A model generated the notes under the pieces. It was not told the origin of the DNA, did no database searches, and saw only the letters and a list, made by a program, of their open reading frames with translations. DNA of 39,085 nucleotides from an uncultured Mycobacteriaceae bacterium (lineage in GTDB: Bacteria; Actinomycetota; Actinomycetes; Mycobacteriales; Mycobacteriaceae). Where the stretch lies: the NCBI GenBank assembly GCA_902826815.1, contig CADEGF010000061.1:1-39085 (forward strand), in the 5' to 3' direction. How positions within the stretch are numbered: position 1 is the first letter of the stretch; every line of letters begins with the position of its first letter. A program made the translations under genes and the position numbers. Below are positions 1 to 39,085 of the stretch, piece after piece.

Positions 1-40
1 GCCCGAGTAGAGGCCTGCGTGGTTGCAGTCTCGACGCGAA

Positions 41-799
41 TTAGTCGTCGCTGTCGAGCAGGGCAGCGACGTCGTCGGGGATGTCGGCGTTGGTGTAGAC
101 GTCCTGCACGTCGTCGCTGTCCTCGAGCGCATCGACCAGCTTCATGATCTTGCGTGCGCCATCGGCGTCCAGCGGCACCGAAACCGACGGCTGAAAGCCG
201 GCCTCGGCCGAGTCGTAGTCGATGCCCGCGTCCTGCAGCGCCGTCCGCACCGCCACCAGATCGCCCGGCTCGCAAATGATTTCAAAACTGTCGTCGAGGT
301 CGTTGATCTCCTCGGCGCCCGCTTCGAGCACCGCGGTCAGTACGTCGTCTTCGGTCAGCTCATTCTTCTCCAGCGTGACGATGCCCTTGCGGGAGAACAG
401 ATACGCCACCGAACCGGGATCGGCCATGTTGCCACCGTTGCGGGTCATGGCGACGCGCACCTCGCCCGCTGCGCGGTTGCGGTTGTCGGTCAGGCATTCG
501 ACGAGCACCGCAACACCGTTGGGCCCGTACCCCTCGTAGGTGATGTTCTGCCAGTCGGCGCCGCCTGCCTCTTCGCCTGCGCCGCGCTTGCGGGCCCGCT
601 CGATGTTGTCATTGGGCACCGAGGTCTTCTTGGCCTTCTGGATGGCGTCATACAGTGTCGGATTGCCTGCCGGATCGCCGCCGCCGGTGCGCGCTGCCAC
701 CTCGATGTTCTTGATCAGCTTGGCGAAGTTCTTACCCCGCCGGGCATCGATGATCGCCTTCTTGTGCTTGGTGGTGGCCCACTTGGAATGGCCGCTCAT
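41..799 (-). CDS. yebC: YebC/PmpR-family protein
   Basis: The 252-residue protein has the family signature at its N-terminus ([15 protein letters not shown]) and continues through the three-domain YebC/PmpR fold, including the conserved YEGYGPNG and GSVAYLF segments and an acidic C-terminus ending in LLDSDD. Family members are cytoplasmic. They have been described as DNA-binding regulators, and more recently as ribosome-associated translation factors that relieve stalling; which role applies here cannot be read from sequence. The ATG is preceded by AAAGAGG. In M. tuberculosis yebC sits next to pdxT, but here about 4 kb of other genes separate them. Length and start match the family well. Confidence 0.95.
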
Positions 800-878
800 G
801 CGTGTACTACCTCTTTCACTACTGCGTCATCCGCTACTGCCGAAGTCCGATCAACGAGTCTACGTGGAGGTTTATGCC

Positions 879-1193
879 CTACGGCGCCGCGTCGGGCGGC
901 GTCAGTGCCACGATCCGGTATCCGACGCCCGCGGGCCAGCCGAGGTGGCCGCGCAGATGCACCTGTATCCACGTCACCGGGGCACCCGACGGGTCGTCGG
1001 TGAACGTGGCGCCCGCATCGACGATCGCTGCCGTCTCGCCGGAGCCTCGTAGCAGTACCGATATCTCGGGCTTGCCGTCGAACCACACGGCGCCGACGTA
1101 TTCGGTGCGCCGCGCCTCTCCACCGGCCGCCAACCGCACGAGCGTGTCGATGCGCGGCTGCGTTCGACCTCGACCATCGTCATCGGATCTCAT
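879..1193 (-). CDS. small conserved protein coupled to TetR gene
   Basis: A 104-residue protein starting MRSDDDGRGRTQ. The ATG lies 14 bases inside the 3' end of the upstream TetR gene, which suggests translational coupling. It has no signal peptide or membrane segment. The middle reads like a beta-rich domain (EYVGAVWFDGKPEISVLL, then VTWIQVHLRGH). I do not recognise the family. A competing frame begins with an ATGA overlap at 1183, but its translation is arginine/serine-rich with no protein-like pattern, so this frame was chosen. The in-frame extension upstream to 1241 looks like antisense of TetR coding sequence. Co-expression with the repressor is inferred from the overlap; function is unknown. 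Confidence 0.6.
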   Translation of the reverse strand: MRSDDDGRGRTQPRIDTLVRLAAGGEARRTEYVGAVWFDGKPEISVLLRGSGETAAIVDAGATFTDDPSGAPVTWIQVHLRGHLGWPAGVGYRIVALTPPDAAP

Positions 1194-1779
1194 CCTCGAT
1201 GTAGCGCTGCAGGTTCGGCGCGATCGCCGCGACGAGTTCATCGTCGCTCATCGACGCCAGCGGTTCGATCTTCCAGATGTACCGCATCATCGCCAAGCCC
1301 ATCATCTGCGACGAGATCAAACCGCTTCGCACGGCCCGGTCGCGCTCGTCGGCACCGAGTTGCGACACCCCCATCAAGCTGGCTTCCACCACCCTGCGCA
1401 GTTTCTCGCGGGTGGTCGATTCATGGGCGGCGGTCTGCAGCACCGCCCGCAGAACGGGCCCGATCTCGTCGTCGGCCCACGCTCCGAGCATCAACCGGAG
1501 CAGCGCACTGCCGAGTTCGGGCACGGGGGTGGTCCAGGTCGCCGCGACGCTCTCCAGCCACCTCTGCGGCGGATTGGTCGCCGCGTCGAGCAGACCGTCC
1601 TTCGACCCGAAATAGTGGTAGACGAGCGCCGGGTCGACGTCGGCGGCCCTGGCAACGGCGCGGATGGTGGTGCCCGCCCAGCCGGTGTCAGCGAACGCCT
1701 CGCGCGCCGCAGCCAGAATTCGCGCCGCCAGCACCCCGCGTTCGTCACGCGGTCCGGGGGTGTTCGATTTCGCGGGCAT
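1180..1779 (-). CDS. TetR-family transcriptional repressor
   Basis: The 199-residue protein carries an N-terminal TetR helix-turn-helix at about residues 16-65 (ILAAAREAFADTGWAGTTIR, then VDPALVYHYFGSKDGLL). The C-terminal ligand-binding domain has the LMLGAWADD, LLRRVVEASL-like and LISSQMMGLAMMRYI pattern of the TetR_C (PF17920-type) group common in mycobacteria. It is divergent from the FAD monooxygenase starting at 1876. The 96-bp gap holds two palindromes 22 bp apart that are natural operators, so the repressor most likely controls both its own gene and the monooxygenase. The ligand is unknown; an aromatic or phenolic substrate of the monooxygenase is a plausible inducer (inference). Confidence 0.9.
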   Translation of the reverse strand: MPAKSNTPGPRDERGVLAARILAAAREAFADTGWAGTTIRAVARAADVDPALVYHYFGSKDGLLDAATNPPQRWLESVAATWTTPVPELGSALLRLMLGAWADDEIGPVLRAVLQTAAHESTTREKLRRVVEASLMGVSQLGADERDRAVRSGLISSQMMGLAMMRYIWKIEPLASMSDDELVAAIAPNLQRYIEDEIR

Positions 1780-1811
1780 TGTTCGACCTCGTCGTTAATT
1801 TCCTCTTGCGT

Positions 1812-1847
1812 TGAAACTTGTTTCATCGTAGCGTGAAACTAGTTTCA
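1812..1847. promoter_or_regulatory. tandem TetR operators
   Basis: Two inverted repeats of the form TGAAAC-NN-GTTTCA lie at 1812-1825 (centre TT) and 1834-1847 (centre TA, a perfect 14-bp palindrome). Their centres are 22 bp apart, about two helical turns, so two repressor dimers could bind the same DNA face. They fill the promoter between the divergent TetR gene and FAD monooxygenase. Assignment to this TetR protein is inference from position. Confidence 0.7.
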
Positions 1848-1875
1848 ACGCCACGTGAAAATCAGGAGAACGAGA

Positions 1876-3441
1876 ATGACCACCACCCCGCAGACACCCG
1901 ACGTCGTCGTTGTCGGCGCAGGCCCCGTCGGCCTGGTCGCCGCATGCGAACTCGCCCGCCGAGGCGTGGCCTTCCGGATCATCGACAAGCTGCCCGAGCC
2001 GACGAATGAGTCACGCGCCATCGCGGTGATGTCGCGCAGCCTGGACATGTTCGACCGGATGGGGATCCTGGACGAGCTCGTCGCCACCGGCGTGAAGGCG
2101 ACGAATATGCGCCTGATGAGCGGCGACAGTCAACTGGCCCAGGTCAAGTTCAGCGGGGTCGACAGCGCGTTCCCATACTCGCTTCTGACCGCGCAGACCG
2201 AGACCGAGCGGGTGCTCACCGAACAACTCGGCCGATTCGGCGTCATGATCGACCGCGGCGTCGAACTCGTCGAGCTGAGCCAGCACGACACCGACGTCCA
2301 CCTGAGCCTGCGACATGCCGACGGCGCAACGGAAGAGGTCACCACGTCGTTCGTCGTCGCCGCCGACGGCGCTCGCAGCACGGTGCGCCATCTGGTGGAC
2401 ACCAGACTCGCCGGGTCGTTCCATGGCGAACGGTTCATTCTGGGCGACTGCGACGCCCAGCACGATATGGACGCCGAATCCATGTACACCGTCTTCTCCC
2501 CCGCAGGCACGGTGATCATGATGCCGATGCGCGGCGGCCGCGCACGCTTGATGGCACAGATCCACGACGCTCCCGGCGCGCCGCTGAACCTGCATCCCAC
2601 GCAGGACGAGCTGCAGCGGATTCTCGACGAGCGGGTCGGCGGCGTCACGATCAGCGGTAGCCACTGGCTGACCTGCTTCGAGATTCACCACGGCCAGGTG
2701 GCCGAATATCGGCACGGTCGGGTGTTCCTCGCCGGCGACGCGGCCCACATCCACAGCCCGGCGGGCGGACAGGGCATGAACACCGGAATGCAGGACGCCT
2801 TCAACCTGGCGTGGAAACTGGCCGCAGCCGTGCGGGGCGAGGGTGGTCAGGCACTGCTCGACAGCTACCACGCCGAGCGTCATCCCGTCGCCGAGAAGGT
2901 GATCGCATTCGCCGGCAACCTGACCAAGGCGGGCACGCTGCGCGGCGGCGCACGCGTGGTGCGCAACGCGATCCTGCGAGTGGTCGGCAGCATTCCCGCG
3001 GTCGGCGAGAAGATGGCCGGCATCGTCGAGGAGATCGAGGTCGCTTACCCGGACAGCCCAATCGTCGTCTCCACCGCGCGGCACGCGAAAATCACTGCCG
3101 GTCAGCATCTTCCGCATATCGACGATGCAGACATCCAGAAGCAGCTGGCGCGGGTGTGCGGTCCGGACAACACCGGCCACGCCGTGCTCACGGTGACCGC
3201 GGGCAAGCCTGCACCGGCGGCGGGTCCAGCCGGGCAGCTACAGGTTCTCGTCACCTCCGATGACACTCCCGTCGGCGGCTACGACGCCGTCATCGCCGAT
3301 CCTGCTTGCCTGGTCACCGAGCGTTACGGTCTGCGCGAGGGAGCACGCGTCGTGGTCCGACCGGACGGGTATATCGGCGCTGTCGCCGAACTCGACGACC
3401 GCAGCGCTGTCGCCGACTACTTCGCGCAGATCGCGCGCTGA
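1876..3441 (+). CDS. FAD-dependent aromatic-ring monooxygenase
   Basis: A 521-residue class A flavoprotein monooxygenase of the PheA/TfdB/MhpA type. The N-terminal Rossmann fingerprint GAGPVGL is at residues 14-20, the ADGARS motif follows near residue 170, and the GD motif is in RVFLAGDAAHIHSPAGGQG. The last ~120 residues resemble the thioredoxin-like C-terminal domain of phenol hydroxylases. The start at 1876 (ATGACC) has AGGAGA nine bases upstream; an in-frame ATG at 1855 lacks a ribosome site and sits just past the operators. The family hydroxylates phenolic rings using NAD(P)H and O2. The substrate is unknown. Control by the divergent TetR is likely. Confidence 0.88.
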   Translation: MTTTPQTPDVVVVGAGPVGLVAACELARRGVAFRIIDKLPEPTNESRAIAVMSRSLDMFDRMGILDELVATGVKATNMRLMSGDSQLAQVKFSGVDSAFPYSLLTAQTETERVLTEQLGRFGVMIDRGVELVELSQHDTDVHLSLRHADGATEEVTTSFVVAADGARSTVRHLVDTRLAGSFHGERFILGDCDAQHDMDAESMYTVFSPAGTVIMMPMRGGRARLMAQIHDAPGAPLNLHPTQDELQRILDERVGGVTISGSHWLTCFEIHHGQVAEYRHGRVFLAGDAAHIHSPAGGQGMNTGMQDAFNLAWKLAAAVRGEGGQALLDSYHAERHPVAEKVIAFAGNLTKAGTLRGGARVVRNAILRVVGSIPAVGEKMAGIVEEIEVAYPDSPIVVSTARHAKITAGQHLPHIDDADIQKQLARVCGPDNTGHAVLTVTAGKPAPAAGPAGQLQVLVTSDDTPVGGYDAVIADPACLVTERYGLREGARVVVRPDGYIGAVAELDDRSAVADYFAQIAR

Positions 3442-3600
3442 CCGTGTACACCGACAACGCCATTTAGGTAACGCCGCCCTTCGGTGAGCAATTTTTCAGG
3501 CTGCCTTTGAATTGACTTTGAAATTAATCACTGACGCAGACGCACGTTTGCTGAATTGCTACTCTGCATAAATGCCCCCGCCGCGCCAAATCAGTCGCCA

Positions 3601-4737
3601 ATGAACACGGCGCAACGATGGTGGCGCGGCCTTGATCACTACTACTGGTTGACCGCGTTCCTCGCCGCTCGAGGTCTCCAGCAGACGACATCGCGCCTGG
3701 TTGCGCTGGTCATCTTCGCGATGGGCACCATCTCCCTGACGCTGATCTGGAGCCCGAGCGGCCCGCACGGGCTCACCGGCCGCACTCTGGCGGTCCTCGT
3801 CTCAGTATGTTGCTGGGGAATGGCAATTTTATGGCTGCGCAGCCGGTGGCCGACGATCTTGGAATCCCGATTCTGTGTGTGCGTGGGATCGGTCTGCATT
3901 GCCGTCTCGTGTCTCATCCAGGCTGACGCGCTGACAGGTCTGTTCGGCGCGACCGCATTCACACTGGTTGCGATTTACGCCGCCGTTTTTCACACCACCC
4001 GGTGGCTGGGGATCACCTGGGTGGTCACCTGCGTCACGCTGGCCGTGCTCGCGGTCAGGCTGGCGCCGGTCAGCATCGCGTTCGCCATTTCGTCGGTGCT
4101 GTTGGTGGGATTCATCGTCATGTTCGTCTCGCTCACCGGCCGGGCCGCTATCTGGCTCGTGGACGCCGACATCCTGCACGAGAACTTCGAGCCCCTCACC
4201 GGGATGTTCAACCGCGACGGCTTCTATGAGAAGGCGACGACGCTGCTGGCATCGCGCAGCCGCGGCGACGACCGGTTCGTGGCCATCTCCGTGATCAACC
4301 TGGACAGCTTCTCGTTGGTGGGTGAGTTCTCCGGGGTCAGCGGGTCCAACCGGGCCAGGGTCGAGATCGCCGCACGCCTGCGCGAAACGGCGCGACGCGA
4401 TGCGGTGCTCGCACACGTCGCCGATTCCGAGTTCGTGATCGCCGATCTCTTCGAAAGCAACGACGCGTCCGCGCTGATCGAGCGTGTCCGCGGCACGATC
4501 TCGGGAGCGCCGTCACGCCTGTCGGCCAGCATCGGGGTGGTGACCACGCCGCTGCAGCCGCTGGTGCAAATGCCCCCCCACGATGTGCTCGACGAACTCA
4601 TGTCGATCGCCACCAACGCCATGTACGAGTCACGCAAGGCCGGCGGCAATCAGGTCACCTACGTCAGAAACCCCTCGCTCACGGTCCTCGACGATCCGGG
4701 CACCGACGACTGGTTCGAAAACGAGGAACTCGCCTAG
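3601..4737 (+). CDS. membrane protein with degenerate GGDEF domain
   Basis: The first ~190 residues hold five or six hydrophobic segments (for example LVALVIFAMGTISLTLIW and SIAFAISSVLLVGFIVMF). A GGDEF-type domain of ~160 residues follows, beginning LTGMFNRDGFYEKA, which corresponds to the usual LTGLxNR entry. The signature loop reads HVADSEF instead of RxGGDEF, so both glycines and the metal/phosphate-binding Asp are changed. Diguanylate cyclase activity is therefore unlikely, and the protein may act as a nucleotide sensor or scaffold. The start is taken at ATG 3601; a TTG at 3556 would add 15 residues. No clear Shine-Dalgarno sequence is visible for either. Confidence 0.75.
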   Translation: MNTAQRWWRGLDHYYWLTAFLAARGLQQTTSRLVALVIFAMGTISLTLIWSPSGPHGLTGRTLAVLVSVCCWGMAILWLRSRWPTILESRFCVCVGSVCIAVSCLIQADALTGLFGATAFTLVAIYAAVFHTTRWLGITWVVTCVTLAVLAVRLAPVSIAFAISSVLLVGFIVMFVSLTGRAAIWLVDADILHENFEPLTGMFNRDGFYEKATTLLASRSRGDDRFVAISVINLDSFSLVGEFSGVSGSNRARVEIAARLRETARRDAVLAHVADSEFVIADLFESNDASALIERVRGTISGAPSRLSASIGVVTTPLQPLVQMPPHDVLDELMSIATNAMYESRKAGGNQVTYVRNPSLTVLDDPGTDDWFENEELA

Positions 4738-4738
4738 C

Positions 4739-5335
4739 TCAAAGGCGACCCGTGACCATGTCGACGAACAGCCGATGGATGCGGCGGTCGCCGGTCATCT
4801 CGGGGTGAAACGCCGTCGCGAGCATCTTGTCCTCGCGGACGGCGACGATGTGATCGCCTGCCCGGCCCAGCACCCGCACGTCGGGACCGACGCGTTCCAC
4901 CCACGGCGCGCGGATGAACACCGCGTGCACAGGACCGTCGAGCCCTTCGAAGTCGATATCGCCTTCGAACGAGTCGACCTGGCGACCAAAGGCGTTGCGC
5001 CGCACGGTCATATCGATTCCCTTGAGCGGTGCCGCATCGCGGCCCGGGGTGCCTGCGTCCAGTATCTCGCTGGCCAGCAGGATCATCCCTGCGCACGAAC
5101 CGTAGGCGGGCATGCCCTCGGCGAGCCTGGCCCGCAGCGGTTCGAGCAGTTCCAGTTCACGCAGCAGGTGGGTCATCGTGGTGGACTCCCCGCCGGGGAT
5201 GACCAGTGCATCGACCGAGTCGAGTTCGTCGCGGCGCCGGACCGTGAACGCCTCGGCGTCCGCTTCGCGCAGTGCGGCCAGGTGCTCGCGGGTATCGCCC
5301 TGCAACGCCAGCACCCCGACGCGGGGGGCGCTCAC
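4739..5335 (-). CDS. pdxT: pyridoxal 5'-phosphate synthase glutaminase subunit
   Basis: The 198-residue class I-type glutamine amidotransferase supplies ammonia to PdxS for de novo pyridoxal 5'-phosphate synthesis. Visible motifs are the PGGES oxyanion segment at 47-51, the nucleophile in GSCAGM (Cys81), and the His177/Glu179 pair in FHPEMT. The GTG start at 5335 overlaps the stop of the upstream tesB gene as GTGA, and the protein beginning [12 protein letters not shown] matches the family N-terminus. A longer in-frame extension to 5515 runs antisense-like through tesB and was rejected. pdxS lies one gene upstream in the same apparent operon, as in M. tuberculosis. Confidence 0.95.
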
Positions 5336-6180
5336 TTGCGCGCCGACGTGAAGTCGCGCCTGTAGCGGGTCAACCCCTCCTGCATGACCGCCGCCACCAT
5401 TTCGCCGGACTGGGTGAAGATCTTGCCCTGACACAGCGACCTGCCCCCGGAGGACGACGGTGACGACTGGTCGTAGAGCAGCCATTCGTCGGCGCGGAAC
5501 GGGCGCATGAACCACATCGCGTGATCAAGCGAGGCCACCATCAGATGCTTGCGTTCCTCGAGGTGAGTCACCTGCGCCGAACCCAACAGCGTGAGGTCGC
5601 TCATGTAAGCCAGCGCGCAGATGTGCAGCACCGGATCGTCGGGCAACGGGTCGCGGTGCCGGAACCACACCTGCTGTTGGGAGGCCTTGCCCGGCAGAAG
5701 CTTGAGTTCGTCGCGCGGCACGATGCGGACATCCCACTCGGCGAACTGCTGAAAACCGGCGTCGTCGAACACCCCGCCCTTCGAGATGAAGTTGGGAAGG
5801 TCGTCGGGCGGAACCGCGAACGGAGCGGCGTCCTGATGCTCGATGCCGCTCTGATCGGACTGGAACGACGCCGACATCGAGAAGATGGTTTCGCCGTGCT
5901 GGATCGCGTTGACGCGACGGGTGACGAAGGAGCCGCCATCGCGGAGCCGTTCGACGATGAAGACTGTGGACGCCTGTGCGTCGCCCGGCCGCAGGAAGTA
6001 TCCGTGCAGCGAGTGCACCTGGAAGTTCGAATCGACGGTGCGCACCGCCGACACCAGGGACTGGCCCGCTACGTGCCCACCGAATGTTCTTTGCAGAAAG
6101 CCCGATTCGGGGCTGAACACGCCACCGCGGTAGATGTTGACCTCGAGTTGTTCGAGACCAAGGATCTCCTCGATCGCCAT
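5332..6180 (-). CDS. tesB: acyl-CoA thioesterase II
   Basis: The 282-residue protein is a double-hotdog thioesterase of the TesB family. The first hotdog contains [15 protein letters not shown] and the second [22 protein letters not shown], followed by [12 protein letters not shown], all typical of TesB. It hydrolyses acyl-CoA to free acid and CoA in the cytoplasm. It sits between pdxS and pdxT and overlaps pdxT by four bases (GTGA); the same gene order occurs in M. tuberculosis, where it is called tesB2. The link between a thioesterase and vitamin B6 synthesis is only positional. ATG 6180 begins the conserved [15 protein letters not shown] start. Confidence 0.93.
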
Positions 6181-6191
6181 GAATGAAGTAT

Positions 6192-7103
6192 TTACCAGCC
6201 GCGCTCGGCGAGTCGGTGCGGGGCGGCGATGTCCTCGACGTTGATGCCCACCATGGCCTCGCCGAGCCCGCGCGACACCTTGGCAAGCACGTCGGGGTCG
6301 TCGTAGAAGGTGGTGGCCTTCACGATCGCGGCACCCCGCTCGGCGGGATTGCCGGACTTGAAGATCCCAGAGCCGACGAACACCCCCTCGGCACCGAGTT
6401 GCATCATCATCGCCGCATCAGCAGGCGTTGCAATACCGCCCGCGGTGAACATCGTGACGGGAAGCTTGCCCGCGCGAGCGACCTCGGCGACCAGATCGTA
6501 GGGCGCCTGCAATTCCTTGGCCGCGACGAACAACTCATCCTCGGACAGCGATGTCAGCCTGCGGATCTCCCCGCCGATGGCCCGCATGTGCGTGGTCGCG
6601 TTGGACACATCACCAGTGCCCGCCTCGCCCTTGGAGCGGATCATCGCCGCACCCTCGGTGATGCGGCGCAACGCCTCACCCAAGTTCGTCGCGCCGCACA
6701 CGAACGGCACGGTGAACTTCCACTTGTCGATGTGGTTGGCATAGTCGGCAGGAGTGAGCACCTCAGACTCGTCGACATAATCCACCCCGAGGCTCTGCAG
6801 AATCTGCGCCTCGACGAAGTGCCCGATGCGCGCCTTGGCCATCACCGGAATGGTCACCGCGGCGATGATGCCCTCGATCATGTCGGGGTCGCTCATCCGC
6901 GACACCCCACCCTGGGCGCGAATGTCGGCAGGCACGCGTTCCAGCGCCATCACCGCGACGGCCCCAGCGCCCTCGGCGATCCGCGCCTGCTCAGGGGTAA
7001 CGACGTCCATGATCACGCCGCCCTTGAGCATCTCGGCCATGCCACGCTTGACCCGCGCGGTGCCGGTCTGTGCCGACCCGTTCGATCCAGCTGCGGTTTC
7101 CAC
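6192..7103 (-). CDS. pdxS: pyridoxal 5'-phosphate synthase lyase subunit
   Basis: The 303-residue TIM-barrel protein builds pyridoxal phosphate from ribose 5-phosphate, glyceraldehyde 3-phosphate and PdxT-derived ammonia. It shows the family blocks [20 protein letters not shown], the lysine in [14 protein letters not shown], the second catalytic lysine in [12 protein letters not shown], and the phosphate-binding [10 protein letters not shown] and [11 protein letters not shown]. The GTG at 7103 is chosen because GGAGGAG lies seven bases upstream, and the product then matches the ~300-residue family length. An in-frame ATG at 7151 would add 16 unconserved residues. pdxH and the PPE gene found nearby in M. 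tuberculosis are absent here. Confidence 0.95.
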
Positions 7104-7169
7104 TGCTATCTCCTCCAAATCGCTACGGAACCAGTCTATAAGGGACGGCAAATCCGTTAAATCCGCACA

Positions 7170-8198
7170 TCATCGGATCGACTGCAACTGACGCTGCGGT
7201 CCCACACCTTGGGCGTCGGCCAGCGCGTTAGCCTCCGAAAGCAACTCGCCGAGCTGTAGCGGATACACGGTCTCCCCTTTGGCGACCAGCTCATCCATCA
7301 TTGTCGCATCGCACCAGCGGTGCCCATGGATATAGCGATGTTCCAGCGCAGTCCTGCCCGCCGCCACCGGTTCGAAGCGGCCGGTGCGATACACGAAGAA
7401 CATCTCCTCGCTGCGGATGATGGACCCGTTGAAGTCGAAGACGGCATCCCGTCGCCATACCGGCCCGATCATGTCGGCCTGCGGCGCGCGCAGACCGGTC
7501 TCCTCGGCCACCTCGCGCACCGCGGCCTCCGCCAGCGTCTCCCCCGGCTGGACCGCACCGCCCACCGTGAACCACCAGCGCGGCGCTTCCGACCCGTCCG
7601 GTCTAGCCGGATCCGACCCGCAGAACAGCAGCACCGCCCCGGCCTCGTCGAGCAGCACCACCCGGGCCGACGTGCGGCGGCTGACCACACCGGCGTCACG
7701 GTCGGCCTGTTCCGCTATCTCGAAATAGGTTGGCAGCGCGGCGGTTCCACCGAGGCGAAGCAATCGCACCGCGGGTCGCTCCCGCAGCGCCAACGTATCG
7801 CGCACAGCGTCGTTGTGAAAGCGGCGGCCCAGCGTCACCCGCGCTTCGGCGTCGGCCAGTTCGGCGACCAGGGCCACCGGCAGAGAAGTCGGGTCGACGA
7901 GTGCCAGCGCCCCCGAGAGTTCGTTCTCCGCGGCCTCCCTGCCTGATCTCGGCGCCTGCTCTGCGCTCGCGGCCAACGCCGCGAGGCGCTTGCCTTCCGG
8001 ACCGGCGCCGTAGGCGTCGACGGCGACCGCGCGGGCGACCACGGCGCGTCTGGCGAGCGCCCCGTCGAGCGCCTGCCAGGACAGGTCGTAGCGGACGTGC
8101 AGCCGGTCGAGTCGGTGTGCGGTCTGATACGCCCATGCGCCCACCACAAGCAGCACCGCGAGCAGGACGACGAGGACCGCGATTACCACCGCCGTCAT
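7170..8198 (-). CDS. membrane-anchored Nudix hydrolase
   Basis: A 342-residue protein with one N-terminal transmembrane helix (residues 3-23, VVIAVLVVLLAVLLVVG), a helical ~120-residue region reminiscent of LemA, and a C-terminal Nudix domain. The Nudix box is complete at about 213-236 (GGAVQPGE, then REVAEETGL), so hydrolysis of a nucleoside-diphosphate-linked substrate is likely. The ATG overlaps the pimA stop by one base (TAATG), indicating translational coupling to the PIM genes. A homologue occupies the same position in M. tuberculosis (Rv2609c). Its substrate is not known to me; an envelope precursor such as a CDP- or GDP-linked compound would fit the context (inference). Confidence 0.88.
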   Translation of the reverse strand: MTAVVIAVLVVLLAVLLVVGAWAYQTAHRLDRLHVRYDLSWQALDGALARRAVVARAVAVDAYGAGPEGKRLAALAASAEQAPRSGREAAENELSGALALVDPTSLPVALVAELADAEARVTLGRRFHNDAVRDTLALRERPAVRLLRLGGTAALPTYFEIAEQADRDAGVVSRRTSARVVLLDEAGAVLLFCGSDPARPDGSEAPRWWFTVGGAVQPGETLAEAAVREVAEETGLRAPQADMIGPVWRRDAVFDFNGSIIRSEEMFFVYRTGRFEPVAAGRTALEHRYIHGHRWCDATMMDELVAKGETVYPLQLGELLSEANALADAQGVGPQRQLQSIR

Positions 8199-9322
8199 TA
8201 GCTCGCCACCTGCACCTTGGCGCCTGCCCCGGCGACGGTCTCGTAGACGCGCATGATCTGGCCTGCCACCACCGACCAGTCGTACTGGCGGACGGCCGCG
8301 GTGGCTGCCTCGATGTACCGTCGGCGCGTCGCGTCGTCCTCGAGCACCTCGATGAGGCCTTCGGCGAGCCCGTCGGCGTCGTCCACCGGCACCAGCCGGC
8401 CGGCCCTGCCGTCCTCCAGCACCCGCCGGAACGCGTCGAGGTCGCTGGCCACCACGGCGGTGCGGGCGGCCATCGCCTCGACTAGCACGATGCCGAAACT
8501 CTCGCCGCCGGTGTTCGGCGCGCAGTAGGCGTCGACGCTGCGCAACGCCGACGCCTTCTCCGCATCGTCGACCTGCCCGAGGAAGCGCAGATGCTCGGCG
8601 AGCGGTCCGGCCTCCTCACGCAACTCGTCCTCGTCGCCGCGGCCCACGATCAAGATCTCGATGTCTGAGAACCGCTCGGCAAGTGCGGGCAGCGCACCGA
8701 TCAACACGGCCATCCCCTTGCGCGGTTCGTCGAACCGGCCGAGAAACAACACCGATTTGCCGGGGCGCGGGTATCCGTCCAGCGGCGGCGCCGACGCGAA
8801 CGACTCGACGTCGACGCCGTTGGGGATCTGGACGGCATCGGAGCCGAGCGCCTCCATCTGCCAACGCCTGGCCAGGTCCGACACCGCGATACGACCGACG
8901 ATCTTCTCGTGGAACGGGCGAAGGAGGCCCTGAAAGACGCTGAGCGTCAACGATTTCGTGGTCGAGGTATGGAACGTCGCGACGATCGGGCCCTCGGCCG
9001 CTTGCAACGCCAGCATCGACAGGCTCGGTGCGTTCGGCTCGTGCAAGTGCAGCACGTCGAAGTCCCCTTCGGTCAGCCAGCGCTTGACCTTGCGGTGCGT
9101 GGCCGGGCCGAACCGCAGCCGGGCGACCGAGCCGTTGTACGGGATCGGAACGGCCTTGCCGCCAGACACCACGTAGTCGGGCAACTCGACGTGCGGGGAC
9201 GACGGCGCCAGCACGCTGACCTCGTTCCCCCGCTCCCGCATCACCTCGGCCAGCTGCAGCACATGAGATTGCACGCCGCCGTGGACGTCGAACGAGTACG
9301 GGCACACCATGCCGATGCGCAT
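8198..9322 (-). CDS. pimA: phosphatidylinositol alpha-mannosyltransferase PimA
   Basis: A 374-residue GT4 glycosyltransferase that transfers mannose from GDP-mannose to the 2-position of phosphatidylinositol on the inner membrane face, the first step of PIM, lipomannan and lipoarabinomannan synthesis. The N-terminal GGVQSHVLQLAE loop, the LFLGRFDEPRKG acceptor strand and the nucleotide-binding NTGGESFGIVLVEAMA (E-x7-E) motif are all present. The ATG at 9322 overlaps the patA stop as TGATG. Residues upstream to 9376 belong to the patA reading region and are rejected. M. tuberculosis PimA is 378 residues long, essentially the same. Confidence 0.96.
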   Translation of the reverse strand: MRIGMVCPYSFDVHGGVQSHVLQLAEVMRERGNEVSVLAPSSPHVELPDYVVSGGKAVPIPYNGSVARLRFGPATHRKVKRWLTEGDFDVLHLHEPNAPSLSMLALQAAEGPIVATFHTSTTKSLTLSVFQGLLRPFHEKIVGRIAVSDLARRWQMEALGSDAVQIPNGVDVESFASAPPLDGYPRPGKSVLFLGRFDEPRKGMAVLIGALPALAERFSDIEILIVGRGDEDELREEAGPLAEHLRFLGQVDDAEKASALRSVDAYCAPNTGGESFGIVLVEAMAARTAVVASDLDAFRRVLEDGRAGRLVPVDDADGLAEGLIEVLEDDATRRRYIEAATAAVRQYDWSVVAGQIMRVYETVAGAGAKVQVAS

Positions 9323-10275
9323 CAGGTTTCGCCCCGCAGTTTCGCCTGTCGTTCCTCGGAGAGGTCGGCCAGCCACTGCGGCTGCAGCATGTGCCAGTCC
9401 TCGGGATGGGTCGCGATGCCCTTGGCGAATCGGTCGGCCATCGTCTGGGTGATGACGGTGACGTCATCCGACGATGTGTCCAGCGGTTGCGAGACGTCGA
9501 AAACCCAACTGTCGCGGGTGTTGTAGCAGTGCGTCGGCAGCACCACCGCACCCGTCTCGATCGCCAGCTTCGCCGAGCCGGCGGGCATCCGGGTCGGCTC
9601 GCCGAAGAAGTCGACCTCGACGCCTGAGCGTGTCAGATCGCGATCCGCCATCAGGGCGACGATCTTGTTCTCGCGAAGCCGCTCGGCAAGCACCTCGAAC
9701 GGCGGGCGCTCACCACCGGTGAGCGGCAGCATCTCGAAGCCCAGGCTCTCCCGGTAGTCGATGAACCGTTGGTACAGCGACTCCGGTTTGAGCCGTTCGG
9801 CGACGGTGGTGAACCTCCCGAAACGCTGGACCACCCAGACCCCGGCCATATCCCAGTTCCCACTGTGCGGCAGCGGCATGATGACGCCACGGCCCGCGTC
9901 CAGCCCGGCCTGGATGTGCTCGCGGCCGAGCAGACATGGCTCGATGCGCTCGCGAAGCTTCTCTTTGTCCATCGAGGGCAGCCGGAACGCTTCCCGCCAA
10001 TACCTGGCGTAGGAGGCCAGCGCGGCGCGGACGAGTCCGCCGGGCACTCTGGCCGGTGCGACACCGAGCACACGCGCCAGGTTCTTGCGCAGCTGGGCGG
10101 GTCCGCCGTTACGGGATGCGTAGATGGCTCCCGCGTCGAATGCATTGCGCGCCACCAGCTCCGGCATCGCACGCACGACACGCCAGCCTGCCGCATAGCC
10201 CAGATCGGCGACCTGACCCCCGATCGAGAGGCGGCTGCCCCCAGCCGCCTGCGGTCCCGTCGGGGTGGCGGTCAC
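9322..10275 (-). CDS. patA: PIM acyltransferase PatA
   Basis: A 317-residue lysophospholipid-acyltransferase-like protein that palmitoylates the mannose added by PimA, giving acylated PIM1/PIM2 at the cytoplasmic membrane. The catalytic H-x4-D motif is HSGNWD at residues 137-142. The fold continues with MADRDLTRSG, VDFFGEPTRMPAGSAKLA and a C-terminal MLQPQWLADL that matches the bacterial HtrB/PatA group. The GTG at 10275 overlaps the pgsA stop (GTGA). The longer reading to 10614 is an arginine-rich antisense-like extension through pgsA and was rejected. Length agrees with M. tuberculosis PatA. Confidence 0.95.
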   Translation of the reverse strand: MTATPTGPQAAGGSRLSIGGQVADLGYAAGWRVVRAMPELVARNAFDAGAIYASRNGGPAQLRKNLARVLGVAPARVPGGLVRAALASYARYWREAFRLPSMDKEKLRERIEPCLLGREHIQAGLDAGRGVIMPLPHSGNWDMAGVWVVQRFGRFTTVAERLKPESLYQRFIDYRESLGFEMLPLTGGERPPFEVLAERLRENKIVALMADRDLTRSGVEVDFFGEPTRMPAGSAKLAIETGAVVLPTHCYNTRDSWVFDVSQPLDTSSDDVTVITQTMADRFAKGIATHPEDWHMLQPQWLADLSEERQAKLRGET

Positions 10276-10928
10276 TGGTCGTCCCCCTGCTCGGTCTTCT
10301 GTAAGGGGTCCATCGCGCCCGGCGAGGTGCGCACGGTGTGGACACGCTGGCCCAGGGTGATCAGGCTGGCCACCGCAAGCACCCAGGTGGCGACGTGCAG
10401 CAGCCACGGGATATGCAGGAACGACACCCCTGACAGGCCGGCGCCGGTCAGGATGATGACAAGCCGTTCCGGACGCTCGATGAGTCCACCCTCGCCGCTC
10501 AGACCGCTGGCCTCGGCTCGGGCCTTGACATACGAGATCACCTGCGAGGTGACAAGGCAGATCATCAGAGCCACCACCAGCGAGGTGCTTCGTGCGCTGA
10601 AGGCCGCCCACCACAACAACCCGCAGAAGATCGCGCCGTCACCGATTCGGTCGCAGGTGGCGTCCAGCACCGCACCGAATCGGGTACCTCCGCCGCTCTG
10701 GCGTGCCATCGCACCGTCGAGCATGTCGGCCAGCACGAAAACGAAGATCGCGAACGACCCCCACCACAACTGGCCGATCGGATAGAGCGTCAGCGCCGCG
10801 ACGACCGCGCCCGCCGTCCCGATGATCGTGATGCTGTCGGGTGTGAAGCCCGCCCGCAGCGCAGCTTTGGCAACCGGCGTCGACACCTTCGCATACGCCG
10901 CGCGCGTCATCAGGTAGAAGTCGCTCAC
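10272..10928 (-). CDS. pgsA: phosphatidylinositol phosphate synthase
   Basis: The 218-residue CDP-alcohol phosphotransferase joins CDP-diacylglycerol and inositol 1-phosphate to give phosphatidylinositol phosphate, the precursor of PI and PIMs. The signature D-x2-D-G-x2-A-R-x8-G-x3-D-x3-D is complete, running from DMLDGAMAR to GAVLDATCDR. About six membrane helices surround it. The GTG start at 10928 overlaps the HIT-gene stop (GTGA) and gives the length known for the M. tuberculosis protein (217 residues). It is the substrate-supplying step for PimA and PatA encoded immediately downstream. Confidence 0.95.
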   Translation of the reverse strand: MSDFYLMTRAAYAKVSTPVAKAALRAGFTPDSITIIGTAGAVVAALTLYPIGQLWWGSFAIFVFVLADMLDGAMARQSGGGTRFGAVLDATCDRIGDGAIFCGLLWWAAFSARSTSLVVALMICLVTSQVISYVKARAEASGLSGEGGLIERPERLVIILTGAGLSGVSFLHIPWLLHVATWVLAVASLITLGQRVHTVRTSPGAMDPLQKTEQGDDQ

Positions 10929-11482
10929 GGCTGATTGGCCCATTCTCCTGCGAGCAACTCGCGCGTCTCGCGCAGCAGTTGGGGAACCACCTTCGAGCCG
11001 CCGATGATCGTGATGAAGTTGGCGTCGCCGCTCCACCGCGGCACCACGTGCATGTGCAGGTGTTCAGCAAGCGAGCCGCCCGCGGAACTACCGAGGTTGA
11101 GACCCACGTTGAAGCCGTGCGGGTTCGACACCGCCTTGATGACGCGAATCACCCTCTGGGTGAACGACATCAGCTCGATGCTCTCCTCCTCGGTGAGGTC
11201 TTCGAGCTCGGACACCCGCCGATACGGCACCACCATCGAGTGGCCGGGGTTGTACGGGTAGAGGTTCAGCACCACGTAGACGGACTCGCCACGCGCGACG
11301 ACCAGACCGTCCTCGTCGTTCAGCGTGGGGATGTCGGTGAACGGCTGCGTCGATGCGACCGTTCCCCCCTTCATCGGGGCCTCCGCCAGATAGTTCATCC
11401 GGTAGGGCGTCCAGAGCCGCTGCAGATGATCGGGCTCGCCGACGCCGTGGTCGACGACCCTGCGCTCCTCGTTGCCGGTCAC
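10925..11482 (-). CDS. HIT-family AP4A phosphorylase
   Basis: The 185-residue protein contains the histidine triad [11 protein letters not shown] near residues 140-150 and the HIT entry block [17 protein letters not shown]. The M. tuberculosis orthologue at this position (Rv2613c) has been characterised as a diadenosine tetraphosphate phosphorylase, so this protein probably cleaves AP4A to ADP and ATP. Aminoacyl-tRNA synthetases make AP4A as a by-product, and this gene is chained to thrS by a GTGA overlap at 11479-11482, which is a sensible pairing. The upstream in-frame extension to 11545 lies inside thrS and is rejected. Confidence 0.93.
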
Positions 11483-13533
11483 GTCGGGGTGGCCGCCTTG
11501 ATCAGTTCCGCTGTGGGCACATCGTTTTCGCGGTCGGCGATCCACCGCGCGATGGTCTCGACCGCTTCCTCGCGAGGCACCCCGTTGACCTGGCTGCGGT
11601 CACCGAACCGGAAGCTCACCGCGCCCGCCTCGACGTCGCGGTCACCGGCCAGCAGCATGAACGGCACCTTCTGGTTGGTGTGGTTGACGATCTTCTTCGC
11701 CATCCGGTCGTCGCTGGTGTCGACCTCGACGCGGATTCCCCGCGACCTCAGTTGCGCTGCAACGGTTTCCAGGTACTCGATGTGGTTGTCTGCGACGGGG
11801 ATCCCGACCACCTGAACCGGCGCCAGCCAGGCCGGGAACGCGCCCGCGTAGTGCTCGGTGAGGATGCCGAAGAACCGCTCGATCGAACCGAACAACGCGC
11901 GGTGGATCATCACAGGCCGCTGTCTGCTGCCGTCGGCGGCGGTGTATTCGAGGTCGAATCGCTCCGGGAAGTTGAAATCCAGTTGGATCGTTGACATCTG
12001 CCAGCTGCGGCCCAACGCGTCCTTGACCTGGACGGAGATCTTCGGGCCGTAGAACGCGGCGCCACCGGGATCGGGCACCAAGTCCAGGCCGGACGCGGCG
12101 CCGACCTCGGCCAGCACGCTGGTGGCTTCCTCCCACATATCGTCGGAGCCGACGAACTTGTTGGGGTCCTTGGTCGACAGCTCAAGATAGAAGTCGCTCA
12201 GGCCGTAGTCACCGAGCAGGTCGAGCACGAAATTCAGGAGCGACGTCAGTTCTTCGCGCATCTGATCGCGGGTGCAGTAGATGTGCGAGTCGTCCATCGT
12301 CAGACCGCGAACCCGGGTCAACCCATGTACGACGCCGGACAGCTCGTATCGGTAGACGGTGCCGAACTCGAAGAGCCGCAACGGAAGTTCGCGGTACGAG
12401 CGCCCGCGCGACCGGAAGATCAGGCAGTGCATCGGGCAGTTCATCGGCTTGAGGTAGTAGTCCTGGCCGGGCTTGCGTACCGAGCCGTCCTCGTTGAACT
12501 CGGCGTCGAGGTGCATCGGCGGGAACATGCCGTCGGAGTACCAGTCCAGGTGGCCCGAGATCTTGAACAGCTCCGCCTTGGTGATGTGCGGGCTGTTGAC
12601 GAACTCGTAACCGGCCTCGATGTGCATGCGACGCGAGTAGTCCTCGAGCTCGCGCCGGATGATGCCGCCCTTCGGGTGGAATACCGCAAGGCCGGAACCG
12701 ATTTCGTCGGGGAAACTGAACAGGTCCAGTTCGGCTCCGAGCCTGCGGTGGTCCCGTCGCTGCGCTTCCTCGATGAGTTCGAGATGGCGGTCGAGCGCCT
12801 CCTGCGACTCCCACGCGGTGCCGTAGACGCGCTGCAGGCTAGCGTTGTTCTGGTCACCGCGCCAATACGCGGCCGAGCTGCGGGTCAGCTTGAACGCCGG
12901 GATGAACTTCGTCGTCGGGATGTGCGGACCGCGGCACAAGTCTCCCCAGACCCGTTCGCGGGTACGGGGATTGAGGTTGTCGTAGGCGGTGAGCTCGTCG
13001 CCACCGACCTCCATCACCTCGGGGTCGCCGGACTTGTCGTCGACGAGCTCCAGCTTGTACGGTTCGTCGGCGAGCTCTTCGCGCGCCTGGTCCTTCGACT
13101 CGTAGACCCGTCGGGAGAACAGCTGGCCGTCCTTGACGATCTGGCGCATGCGCTTCTCCAGCGCCTCCAGATCCTCCGGGGTGAACGCCTCAGCGACGTC
13201 GAAGTCGTAGTAGAAGCCGTCGGTGATCGGCGGTCCGATACCGAGCTTGGCCCCTGGGAACAGTTCCTGGACCGCCTGGGCCAGCACGTGCGCCGCGGAG
13301 TGGCGGATGACGCTGCGCCCGTCGTCGGTGTCGGCGGCCACCGGCGTCACCTCGGCGTCGGCCTCCGGCGTCCAGCTCAGGTCGCGGAGCCGGCCGTCGG
13401 CGTCACGGACGACGACGATCGCGTCGGCGGCGCCGCGACTCGGCAATCCGGCCTCGCGGACTGCGGCCGCCGCGGTCGTCCCGGCAGCCACCCGGATCGG
13501 GGCTACTGGGGCGGGGCTGTGGGCGGCGCTCAT
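11479..13533 (-). CDS. thrS: threonyl-tRNA synthetase
   Basis: The 684-residue class II synthetase charges tRNA-Thr. Domains in order: a TGS-like N-terminus (to ~75), an editing domain with the zinc-like HSAAH motif, and the catalytic core with motif 1 around [19 protein letters not shown], motif 2 in [15 protein letters not shown], the zinc-binding cysteine in NCPMHCLIF and the histidine in DDSHIYC, and motif 3 in [13 protein letters not shown]. An anticodon-binding domain ends the protein. Length is close to the M. tuberculosis enzyme (692). It heads the overlapping chain thrS-HIT-pgsA-patA-pimA. No T-box-like leader was recognised in the 64 bases upstream. Confidence 0.97.
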
Positions 13534-13597
13534 CGGGTCACTCTCCGGCTCGCTTCGTGGGTGTTTACGGACGCGACCATGCTATCGGGGCGGCCGG

Positions 13598-14074
13598 TCA
13601 GTCCCCGACCCCGATCGGGCTGTTCAGCCACGGATGCTCGATCCCGACGAATTCACCGGTCCAGTCCAGCGCGCCGAGCAGCCACAGCGTCGCGACCACG
13701 ATGGACGCGGTGAACACGACGCCGAGGACCTGCACGAACCGGCCCCGCCGTCCGAACCAGTCCATCACCTTGTCGTAGCGCAGCCTGGCGTAGTGCAGCA
13801 GCCGGCGCGCCCATTCGAATTCGCTGGCCAGAATTCCCAGCCCGACGAACACGATGGCCCAGCCGGGACCGGGATAGGGAATCGCGACAATGCCGAGCCC
13901 GAGGACCGTCAGTCCCACCACCGCGACCACGATCCGGTAGCCGAACTCGGTCTTGGGCTTCTCCCGCAGACGGTCGCGCCAGCGCGCCCACCGGCGTTTG
14001 GCCGCCGACCACTTTGATGGGATGTCGCCGCCGGCGCGGCTCCGTGACTCGGTGCCGGTGTCCTCGTCGGTCAC
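13598..14074 (-). CDS. PGPGW/TIGR02611 membrane protein
   Basis: A 158-residue actinobacterial membrane protein. After a charged N-terminus (~45 residues) come two hydrophobic segments flanking YPGPGWAIVFVGLG, the signature of the PGPGW family. A third hydrophobic segment (FVQVLGVVFTASIVVATLWLLG) lies near the end. The GTG at 14074 overlaps the stop of the upstream thioesterase gene (GTGA). The longer frame to 14479 is an arginine-rich antisense-like extension. Family function is unknown to me; conservation next to thrS and the PIM genes suggests an envelope role (inference). Confidence 0.85.
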   Translation of the reverse strand: MTDEDTGTESRSRAGGDIPSKWSAAKRRWARWRDRLREKPKTEFGYRIVVAVVGLTVLGLGIVAIPYPGPGWAIVFVGLGILASEFEWARRLLHYARLRYDKVMDWFGRRGRFVQVLGVVFTASIVVATLWLLGALDWTGEFVGIEHPWLNSPIGVGD

Positions 14075-14691
14075 GGCTGCCCCGGGTTGAGCTTCACGAA
14101 CAGCGCCTCGGCGTCGCACAGCAGATCGTCGCCGTCGTGGAGTCGGCCTGTCACGTTGATCTTGCGCCCCTCGCTGCGGTCGATCCTGGCGTCGACCTGC
14201 AGTTCCTTGTCGATCGGCACGATTTTGCGATAGTTCACGTGCAGGTAGGCCGTGCGCTGCTTGACGCTGCGGGTCAGCCGGAACGCGGCGAACCCGAGCA
14301 CTGAATCCCACATCAGCGCGACCGCACCGCCGTGCACGGCCCCGTTGCGGCCGAGGTGGTACCGGCGAAAGCGGACCGATCCGTCGACTTCGTCCCCGAC
14401 AGTCGTCAGCTCGGCGGGCACCTGCATGATGTTGCCTCGGTTCGGCAGGTCCATGCGTCGGCCCGACGGTGTCGTCCATTCGTCGGCGTCGTACGGCGAC
14501 AACATCACCGAGACCGCCTCGATCATGTCGGCCGCCTTGGTGATCACGTCATCGGGCGCGTCGGCCGCCCTGGTGTGGTCCTGCAGCGTGCGGACCGCCT
14601 CGACGAACCGGCCGTAGTCCGGCCCGCCGCGGGTGGTCGGTTCGGGTGGGTTGAACCCGCCACCTGCGTGCGGATCGATGGGGTCGGCCAC
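14071..14691 (-). CDS. PaaI-type hotdog thioesterase
   Basis: A 206-residue protein whose C-terminal ~110 residues form one hotdog domain (NGAVHGGAVALMWDSVLGFAA, then YLHVNYRKIVPIDKELQVDA). This is the pattern of PaaI/YbgC-like acyl-CoA thioesterases, with the HGG loop visible. The N-terminal ~90 residues are typical of the longer mycobacterial members. The substrate is unassigned. It is coupled by GTGA to the downstream PGPGW gene and lies 22 bases after the aldo/keto reductase gene, so all three may be transcribed together ahead of thrS. Confidence 0.87.
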   Translation of the reverse strand: MADPIDPHAGGGFNPPEPTTRGGPDYGRFVEAVRTLQDHTRAADAPDDVITKAADMIEAVSVMLSPYDADEWTTPSGRRMDLPNRGNIMQVPAELTTVGDEVDGSVRFRRYHLGRNGAVHGGAVALMWDSVLGFAAFRLTRSVKQRTAYLHVNYRKIVPIDKELQVDARIDRSEGRKINVTGRLHDGDDLLCDAEALFVKLNPGQP

Positions 14692-14713
14692 CCGCTCACC
14701 GTATTGCCTGCCG

Positions 14714-15589
14714 TTAGCCGGACTCAGCGCCGGCCTTGCTCAACGTCTCGAATTCCTCGTCGGAGAGCTCGATCTCGGCGGCGGCGACGTTCTGTTCCAG
14801 ATGGCTGACCTTCGACGTGCCGGGGATCGGCAGCATCACCGGCGAACGCTTCAGCAGCCACGCGAGCGCGAGCTGCGACGCGGTGGCGTGGTGGTCTGCG
14901 GCGATGCGCTGCAGCGGACCGTCGGGCGCGGCTAGCGGGCCTGCGGCAAGGGGGAACCACGGGATGAACCCGAGTCCTTGGTTCTCGCACGCGTCGAGAA
15001 CCGCTTCGGCCGAACGCGCGGTGAGGTTGTACATGTTCTGCACCGACACGATCGGCGCGATCTTCTGTGCGGCGTCGAGCTGCTTGACGTCGACCTCGGA
15101 CAGCCCGATGTGGCGAATCTTGCCTTCCTGCTGCAAGGCGGCGAGCTCGCCGATCTGGTCCTCTAGCGGGAACTTGTCGTCGATGCGGTGCAGCTGGAAC
15201 AGGTCGATGCGTTCGACACCAAGCCTGCGCAGGCTCATCTCGGCCTCTTGGCGCAGATAGGCCGGAAAGGCAAGGGGCTCCCACACATCCGGCCCAGTGC
15301 GCAGCAGGCCCGCCTTGGTCGCAACGACGAGACCATCCGGGTATGGATGGAGCGCCTCGCGGATCAGTTCTTCCGAGAAGAACGGGCCGTAGGAGTCGGC
15401 CGTGTCGATGAAGTTGACGCCGAGGTCCACCGCGCGCCGAAGGACGCGGATGGCTTCGTCGTGGTCGTCCGGCGGGCCCCACACACCCTTGCCGGTGATC
15501 CGCATGGCGCCGAATCCGAGCCTGTTGACGGTGAGATCGCCGCCGAGGGTGAAAGTGCCTGATGCTGATGCGACGGTCGAGGTGGTCAT
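14714..15589 (-). CDS. aldo/keto reductase
   Basis: A 291-residue (beta/alpha)8 NADPH-dependent oxidoreductase. The catalytic tetrad is visible: Asp62 and Tyr67 in [10 protein letters not shown], Lys92 in VVATKAGL, and His134 in LFQLHRID. The C-terminal [14 protein letters not shown] block is the cofactor-binding signature. The physiological substrate cannot be inferred. The start ATG at 15589 is only 37 bases from the divergent DUF1990 start, so the two promoters must overlap. Confidence 0.92.
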
Positions 15590-15626
15590 CTCAAAACCGT
15601 ACTCCCGGTGGTGGCATGGTGATCGG

Positions 15627-16124
15627 GTGAAACTCAGCGATCTGGCGGCTCTGCAATTGACCTATCGCGAGGTGGGTGCGACGGCGGGACCGCTGCCCGA
15701 TGGATATCACCATGTGCGCAAGTCGGCCGTGATCGGTCGCGGGCGGCCGCGATTCGAAGACGCGACGGCCAAGGTCATGCGGTGGGGAATGCTTCGCGGG
15801 GCAGGCGTGCGGGTCGAGGCGACCAGCGAGGTGGCGGCCGTCGGCTCGGAGGTGCTCGTCGGCCTCGGTCCGGTGCGTGCACCGTGCCGCGTCGTCTACG
15901 TCATCGACGAGGCCGATCGCAGCGGATTCGCCTACGGCACGCTGCCGGGTCACCCGGAGTCCGGCGAGGAGTTGTTCGCGGTGCGCTACGACCCCACGAC
16001 CGACCAGGTGCACGCCGAGGTCGTCGCCTTCTCCCGGCACGCAACATGGTGGAGCAGGCTGGGCTCCCCCGTCACCGCGCTGATGCAGAGGGTGATCACG
16101 TCGCGGTACCTGACGGCGCTGTAG
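15627..16124 (+). CDS. DUF1990 family protein
   Basis: A 165-residue cytoplasmic protein with the DUF1990 pattern: an early [24 protein letters not shown] and [19 protein letters not shown], followed by [19 protein letters not shown] near the C-terminus. The GTG at 15627 is the first reasonable start after the divergent aldo/keto reductase and gives the usual family length; upstream codons read as antisense of that gene. The biochemical role of the family is unknown to me. Its last 29 bases overlap the 3' end of the convergent membrane-protein gene. Confidence 0.85.
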
Positions 16125-17187
16125 CGGGCGCGCCCTCGGTCGCACCTGCCCGTGCGGCGAGGTCGAGGTGATACGACAGCACCGCGAGCGTGAACAGGCC
16201 GATCGACACGTTCAGCAGCGCGCCGAAGCCCTGGGTCGCAAAGTCGACAAGTGCGTTGAGCAGGGTGAAGACCAGGGCGGCGTTGCGCAACCACACCAAC
16301 GGCCACACGGTCGCCGAGCGGCGAAGGGCGAGCATCGCAGGCAGCGCCATGCCGAGCGTGAGCCCCGCGCTGACCAGCAGGATGACTGAAGCGAGGCTCA
16401 ACCCGTCCAACTCGAGGGTGATCCGGTCATCGGTGTAGTGGTAGCCACCAAGCGCGAGGCCGAGGACACCGAAGACGACACTCAGGAACGCACCGACCAC
16501 CATCAGCCAGCCGAGTACCGGCACCCACTTCGCGCTGCGCAGGAAGCCAGGGACCAATCGAATCGCCCTCTGCTGCAACGCATGCAGGCGGTCTGACGCG
16601 GGATCCGCAGACGTCAGCAACGCCCGCACCGCGGCTACGTCGTCGGCGTCGGCGCCCCCGGCCCCTGCCCGCTCGGCGAGGCTCAACCCGATCTCGCGGC
16701 GCCGCTCGGCGAGCCCGCGCGCGACGCCGTCGGATGCGATCAACGCCGCCGAAGCCAGGCATTCCTGTGCGCTCAGCGGCCGGAAGTCGCGCATGATGCG
16801 CGTGCCGACCAGGATGACCACCACGAGGATGTACATGATCTCGGCGGCGGGACCGTAGAAGTAGTCGTTGGTCTTGGTGACGAATTTGCCGACCTCGTCG
16901 AGGAACAGACCGAATCCGATTCCGCCGAGCACCACGCATGTCATCCGGGCGCCGAAGCCGAGCAGCTGCCAGCCGATGAGTAGGGCCAGCATCATCAATG
17001 CGCCGCCGTAGAGGGCGTGCGCGATGTGTAGATCGCCACCGCCGATCTGGGGATAGCCCGTCAGCTGGAGATACAACCGGGTGACCAGGATGGTCGCGAT
17101 CGCGATGATCGTGAACGCTTCCGCGGCGCTCGGGCCGGTAGCGCTGCGGGTCGCCGCACCGTGGCGACGACGCCGTTGTCGATCCAT
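16096..17187 (-). CDS. polytopic membrane protein of unknown function
   Basis: A 363-residue protein with about eight hydrophobic segments arranged four plus four. They are split by a hydrophilic ~75-residue cytoplasmic-looking region rich in Ala, Arg and Glu (about residues 140-215). The first half includes HIAHALYGGALMMLALLIGW and GFGLFLDEVGKFVTKTNDYF, a pattern seen in uncharacterised actinobacterial membrane proteins. No catalytic or transport motif is recognised. It is divergent from the GAF-ANTAR gene, with a short inverted repeat between them, and convergent with DUF1990, overlapping it by 29 bases. Confidence 0.8.
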   Translation of the reverse strand: MDRQRRRRHGAATRSATGPSAAEAFTIIAIATILVTRLYLQLTGYPQIGGGDLHIAHALYGGALMMLALLIGWQLLGFGARMTCVVLGGIGFGLFLDEVGKFVTKTNDYFYGPAAEIMYILVVVILVGTRIMRDFRPLSAQECLASAALIASDGVARGLAERRREIGLSLAERAGAGGADADDVAAVRALLTSADPASDRLHALQQRAIRLVPGFLRSAKWVPVLGWLMVVGAFLSVVFGVLGLALGGYHYTDDRITLELDGLSLASVILLVSAGLTLGMALPAMLALRRSATVWPLVWLRNAALVFTLLNALVDFATQGFGALLNVSIGLFTLAVLSYHLDLAARAGATEGAPATAPSGTAT

Positions 17188-17208
17188 ACTTCCTCCGCCT
17201 TACGCCCG

Positions 17209-17227
17209 CGTTAGCCTTAACCTAACG
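17209..17227. promoter_or_regulatory. inverted repeat in divergent promoter
   Basis: CGTTAG at 17209-17214 is repeated in inverse at 17222-17227 (CTAACG) around a 7-base spacer. It sits between the divergent membrane-protein gene and the GAF-ANTAR gene. It resembles half-sites of an IdeR iron box but is one base out of register, so the regulator is left open. Confidence 0.35.
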
Positions 17228-17251
17228 GAGTTCGACGATCGGATATTGCTA

Positions 17252-17959
17252 GTGATAGACCCTGGTGAAGTGGACGCCACCCATCGACGCATCGCACAGT
17301 TGGTGCAGGACCTGTATGGGCGGCCCGACGCCGACTCCGACACGGTGATCGCCGAGCTCGCCGAGCACGCGGCAGCCGAGATCCCCGGTGCGATGTACGC
17401 GGGTGTCACCGTGACCCGTAACGGCAAACACATCGACACCCCGGCCGCGACGCACAAGTGGCCGTTGCTCCTCGACGAGATTCAGCAGCGTCACCGCGAA
17501 GGACCGTGCCTCACTGCGGCGTGGGAGGAGAAGACAGTCCACCTCGCCAACATGGAGACCGATGAGCGGTTTCCGCTCTACGCCCGAGATGCCCTGGCGG
17601 AGACACCGATTCGCACGGTGATGGCTTTCCAGCTGTGGATCGCCGGTGAGAGGATGGGCGCCCTGAACGTGTATGCCGAGACCGCGAATGCGTTCAGCGA
17701 AGAGACCAAGGTCATTGGCCTGGTCTTCGCCGCCCATTCCGCGGTCGCCTGGAACGCGGCTCGCCGTGATGAGCAGTTCAAGAGGGCGCTGACGAGCCGG
17801 GACGTCATCGGGCAGGCCAAGGGCATGCTGATGGAGCGCTACGGCGTCAACGCGATTCAGGCCTTCGACCTTCTGCGTAAGCTGTCGCAGGACGCGAACA
17901 CGCCGCTGATTCAGATCGCCGCCGACCTTGTCGAGAACCAGCAGTCCTCGATCGAATAG
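17252..17959 (+). CDS. GAF-ANTAR domain regulator
   Basis: A 235-residue cytoplasmic protein: a GAF sensor domain at about residues 30-165 (GVTVTRNGKHIDTPAATHK, GPCLTAAWEEKTVHLANM, GALNVYAETANAFSEE) followed by a C-terminal ANTAR domain (RDVIGQAKGMLMERYGVNA, AFDLLRKLSQDANTPL). ANTAR domains bind paired RNA hairpins and prevent transcription termination, so this is probably a signal-dependent antiterminator. The GTG at 17252 is my start choice; a TTG two codons earlier is possible, and residues further upstream look like non-coding leader. No partner kinase is nearby. Confidence 0.85.
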   Translation: MIDPGEVDATHRRIAQLVQDLYGRPDADSDTVIAELAEHAAAEIPGAMYAGVTVTRNGKHIDTPAATHKWPLLLDEIQQRHREGPCLTAAWEEKTVHLANMETDERFPLYARDALAETPIRTVMAFQLWIAGERMGALNVYAETANAFSEETKVIGLVFAAHSAVAWNAARRDEQFKRALTSRDVIGQAKGMLMERYGVNAIQAFDLLRKLSQDANTPLIQIAADLVENQQSSIE

Positions 17960-17998
17960 CGTGTTTCGTCCCGTTCATGCCGGGCAATTCAAAGGTGC

Positions 17999-18400
17999 AT
18001 GAGTGTGGAATCGAAATCGGCCGCCGACGCCTCGATCGGCGAGCTGATGAGCCAATTGTCGGAACAGACGTCTCGGCTGGTACGCGACGAGATGAAGCTG
18101 GCACAAAAGGAGCTGCAGCGGTCGGTCAAGCATGCGGGCGTCGGCGCCGGGTTGGTAAGCGCGGCCGGCCTGCTCGCCGTGCTGGGACTGATCACCCTGA
18201 TCGCCGCCGGAGTTGCTGCGCTGTCACTGGTGCTTCCGGTGTGGGCGGCAGCTGTGATCGTGGCCGCCGTGCTGTTCGTTGTCGCGGGTATCGCGGCGTT
18301 GCTCAGCCGCAAGCAGGCAGCCGAGATCGCCCCGCCGCCTCAAGAGAGCGTCGAAAGCATCAAGGCAGACATCCAGGAAGTGAGGGAAGCACGCAAATGA
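17999..18400 (+). CDS. holin-superfamily-III-like membrane protein (DUF1469)
   Basis: A 133-residue protein with an N-terminal amphipathic helix (SIGELMSQLSEQTSRLVRDE) and two transmembrane helices (about residues 49-72 and 80-101). A charged C-terminal tail follows (ESIKADIQEVREARK). This is the pattern of the phage-holin-family / DUF1469 proteins that are ordinary chromosomal genes in actinobacteria. It overlaps the next gene by ATGA. The pair is commonly linked to envelope stress responses, although that role is inferred. Confidence 0.85.
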   Translation: MSVESKSAADASIGELMSQLSEQTSRLVRDEMKLAQKELQRSVKHAGVGAGLVSAAGLLAVLGLITLIAAGVAALSLVLPVWAAAVIVAAVLFVVAGIAALLSRKQAAEIAPPPQESVESIKADIQEVREARK

Positions 18401-18702
18401 GCCAACCCGAACGCGCGCGTCCCGAACCGGGTCCCGATGCGGGCATCGACGACATTCAGACCGACATCGAAGAGACCCGCAAGGAACTCGGCGACACCGT
18501 CGAGGCGCTTACCGCGAAGATGGATGTCAAGCAGCGAACCAAGGACAAAGCCGCCGATACCAAGGAAGCCGTCTTGGACAAGGCGCACGCTGTGCAACAC
18601 GCGACCATCGACGACGGCCGCGCGAAGGTGACATTGCCGGTCGCCGCGGTGGTCGTCGCAGGCGCGGCGACGCTGATATGGATCCTCTGGCGACGCCGCT
18701 GA
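18397..18702 (+). CDS. DUF3618 membrane protein
   Basis: A 101-residue protein containing the DUF3618 motif DIQTDIEETRKELGDTVEAL near residues 20-40, then a lysine/aspartate-rich helix, and one C-terminal transmembrane segment (VAAVVVAGAATLIWILW) ending in RRR. The ATG overlaps the preceding stop (ATGA), so it is translated with the holin-like protein. DUF3618 and DUF1469 proteins frequently occur together in actinobacteria. The function is unknown. Confidence 0.87.
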   Translation: MSQPERARPEPGPDAGIDDIQTDIEETRKELGDTVEALTAKMDVKQRTKDKAADTKEAVLDKAHAVQHATIDDGRAKVTLPVAAVVVAGAATLIWILWRRR

Positions 18703-18706
18703 GCGA

Positions 18707-19444
18707 TTACGCCTTGTTCGGTACGGCGGTGACCAGACCGCCGTCCATGATGAACTCGCTACCGGTCGAATACGACGACTCATCGCTGGCGAGGAAGACG
18801 ATGAATGTCGCCACCTCCTCGGGTTCGGCAGGGCGGCCCATCGGGATGGTGACCATGTCCTCGGGCAGGTGCGCGGTCATCGGCGTCTTGATGAACCCCG
18901 GATGCACCGAATTGACCCGAATGTTCTTGGACGCCAACTCGAGTGCCGCCGATTTCGCCAGGCCGCGCACCGCCCACTTGGACGCGACGTAGGGATGTAC
19001 GAACGGCGCACCACGCAGGCCCTCGATCGATGACACGTTGATGATCGAACCGCCGCCCGCATCGATCATCGGTTGAACGGCGGCTCGCATGCCAAGGAAG
19101 GTGCCGGTCAGGTTGACGTCGATGACCTTCTGCCACTCGTCGAGATCGAATTTCTTCAACGGGCCGAGTGCGACGATGCCCGCGTTGTTCACCAGCACGT
19201 TGAGTTTCCCGAACTCCGAGACGGCGGTATCGACCGCGGCCTGCCACTGGTCGGGTTGGGTCACGTCGAGGTGGACGTAGCGAACGCTGTCGCCGATGTC
19301 GGCGGCCAGGGCCTCGCCTTCGTCGTCGAGAATGTCGCCGATCACGACCTTGCCGCCCTCGTCGACGAGCATCCGGGCATGCGCGGCGCCCATGCCCCGC
19401 GCGCCGCCACTGATCAGCGCAACCTTGCCGTCGACGCGTCCCAT
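18707..19444 (-). CDS. short-chain dehydrogenase (3-alpha/20-beta-HSD type)
   Basis: A 245-residue classical SDR. The cofactor motif GGARGMGAA is near residues 13-21, NNAG is present in VLVNNAGIV, the catalytic serine is in NVSSIEG, and the active-site YVASK follows. The closest recognisable group is the 3-alpha-(20-beta)-hydroxysteroid dehydrogenase/FabG-like family common in mycobacterial sterol and lipid loci. It lies 30 bases downstream of the DapB-like dehydrogenase on the same strand, probably in one operon controlled from the palindrome at 20575-20588. The substrate is not determinable. Confidence 0.9.
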   Translation of the reverse strand: MGRVDGKVALISGGARGMGAAHARMLVDEGGKVVIGDILDDEGEALAADIGDSVRYVHLDVTQPDQWQAAVDTAVSEFGKLNVLVNNAGIVALGPLKKFDLDEWQKVIDVNLTGTFLGMRAAVQPMIDAGGGSIINVSSIEGLRGAPFVHPYVASKWAVRGLAKSAALELASKNIRVNSVHPGFIKTPMTAHLPEDMVTIPMGRPAEPEEVATFIVFLASDESSYSTGSEFIMDGGLVTAVPNKA

Positions 19445-19474
19445 GCGGTTTCTCCTTTGTCGTTGTCCCGCGCC

Positions 19475-20551
19475 CTATTTGGCGTCGAACAGTCCTTTGC
19501 CGGTGATCAGCGGCAGATCCAACGTCGTCCTGATTCCCGGCGGCGCGGCCACCACCGCGGGGATCGCGTTGACCACTCTGCCAGCACCGGCGGCAATGGC
19601 AGCGTAGTTGTGGTCACCCCTTCGGCTCGTCGGGCAGATGTCGACGGTGAAGCTCGGTTCGCCGACGATCTCGACTTTGTACGAGCCGCCCGGCTGTGCG
19701 GGCTGCGGCCAATCAGGAGCCAGGTCTTCGCGAAGCCGGGTGATGTGGTCGATGACGATGACCGGCTTGCCCGCGACCAAGCCGACGATCTCGAACCGCA
19801 GAGCGGCCTGGGTCCCCTCGGCGATGTGGCCGACCGCGACGTCGAACGCCTCCGGCGCAGGCACCCGTATACACGAGTCCTTGATCTCGTCGACCTCGAT
19901 GCCGAACCCGGCTGACAACTGCCGGATCGTCGTGCCCCAGGCGATGCCAAGTACCCCTGGCTGCAACAACATTGGCGTCTCATCGAGCTTCCAGCCAAAG
20001 CCCATCACATCGAACATCACGGTCGCGCCGTCGTAGGTGGCGTAGTCGGCGATCTCCATGCAGCGCACCTGTTCGAGGCGCTGGCAGGTGCTCGCGATCG
20101 CGAACGGGATGAGATCGTTGGCGAACCCGGGGTCGACGCCGGAGATGAAGAGGCTCGAATTGCCAAGTTGTGCAGCCTGTTCGATGGGTGCGATGTATTT
20201 GTCGGGCATCACGCCCCATGGGTACTGGAACACTCCAGGCGACGTGCCGACGACGTTGATGCCCGCGGAGAGGATGCGCAGGACATCAGTGACCGCCTCG
20301 GGGATCCGGTTGTCACCCATCGCGCAATACACGGCGCAGTCGGGTTTGGTGGCCAGCAACGCGTCCAGATCGTTGGTCGCCGTGATGCCCGTCGAGTCGT
20401 CGAGGCCGGCCAACTCGGCTGCGTCCTTGCCGACCTTGGCCTCCGACGACACCCAGACGCCGGTCAGTTCGAAGCGGGGATCGCTGATCAGATGGTTGAG
20501 CGCGATCTTCCCCGCATTGCCCGTGCCGATATGTGCGACGCGGATCGCCAT
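19475..20551 (-). CDS. DapB-like NAD(P)-dependent dehydrogenase
   Basis: A 358-residue protein with an N-terminal Rossmann fold (RVAHIGTGNAGKIALNHLI) and a dihydrodipicolinate-reductase-like arrangement, including GVDPGFANDLIPFAIAS. It belongs to the group related to 2,4-diaminopentanoate dehydrogenase that is expanded in mycobacteria and is often annotated as dihydrodipicolinate reductase, although it is not the lysine-pathway DapB. Its substrate is unknown. It precedes an SDR gene by 30 bases. A perfect 14-bp palindrome 24 bases ahead of its ATG points to repression by a TetR-type regulator not encoded in this window. Confidence 0.85.
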   Translation of the reverse strand: MAIRVAHIGTGNAGKIALNHLISDPRFELTGVWVSSEAKVGKDAAELAGLDDSTGITATNDLDALLATKPDCAVYCAMGDNRIPEAVTDVLRILSAGINVVGTSPGVFQYPWGVMPDKYIAPIEQAAQLGNSSLFISGVDPGFANDLIPFAIASTCQRLEQVRCMEIADYATYDGATVMFDVMGFGWKLDETPMLLQPGVLGIAWGTTIRQLSAGFGIEVDEIKDSCIRVPAPEAFDVAVGHIAEGTQAALRFEIVGLVAGKPVIVIDHITRLREDLAPDWPQPAQPGGSYKVEIVGEPSFTVDICPTSRRGDHNYAAIAAGAGRVVNAIPAVVAAPPGIRTTLDLPLITGKGLFDAK

Positions 20552-20574
20552 TGCTATCTCCTCAAGGCCGCGAC

Positions 20575-20588
20575 TGGACAGCTGTCCA
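20575..20588. promoter_or_regulatory. palindromic operator upstream of dehydrogenase
   Basis: TGGACAGCTGTCCA is a perfect 14-bp palindrome centred 30 bases upstream of the ATG at 20551. The core GGACAGCTGTCC recurs at 20681-20692 in the same intergenic region, which argues for a specific dimeric repressor. Placement suggests control of the dehydrogenase-SDR pair. Confidence 0.6.
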
Positions 20589-20669
20589 ACTTATCGGATG
20601 CGGCCCGAGGCGAACAAGGCAGGTCGTGGCGGTGCGCCGGTACCCGTCGGCGCTTGTCCCTACGGATCA

Positions 20670-20703
20670 GCTGGAGTGCCGGACAGCTGTCCAGCACTCC
20701 AGC
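20670..20703. terminator. 34-bp palindrome, terminator-like, containing operator core
   Basis: Arms GCTGGAGTGC (20670-20679) and GCACTCCAGC (20694-20703) flank GGACAGCTGTCC (20681-20692), with a single mismatched pair (20680/20693). As minus-strand RNA this starts eight bases after the stop at 20712 and would form a long hairpin with no U-tract. It could terminate the Asp-Arg-repeat gene. It also holds a second copy of the operator core found at 20575. Confidence 0.5.
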
Positions 20704-20711
20704 CGGCACCG

Positions 20712-22628
20712 CTACACCTTCAGCCGGCGCCGCCCGAGGTAGAGCGCCAGGCCGAGCGCCGCGATGCCGAGTCCGCCGACGACACCCCCTGCCGCCACCA
20801 GATACATCTGCGTGCGGTCGGCGCCCGCCGACTCGTCGGAGGCCAGCTGCATCCGGTAGTCACCGGGCAGCGGCGCCTCCTGCGGCTCACCGAGTCCCGG
20901 GTACTGCTGCGTGCGATGCACCTCGAACTGCCGCTCACCCGTCGGCGACGTGGCCCATTGACCCCAGGCCGGCGTCGCACCGTCGAGCAACACCTTCCGG
21001 CCGCCGTACTGAACGTCGTCGCCGAGGTCGACGATGTTGTTGACCCGGAACGGCTGGTAGGTCGCGTTCGAGTAGCGGACCTGCACGGGCACGTTGTTGT
21101 AGTTCAACAGCGGCGGCGGTGGCACGAACGGCGCGCCGATCGGTGGGATGTAGCCGCCGCCGAAGAAGCTGCCGACGGCGACGTCAGCGGCGAGGTTGGC
21201 GGCGTTGAGCACGACCGCCGTGAAGCTGTAGGCCGCCAGTGCGGCAGCGTCCACGACCACCCGCCCCAACGGCGGCAGGTACAGGATCCGAGGTGCGCGC
21301 TCGTAGATGTAGACGATCCGGACCGGGGCTCGGTAGGGGTTGAAGAAGACCGGCCGATACCAGTCGTCGTATTCGATCCACTTGCGATCCCATTGCCGGA
21401 CCCTCTTGTCCCAGTGCTTCTTGTTCCAATCCCAGTTGTGGTCACGATCGCGATCACGGTCGCGGTCTCGATCACGGTCGCGGTCTCGATCCCAGTCGCG
21501 GTCACGATCCCAGTCGCGGTCACGGTCGCCGATCGAAAACTCCGATCCCACATTGAATTCGGACTCGAACGGGCCGAGCTTCGTCTTGCTCTCGATGTTG
21601 AGCGCGCTCGACAGGAAGTTGACGTCGTCCTTCTTCGCCGGCTCCGGCTTCACCTCGACCGGCTTGGCCTGTCTGGCGAGTGCGATGTCCTGCTCCGGCG
21701 CCTCGAGCTTGTCCGGCGCGGCCATCGGCACCCGCTGCGCGGCCTTCATCGCAGTCGACGGGTCGGTGGGGTCGGACTTGGGCTCGTCGGTGTCTGGCGA
21801 CTGCTTGTCGCCTGGCACGTTCTCGTCGGCACCGGGTACCAGATTTTTCGGGACCTGCGTGTCCAGCTTCGGATCGCCGGGTTTGGCCGGCTGATCCACG
21901 GCGGGCAACGGTGCGGGCACGTCCGCGTTCGGCGCGTCGACCTTCGGGGCATCGGGCTTCGAGCCATCGGATTTGGGCGCGTCGACCTTCGGGGCGTCGG
22001 GCTTGGAGGCGTCGGGCTTGGGCTCCTCGACCGCGGGCACGTCGACTTTTGGTGCATCTCCGCTCGGCGCGTTGGCTTTTGGCGCGTCGACCTGGGGCAG
22101 GTCCGCCTTCGGTGTGTCGCCGTTAGGCGGGTCGGCCTTCGGAGACTCAACCTCGGGCACCTCAGCCTTGGGCGCGTCGACCTTCGGCGCCTGCACGACT
22201 CGCGGCTTCTCCTTCTTGGGCGCGGGCGCCACGATCTGCGGAGCGGGCGCTTCGGGCTGGGGCTGCGGCACCTGGATCTGCGGAGCGGGCGCCTGCGGCT
22301 GCGGTGCGGGTTCGGGCGCCGGTGCCGGCGCCTGGATCTGCGGGACCGGCGCTTGTTGGGGCGGCGCCTCGATCACTTGCGGCGGCGCCGGTGGCTGCTC
22401 CCGCACACGGGGCACCTCGACGGGCGCCTGCCGTTCGGGGGCGGCCCGCGGCGCCTCCGGAACGACGACTTCCGGCGTCGGGATGATCGGAATGCCCGGG
22501 TCGTTCTTATCGGGTTTGGCGAATGCCGGCGCGACTCCCCCGCTGAGCGCACTCAAAGAAACGATCGCTCCGGACGCCAGCACTGCGACAGCGCTTCGCC
22601 AGGAGCAGGTTTTAAGGGGGGCACGCAT
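20712..22628 (-). CDS. exported proline-rich, Asp-Arg-repeat protein
   Basis: A 638-residue protein. A signal peptide (about residues 1-37, ending APAFA) leads into ~250 residues rich in Pro, Ala and Gln and then in repeated DAPK/VDAPK units. A segment DRDRDWDRDRD and its continuation form an almost pure Asp-Arg run at DNA positions ~21441-21530. A globular ~200-residue region follows with WDKRVRQWDRKW, aromatic-rich strands and a Gly/Pro-rich stretch. The protein ends in a transmembrane helix plus RRRLKV, so it is probably anchored with its bulk outside the membrane. No LPXTG signal is visible. I do not recognise a named family; a wall-spanning structural or adhesion role is inference. Confidence 0.8.
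   Translation of the reverse strand: MRAPLKTCSWRSAVAVLASGAIVSLSALSGGVAPAFAKPDKNDPGIPIIPTPEVVVPEAPRAAPERQAPVEVPRVREQPPAPPQVIEAPPQQAPVPQIQAPAPAPEPAPQPQAPAPQIQVPQPQPEAPAPQIVAPAPKKEKPRVVQAPKVDAPKAEVPEVESPKADPPNGDTPKADLPQVDAPKANAPSGDAPKVDVPAVEEPKPDASKPDAPKVDAPKSDGSKPDAPKVDAPNADVPAPLPAVDQPAKPGDPKLDTQVPKNLVPGADENVPGDKQSPDTDEPKSDPTDPSTAMKAAQRVPMAAPDKLEAPEQDIALARQAKPVEVKPEPAKKDDVNFLSSALNIESKTKLGPFESEFNVGSEFSIGDRDRDWDRDRDWDRDRDRDRDRDRDRDRDHNWDWNKKHWDKRVRQWDRKWIEYDDWYRPVFFNPYRAPVRIVYIYERAPRILYLPPLGRVVVDAAALAAYSFTAVVLNAANLAADVAVGSFFGGGYIPPIGAPFVPPPPLLNYNNVPVQVRYSNATYQPFRVNNIVDLGDDVQYGGRKVLLDGATPAWGQWATSPTGERQFEVHRTQQYPGLGEPQEAPLPGDYRMQLASDESAGADRTQMYLVAAGGVVGGLGIAALGLALYLGRRRLKV
21441..21530. repeat. hexanucleotide tandem array coding Asp-Arg
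   Basis: About 90 bases of degenerate 6-base units (GGTCNC/GATCNC type on the plus strand) encode alternating Asp-Arg with occasional Trp in the minus-strand protein. The array is prone to slippage, so its length may vary between strains. It is coding, not a CRISPR or intergenic satellite. Confidence 0.75.
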
Positions 22629-22800
22629 TTTCGTATCGACTCCTCTGGTCTTCAGAGGGTGGCGATCACCGCCACCACTGCTTTGCAGCCATCTCCCCCG
22701 ACACTGGGAATTGACCAGCAGGCGCCGCGTGCTTCTGGGTTGGGCGGACCGAGGCTTGTGGCGGGGCGACGATCCGGTTCCAACAGTTAGATCGCTCTAC

Positions 22801-22814
22801 TAACCGATCTGTTA
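22801..22814. promoter_or_regulatory. TetR-like palindrome before the aldehyde dehydrogenase remnant
   Basis: TAACCGATCTGTTA is palindromic except for one mismatched pair. A related half-site (AGATCG, 22789-22794) lies just upstream. It sits 45 bases before the ATG of the dehydrogenase remnant, so it is probably the leftover operator of that gene. Confidence 0.35.
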
Positions 22815-22858
22815 CAACTCGACGATCAGCCCATTCAATTCCCGATCGGAGTGCGGTC

Positions 22859-23011
22859 ATGCAGACCCGCGACCGGCTGTTCATCGGCAACGAATGGATG
22901 CCGCCGGCCACCGACAGCACCATCGATGTCATCTCCCCGATCACCGACGCACGAACGCCCGACGGGTCGCCTGCCGACATCGAATATCAGTCGATCATCT
23001 ACCCCAGCTAG
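22859..23011 (+). pseudogene. aldehyde dehydrogenase remnant (internal deletion)
   Basis: A 50-codon frame starting MQTRDRLFIGNEWMPP reads as the conserved beginning of NAD-dependent aldehyde dehydrogenases (RLFIGGEW, then STIDVISPITD, then DGSPADI). It then jumps to EYQSIIYPS and a stop, which resembles the extreme C-terminus of the same family. About 440 central residues, including the catalytic Cys and Glu, are missing, so the gene is an in-frame deletion scar without enzyme activity. The upstream TetR-like palindrome is probably its old operator. The short reading could still be translated. Identification rests on recognising both ends. Confidence 0.65.
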
Positions 23012-23046
23012 GCAGGCGTTTCGCCGGTGGCCGGTACCGTCGCGAT

Positions 23047-24486
23047 GTGATCGCGTTCGTCCGGGCCGGTATCGCCGCCGTATGTGCGGCACTGACGCTG
23101 GCCGGCTGCAGCCAGGCAACCGCGGTCGACGGACGTGCCGTTTCGATGCGCTACGACCCGTACCGGGTCGCGGGCCTGCCCACCTCCGATGGCCCGAGCG
23201 GGCCGCGCGCAGCGCCGCCGACAGCCACCGGCCGCGTGGAGAACACCGACGACGGGGACATCGACCGCGAGGCACTGTTGGCGATCGAAGACATCGAAGA
23301 CTTCTGGTCGCAGCACTACTCGGACGCGTTCGCGGGGACGTTCACCCCCGTCTCCCGGCTCGTGTCGGTCGATCCGAGAAGCGGGGAGATCATCTGCGGC
23401 GAGCAGGCGAGCGCGTTCGACTACAACGCGCTCTACTGCGCCCCCGACGACTTGATCGCCTGGGATCGCGTCAACCTGATGCCCATCGCCAAGGAGTTCT
23501 TCGGCGACATGGAGATCAACGGACTGCTCGCCCACGAATACGGCCATGCCCTGCAGGCGCGCGCGGGCCTGGTTGGCGAGCAGAGGTCGTCGATACTGGT
23601 CCGTGAACAACAGGCCGACTGCATGGCTGGCGTCTACATGCGCTGGGTGGCCGAAGGACACTCACCGCGATTCAGCATCAACACCGCCCGTGCACTGGAT
23701 CAGGTGATGGCGGGCGCGATCGCCGGCCGGGACCCGGTCTCGACGTTCGACACGTTGGTGCTCGACCCGCCGTCGCACGGCACCGCGCTCGACAGGGTGA
23801 GCGCGTTCCAGACCGGATTCGATGTCGGCGTAGATGGTTGCGCCGCAATGGATTCCGCTGAAATTACGGCGCGCCGCGGCAACCTCCCTCCGTCGCTGTT
23901 CGATACGGCGAGCCCACAGAGCGACATCGCGATCGACGACCAGTCGCTGTCGACGCTGATGGAACTGTTGGATCAGGTCTTCGCTCCGACGAACCCACCG
24001 ACCCTCGCATCCGAGGGCGACAGCTGCTCGGCGAGCCAGCAGCAGCCCGTCGTCTACTGCCCGGACTCCAACGCGATCGCCGTCGACATGCCCACCCTGC
24101 GCCAGGTCGGCGCCCCGGCCGACGAGAGCGACTTCGTTCTGCTGCAGGGCGATAACACCGCGCTGTCCATGGTCACGTCACGCTATGCGCTTGCGCTACA
24201 ACACGAACGGGGGTTGGCGCTCAATTCTCCTGTGGCGGCGATGCGCACCGCGTGCCTGACCGGCGTCGCGCAACGGAAGATGGCTGACCCAATCCGCGGA
24301 CCGTCGGGCAACCAGCTGGTCCTCGGCGCAGGCGATCTCGATGAGGCGGTGTCGGGTCTGTTGACCAACGGCGTCGTGGCCACCGATGTGAGTGGAACAC
24401 CCGTGCCATCGGGCTTCACCCGGATCCTCGCGTTCCGCACCGGCCTTCTCGGCGATGCCGACGATTGCTATCAGCGATTTGCCTGA
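23047..24486 (+). CDS. lipoprotein neutral zinc metallopeptidase
   Basis: A 479-residue exported protein. The N-terminal signal ends in the lipobox LAGC (Cys21), so it should be lipid-anchored outside the cytoplasmic membrane. The zinc motif HEYGH is at residues 163-167, followed by the third-ligand block REQQADCMAG (Glu187), together the signature of the neutral zinc metallopeptidase family (PF04228). The C-terminal ~230 residues are mycobacterium-specific, with several cysteines that may form disulfides. The GTG at 23047 is chosen because it gives a correct signal peptide; the longer frame runs through the aldehyde dehydrogenase remnant. The substrate is unknown. The next gene starts 12 bases downstream. 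Confidence 0.88.
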   Translation: MIAFVRAGIAAVCAALTLAGCSQATAVDGRAVSMRYDPYRVAGLPTSDGPSGPRAAPPTATGRVENTDDGDIDREALLAIEDIEDFWSQHYSDAFAGTFTPVSRLVSVDPRSGEIICGEQASAFDYNALYCAPDDLIAWDRVNLMPIAKEFFGDMEINGLLAHEYGHALQARAGLVGEQRSSILVREQQADCMAGVYMRWVAEGHSPRFSINTARALDQVMAGAIAGRDPVSTFDTLVLDPPSHGTALDRVSAFQTGFDVGVDGCAAMDSAEITARRGNLPPSLFDTASPQSDIAIDDQSLSTLMELLDQVFAPTNPPTLASEGDSCSASQQQPVVYCPDSNAIAVDMPTLRQVGAPADESDFVLLQGDNTALSMVTSRYALALQHERGLALNSPVAAMRTACLTGVAQRKMADPIRGPSGNQLVLGAGDLDEAVSGLLTNGVVATDVSGTPVPSGFTRILAFRTGLLGDADDCYQRFA

Positions 24487-24498
24487 GAGAATCACCAC

Positions 24499-25098
24499 GT
24501 GAGCGGACCGCGGGAGCCTCGGCATCCGAGGCCCGAAGACGAAACGGTCGAGGTCCCGCTGCGGTCGCCCCGCAGCACAGAGCCGCCGGCCGCCGAGGAG
24601 CCGTGGTGGAAGAACGCCAACAGGCGGGTTCCCCCACCTCCACCGCCGATGCCTGCGCCGCCGCCCACCCCGAAGCCGCCGCAGCAGCGGCCCCGGCGCC
24701 ACGATCGCCCACCCACCCCGGTCAGGAACCGGCACGCCAAGGCGACGTCTGCGCGCCGCAAGAACGGTCAGCTCGCGCTGTTGATCTCCGTCGGAGTAAT
24801 CGCGATAGCCGCAGCGGCTGTCGGGCTCACGGTCGGTTTGTCGAAATTCGATGTGCTCAAGGGCAAAGTTCTCGATGTGTCCAAGGCGGAGGCGGGCGTC
24901 CAGCGGGTCCTCCTGGACCGCGAAGTCGGATACAGCGCGACCAACGTGTCCGACGTCGAATGCAACAAGGGCAACGACCCGAAGGTCAAGAAGGGCGCCA
25001 CCTTCACCTGTGATGTCGTCGTCGACGGCAGGAAACGTCAAGTGCTCGTGATGTTCTCCGACGACAACGGCACCTACGAAGTGGATCGACCTCGGTAG
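24499..25098 (+). CDS. DUF4333 membrane-anchored protein
   Basis: A 199-residue protein: a cytoplasmic proline-rich N-terminus (about residues 1-85, including a PPPPPP run), one transmembrane helix (about 93-116, [19 protein letters not shown]), then an extracytoplasmic DUF4333 domain. That domain has two cysteines (VECNKGND and FTCDVVVDG) that probably form a disulfide. DUF4333 proteins are abundant in mycobacteria and of unknown function. The GTG start lies 12 bases after the metallopeptidase stop, suggesting co-transcription. Confidence 0.87.
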
Positions 25099-25101
25099 CC
25101 G

Positions 25102-25902
25102 TCATTGCGGGAAACCGAAGAGCGCAACGACGCCGTGGTCGCGACCTGCGGTATAGCCACCGTCGACGGCGATCGCCTGGCCGCTGACGAACGAGGCGTC
25201 AGGTGAGACCAGGAACGCGGCCATGGCGGCGATCTCCTCGGATCGCCCGAGCCGGCGCAGAGCATGCTCGCCGGTGACCGAGTTCAGCGTGGGTTCCATA
25301 CCCGGTATCCGAAACACGTTGTCCAACATCGGGGTAGCGATGAAACCCGGGCAGATGGCGTTGGCCCGGATACCGCTCGGGCCGTAGTCGAGCGCGATGT
25401 TCTTGGTGAGTAACACGACACCGCCCTTGGACGCGTTGTAGCCGCTGCCACCGGCGGTGCCCTCGAGGCCCTCCACGCTGGCGAGGGTGACGATCGAACC
25501 GCGCTCGCCACAGGCGCGCGGTTGCTCGATCATCTTGGCGAGTGCGGCCTTGGCGACCAGGAAGGTGCCGGTGAGGTTGATCGCGATCACCCGGTCCCAT
25601 TCCGCCTTGTCGAGCAGGTGAACCGGACCGCCGCTTGCGACGCCCGCAGCGTGCACGATGCCATCGAGTCGGTCCGGTACGGCGGCGAAGACGTCGGCGA
25701 CCGCCGCCTCGTCGGCGACATCGGCCGTGACGAAACTGAAGCGCTCGCCGAGATCAGGCGGACCAGTCAGATCGGCCCCGACGACGGAACCGCCTTCGGC
25801 GAGCAGGCGCTGCGCGGTGGCAAGGCCGATGCCCGATGAGACGCCCGTCACGACGAAGGTGCGCGAACGCGCTCGATCACCCAGTTCGGTCACGGCGATC
25901 AC
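25102..25902 (-). CDS. short-chain dehydrogenase/reductase
   Basis: A 266-residue SDR with the cofactor-binding GVSSGIG near residues 20-26, the active-site serine in TLASVEG, YNASK as the catalytic Tyr/Lys pair, and the C-terminal GQAIAVDGGYTAG typical of the family. An alternative start is GTG at 25893 (VTELGDRAR). It is convergent with the DUF4333 gene (three bases between stops) and divergent from the cutinase. The substrate cannot be assigned. Confidence 0.9.
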   Translation of the reverse strand: MIAVTELGDRARSRTFVVTGVSSGIGLATAQRLLAEGGSVVGADLTGPPDLGERFSFVTADVADEAAVADVFAAVPDRLDGIVHAAGVASGGPVHLLDKAEWDRVIAINLTGTFLVAKAALAKMIEQPRACGERGSIVTLASVEGLEGTAGGSGYNASKGGVVLLTKNIALDYGPSGIRANAICPGFIATPMLDNVFRIPGMEPTLNSVTGEHALRRLGRSEEIAAMAAFLVSPDASFVSGQAIAVDGGYTAGRDHGVVALFGFPQ

Positions 25903-25998
25903 CCTAACCGCGAGGCGGGCACCGTCGGCGGAATTAATTCGCGCAGTTCACGAGTTCTCATCGTTTATACGACGTTTGCCAAGCGAAAAGAGCCGATA

Positions 25999-26724
25999 AT
26001 GCGCAGCCCCCGATCTGTTGCCACTTCTCCCTGGGCGTTGCGCTGGCTCGCGGCCGTCGCCGTCTCGTTCGCGGCTCTGATCAGCCCGCAGGCCACCGGA
26101 CTCGCGGCCGCCGCCGAGGACTCATCCTGTTCGGACGTCGAAGTCGTCTTCGCGCGTGGGACTTTCGAGGCGCCAGGTGTCGGAGCGACCGGGCAGGCGT
26201 TCGTCGACTCCCTGAACGCCCGGCTCAACGGCAAAACGATCGAGGCGTATGGCGTAAACTACCCGGCGTCGCTGGACTTCCAGGCAGCCACGAGCGGTAT
26301 TGCCGACGCGGCCAACAAGATTGAGGCGATCGCGGCGAACTGCGCGAACACCCAGATCGTGCTCGGCGGGTACTCGCAGGGAGCGGCCGTGGCGGGCTAC
26401 ACCACGACCGACACGGTGCCTGCGGGGACGGTGCTGCCTGATGGCATCGCAGGGACGGTACCGCCCGCGGTCGCCTCCCACGTCGCGGCGGTGGTGCTGT
26501 TCGGCACCCCGTCGGACGGGTTCTTGAACCTGGTCGCCCGCGACGCACCGCCCATCACCATCGGTCATCTCTTCGCGGCCAAGACGCTCGAAGTCTGCAA
26601 TCCCGGAGACCCGATCTGCTTCCCCGGTGGCACCGACCGTTCCGCGCACAGCGCCTACAAGACCAACGGCGCGGCCGACCAGGCCGCCGATTACGCGGTG
26701 CATGCGCTGACCACCCGCGTGTGA
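25999..26724 (+). CDS. secreted cutinase-like esterase (CULP)
   Basis: A 241-residue alpha/beta hydrolase of the cutinase family. It has a Sec signal peptide (about residues 1-39, AAAAE junction), the nucleophile in GGYSQG (Ser126), and Asp204 within the disulfide loop CNPGDPIC with His217 (AHSAY) completing the triad. Cys44/Cys115 and Cys200/Cys207 fit the two conserved disulfides. CULPs hydrolyse medium-chain esters or lipids outside the cell. The start is the ATG at 25999, with AAGCGAAAAGAG upstream. Confidence 0.92.
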   Translation: MRSPRSVATSPWALRWLAAVAVSFAALISPQATGLAAAAEDSSCSDVEVVFARGTFEAPGVGATGQAFVDSLNARLNGKTIEAYGVNYPASLDFQAATSGIADAANKIEAIAANCANTQIVLGGYSQGAAVAGYTTTDTVPAGTVLPDGIAGTVPPAVASHVAAVVLFGTPSDGFLNLVARDAPPITIGHLFAAKTLEVCNPGDPICFPGGTDRSAHSAYKTNGAADQAADYAVHALTTRV

Positions 26725-26774
26725 ACGGAACGATTCCGTCGCCGGTCTCGCCAGTCCGGCGGCGGTCTGGTCGA

Positions 26775-26812
26775 CAAAACGTACAGAGCGTGTCGCGCGT
26801 TTGGACGTTTTG
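26775..26812. promoter_or_regulatory. inverted repeat upstream of NCS1 permease
   Basis: CAAAACGT (26775-26782) and ACGTTTTG (26805-26812) form perfect 8-bp arms 22 bases apart in the 171-bp leader of the permease-nitrilase operon. It is a candidate site for a dimeric regulator. No well-spaced -10/-35 pair could be fixed with confidence around it. Confidence 0.4.
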
Positions 26813-26895
26813 ACCATGGCTCCAGCGCCTCGGGCGTTCGATAGTGACCTAGCCCACTTGCGGGCCACGGGAGCATGTCGCCTTAGGGAGTTCTG

Positions 26896-28341
26896 ATGAC
26901 CACCGATGGATACCCGTCCGCCAATGGCGGGCTGATCGAACAGCATTCGATCGATTACGTGCCACACGCCGAGCGGCACGGCAAGGTGTGGCACCAGGGT
27001 CCGTTCTGGTTCACCGGAAACTTCGTCCTTCCGACGATGGTGGTCGGATTCATCGGCCCCTCTATGGGTCTCAGTGTCTGGTTCAGCGTGATCGCGGCCG
27101 CATTGGGAGCCTGCTTCGGCACGTTCTTCATGGCGTTCCACGCCAATCAAGGACCGCGAATGGGTCTGCCGCAGATGATTCAGTCGCGCGCTCAGTTCGG
27201 CAGTCGCGGATCGCTTCTGCCGTTCGCGGCAACGGTGTTCGTCTACATCGGGTTCCTGGTGTTCGACATCATCCTGGCAACCCAGGGCATCAACCTGTTC
27301 GCAGACGCGAAACTGTTCTGGTACCCCGTTCTGATCGCGGTCTCCATCGTCATCGCAGTGATCGGCCACGATCTGCTTCACGTGGTTCAACGGTGGCTGA
27401 CGTACCTGCTGGTGGTGGTGTTCGCGATCCTCACCGTGGTCGCGATCGTGCATTTCGCGTCGGCCGACACGGTCGCGGAAGCCGGCGGAGCGGCGGCGGG
27501 CTGGACGACTGCGGGATTTCTCGTGCAGTTCTCCGTCGCGGCCGGCTACAACATCAGCTACGCGGTCTATGTCTCCGACTACACCCGTTACCTCCCTGCC
27601 GACGCCTCGGCGCCCAAGTTGATCGCCTCGGTGTACGCCGGCGCCGCGGTATCGGCGGTGTGGTTGATGTCGCTGGGTGCGCTGCTCGCCTCCTACATCC
27701 CAGAGGCAGACCCGGTGGAGTCGATCAGGCAGGTCGGCGATCTGCTGTTCCCGGGCTTCGGGACGGTGGCGGTCCTGGTCTCGGTGCTGGCGTTGATCTC
27801 GATCATGGGCGTGAACGCCTACGGCGCCATGCTGACCGGCGCCAGTGCGCTCGACGGATTTCGCGAGATCCAGCCGACGCGCACGCTGCGCATCGTCGGC
27901 CTCGTGATCGTCGGCGTCATCGCGTTGGTGGTCGCTCTGCTGATACCGGAGCAGTATCTCGGCAGTTTCAACAGCTTCGTGCTGCTCATGCTGTACTTCC
28001 TGATTCCCTGGACGGCGGTCAATCTGACCGACTTCTATTTCGTCCGACGCGGCGAGTACGCGATCACCGAAATCGTCAAACCCAACGGCATCTACGGCCG
28101 CTGGGCGTGGCGGGGCATGGTGGCCTACATCGTCGGCTTCGTCGCGATGATCCCGTTCTTCTCGGTCAGCTTCTTCGTCGGTCCGGTCGCGAAAATGCTA
28201 GGGGGCGCCGACTTTTCGTTCGTGGTCGGTCTCGTCGTTTCTAGCGGCCTGTACCTGCTGCTGTGTCGCGGCATGGATACCGCCGAAGAGCAGCGCGCGG
28301 TAGAGGAAAGCTGGGCCCAACTGGAGGGTGGACACCGGTGA
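26896..28341 (+). CDS. NCS1-family nucleobase/allantoin permease
   Basis: A 481-residue membrane protein with about twelve hydrophobic segments, of the NCS1 (cytosine/purine/uracil/thiamine/allantoin) transporter family. It has the early conserved block WFTGNFVLPTMVVGFIGP, GPRMGLPQMIQSRAQFG and SDYTRYLP. It probably imports a nitrogenous ring or amide compound with a cation. The ATG follows TTAGGGAGT. It overlaps the downstream nitrilase by GTGA (28338-28341), so transporter and hydrolase are coupled and the transported solute may feed that enzyme. The exact substrate cannot be read. Confidence 0.9.
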   Translation: MTTDGYPSANGGLIEQHSIDYVPHAERHGKVWHQGPFWFTGNFVLPTMVVGFIGPSMGLSVWFSVIAAALGACFGTFFMAFHANQGPRMGLPQMIQSRAQFGSRGSLLPFAATVFVYIGFLVFDIILATQGINLFADAKLFWYPVLIAVSIVIAVIGHDLLHVVQRWLTYLLVVVFAILTVVAIVHFASADTVAEAGGAAAGWTTAGFLVQFSVAAGYNISYAVYVSDYTRYLPADASAPKLIASVYAGAAVSAVWLMSLGALLASYIPEADPVESIRQVGDLLFPGFGTVAVLVSVLALISIMGVNAYGAMLTGASALDGFREIQPTRTLRIVGLVIVGVIALVVALLIPEQYLGSFNSFVLLMLYFLIPWTAVNLTDFYFVRRGEYAITEIVKPNGIYGRWAWRGMVAYIVGFVAMIPFFSVSFFVGPVAKMLGGADFSFVVGLVVSSGLYLLLCRGMDTAEEQRAVEESWAQLEGGHR

Positions 28342-29354
28342 GACCGGTGACCGTGTCAATCGTTCAACAACCACCGGCGGTTCTGAATCTGTCCGAGTCG
28401 GTGCAGCGCGCTGCAGCCTACGTCGCCGAAGCCGCAGGCGCAGGATCCCAGCTGGTTGTATTTCCCGAGACCTGGCTGACGTGCTATCCCGCATGGGTTT
28501 TCGGTTTGGCAGGCTGGCGCGACCCCGTCGCACGACACTGGCACGCCAAGCTCTTGGAGAACAGCGCTGTCCTCGACCACCACGGCGGCGTCGACGACGA
28601 CCTGGCACCAGTTCGTGCTGCCGCCCGCAGCGCGGAGGTGACAGTGGTGCTCGGGCTCAACGAGCGGTCGGCGCATGGCAGCGGAACGGTTTACAACTCG
28701 CTGATCGTCATCGGACCCGACGGTGCCACGCTGAACCTGCACCGCAAACTCACCCCGACCCACACCGAGCGGATCGTCTGGGGGGCCGGCGACGGGGCGG
28801 GGCTGCGAGTGGTCGACACACCGTCCGGGCGGGTCGGCGGGCTGATCTGCTGGGAGCACTTCCATCCGCTGGCGCGTCACGCACTGCATGCGCAGCAGGA
28901 GAGCATCCATATCGCCGCATGGCCGGACATGACCGAACAACACCTGATTGCAGCACGTTCGTATGCCCTGGAAGGCCGGTGCCATGTGATCTGCGCGGCC
29001 CAGATCGTCTCCGCCGCAGACATTCCCGCCGACCTACGCGAACTATTCCGGGCGGGTGTCGGCCCGGACGCCCCCGCGGACGGGCTGCTCTTCGACGGCG
29101 GATCGTGCGTGGTGGCCCCCGACGGCAGCTGGGTCGTCGAACCCACGTATGGCGAGGAGCGTCTGATCACCGCGCGCATCGACACCGAGGCTCGCTACGG
29201 CGAGATGCTCGACCTCGATATCGCAGGCCACTACAGCAGATCCGATGTCTTCACGTTGTCGGTCCAGCGACGCCGGCTGGGCAGCGGAGTCCAATTCAGT
29301 GACATCGCAGACGATTCGGCGGACACCAGCCGATTGGACAGCGACGGCCGGTAG
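28338..29354 (+). CDS. nitrilase
   Basis: A 338-residue carbon-nitrogen hydrolase with the Glu-Lys-Cys triad: Glu44 in VVFPETW, Lys137 in LHRKLTPTHTER, and Cys171 in LICWEHFHPL. The CWEH context and length match true nitrilases (branch 1), which convert R-CN to acid plus ammonia, rather than amidases or ureidopropionases. The GTG at 28338 overlaps the permease stop (GTGA). The enzyme would release ammonium from an imported nitrile. A cyanide-detoxifying or auxin-type role cannot be excluded. Confidence 0.88.
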   Translation: MRPVTVSIVQQPPAVLNLSESVQRAAAYVAEAAGAGSQLVVFPETWLTCYPAWVFGLAGWRDPVARHWHAKLLENSAVLDHHGGVDDDLAPVRAAARSAEVTVVLGLNERSAHGSGTVYNSLIVIGPDGATLNLHRKLTPTHTERIVWGAGDGAGLRVVDTPSGRVGGLICWEHFHPLARHALHAQQESIHIAAWPDMTEQHLIAARSYALEGRCHVICAAQIVSAADIPADLRELFRAGVGPDAPADGLLFDGGSCVVAPDGSWVVEPTYGEERLITARIDTEARYGEMLDLDIAGHYSRSDVFTLSVQRRRLGSGVQFSDIADDSADTSRLDSDGR

Positions 29355-29483
29355 CGAACAGGAGGCCGCGATGCCAGATCTATTCCGGCCGGGTGATCAG
29401 GTCGCGCGGCCCGGCGGGGTAGGCGCCCAGTGGAAGCGAACCGTAACTCTGTCACAGACGTTGGGACTGACTGTTGGGTGGTT

Positions 29484-29774
29484 CTATGGCCTCGGCAGGC
29501 GCTGCAGAGCCGGGTTCGCTGCGACCGCCGGCGCCCGCGTACGGGTCCGGTTCGGCGGTAGAGACGACACCACTTCAGGCTCGTCGCGGGTCTTCTCCGT
29601 GCCGTCGATCGCGGCCATGAGCGCACCAGGCGTCATCGAGAGCATCGGCGCTGAGAAGACCCGCACCGCCTCGCTGTCACAGACTGGGCATCGCGCTCGA
29701 CGCTCAGCCGTTCCCATCGTTCGGCTCACATCGAAGACGCCGTCCACGACGCACCGATACCGATACTGCACCAT
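29484..29774 (-). CDS. fmdB: FmdB-like zinc-ribbon regulator
   Basis: A 96-residue protein whose first 45 residues follow the FmdB zinc-ribbon pattern (VQYRYRC, FDVSRTMG, RCPVCDSEAVRVFSAP). FmdB was named as a positive regulator of formamidase in Methylophilus. Here it lies downstream of fmdA and a urea transporter on the same strand, supporting the assignment. The second metal cysteine is replaced: C8-V-V-D11 instead of C-x-x-C, while the CPVC knuckle is intact. Zinc binding may be weakened. The tail is Pro/Arg-rich. The ATG is inside the loop of a perfect 10-bp hairpin (29761-29788). Confidence 0.7.
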   Translation of the reverse strand: MVQYRYRCVVDGVFDVSRTMGTAERRARCPVCDSEAVRVFSAPMLSMTPGALMAAIDGTEKTRDEPEVVSSLPPNRTRTRAPAVAANPALQRLPRP

Positions 29775-29788
29775 GCAATGCAGTATCG
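29761..29788 (-). promoter_or_regulatory. hairpin enclosing the fmdB start codon
   Basis: CGATACTGCA (29761-29770) and TGCAGTATCG (29779-29788) are perfect 10-bp inverted arms around an 8-base loop that contains the fmdB ATG (29774-29772). In RNA this could restrict initiation; in DNA it could be a dimeric operator. No strong ribosome-binding site is visible upstream. Confidence 0.5.
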
Positions 29789-29955
29789 CAGGTTTCAGCG
29801 CATCGGAAAACGGATTGGCTAAAAGCGTTGGGTTTAAATGGTATTGACGTGAATCACGAGTACGACCGCTTATCACACGGGTCATTCTCTCCGGCTAACG
29901 CACAGCGTGGTCGAGCACCCAGACCGCGGCCACCACAATCCGGTGGACACACCGT

Positions 29956-31110
29956 TCACGCGGTCCCGGTCTCGACGTCATCGGCGGCAGCGGGGTTCTC
30001 CCGGCGACCGCGGACCCGACGCAGGTGTTCCTCCGGAGTCACGACCTCAGCGGGTGGCACCCACTCAAAGTTCTTCGACGCGTCCTTCAGAAGTACGAAG
30101 GTCAGCGTTCCAAAGCAGAAGGGAAGTGTCAGGGCAGGCAGCCCCCACGGCGTGAAGACCGCTGCTATCGCCCCGAAGAGCAGGGCGGTGAACGCCGCAC
30201 AGACGACACCCAACAACGCCGAGCGCCAGGTCAGTACGTAGAACACCCCGGCGATGGCCAGCGCAGCGTCGAACGAGTTGAACCCCCACAGCCCGTTGTA
30301 GATCGCCACCCCATCGGCGCCGAGTGCGAATCCGGTGAGCATGCCGACGATGGAACCGACCAGCGCGAAGATTGCGGCGATCCTCGAGCAGAACGCGATC
30401 CCGATGATGATGAGCACACCGGCCAGGATGCTGTTGAGGAAGAACAGCTGACCGATACCCCGGAACACCGCATTCAAGATCGCCACTGCGTCGGTGCTGC
30501 CGACAGCATCGGCACTGGCCCGCAGCGCGGTCTCCACGTCTGCCCCGTCCGACGCCGGCGATGCTGGGGCGACACCGACACCGAGCCTGCCGTTCGCGAC
30601 GTGCAGTCCGGTGATCAAGAACAGCAGGGTCGCGATGTTGAACGCCAACGTGAACGGCGGCACGCCCCATGAGCCGCCGAATACGGCGGCGAGCGCACCC
30701 ATCAGCACGGTGGACACAGCGCTCAGCACGATCATCCAGACGATGACGAGCGGGTCCCACGTCGGCGACAGAAAGAGCGACAACGCGAGCCCCACGAGAA
30801 CGCCGTTGAATCCGAACAATCCCGCCCGGATGGCGCCACGATCGAAACCCAGTGCGTGCGCGGCGAGCGTCGACGCGACAACACCGACCGTCCCGCCGAA
30901 GCCGAACCACGGATCGTAGATCCACGCGGCTGCCAAAATAAACAGACCGGTGATCGGGCTGTTCATGAACACAACCTGACCGACGCCTCGCAGGCAATAC
31001 TCGATGAATCCCACCACGGGGATGTTGTGCGCTCGCTCGCCCAGCGCCGGCATCGTGCCGTCCACCATCTGCAGCGGGTTTTGACTCCGTGTCGAATCTG
31101 CTGTCGTCAT
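29956..31110 (-). CDS. UT-family urea transporter
   Basis: A 384-residue channel-like urea transporter with the internal two-fold repeat of the family: GVGQVVFMNSPITGLFI and GLFGFNGVLVGLAL in the first half, GIGQLFFLNSILAGVLI and GLWGFNSFDAALAI in the second. These repeated segments line the selectivity pore. A ~50-residue hydrophilic insert (about residues 180-225) joins the halves. It passively imports urea or small amides such as formamide. It starts 157 bases after fmdA with GGAGG before the ATG. In the M. smegmatis acetamidase locus an unrelated AmiS-type channel occupies a comparable role. Confidence 0.92.
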   Translation of the reverse strand: MTTADSTRSQNPLQMVDGTMPALGERAHNIPVVGFIEYCLRGVGQVVFMNSPITGLFILAAAWIYDPWFGFGGTVGVVASTLAAHALGFDRGAIRAGLFGFNGVLVGLALSLFLSPTWDPLVIVWMIVLSAVSTVLMGALAAVFGGSWGVPPFTLAFNIATLLFLITGLHVANGRLGVGVAPASPASDGADVETALRASADAVGSTDAVAILNAVFRGIGQLFFLNSILAGVLIIIGIAFCSRIAAIFALVGSIVGMLTGFALGADGVAIYNGLWGFNSFDAALAIAGVFYVLTWRSALLGVVCAAFTALLFGAIAAVFTPWGLPALTLPFCFGTLTFVLLKDASKNFEWVPPAEVVTPEEHLRRVRGRRENPAAADDVETGTA

Positions 31111-31210
31111 GACCGCCTCCAGGGCTGGGTCGACGGGACCTGTGTCATCTCAGAACGATTCGTGACGCATCGGTGGGATGCCTCGAAATTGCTTGGCGCG
31201 TAGCGCGATC

Positions 31211-31253
31211 GGCCCAGGAGGCGGGCTGGTTCGTGGTCCCGCCTCCATGGGCC
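31211..31253 (-). terminator. hairpin between fmdA and the urea transporter
   Basis: GGCCCAGGAGGCGGG (31211-31225) pairs with CCCGCCTCCATGGGCC (31238-31253), with one bulged base and a 12-base loop, starting 14 bases after the fmdA stop. There is no following U-run on the minus strand. It may be a partial terminator or an mRNA-stability element lowering transporter expression relative to formamidase. Confidence 0.5.
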
Positions 31254-31267
31254 GGGCCGAGCCGGAC

Positions 31268-32524
31268 TCAGCCCCCGCTGGACATCGGCACACCCATGCC
31301 CGGGTCGATCTTGGTCGGGCCGTTAGCCGATGGCCGGATGTCGATGTCGAAGATCTCCGTGGGGAGGTAGACCGTCGAACACGAGTTGGGGATGTCGACG
31401 ACGCCGGACAGCCTGCCCTCGATCGGCGCCGAGCCCAGGATCATGTAGGCCTGAATCGCGCTGTAGCCGAACTTCGTCAGGTAGTCGATGGCATGAAGGC
31501 AGGCCCGCTGATACGACAGGTGCGAGTCGAGGTAGCGCTGTTCGCCGTCGAGGGTGACCGAGGTTCCCGAGAATGCCAACCACCGACTGAACTGCGGGTC
31601 GGTGGTGCCGGGCATGAAGATCGCGTTCTCGCTGACACCGTAGGTGTCCATGCCGCCCTTGATCACGTCGACATGCAGGTCGATGAACCCACCCATCTCG
31701 ATGGCGCCACAGAACGTGATCTCGCCGTCGCCCTGGGAGAAGTGCAGGTCTCCCATGGACAGGTTGGCCCCGTCCACGAAGACCGGGTAGAACACCCGCG
31801 TCCCCTTGGTGAAGTTCTTGATGTCCTGGTTGCCGCCATTCTCGCGCGGCGGGGCGGTACGGGCGGCCTCGGCGGCCGCGCGTTCGAAGTCTTTTCCAGA
31901 CAGACTGCCAAGGATCGCAGAGTCAGGAAGGGGTGGAAGTGCAAGCGGCGGAACGCGATCCGGATCGGTGTCGATGAGCGCCTGCTCGCGTGAGTTCCAC
32001 TTCTTCAGCAACGCCGCCGATGGTGCGGTCCCCATCAAGCCCGGATGCACGATGCCGACGTAGGACACGCCCGGTACGTGCCGCGAGGTGGCGACACCGC
32101 CGTTGAAGTCCCAGATCACCTTATAGGCGTCGGGGAACTGCTCGGTGAGGAATCCGCCGCCGTTGCTGGTCGCGAACACGCCGGTGTAGCCCCAGCCCTG
32201 ACCGGCCAGCGGCCCTGAATCCTCTTGCGGGATCGGACCGACGTCGAGGATGTCGACGATGAGCAGGTCGCCGGGCTTGGCGCCCTCGACCGCGATCGGT
32301 CCGCTGAGGACGTGCACTCCGGGAAGCGGCGCATTGAGAATGTCGTCGGCGGAGTCGTCGTTGTGGATGGCTCCGTCGAACCACTCGCGACAGTGCACGC
32401 GGAACGAGTCACCAGGTTTGACCTTGACCTGGGCCGGGATGTCGGGGTGCCAGCGGTTGTGGCCGACGATCTTCTGCTCGGTGAACTTCTTCGAGGAATC
32501 GAGGGGGAACACTTCTTTCGGCAT
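31268..32524 (-). CDS. fmdA: formamidase (FmdA/acetamidase family)
   Basis: A 418-residue amide hydrolase of the FmdA_AmdA family, which contains both formamidase and the M. smegmatis acetamidase. The N-terminal block reads HNRWHPDIPAQVKVKPGDS, followed by DGAIHNDDSADD, HVLSGPIAVEGAKPGDLL and GDLHFSQGDGEITFCGAIE, the conserved core. The C-terminal AIQAYMILGSAPIEGRLSG also matches. It converts formamide (or another short amide) to acid and ammonia in the cytoplasm. AGGAGA precedes the ATG. A 34-bp palindrome 44 bases upstream is the likely operator of a MarR repressor encoded next door. Confidence 0.93.
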   Translation of the reverse strand: MPKEVFPLDSSKKFTEQKIVGHNRWHPDIPAQVKVKPGDSFRVHCREWFDGAIHNDDSADDILNAPLPGVHVLSGPIAVEGAKPGDLLIVDILDVGPIPQEDSGPLAGQGWGYTGVFATSNGGGFLTEQFPDAYKVIWDFNGGVATSRHVPGVSYVGIVHPGLMGTAPSAALLKKWNSREQALIDTDPDRVPPLALPPLPDSAILGSLSGKDFERAAAEAARTAPPRENGGNQDIKNFTKGTRVFYPVFVDGANLSMGDLHFSQGDGEITFCGAIEMGGFIDLHVDVIKGGMDTYGVSENAIFMPGTTDPQFSRWLAFSGTSVTLDGEQRYLDSHLSYQRACLHAIDYLTKFGYSAIQAYMILGSAPIEGRLSGVVDIPNSCSTVYLPTEIFDIDIRPSANGPTKIDPGMGVPMSSGG

Positions 32525-32567
32525 CGCATCTCCTGGCAGGTTTGATTGGGGGTGCCCAGTCAGCTAG

Positions 32568-32601
32568 CGCTCAATTACTACCATTTGGTAGTAATTGAGC
32601 G
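32568..32601. promoter_or_regulatory. 34-bp perfect palindrome, fmdA operator
   Basis: CGCTCAATTACTACCA (32568-32583) and TGGTAGTAATTGAGCG (32586-32601) are perfect 16-bp inverted arms around TT. It lies 44-77 bases before the fmdA ATG, in the 219-bp gap between fmdA and the MarR gene. Length, symmetry and AT-rich centre suit a MarR dimer; assignment to the adjacent MarR protein is inference. Confidence 0.7.
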
Positions 32602-32743
32602 TCAATTTACTCGCTGACGTGGCCGTGTCAAGACCCGCCGCAGCGAGGTTCCGCCCCGAGCTCTTGCCAGAGTGTGTGACGCCGTGAGCAGAAGCCGACG
32701 GGAGATTTTTGCCGTCAGCCGTCAACTGAAACCGCTTCGTCAA

Positions 32744-33115
32744 TCAGTCCCGCACGGCGTCACGTGAGGGGCCATACTGCAGACAGATCCGGAGGATGGC
32801 CGGTTGGACCTCCCTTAGGAGTGCGGCACCGTGAGCAGACAGTTGCAGAGTGACCCGCCGACGATCGTGCAGCGCGGGCGCTCTGAATACGGCACCGACC
32901 TCTACCAGCGAATCGACGGCGCGGGTAGCAGTGGTCGGGGTGATAACGAGCGCGTCGATCACCTCGGCCATCGAGCACCCGGGGCTGGACTGGATGAACT
33001 CGAGAGCGCGCCAGCGGTCCACATTGAGCTCGGTGCCGCGGAGCGCTTCGTCGATCCGCATTCCGACCTCTGCGGCTTGCCTGAGGAGTGCGAGGCTATG
33101 CGCGACGGATTCCAT
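32744..33115 (-). CDS. MarR-family repressor (AmiA-like)
   Basis: A short 123-residue winged-helix protein. The recognition region SMAEVIDALVITPTTATRAVDSLVEVGAVFRAP and the wing HDRRRVTLQLSAHG are clear MarR features, preceded by LNVDRWRALEFIQSSPG. In the M. smegmatis acetamidase locus the MarR-like repressor AmiA and the amide-sensor protein AmiC are neighbours. Here an AmiC-like gene is divergent and overlaps the 5' end, so this is probably the repressor of fmdA acting at the 32568-32601 palindrome. The C-terminal dimerisation helix appears short. Confidence 0.8.
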   Translation of the reverse strand: MESVAHSLALLRQAAEVGMRIDEALRGTELNVDRWRALEFIQSSPGCSMAEVIDALVITPTTATRAVDSLVEVGAVFRAPALHDRRRVTLQLSAHGAALLREVQPAILRICLQYGPSRDAVRD

Positions 33116-34303
33116 AGTCTGCCTCCTTCAAGCTCTCAGCTACCGGCTCCTCAGTGTAGGGAGCCGGCCAGCGGCACCGCCAATGGCGCGGCGACATCTG
33201 ATTGTGCAACATCCAGGATCAACGAGTGGCGTGTTGCCCTTGTGCTTCCTGGACGCGGGCCGGCGGGGATCTTCGGCCTCGAGTGCCGCGCCGCGGCCGA
33301 GCTTGCCGCCGCAGAGATCGACGCCGCGGGAGGAGTTGCTGGTCGTTCGTTGCAATTCGTCCATGTCGAGGCCGGTGGCGAGCCGGCCGCAGTCGGGCGC
33401 GAGATCAATCGGCTGCTCGACGACGGCGCCATCGACGCCGTCACCGGTTGGCATTTGTCGAACGCGCGCCAAGCAATAGCAAAGGTGGTCCGCGGGCGTA
33501 TGCCGTACGTCTACGCCGCCGCTTACGAGGGTGGTGAGCAAAGCGACGGCGTGTTATGCAGTGGAGAAGTCCCTGGCGATCAGATCCTCGCGTCGCTCAG
33601 CTGGTTCCGTACTGAGTTGCGTCTGCGACGCTGGTTCGTTGTCGGGAACGATTACGTGTGGCCGCGCGGCACTGCGGCAGCCACCAAGTTGGGCCTGCGC
33701 GACACGGACATATCCGTTGTCGCCGAACGGTTCCTGCCGCTCGGCACCGAAGAGCCCGCAGCCTGGGATCGCGTCCTGGACGAGATCGTCCATAGCCGGG
33801 CAGAGGGGGTCATCACACTGCTGGTGGGATCCGACGCGGTCCGCTTCAATCGTGCATTCGCGCAAAAGGGACTCGACCCCACCATTACTCGATTCAGCCC
33901 TTTTACAGACGAAACTGTGATCCTCGCCAGTGGTGAAGAGTCCACCACGAACCTGTTCATTTCAGCCGGCTGGTTCGCAGACCTGAGATCGGCGTCGGCA
34001 GCCGAATTCACCGACGGCTTCACCCGTGCCTTCGACCTGGTCAACGGCACCGGGCCGCTGGGTGAAGCCCAGGCGCCGCAACCAGGAACCATGGCGGAAA
34101 CGACGTACTCCGGATTGCACTTTCTCGCCAGCATCGCGAGCGAATCGATTCCCACCGTCGAGGACACACGGCGCGCGTTCGCCGGGTGGGGATGGGATTC
34201 ACCGCACGGTTCAGTGGATTTCCGCGCCGGAGCAGCGCGGCATCCGGTTCATCTTGCGCAGGCCAACGGCGTTGAGCTTGAAGTGATTGCGCGAGTCAGA
34301 TGA
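33098..34303 (+). CDS. amide/urea-binding sensor (AmiC-like)
   Basis: The main part (about residues 45-401) is a type I periplasmic-binding-protein fold of the amide/urea group: GIFGLECRAAAELAAAEIDAAGGVAG, AVTGWHLSNARQAIAKVV, MPYVYAAAYEGGE, VGNDYVWPRG and the C-terminal GSVDFRAGAARHPVHLAQ. There is no signal peptide, so it should stay in the cytoplasm as a ligand sensor like Pseudomonas AmiC rather than serve an ABC importer. The only ATG/GTG ahead of the fold is ATG 33098, inside the divergent MarR gene, with GAGGAG upstream. It would add ~45 unconserved residues, so the start is uncertain. Confidence 0.75.
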   Translation: MRDGFHSLPPSSSQLPAPQCREPASGTANGAATSDCATSRINEWRVALVLPGRGPAGIFGLECRAAAELAAAEIDAAGGVAGRSLQFVHVEAGGEPAAVGREINRLLDDGAIDAVTGWHLSNARQAIAKVVRGRMPYVYAAAYEGGEQSDGVLCSGEVPGDQILASLSWFRTELRLRRWFVVGNDYVWPRGTAAATKLGLRDTDISVVAERFLPLGTEEPAAWDRVLDEIVHSRAEGVITLLVGSDAVRFNRAFAQKGLDPTITRFSPFTDETVILASGEESTTNLFISAGWFADLRSASAAEFTDGFTRAFDLVNGTGPLGEAQAPQPGTMAETTYSGLHFLASIASESIPTVEDTRRAFAGWGWDSPHGSVDFRAGAARHPVHLAQANGVELEVIARVR

Positions 34304-34316
34304 GCGGTACGACCAA

Positions 34317-35505
34317 TCAGTGATTTGCGAAGGCTCGACGCAAGAACGGTGTCGAGTCGGGCAGTGAGGCCAGCACGGTGCCGCTGTGATCTTCTTCGGG
34401 ATAGATGCGCAGCGTGACGTCTTGGTTGTTGGCAACCAGCTGGTCGTAAAACGTCAGTGTCGATTCCGGGGGCACGTCGCGGTCGAGAAGTCCGACACCG
34501 AGAAAGATGGGACGGTCGAACCCGGTCGACGGGGTACCCATGAACTCGTAGAGCGCATCGGCCATGCCCGGGATGGAACTTAGCGCTGCAGTGAACAACG
34601 CTGCTGGTGTTAAGTGCGCGAGCTCGTCGGACAGTTGCAGGGTACAGACGGTCTCGGCCCGGTTAGCGGCATCTAATCCGGCGGGGCTGAGGAGACTGTT
34701 GATGTCGAGGTCGGGCCGCGCCTCGCGCAGGGCGGCGATGATGTAGGCGGCGTAGGCGTTGGCAATCGGACCCAATTCAGGTAGTTGGAGATCCGGTCCG
34801 GCTTGCTGGATGAGTTTGTCGATGTTGGCGGGAGTGCCGGTGGCGACGACGCCTCGGTAGTCCAGTCCGGTCCCCTGGCTGAACTCACTGGCCCAGCGGG
34901 CGCTGCTGATGGCGGCACCTCCACCTTGGGACTGGCCGACGATGGCCCACTGCGGCGACAAGGGCAGTCCCATATCGTGCGCGGCGATCACGGAGTCGAC
35001 GACGCCGTGGGCGGTGGTGACGCTGTTGAGGTAGCTCATCAACCCTGGCGTGCCGAGGCCGGCGTAGTCGCTGGCGACGACCGCATAGCCCTCGGCCAGC
35101 CAGTGTGAAAGATATTCGTCGTCACGCGGAGTGCGCGGTAACGCGGACGGGGTGCAGTCGTCTCCGAGGCCGACGGTGCCGTGCGCCCAGGCGATCACCG
35201 GGAAGCCACCCTCGGGAGCCGACCGGGGCGGTAGAAACACAGCGCCGGTGCTGACGGCGGGTTGGTTGTGCTGATCAACCGTCGAGTACAAGACCCGGTA
35301 GGCAGGGCCTGCCCCGGCCAGACAGCGCGGGGTCCAAGGGGACGGACGCAATAGTGGTCCCCTGCGGTGGTATCGGTTCGGCGAAAAAGCGAGCGTCAAG
35401 CCCAGACCAGTTCGGGGCGTCGGCGTGCGCCGGGGCAGTCACGGGAAGCATCGACAGAGCGACGGTCAGTAACGCCGACATCCACGCCACACGTCTCCAC
35501 CCCAT
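34317..35505 (-). pseudogene. secretory lipase, frameshifted
   Basis: Two frames together make one LIP-family (PF03583) secreted lipase. The 5' part from ATG 35505 gives a signal peptide (MGWRRVAWMSALLTVAL, ending AHADA) and a mature start to VPLDPALSG. The 3' part picks up at AGPAYRVLYSTVDQ in another frame and runs to the stop at 34317. It includes the nucleophile in GQSQGG, Asp in LLDRDVPP and His in EEDHSG, so the catalytic triad is intact. One extra base in or near the C-run 35312-35315 (GGGG in the sense strand) explains the break. It may be a real mutation or an assembly error. Confidence 0.8.
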
Positions 35506-35567
35506 GCCGAGAGTCAACCAGACGCGCGGTCGACACCGGGGTTGCGCGCTTCGGCGGTGATTGAAGG

Positions 35568-35639
35568 TGGTCCCGACTGGGATCGAACCAGTGACCTTCC
35601 GCGTGTGAGGCGGACGCTCTCCCCCTGAGCTACGAGACC
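35568..35639 (-). tRNA. tRNA-Val(CAC)
   Basis: Full cloverleaf on the minus strand. The acceptor stem GGTCTCG/CGGGACC, the anticodon stem TCCGC/GCGGA around loop CTCACAC (anticodon CAC), and the T arm ACTGG-TTCGATC-CCAGT are all present. The genomic sequence continues CCT after the discriminator, so the CCA end is not fully encoded. Confidence 0.95.
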
Positions 35640-35743
35640 GGGGAACGAGGTCGAAGATTATCACGGAGCGGCGTGCGCCAGAGAACTCAGCGATCTTGCA
35701 GGAATCACCCAGCAACTATGGATTCGTCACGTAGCGTGACGGC

Positions 35744-36223
35744 ATGACCGCGCGTCAATATTCGCTCGCGACCCTGGTTGCGGTGCTTCCCGTGGCGGTC
35801 GGCGTCGCCGCCGGCGTTGCCGTGGCTGCACCGCCGGGGACGATCGGGCCCATCCCCGTCACTACCCGCGAAGTGTCGGAGCTGACCAGCTTCAGCTCTC
35901 CGTCGGGAAACATAGGGTGCTACATCGAACCCACGAACGTCAGATGCGATATCGCCGAGCGCAATTGGGGTCCCCCGCCGAAGCCGGCAAGCTGTCCGGA
36001 AATGACGGGTTGGGGGCAAGGCCTTCAACTCGACGTCGGTAGGCCCGCTGACTTCGTCTGCGCCGGTGACACCGCGTTGACGTCCGGCAGTCCGCTGGCC
36101 TACGGCGACAAGATCGTGTCCGGCTCGATCGAGTGCACCAGCACCGCGGACGGAATCTCGTGTTGGGACTTCGTACATGGGGGCTCGTTCGACATATCGC
36201 GTGAGGGCTACAACATCCAGTGA
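35744..36223 (+). CDS. secreted DUF6636-type protein, copy 1
   Basis: A 159-residue protein with a signal peptide (about residues 1-29, ending AVAA) and a mature domain with conserved blocks SPSGNIGCYI, VRCDIAERNW, CPEMTGWGQG, FVCAGDTAL and SPLAYGDKI. Six cysteines probably form three disulfides. The domain repeats in the next gene, which it overlaps by GTGA. This pattern matches the mycobacterial DUF6636 proteins, for which I know no function. It is presumed to be exported. Confidence 0.85.
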   Translation: MTARQYSLATLVAVLPVAVGVAAGVAVAAPPGTIGPIPVTTREVSELTSFSSPSGNIGCYIEPTNVRCDIAERNWGPPPKPASCPEMTGWGQGLQLDVGRPADFVCAGDTALTSGSPLAYGDKIVSGSIECTSTADGISCWDFVHGGSFDISREGYNIQ

Positions 36224-36645
36224 TCGGCGCAAGACTCTCCGCCAAGCCGCTCGTCGTCGGGGCGGCGAGCGCGGCGGCGGCGATCCTCTGCGCCCCCGTT
36301 GTCGTGGCTGAGGGGTTCACGTCGCCGAGCGGCAACATCGGCTGCATCCTGTCCGACACGCTGTTGCGCTGCGACATCGGAGAACGGGACTGGTCGCCTC
36401 CCCCGCGCCCGGCCGACTGCCCGGAGTTCAGTGACTACGGGCAGGGCATCCTGATCCATCCGACCGGTCCCGCGCGTTTCGTCTGCGCCGGGGATACGGC
36501 CATGGGTGGCGGCCCGGTGCTGGCCTATGGCCAATTTCAGGCCGGCGGCGGGATGAGTTGCAACAGCGAGCCGTCAGGAATGCGGTGCTCCAACTCCGAC
36601 GGTCACGGGTTCACCATCTCCCGACAGGCCTACCGAACCTTCTGA
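36220..36645 (+). CDS. secreted DUF6636-type protein, copy 2
   Basis: A 141-residue paralogue of the preceding gene, starting at GTG 36220 within a GTGA overlap. The signal peptide is about residues 1-30 (ending VVVA). The shared blocks are SPSGNIGCIL, LRCDIGERDW, CPEFSDYGQG, FVCAGDTAM, GPVLAYG and ISRQAYRTF, with all six domain cysteines conserved. Tandem duplication is evident, and the two exported products are likely made together. The function is unknown. Confidence 0.85.
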   Translation: MIGARLSAKPLVVGAASAAAAILCAPVVVAEGFTSPSGNIGCILSDTLLRCDIGERDWSPPPRPADCPEFSDYGQGILIHPTGPARFVCAGDTAMGGGPVLAYGQFQAGGGMSCNSEPSGMRCSNSDGHGFTISRQAYRTF

Positions 36646-36748
36646 TCCGACCAGACCTGCTCACCGTGTTACGGAAGGGATTTGTGCGGCTACGCTGAAG
36701 TCGACTATCGTCGTCCTTCGCGACGGGCGACGATCTCGTTCGTGGCGC

Positions 36749-36821
36749 GCGGATGTAGCGCAGTTGGTAGCGCATCACCTTGCCAAGGTGAGGGTCGCGG
36801 GTTCGAATCCCGTCATCCGCT
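36749..36821 (+). tRNA. tRNA-Gly(GCC)
   Basis: Acceptor stem GCGGATG/CATCCGC, anticodon stem TCACC/GGTGA with loop TTGCCAA (anticodon GCC), and T arm GCGGG-TTCGAAT-CCCGT. No CCA is encoded. Confidence 0.96.
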
Positions 36822-36848
36822 CGATGGTGCAGTCGCATCAACCCCAGC

Positions 36849-36919
36849 GGTGGAGTGGCCGAGTGGTGAGGCAACGGCCTGCAAAGCCGTGCACACGGGT
36901 TCGATTCCCGTCTCCACCT
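36849..36919 (+). tRNA. tRNA-Cys(GCA)
   Basis: Acceptor stem GGTGGAG/CTCCACC, anticodon stem ACGGC/GCCGT with loop CTGCAAA (anticodon GCA), and a normal T arm around TTCGATTC. No CCA is encoded. It lies 27 bases after tRNA-Gly. Confidence 0.96.
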
Positions 36920-36933
36920 CCAAGTTTTTCCTG

Positions 36934-37008
36934 GCGCGATTAGCTCAGCGGGAGAGCGCTTCCCTGACACGGAAGAGGTCACTGGTTCAATCCCAGTATC
37001 GCGCACCA
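36934..37008 (+). tRNA. tRNA-Val(GAC)
   Basis: Acceptor stem GCGCGAT/ATCGCGC, anticodon stem CTTCC/GGAAG with loop CTGACAC (anticodon GAC), T arm ACTGG-TTCAATC-CCAGT, and CCA encoded at 37006-37008. It is the last tRNA of the cluster and borders the TIR/HEPN module, so its 3' end is a candidate attachment site. Confidence 0.96.
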
Positions 37009-37055
37009 GCATTACCGCAGTTCAACAGTAGTATTTAGCTCCAACATCTCGGCTT

Positions 37056-37074
37056 CGTGAACTAAACGTGAACT
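37056..37074. repeat. 8-bp direct repeat before the TIR gene
   Basis: CGTGAACT occurs at 37056-37063 and 37067-37074, an 11-bp period (about one helical turn), ending eight bases before the TIR ATG. It could be a regulator site or a remnant of an attachment core. Confidence 0.35.
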
Positions 37075-37082
37075 GACCAGCT

Positions 37083-38087
37083 ATGACGATCCCGAATTCG
37101 GACCCTCAGTACGACGTGGCGCTGTCATTCGCTGGGGAACAACGGGATTACGTCCGTGCCGTCGCGTCCGAACTGGCAAAGCACGGCGTCAGCTACTTCT
37201 ACGACGAGGACGACGAGGTAGCACTCTGGGGCAAGAATCTCGCCGAGGAGTTGCAGCGCATCTACATGACGGCCTCCAACGTCGTCGTCATGTTCATCTC
37301 GGAGGACTACGCCAGGAAGTCATGGCCTCGGCATGAGCGCCAGTCGGCGATAGCCCGAGCGATAGAGGAGCGTCGCGAGTACATCCTCCCGGCGAGGTTC
37401 GACAACGTCGAGTTGCCGGGCCTGGACCGGAGCTTGGGCTACCTCCCGCTGGCGAACCGACCCCCCGCCAAGCTTGCCGAGAACATCATGACCAAGCTGG
37501 TGCGGTTGGGTGGCAGAGTCGAGCCGCCGAAACCTCAGTTTCGTGCAAAGGACGCGGAAGGCCCAAAAGTGTTCCGCGTCAGCGTCCACGACGAAAGCGG
37601 AACTCCGGTCGATTCGGCGACCGTCCAATTGGTGGCGCACAACGGCACAGCGACCAACCGCAAGACAAACTCCGATGGCATTGCGGAAGTACCTGCCGAT
37701 GTCCGCAGATCGGTCGCAGTGCTGGTCGCCCATCCTGACTATCGGGCCGGGTTCTATCGTCAGCACGACAACGGAAGCGACTTAGACGTGACGCTGCCCT
37801 CGGGCGCGGGCACTCACAGCGTGATCTTCAGCTCCACCGGCCATATCCCTGGTTTTCGGCCTCGCCTGAATCCGATTGGCGACAACCACGACACCGAAGG
37901 CTTTCCGCGACGCACCTACATGTACGTGGACAACGGCTCAGTTGACGGACGGCCAAGCCAGCCGTCGTTCTTCGCTGTCGGTAGGCCGATGATGCTGGAA
38001 GACAGCGACGGAAACCAGGTGCGTGCGACTTGCGTGGGCTTCGTCGGGGATAGCACCGTTTGGGAATACGAATTTCCAGACGCCTGA
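37083..38087 (+). CDS. TIR-domain protein with C-terminal beta-rich region
   Basis: A 334-residue cytoplasmic protein. Residues ~8-142 form a TIR domain (YDVALSFAGEQRDYV; then DEDDEVALWGKNLAEELQRIY, with Glu55/56 in the position of the catalytic glutamate; then VVVMFISEDYARKSW). Bacterial TIR domains of this type hydrolyse NAD+ or make cyclic ADP-ribose signals. Residues ~160-240 resemble a carboxypeptidase-regulatory/transthyretin-like beta sandwich (FRVSVHDESGTPVDSATVQL), and a further beta-rich ~90 residues follow. That C-terminus could sense an infection cue. It is the first gene after the tRNA cluster, 74 bases from tRNA-Val. A role in abortive anti-phage defence is inferred. Confidence 0.85.
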   Translation: MTIPNSDPQYDVALSFAGEQRDYVRAVASELAKHGVSYFYDEDDEVALWGKNLAEELQRIYMTASNVVVMFISEDYARKSWPRHERQSAIARAIEERREYILPARFDNVELPGLDRSLGYLPLANRPPAKLAENIMTKLVRLGGRVEPPKPQFRAKDAEGPKVFRVSVHDESGTPVDSATVQLVAHNGTATNRKTNSDGIAEVPADVRRSVAVLVAHPDYRAGFYRQHDNGSDLDVTLPSGAGTHSVIFSSTGHIPGFRPRLNPIGDNHDTEGFPRRTYMYVDNGSVDGRPSQPSFFAVGRPMMLEDSDGNQVRATCVGFVGDSTVWEYEFPDA

Positions 38088-38140
38088 ACGGCATCTGCGG
38101 TTTAGCCATGCAGTTGGACAGGTAAATCTACGATTCCGCC

Positions 38141-38794
38141 GTGAGCCTTGCCCTTACCCTCAACGTCGTAGCACCCTTCCGCCGCGCCATGGAACATTGC
38201 GACAATTTGGTGTTAGTTCATCAGCGGTCAGGCACAGGCACGCGCGGACGCCGCAGGACCGAGATATCTGTGAATCGCGCGGTCATCGTTATCGCCATCG
38301 CCAGTTGGCAAGCGGTTGTGCAGGATATGACCGAGTTTCTACTTGAGCGGCATATGCCTGCCCCGACCGAGCCAAATTACGGAGTGGCACGGCTGATTAA
38401 GGGCCAAGTCGACGGCGCGATAGGCCGCTTCTCGACACCGAATCCTGAAAACACGCGAGAGCTACTCAAGACTGTCGGATTCGATCCGCGCCCATTTTGG
38501 ACCTGGACTGCCGGTCCGCCAGGTAGTCCCGTCACGCTGCGCCCAGCCGATGTCGAACAACGACTTCGGACCTGGCTAAAGGTGCGTCACGCCATCGCAC
38601 ACGGCGAGGAGAAGCTGCCGGAAGTCGATGTCCTGCAAGCGGTACGACAGCAGCAGGTGTCCTCTGTGGATGGCCCGACCGTCCGACTCTATGACGCAAA
38701 GCAATGTGTTTCCTTCGTTCGAAAGCTCACTGACGTGACCATTAACGGCATTCGTTCGGAGATAAAGCCCCCGCCGACGCCCTCGTCGCCATAG
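38141..38794 (+). CDS. HEPN-domain protein (RiboL-PSP-HEPN-like)
   Basis: A 217-residue protein starting at GTG 38141. An alpha-helical block (NRAVIVIAIASWQAVVQDMT) and the C-terminal R-x4-H motif, Arg149-HAIA-His154 within VRHAIAHGE, mark a HEPN domain of the RiboL-PSP-like group. HEPN proteins with this motif are usually metal-independent RNases used in toxin-antitoxin and anti-phage systems. It follows the TIR gene by 53 bases on the same strand. Whether it is an effector beside TIR or part of one complex cannot be read. The proline-rich end (KPPPTPSSP) looks disordered. Confidence 0.7.
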   Translation: MSLALTLNVVAPFRRAMEHCDNLVLVHQRSGTGTRGRRRTEISVNRAVIVIAIASWQAVVQDMTEFLLERHMPAPTEPNYGVARLIKGQVDGAIGRFSTPNPENTRELLKTVGFDPRPFWTWTAGPPGSPVTLRPADVEQRLRTWLKVRHAIAHGEEKLPEVDVLQAVRQQQVSSVDGPTVRLYDAKQCVSFVRKLTDVTINGIRSEIKPPPTPSSP

Positions 38795-38823
38795 CCTGCG
38801 CCGACGCGTGGTGGAGCGCGGTT

Positions 38824-39063
38824 GTGGACGACATTCTCGGTGACGTGTATCGACGCATCGCACTGCACAGTTCAGCAATCATGAAGCTTGCGACGGACCC
38901 GAACCTCTCCGCTCTGGCTCGAAAGATCCAAAAACTCACCAGATCGGAGTTCAACACCTACTGCGATGCGATCACGGAAGTTGGAGACATCGCTGACGAG
39001 GTTGAAGCGGCAACGACCAGGCTTAGGCTGTTTGTCCACGGTCACGTAATTCCCCAGGGGTAG
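38824..39063 (+). CDS. short third gene of the TIR/HEPN module, 3' end in repeat
   Basis: A 79-residue frame from GTG 38824, 29 bases after the HEPN gene. It is helical with alternating hydrophobic residues (RIALHSSAIMKLATDPNLSA, then FNTYCDAITEVGDIADEVEA), as in a small bundle or antitoxin-like protein. I do not recognise the family. Its last codons and stop (GHVIPQG*) lie in the first copy of the 18-bp repeat, so the original gene was probably longer and was truncated by insertion of a mobile element. The coding call is moderate. Confidence 0.5.
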   Translation: MDDILGDVYRRIALHSSAIMKLATDPNLSALARKIQKLTRSEFNTYCDAITEVGDIADEVEAATTRLRLFVHGHVIPQG

Positions 39064-39083
39064 CCGTCACGTAATTCCCCAGG
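39041..39083. repeat. 18-bp direct repeat, putative mobile-element end
   Basis: GTCACGTAATTCCCCAGG occurs at 39041-39058 and again at 39066-39083, a 25-base period, right at the window edge. Closely spaced multiple terminal repeats of this size are a feature of IS21-type element ends. No transposase is visible because the window stops, so the element type is only a hypothesis. Confidence 0.45.
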
Positions 39084-39085
39084 TC

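What the first reader, a model, noticed from the sequence alone, without database searches (positions are those of the whole stretch)
37083..39063. Compact TIR + HEPN + small-gene module next to a tRNA cluster
Three co-directional genes follow tRNA-Gly/Cys/Val: a TIR protein, a protein with the HEPN R-x4-H motif, and a short helical protein. TIR (NAD+ depletion or signalling) and HEPN (RNase) are both recurrent effectors of anti-phage systems, but I do not recognise this pair in this order as a named system. The region appears lower in GC and AT-richer in wobble positions than the PIM operon, as expected for transferred DNA at a tRNA site.
Basis: partly seen in the sequence, partly recalled or inferred. 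Interest (0 to 1): 0.75.

Follow-up and report, generated by a model that had tools for sequence, protein, structure and literature searches.

The report
TIR and HEPN genes at tRNA hotspot
Next to a tRNA gene in a mycobacterium sit two separately travelling genes that look like anti-phage enzymes (one predicted to attack NAD, one predicted to cut RNA) and a third gene cut short by an inserted jumping element; they look like neighbours in an integration hotspot rather than a conserved new three-part system.

Summary
ORF1 is a TIR protein with the W-x3-E motif of TIR NADases, an Ig-like region and an unnamed C-terminal domain. ORF2 is a HEPN protein (R149-x4-H154) of RiboL-PSP-HEPN type. ORF3 is not an intact gene: its last ~10 codons lie in the end of an IS21-family element that begins at 39033 and breaks the contig; a 5-base duplication and synteny place the continuation on contig C53. 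The DNA after tRNA-Val differs in all 21 relatives examined, so transfer into a hotspot is supported. The "module" is not: none of 9 HEPN neighbourhoods read holds a relative of this TIR or of ORF3, and six loci with relatives of the TIR or of its C-terminal domain hold no such HEPN. HEPN relatives lie beside a phage serine integrase, on Rhodococcus linear plasmids and on Streptomyces plasmids. One distant HEPN locus (27% identity) has a different TIR protein 2.4 kb away; I read this as chance. Best reading: two independent accessory genes, probably acting by abortive infection, that met in a hotspot. They are members of known kinds; the unnamed C-terminal domain is the part most worth following.

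The parts
36934..37008 (+). tRNA-Val (GAC), last gene of the tRNA-Gly/Cys/Val cluster; edge of the variable region
   Evidence: ARAGORN; similarity to 21 of 21 relatives fetched ends at 37006-37029
36981..37020 (+). tRNA-Val 3' end plus 12 bases; a 40-base copy (97.5%) lies beside a tyrosine integrase on contig C70 of the same genome, so this is a candidate attachment core
37083..38087 (+). ORF1: TIR protein, 334 aa; TIR domain (residues about 12-126, W81-x3-E85), Ig/CarboxypepD_reg-like region (about 161-238, below that family's cut-off), unnamed C-terminal domain (about 245-330)
   Evidence: Pfam; motif position; alignment to TIR entries 7uwg, 7uxr, 8g83; C-terminal relatives
38141..38794 (+). 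ORF2: HEPN protein, 217 aa, RiboL-PSP-HEPN type, R149-x4-H154 at 38585-38602
38824..39063 (+). ORF3: 79-aa frame; native sequence ends at 39032 and the last ~10 codons are encoded by the IS end; function unknown
39028..39032 (.). CTGTT, repeated directly after the IS end on contig C53 (candidate target-site duplication)
39033..39085 (.). istB-side terminus of an IS21-family element (two copies of GTCACGTAATTCCCCAGG); the contig breaks here

Best explanation
Two independently mobile, defence-type genes lie side by side in an integration hotspot directly 3' of tRNA-Val(GAC), followed by a remnant gene cut by an IS21-family insertion. ORF1 is most likely a TIR NADase: infection is sensed, perhaps through the Ig-like and C-terminal domains, the TIR domains assemble, and NAD+ is degraded or turned into a cyclic ADP-ribose signal, stopping growth before the phage spreads. 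ORF2 is most likely a stand-alone metal-independent HEPN RNase that cuts cellular or phage RNA when triggered. Shown here: the domains and motifs, a predicted HEPN-like fold, the hotspot, the IS, and the lack of conserved linkage in the loci sampled. Inferred: both enzymatic activities, the trigger, and anti-phage function. Neither gene needs the other in this model.
Confidence: 0.72

Rival explanations
1. A two-gene signalling system: the TIR makes an NAD-derived messenger that activates the HEPN RNase, or one protein restrains the other.
For: Adjacent, co-directional, 53-base gap; both lower in GC than the window's mean; a TIR-NB-ARC-TPR gene lies 2.4 kb from a distant HEPN relative.
Against: 0 of 9 HEPN neighbourhoods hold a relative of this TIR by tblastn; 1 of 94 neighbour ORFs from 8 of them hits TIR_2, in a different architecture; six loci with relatives of the TIR or its C-terminal domain hold no HEPN of this kind (best chance hit E 0.11); Pfam shows no ligand-binding domain in ORF2.
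Confidence: 0.08
2. HEPN plus ORF3 was a toxin-antitoxin-like pair whose small partner has been broken by the IS.
For: 29-base gap and a GGTGGAG ribosome-site-like stretch 7 bases before the ORF3 start (sequence printed); HEPN toxins often have a partner antitoxin (HepT-MntA; recalled, with structures listed).
Against: No ORF3 relative next to any of 9 HEPN relatives or in 72,556 plasmid records; apart from the two Rhodococcus plasmids, which are nearly identical to each other, no small neighbour is shared among the HEPN loci. ORF3 gives no nucleotidyltransferase match in Pfam.
Confidence: 0.1
3. Orphan Thoeris sensor: the TIR is a ThsB acting with a ThsA elsewhere.
For: PADLOC ThsB profile E 1.2e-8.
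Against: The PADLOC profile PDC-S66 (1e-13) and Pfam TIR_2 score better, and Pfam ThsB_TIR only reaches E 0.18. No ThsA-like gene was seen among the C61 neighbours and the five C53 ORFs left of the core genes that I scanned. The rest of the genome was not searched for ThsA.
Confidence: 0.05
4. Decaying mobile-element debris with no present function.
For: An IS21-family insertion cuts ORF3.
Against: TIR and HEPN frames are intact and keep their catalytic motifs.
Confidence: 0.05

Closest known systems
RiboL-PSP-HEPN family (Pfam PF18735; Anantharaman et al. 2013, PMC3710099)
   Same: R-x4-H motif, match to profile positions 119-162 of 191, predicted helical HEPN-like fold
   Different: Window member is 0.9 bits below the cut-off; no L-PSP fusion and no ParB neighbour, the contexts named for this family in PMC3710099 (passage)
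TIR NADase AbTIR (7uwg, 8g83)
   Same: TIR domain alignable over residues 7-104 with the W-x3-E glutamate
   Different: ORF1 carries an Ig-like region and an unnamed C-terminal domain after the TIR
Sinorhizobium chiapasense KGGVGR-ATPase/TIR protein (plasmid pSchITTGS70c, L022 4798-7002)
   Same: Same order of TIR, Ig-like and C-terminal domain; 36% identity over the last two
   Different: Has an N-terminal KGGVGR-type ATPase and a C-terminal extension; its TIR lacks the W-x3-E alignment; no HEPN of this kind nearby
PD-T4-2, PD-T4-5, PD-T7-3 and ApeA defence systems
   Same: Listed with the same Pfam HEPN family (PMC10952713 passage)
   Different: In PADLOC the window HEPN matches only RTasHEPN, at E 0.0089
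Thoeris ThsB
   Same: TIR domain
   Different: No adjacent ThsA seen; weaker profile match than PDC-S66

Membership tests
TIR NADase | TIR domain over curated cut-off | tested here: met
   TIR_2 61.3 bits, cut-off 28
TIR NADase | catalytic glutamate | tested here: met
   E85 in W81-x3-E aligned to the W-x3-E of AbTIR entries; AbTir's catalytic residue is named E208 in PMC10022894 (passages); that E208 is the aligned Glu is my count, not a call
TIR NADase | NAD+ cleavage | not testable with these tools
   needs an enzyme assay
RiboL-PSP-HEPN (PF18735) | profile match over cut-off | tested here: inconclusive
   27.5 bits vs 28.4, E 3.4e-6; window and 7 of 7 aligned relatives match at E 0.01 or better, best 2.8e-7
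HEPN RNase superfamily | R-x4-6-H motif | tested here: met
   R149-x4-H154; both invariant in 8 of 8 rows, and the motif is present in L079 and L080
HEPN RNase superfamily | HEPN fold | tested here: inconclusive
HEPN RNase superfamily | RNase activity | not testable with these tools
   needs an enzyme assay
Thoeris | ThsA next to ThsB | tested here: not met
   none among the neighbours scanned on C61 and C53; a distant ThsA was not searched
HEPN-MNT toxin-antitoxin | adjacent MNT nucleotidyltransferase | tested here: not met
   ORF1 and ORF3 give no such Pfam match at E 1
   0 of 9 HEPN loci with this TIR or ORF3 by tblastn; 1 of 94 neighbour ORFs from 8 loci TIR_2-positive, other architecture (only 25 of 62 families were shown)
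IS21-family element end | terminal repeats beside istB | tested here: met
   same repeats just beyond the istB stop in L074 and L075

The most novel reading that the evidence does not exclude
The two genes form a functional pair in this lineage: the TIR converts NAD+ into a messenger that switches on the adjacent HEPN RNase, with the unnamed C-terminal domain, shared with a KGGVGR-ATPase/TIR protein and an AAA_14/DUF4143 protein, acting as the infection sensor.
Probability: 0.06. Interest if true: 0.7.

Novelty: new member of a known kind. Interest (0 to 1): 0.25.

Why it matters
It shows that this tRNA-Val site is a hypervariable integration site among the mycobacteria examined, where defence-type genes can collect, and it warns against reading adjacency in such a hotspot as a system. 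The unnamed C-terminal domain, found behind three different N-terminal parts, is a candidate sensor or assembly module worth naming.

Tried and rejected
Conserved module: rejected. Searches that gave no relative: HEPN in phages and in viral contigs, TIR in viral contigs, the C-terminal-domain profile in viral contigs, ORF3 in plasmids, the C-terminal part of L087 in phages; in plasmids that last query found only the Sinorhizobium protein again. TIR in phages gave one record, over the TIR domain only. TIR structure from a single sequence: mean pLDDT 43, not used. HEPN profile against PDB sequences: only two PARP4 sequences at E 0.69 and 0.86, taken as chance. PADLOC: no named system taken as a match. 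NCBIfam and PHROGs gave no match for the HEPN and only TIR-domain or sub-cut-off matches for the TIR.

First idea that contig C70 (integrase, copies of the tRNA-Val 3' end at 21233-21272 and 5491-5518, conjugation-type genes) is the far end of the island at this tRNA: not supported, because DNA that follows the tRNA in G013 is on C53, whose left end is an IS end with a matching CTGTT. Contigs C107 and C100 carry the same IS end type as C53 but are followed by AATTC and GTATC, so 1 of 3 candidate partners matches. C122 holds an IS21-family istA/istB pair, but not these terminal repeats in the 4000 of its 6500 bases that I read.

Rows dropped: of the 7 plasmid records, 5 were fetched; H6 and H7 match the same query part at the same identity as H5. 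L019 was left out as nearly identical to L018. The 10 proteins were picked by eye from the 101 ORFs, except L106 4856-5452, which comes from the list. Of the same-genus relatives, G015 was not fetched (match near a contig end), and G003 and G005 had only weak matches.

Paper searches. I saw listings only, except passages of PMC3710099, PMC10952713 and PMC10022894.

Full report
The window is the whole of contig C61 of a 6.87 Mb genome in 141 contigs. The tRNA-Gly, -Cys and -Val(GAC) genes and three co-directional ORFs are present as described.

ORF1 (37083-38087) is a TIR protein: TIR_2 61.3 bits, cut-off 28. Its W81-x3-E85 aligns with the W-x3-E of the NAD hydrolase AbTIR (7uwg, 8g83). AbTir's catalytic residue is named E208 in PMC10022894 (passages); that this is the aligned glutamate is my count. 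After the TIR comes an Ig/CarboxypepD_reg-like region (below that family's cut-off) and a C-terminal stretch with no Pfam match. I found that C-terminal part in only two other proteins: a Sinorhizobium plasmid protein with a KGGVGR-type ATPase and a TIR, and an AAA_14/DUF4143 protein in 1 of 275 other genomes drawn from the phylum and searched with a two-sequence profile. The single sequence found only the window itself in 394 genomes of the class.

ORF3 (38824-39063) is not an intact gene. From 39033 the sequence is an IS terminus with two copies of an 18-base repeat. The repeat occurs at the ends of contigs C53, C100 and C107 and lies just beyond istB in the two Rhodococcus plasmids I opened, of 45 plasmid records matched. 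C53, C100 and C107 carry a second end type; 23 bases of it recur about 1.4 kb beyond istA in one Rhodococcus plasmid, with an IS110 gene between. CTGTT precedes the IS on C61 and follows it on C53, but not on C107 or C100, and C53 from 5191 holds DNA found after tRNA-Val in relative G013. So the locus most likely runs tRNA-Val, TIR, HEPN, ORF3 remnant, IS21-family element, then C53. The joint itself is not in the assembly. I did not reconstruct the original end of ORF3.

The site is a hotspot. In 21 of 21 relatives fetched (20, G013; a further strong match, G015, not fetched) similarity ends at 37006-37029. The two genes at the start of the C53 core appear, one or both, at various distances downstream in 8 of those 21 stretches. 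Of 10 neighbours picked by eye, 8 gave Pfam matches: tyrosine integrases in two genomes, PIN in one of these two, AAA_21 and (on the other strand) DUF6602 in one, HTH/M78 and SLFN_AlbA_2 in one, RlaP in one. This pick is not a count of defence genes. The TIR matched 4 of 296 other genomes of the genus at E 1e-20, in the TIR domain only, and the HEPN 0 of 296 at E 1e-5, although another collection holds one Mycobacterium relative.

None holds a relative of this TIR or ORF3 by tblastn; the lowest E was 0.6. A Pfam scan of 94 neighbour ORFs from 8 of them found one TIR_2 protein, a TIR-NB-ARC-TPR gene 2.4 kb from the most distant HEPN, which itself directly follows a ParA-type ATPase gene. The tblastn had missed that TIR, and the Pfam table showed 25 of 62 families, so weaker TIR hits could be hidden. 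In the other direction, six loci with relatives of the TIR or of its C-terminal domain (Sinorhizobium, four genus members, G918; 4.7 to 13 kb) hold no HEPN of this kind; the lowest E with 8 HEPN queries was 0.11. Two of these stretches are short because their contigs end.

Mechanism. Each gene most likely acts alone in abortive infection: TIR by NAD+ loss or a cyclic ADP-ribose signal, HEPN by RNA cleavage. PF18735 HEPN is listed for four defence systems (PMC10952713, passage), and PMC3710099 describes HEPN domains as mostly metal-independent RNases central to Abi and toxin-antitoxin systems (passages). The activities, the trigger and the anti-phage role here are inferred.

Interest is modest; the unnamed C-terminal domain is the part I would follow.

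Noticed in passing
G000:C70 (L054, L055), 5491-5518, 20001-21146 and 21233-21272: A stretch with a tyrosine integrase, conjugation-type genes and two copies of the tRNA-Val(GAC) 3' end; it may use the same attachment core as the window's tRNA-Val but was not placed at it.
   Followed up: partly
L087 5131-6813; L022 4798-7002; window about 37560-38084: The same Ig-like plus unnamed C-terminal domain is attached to three different N-terminal parts: TIR alone, KGGVGR-ATPase/TIR, and AAA_14/DUF4143.
   Followed up: partly
G000:C1:89-655 (-), L108: A second PF18735 HEPN gene in the same genome, well over the cut-off (98.6 bits).
   Followed up: no
L080 6684-12503: A distant HEPN relative directly behind a ParA-type ATPase gene, with a TIR-NB-ARC-TPR gene upstream on the same strand.
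   Followed up: partly
L105 1547-4975: In relative G001 the same tRNA-Val site carries an AAA_21 ATPase gene with an overlapping 303-aa frame without Pfam match, and a DUF6602 gene on the other strand; possibly another defence-type set.
   Followed up: no
L020 7026-12608; L021 1371-5937: HEPN relatives on two Streptomyces plasmids lie next to related large genes, annotated in part as integrases in L020, with a related small gene.
   Followed up: no
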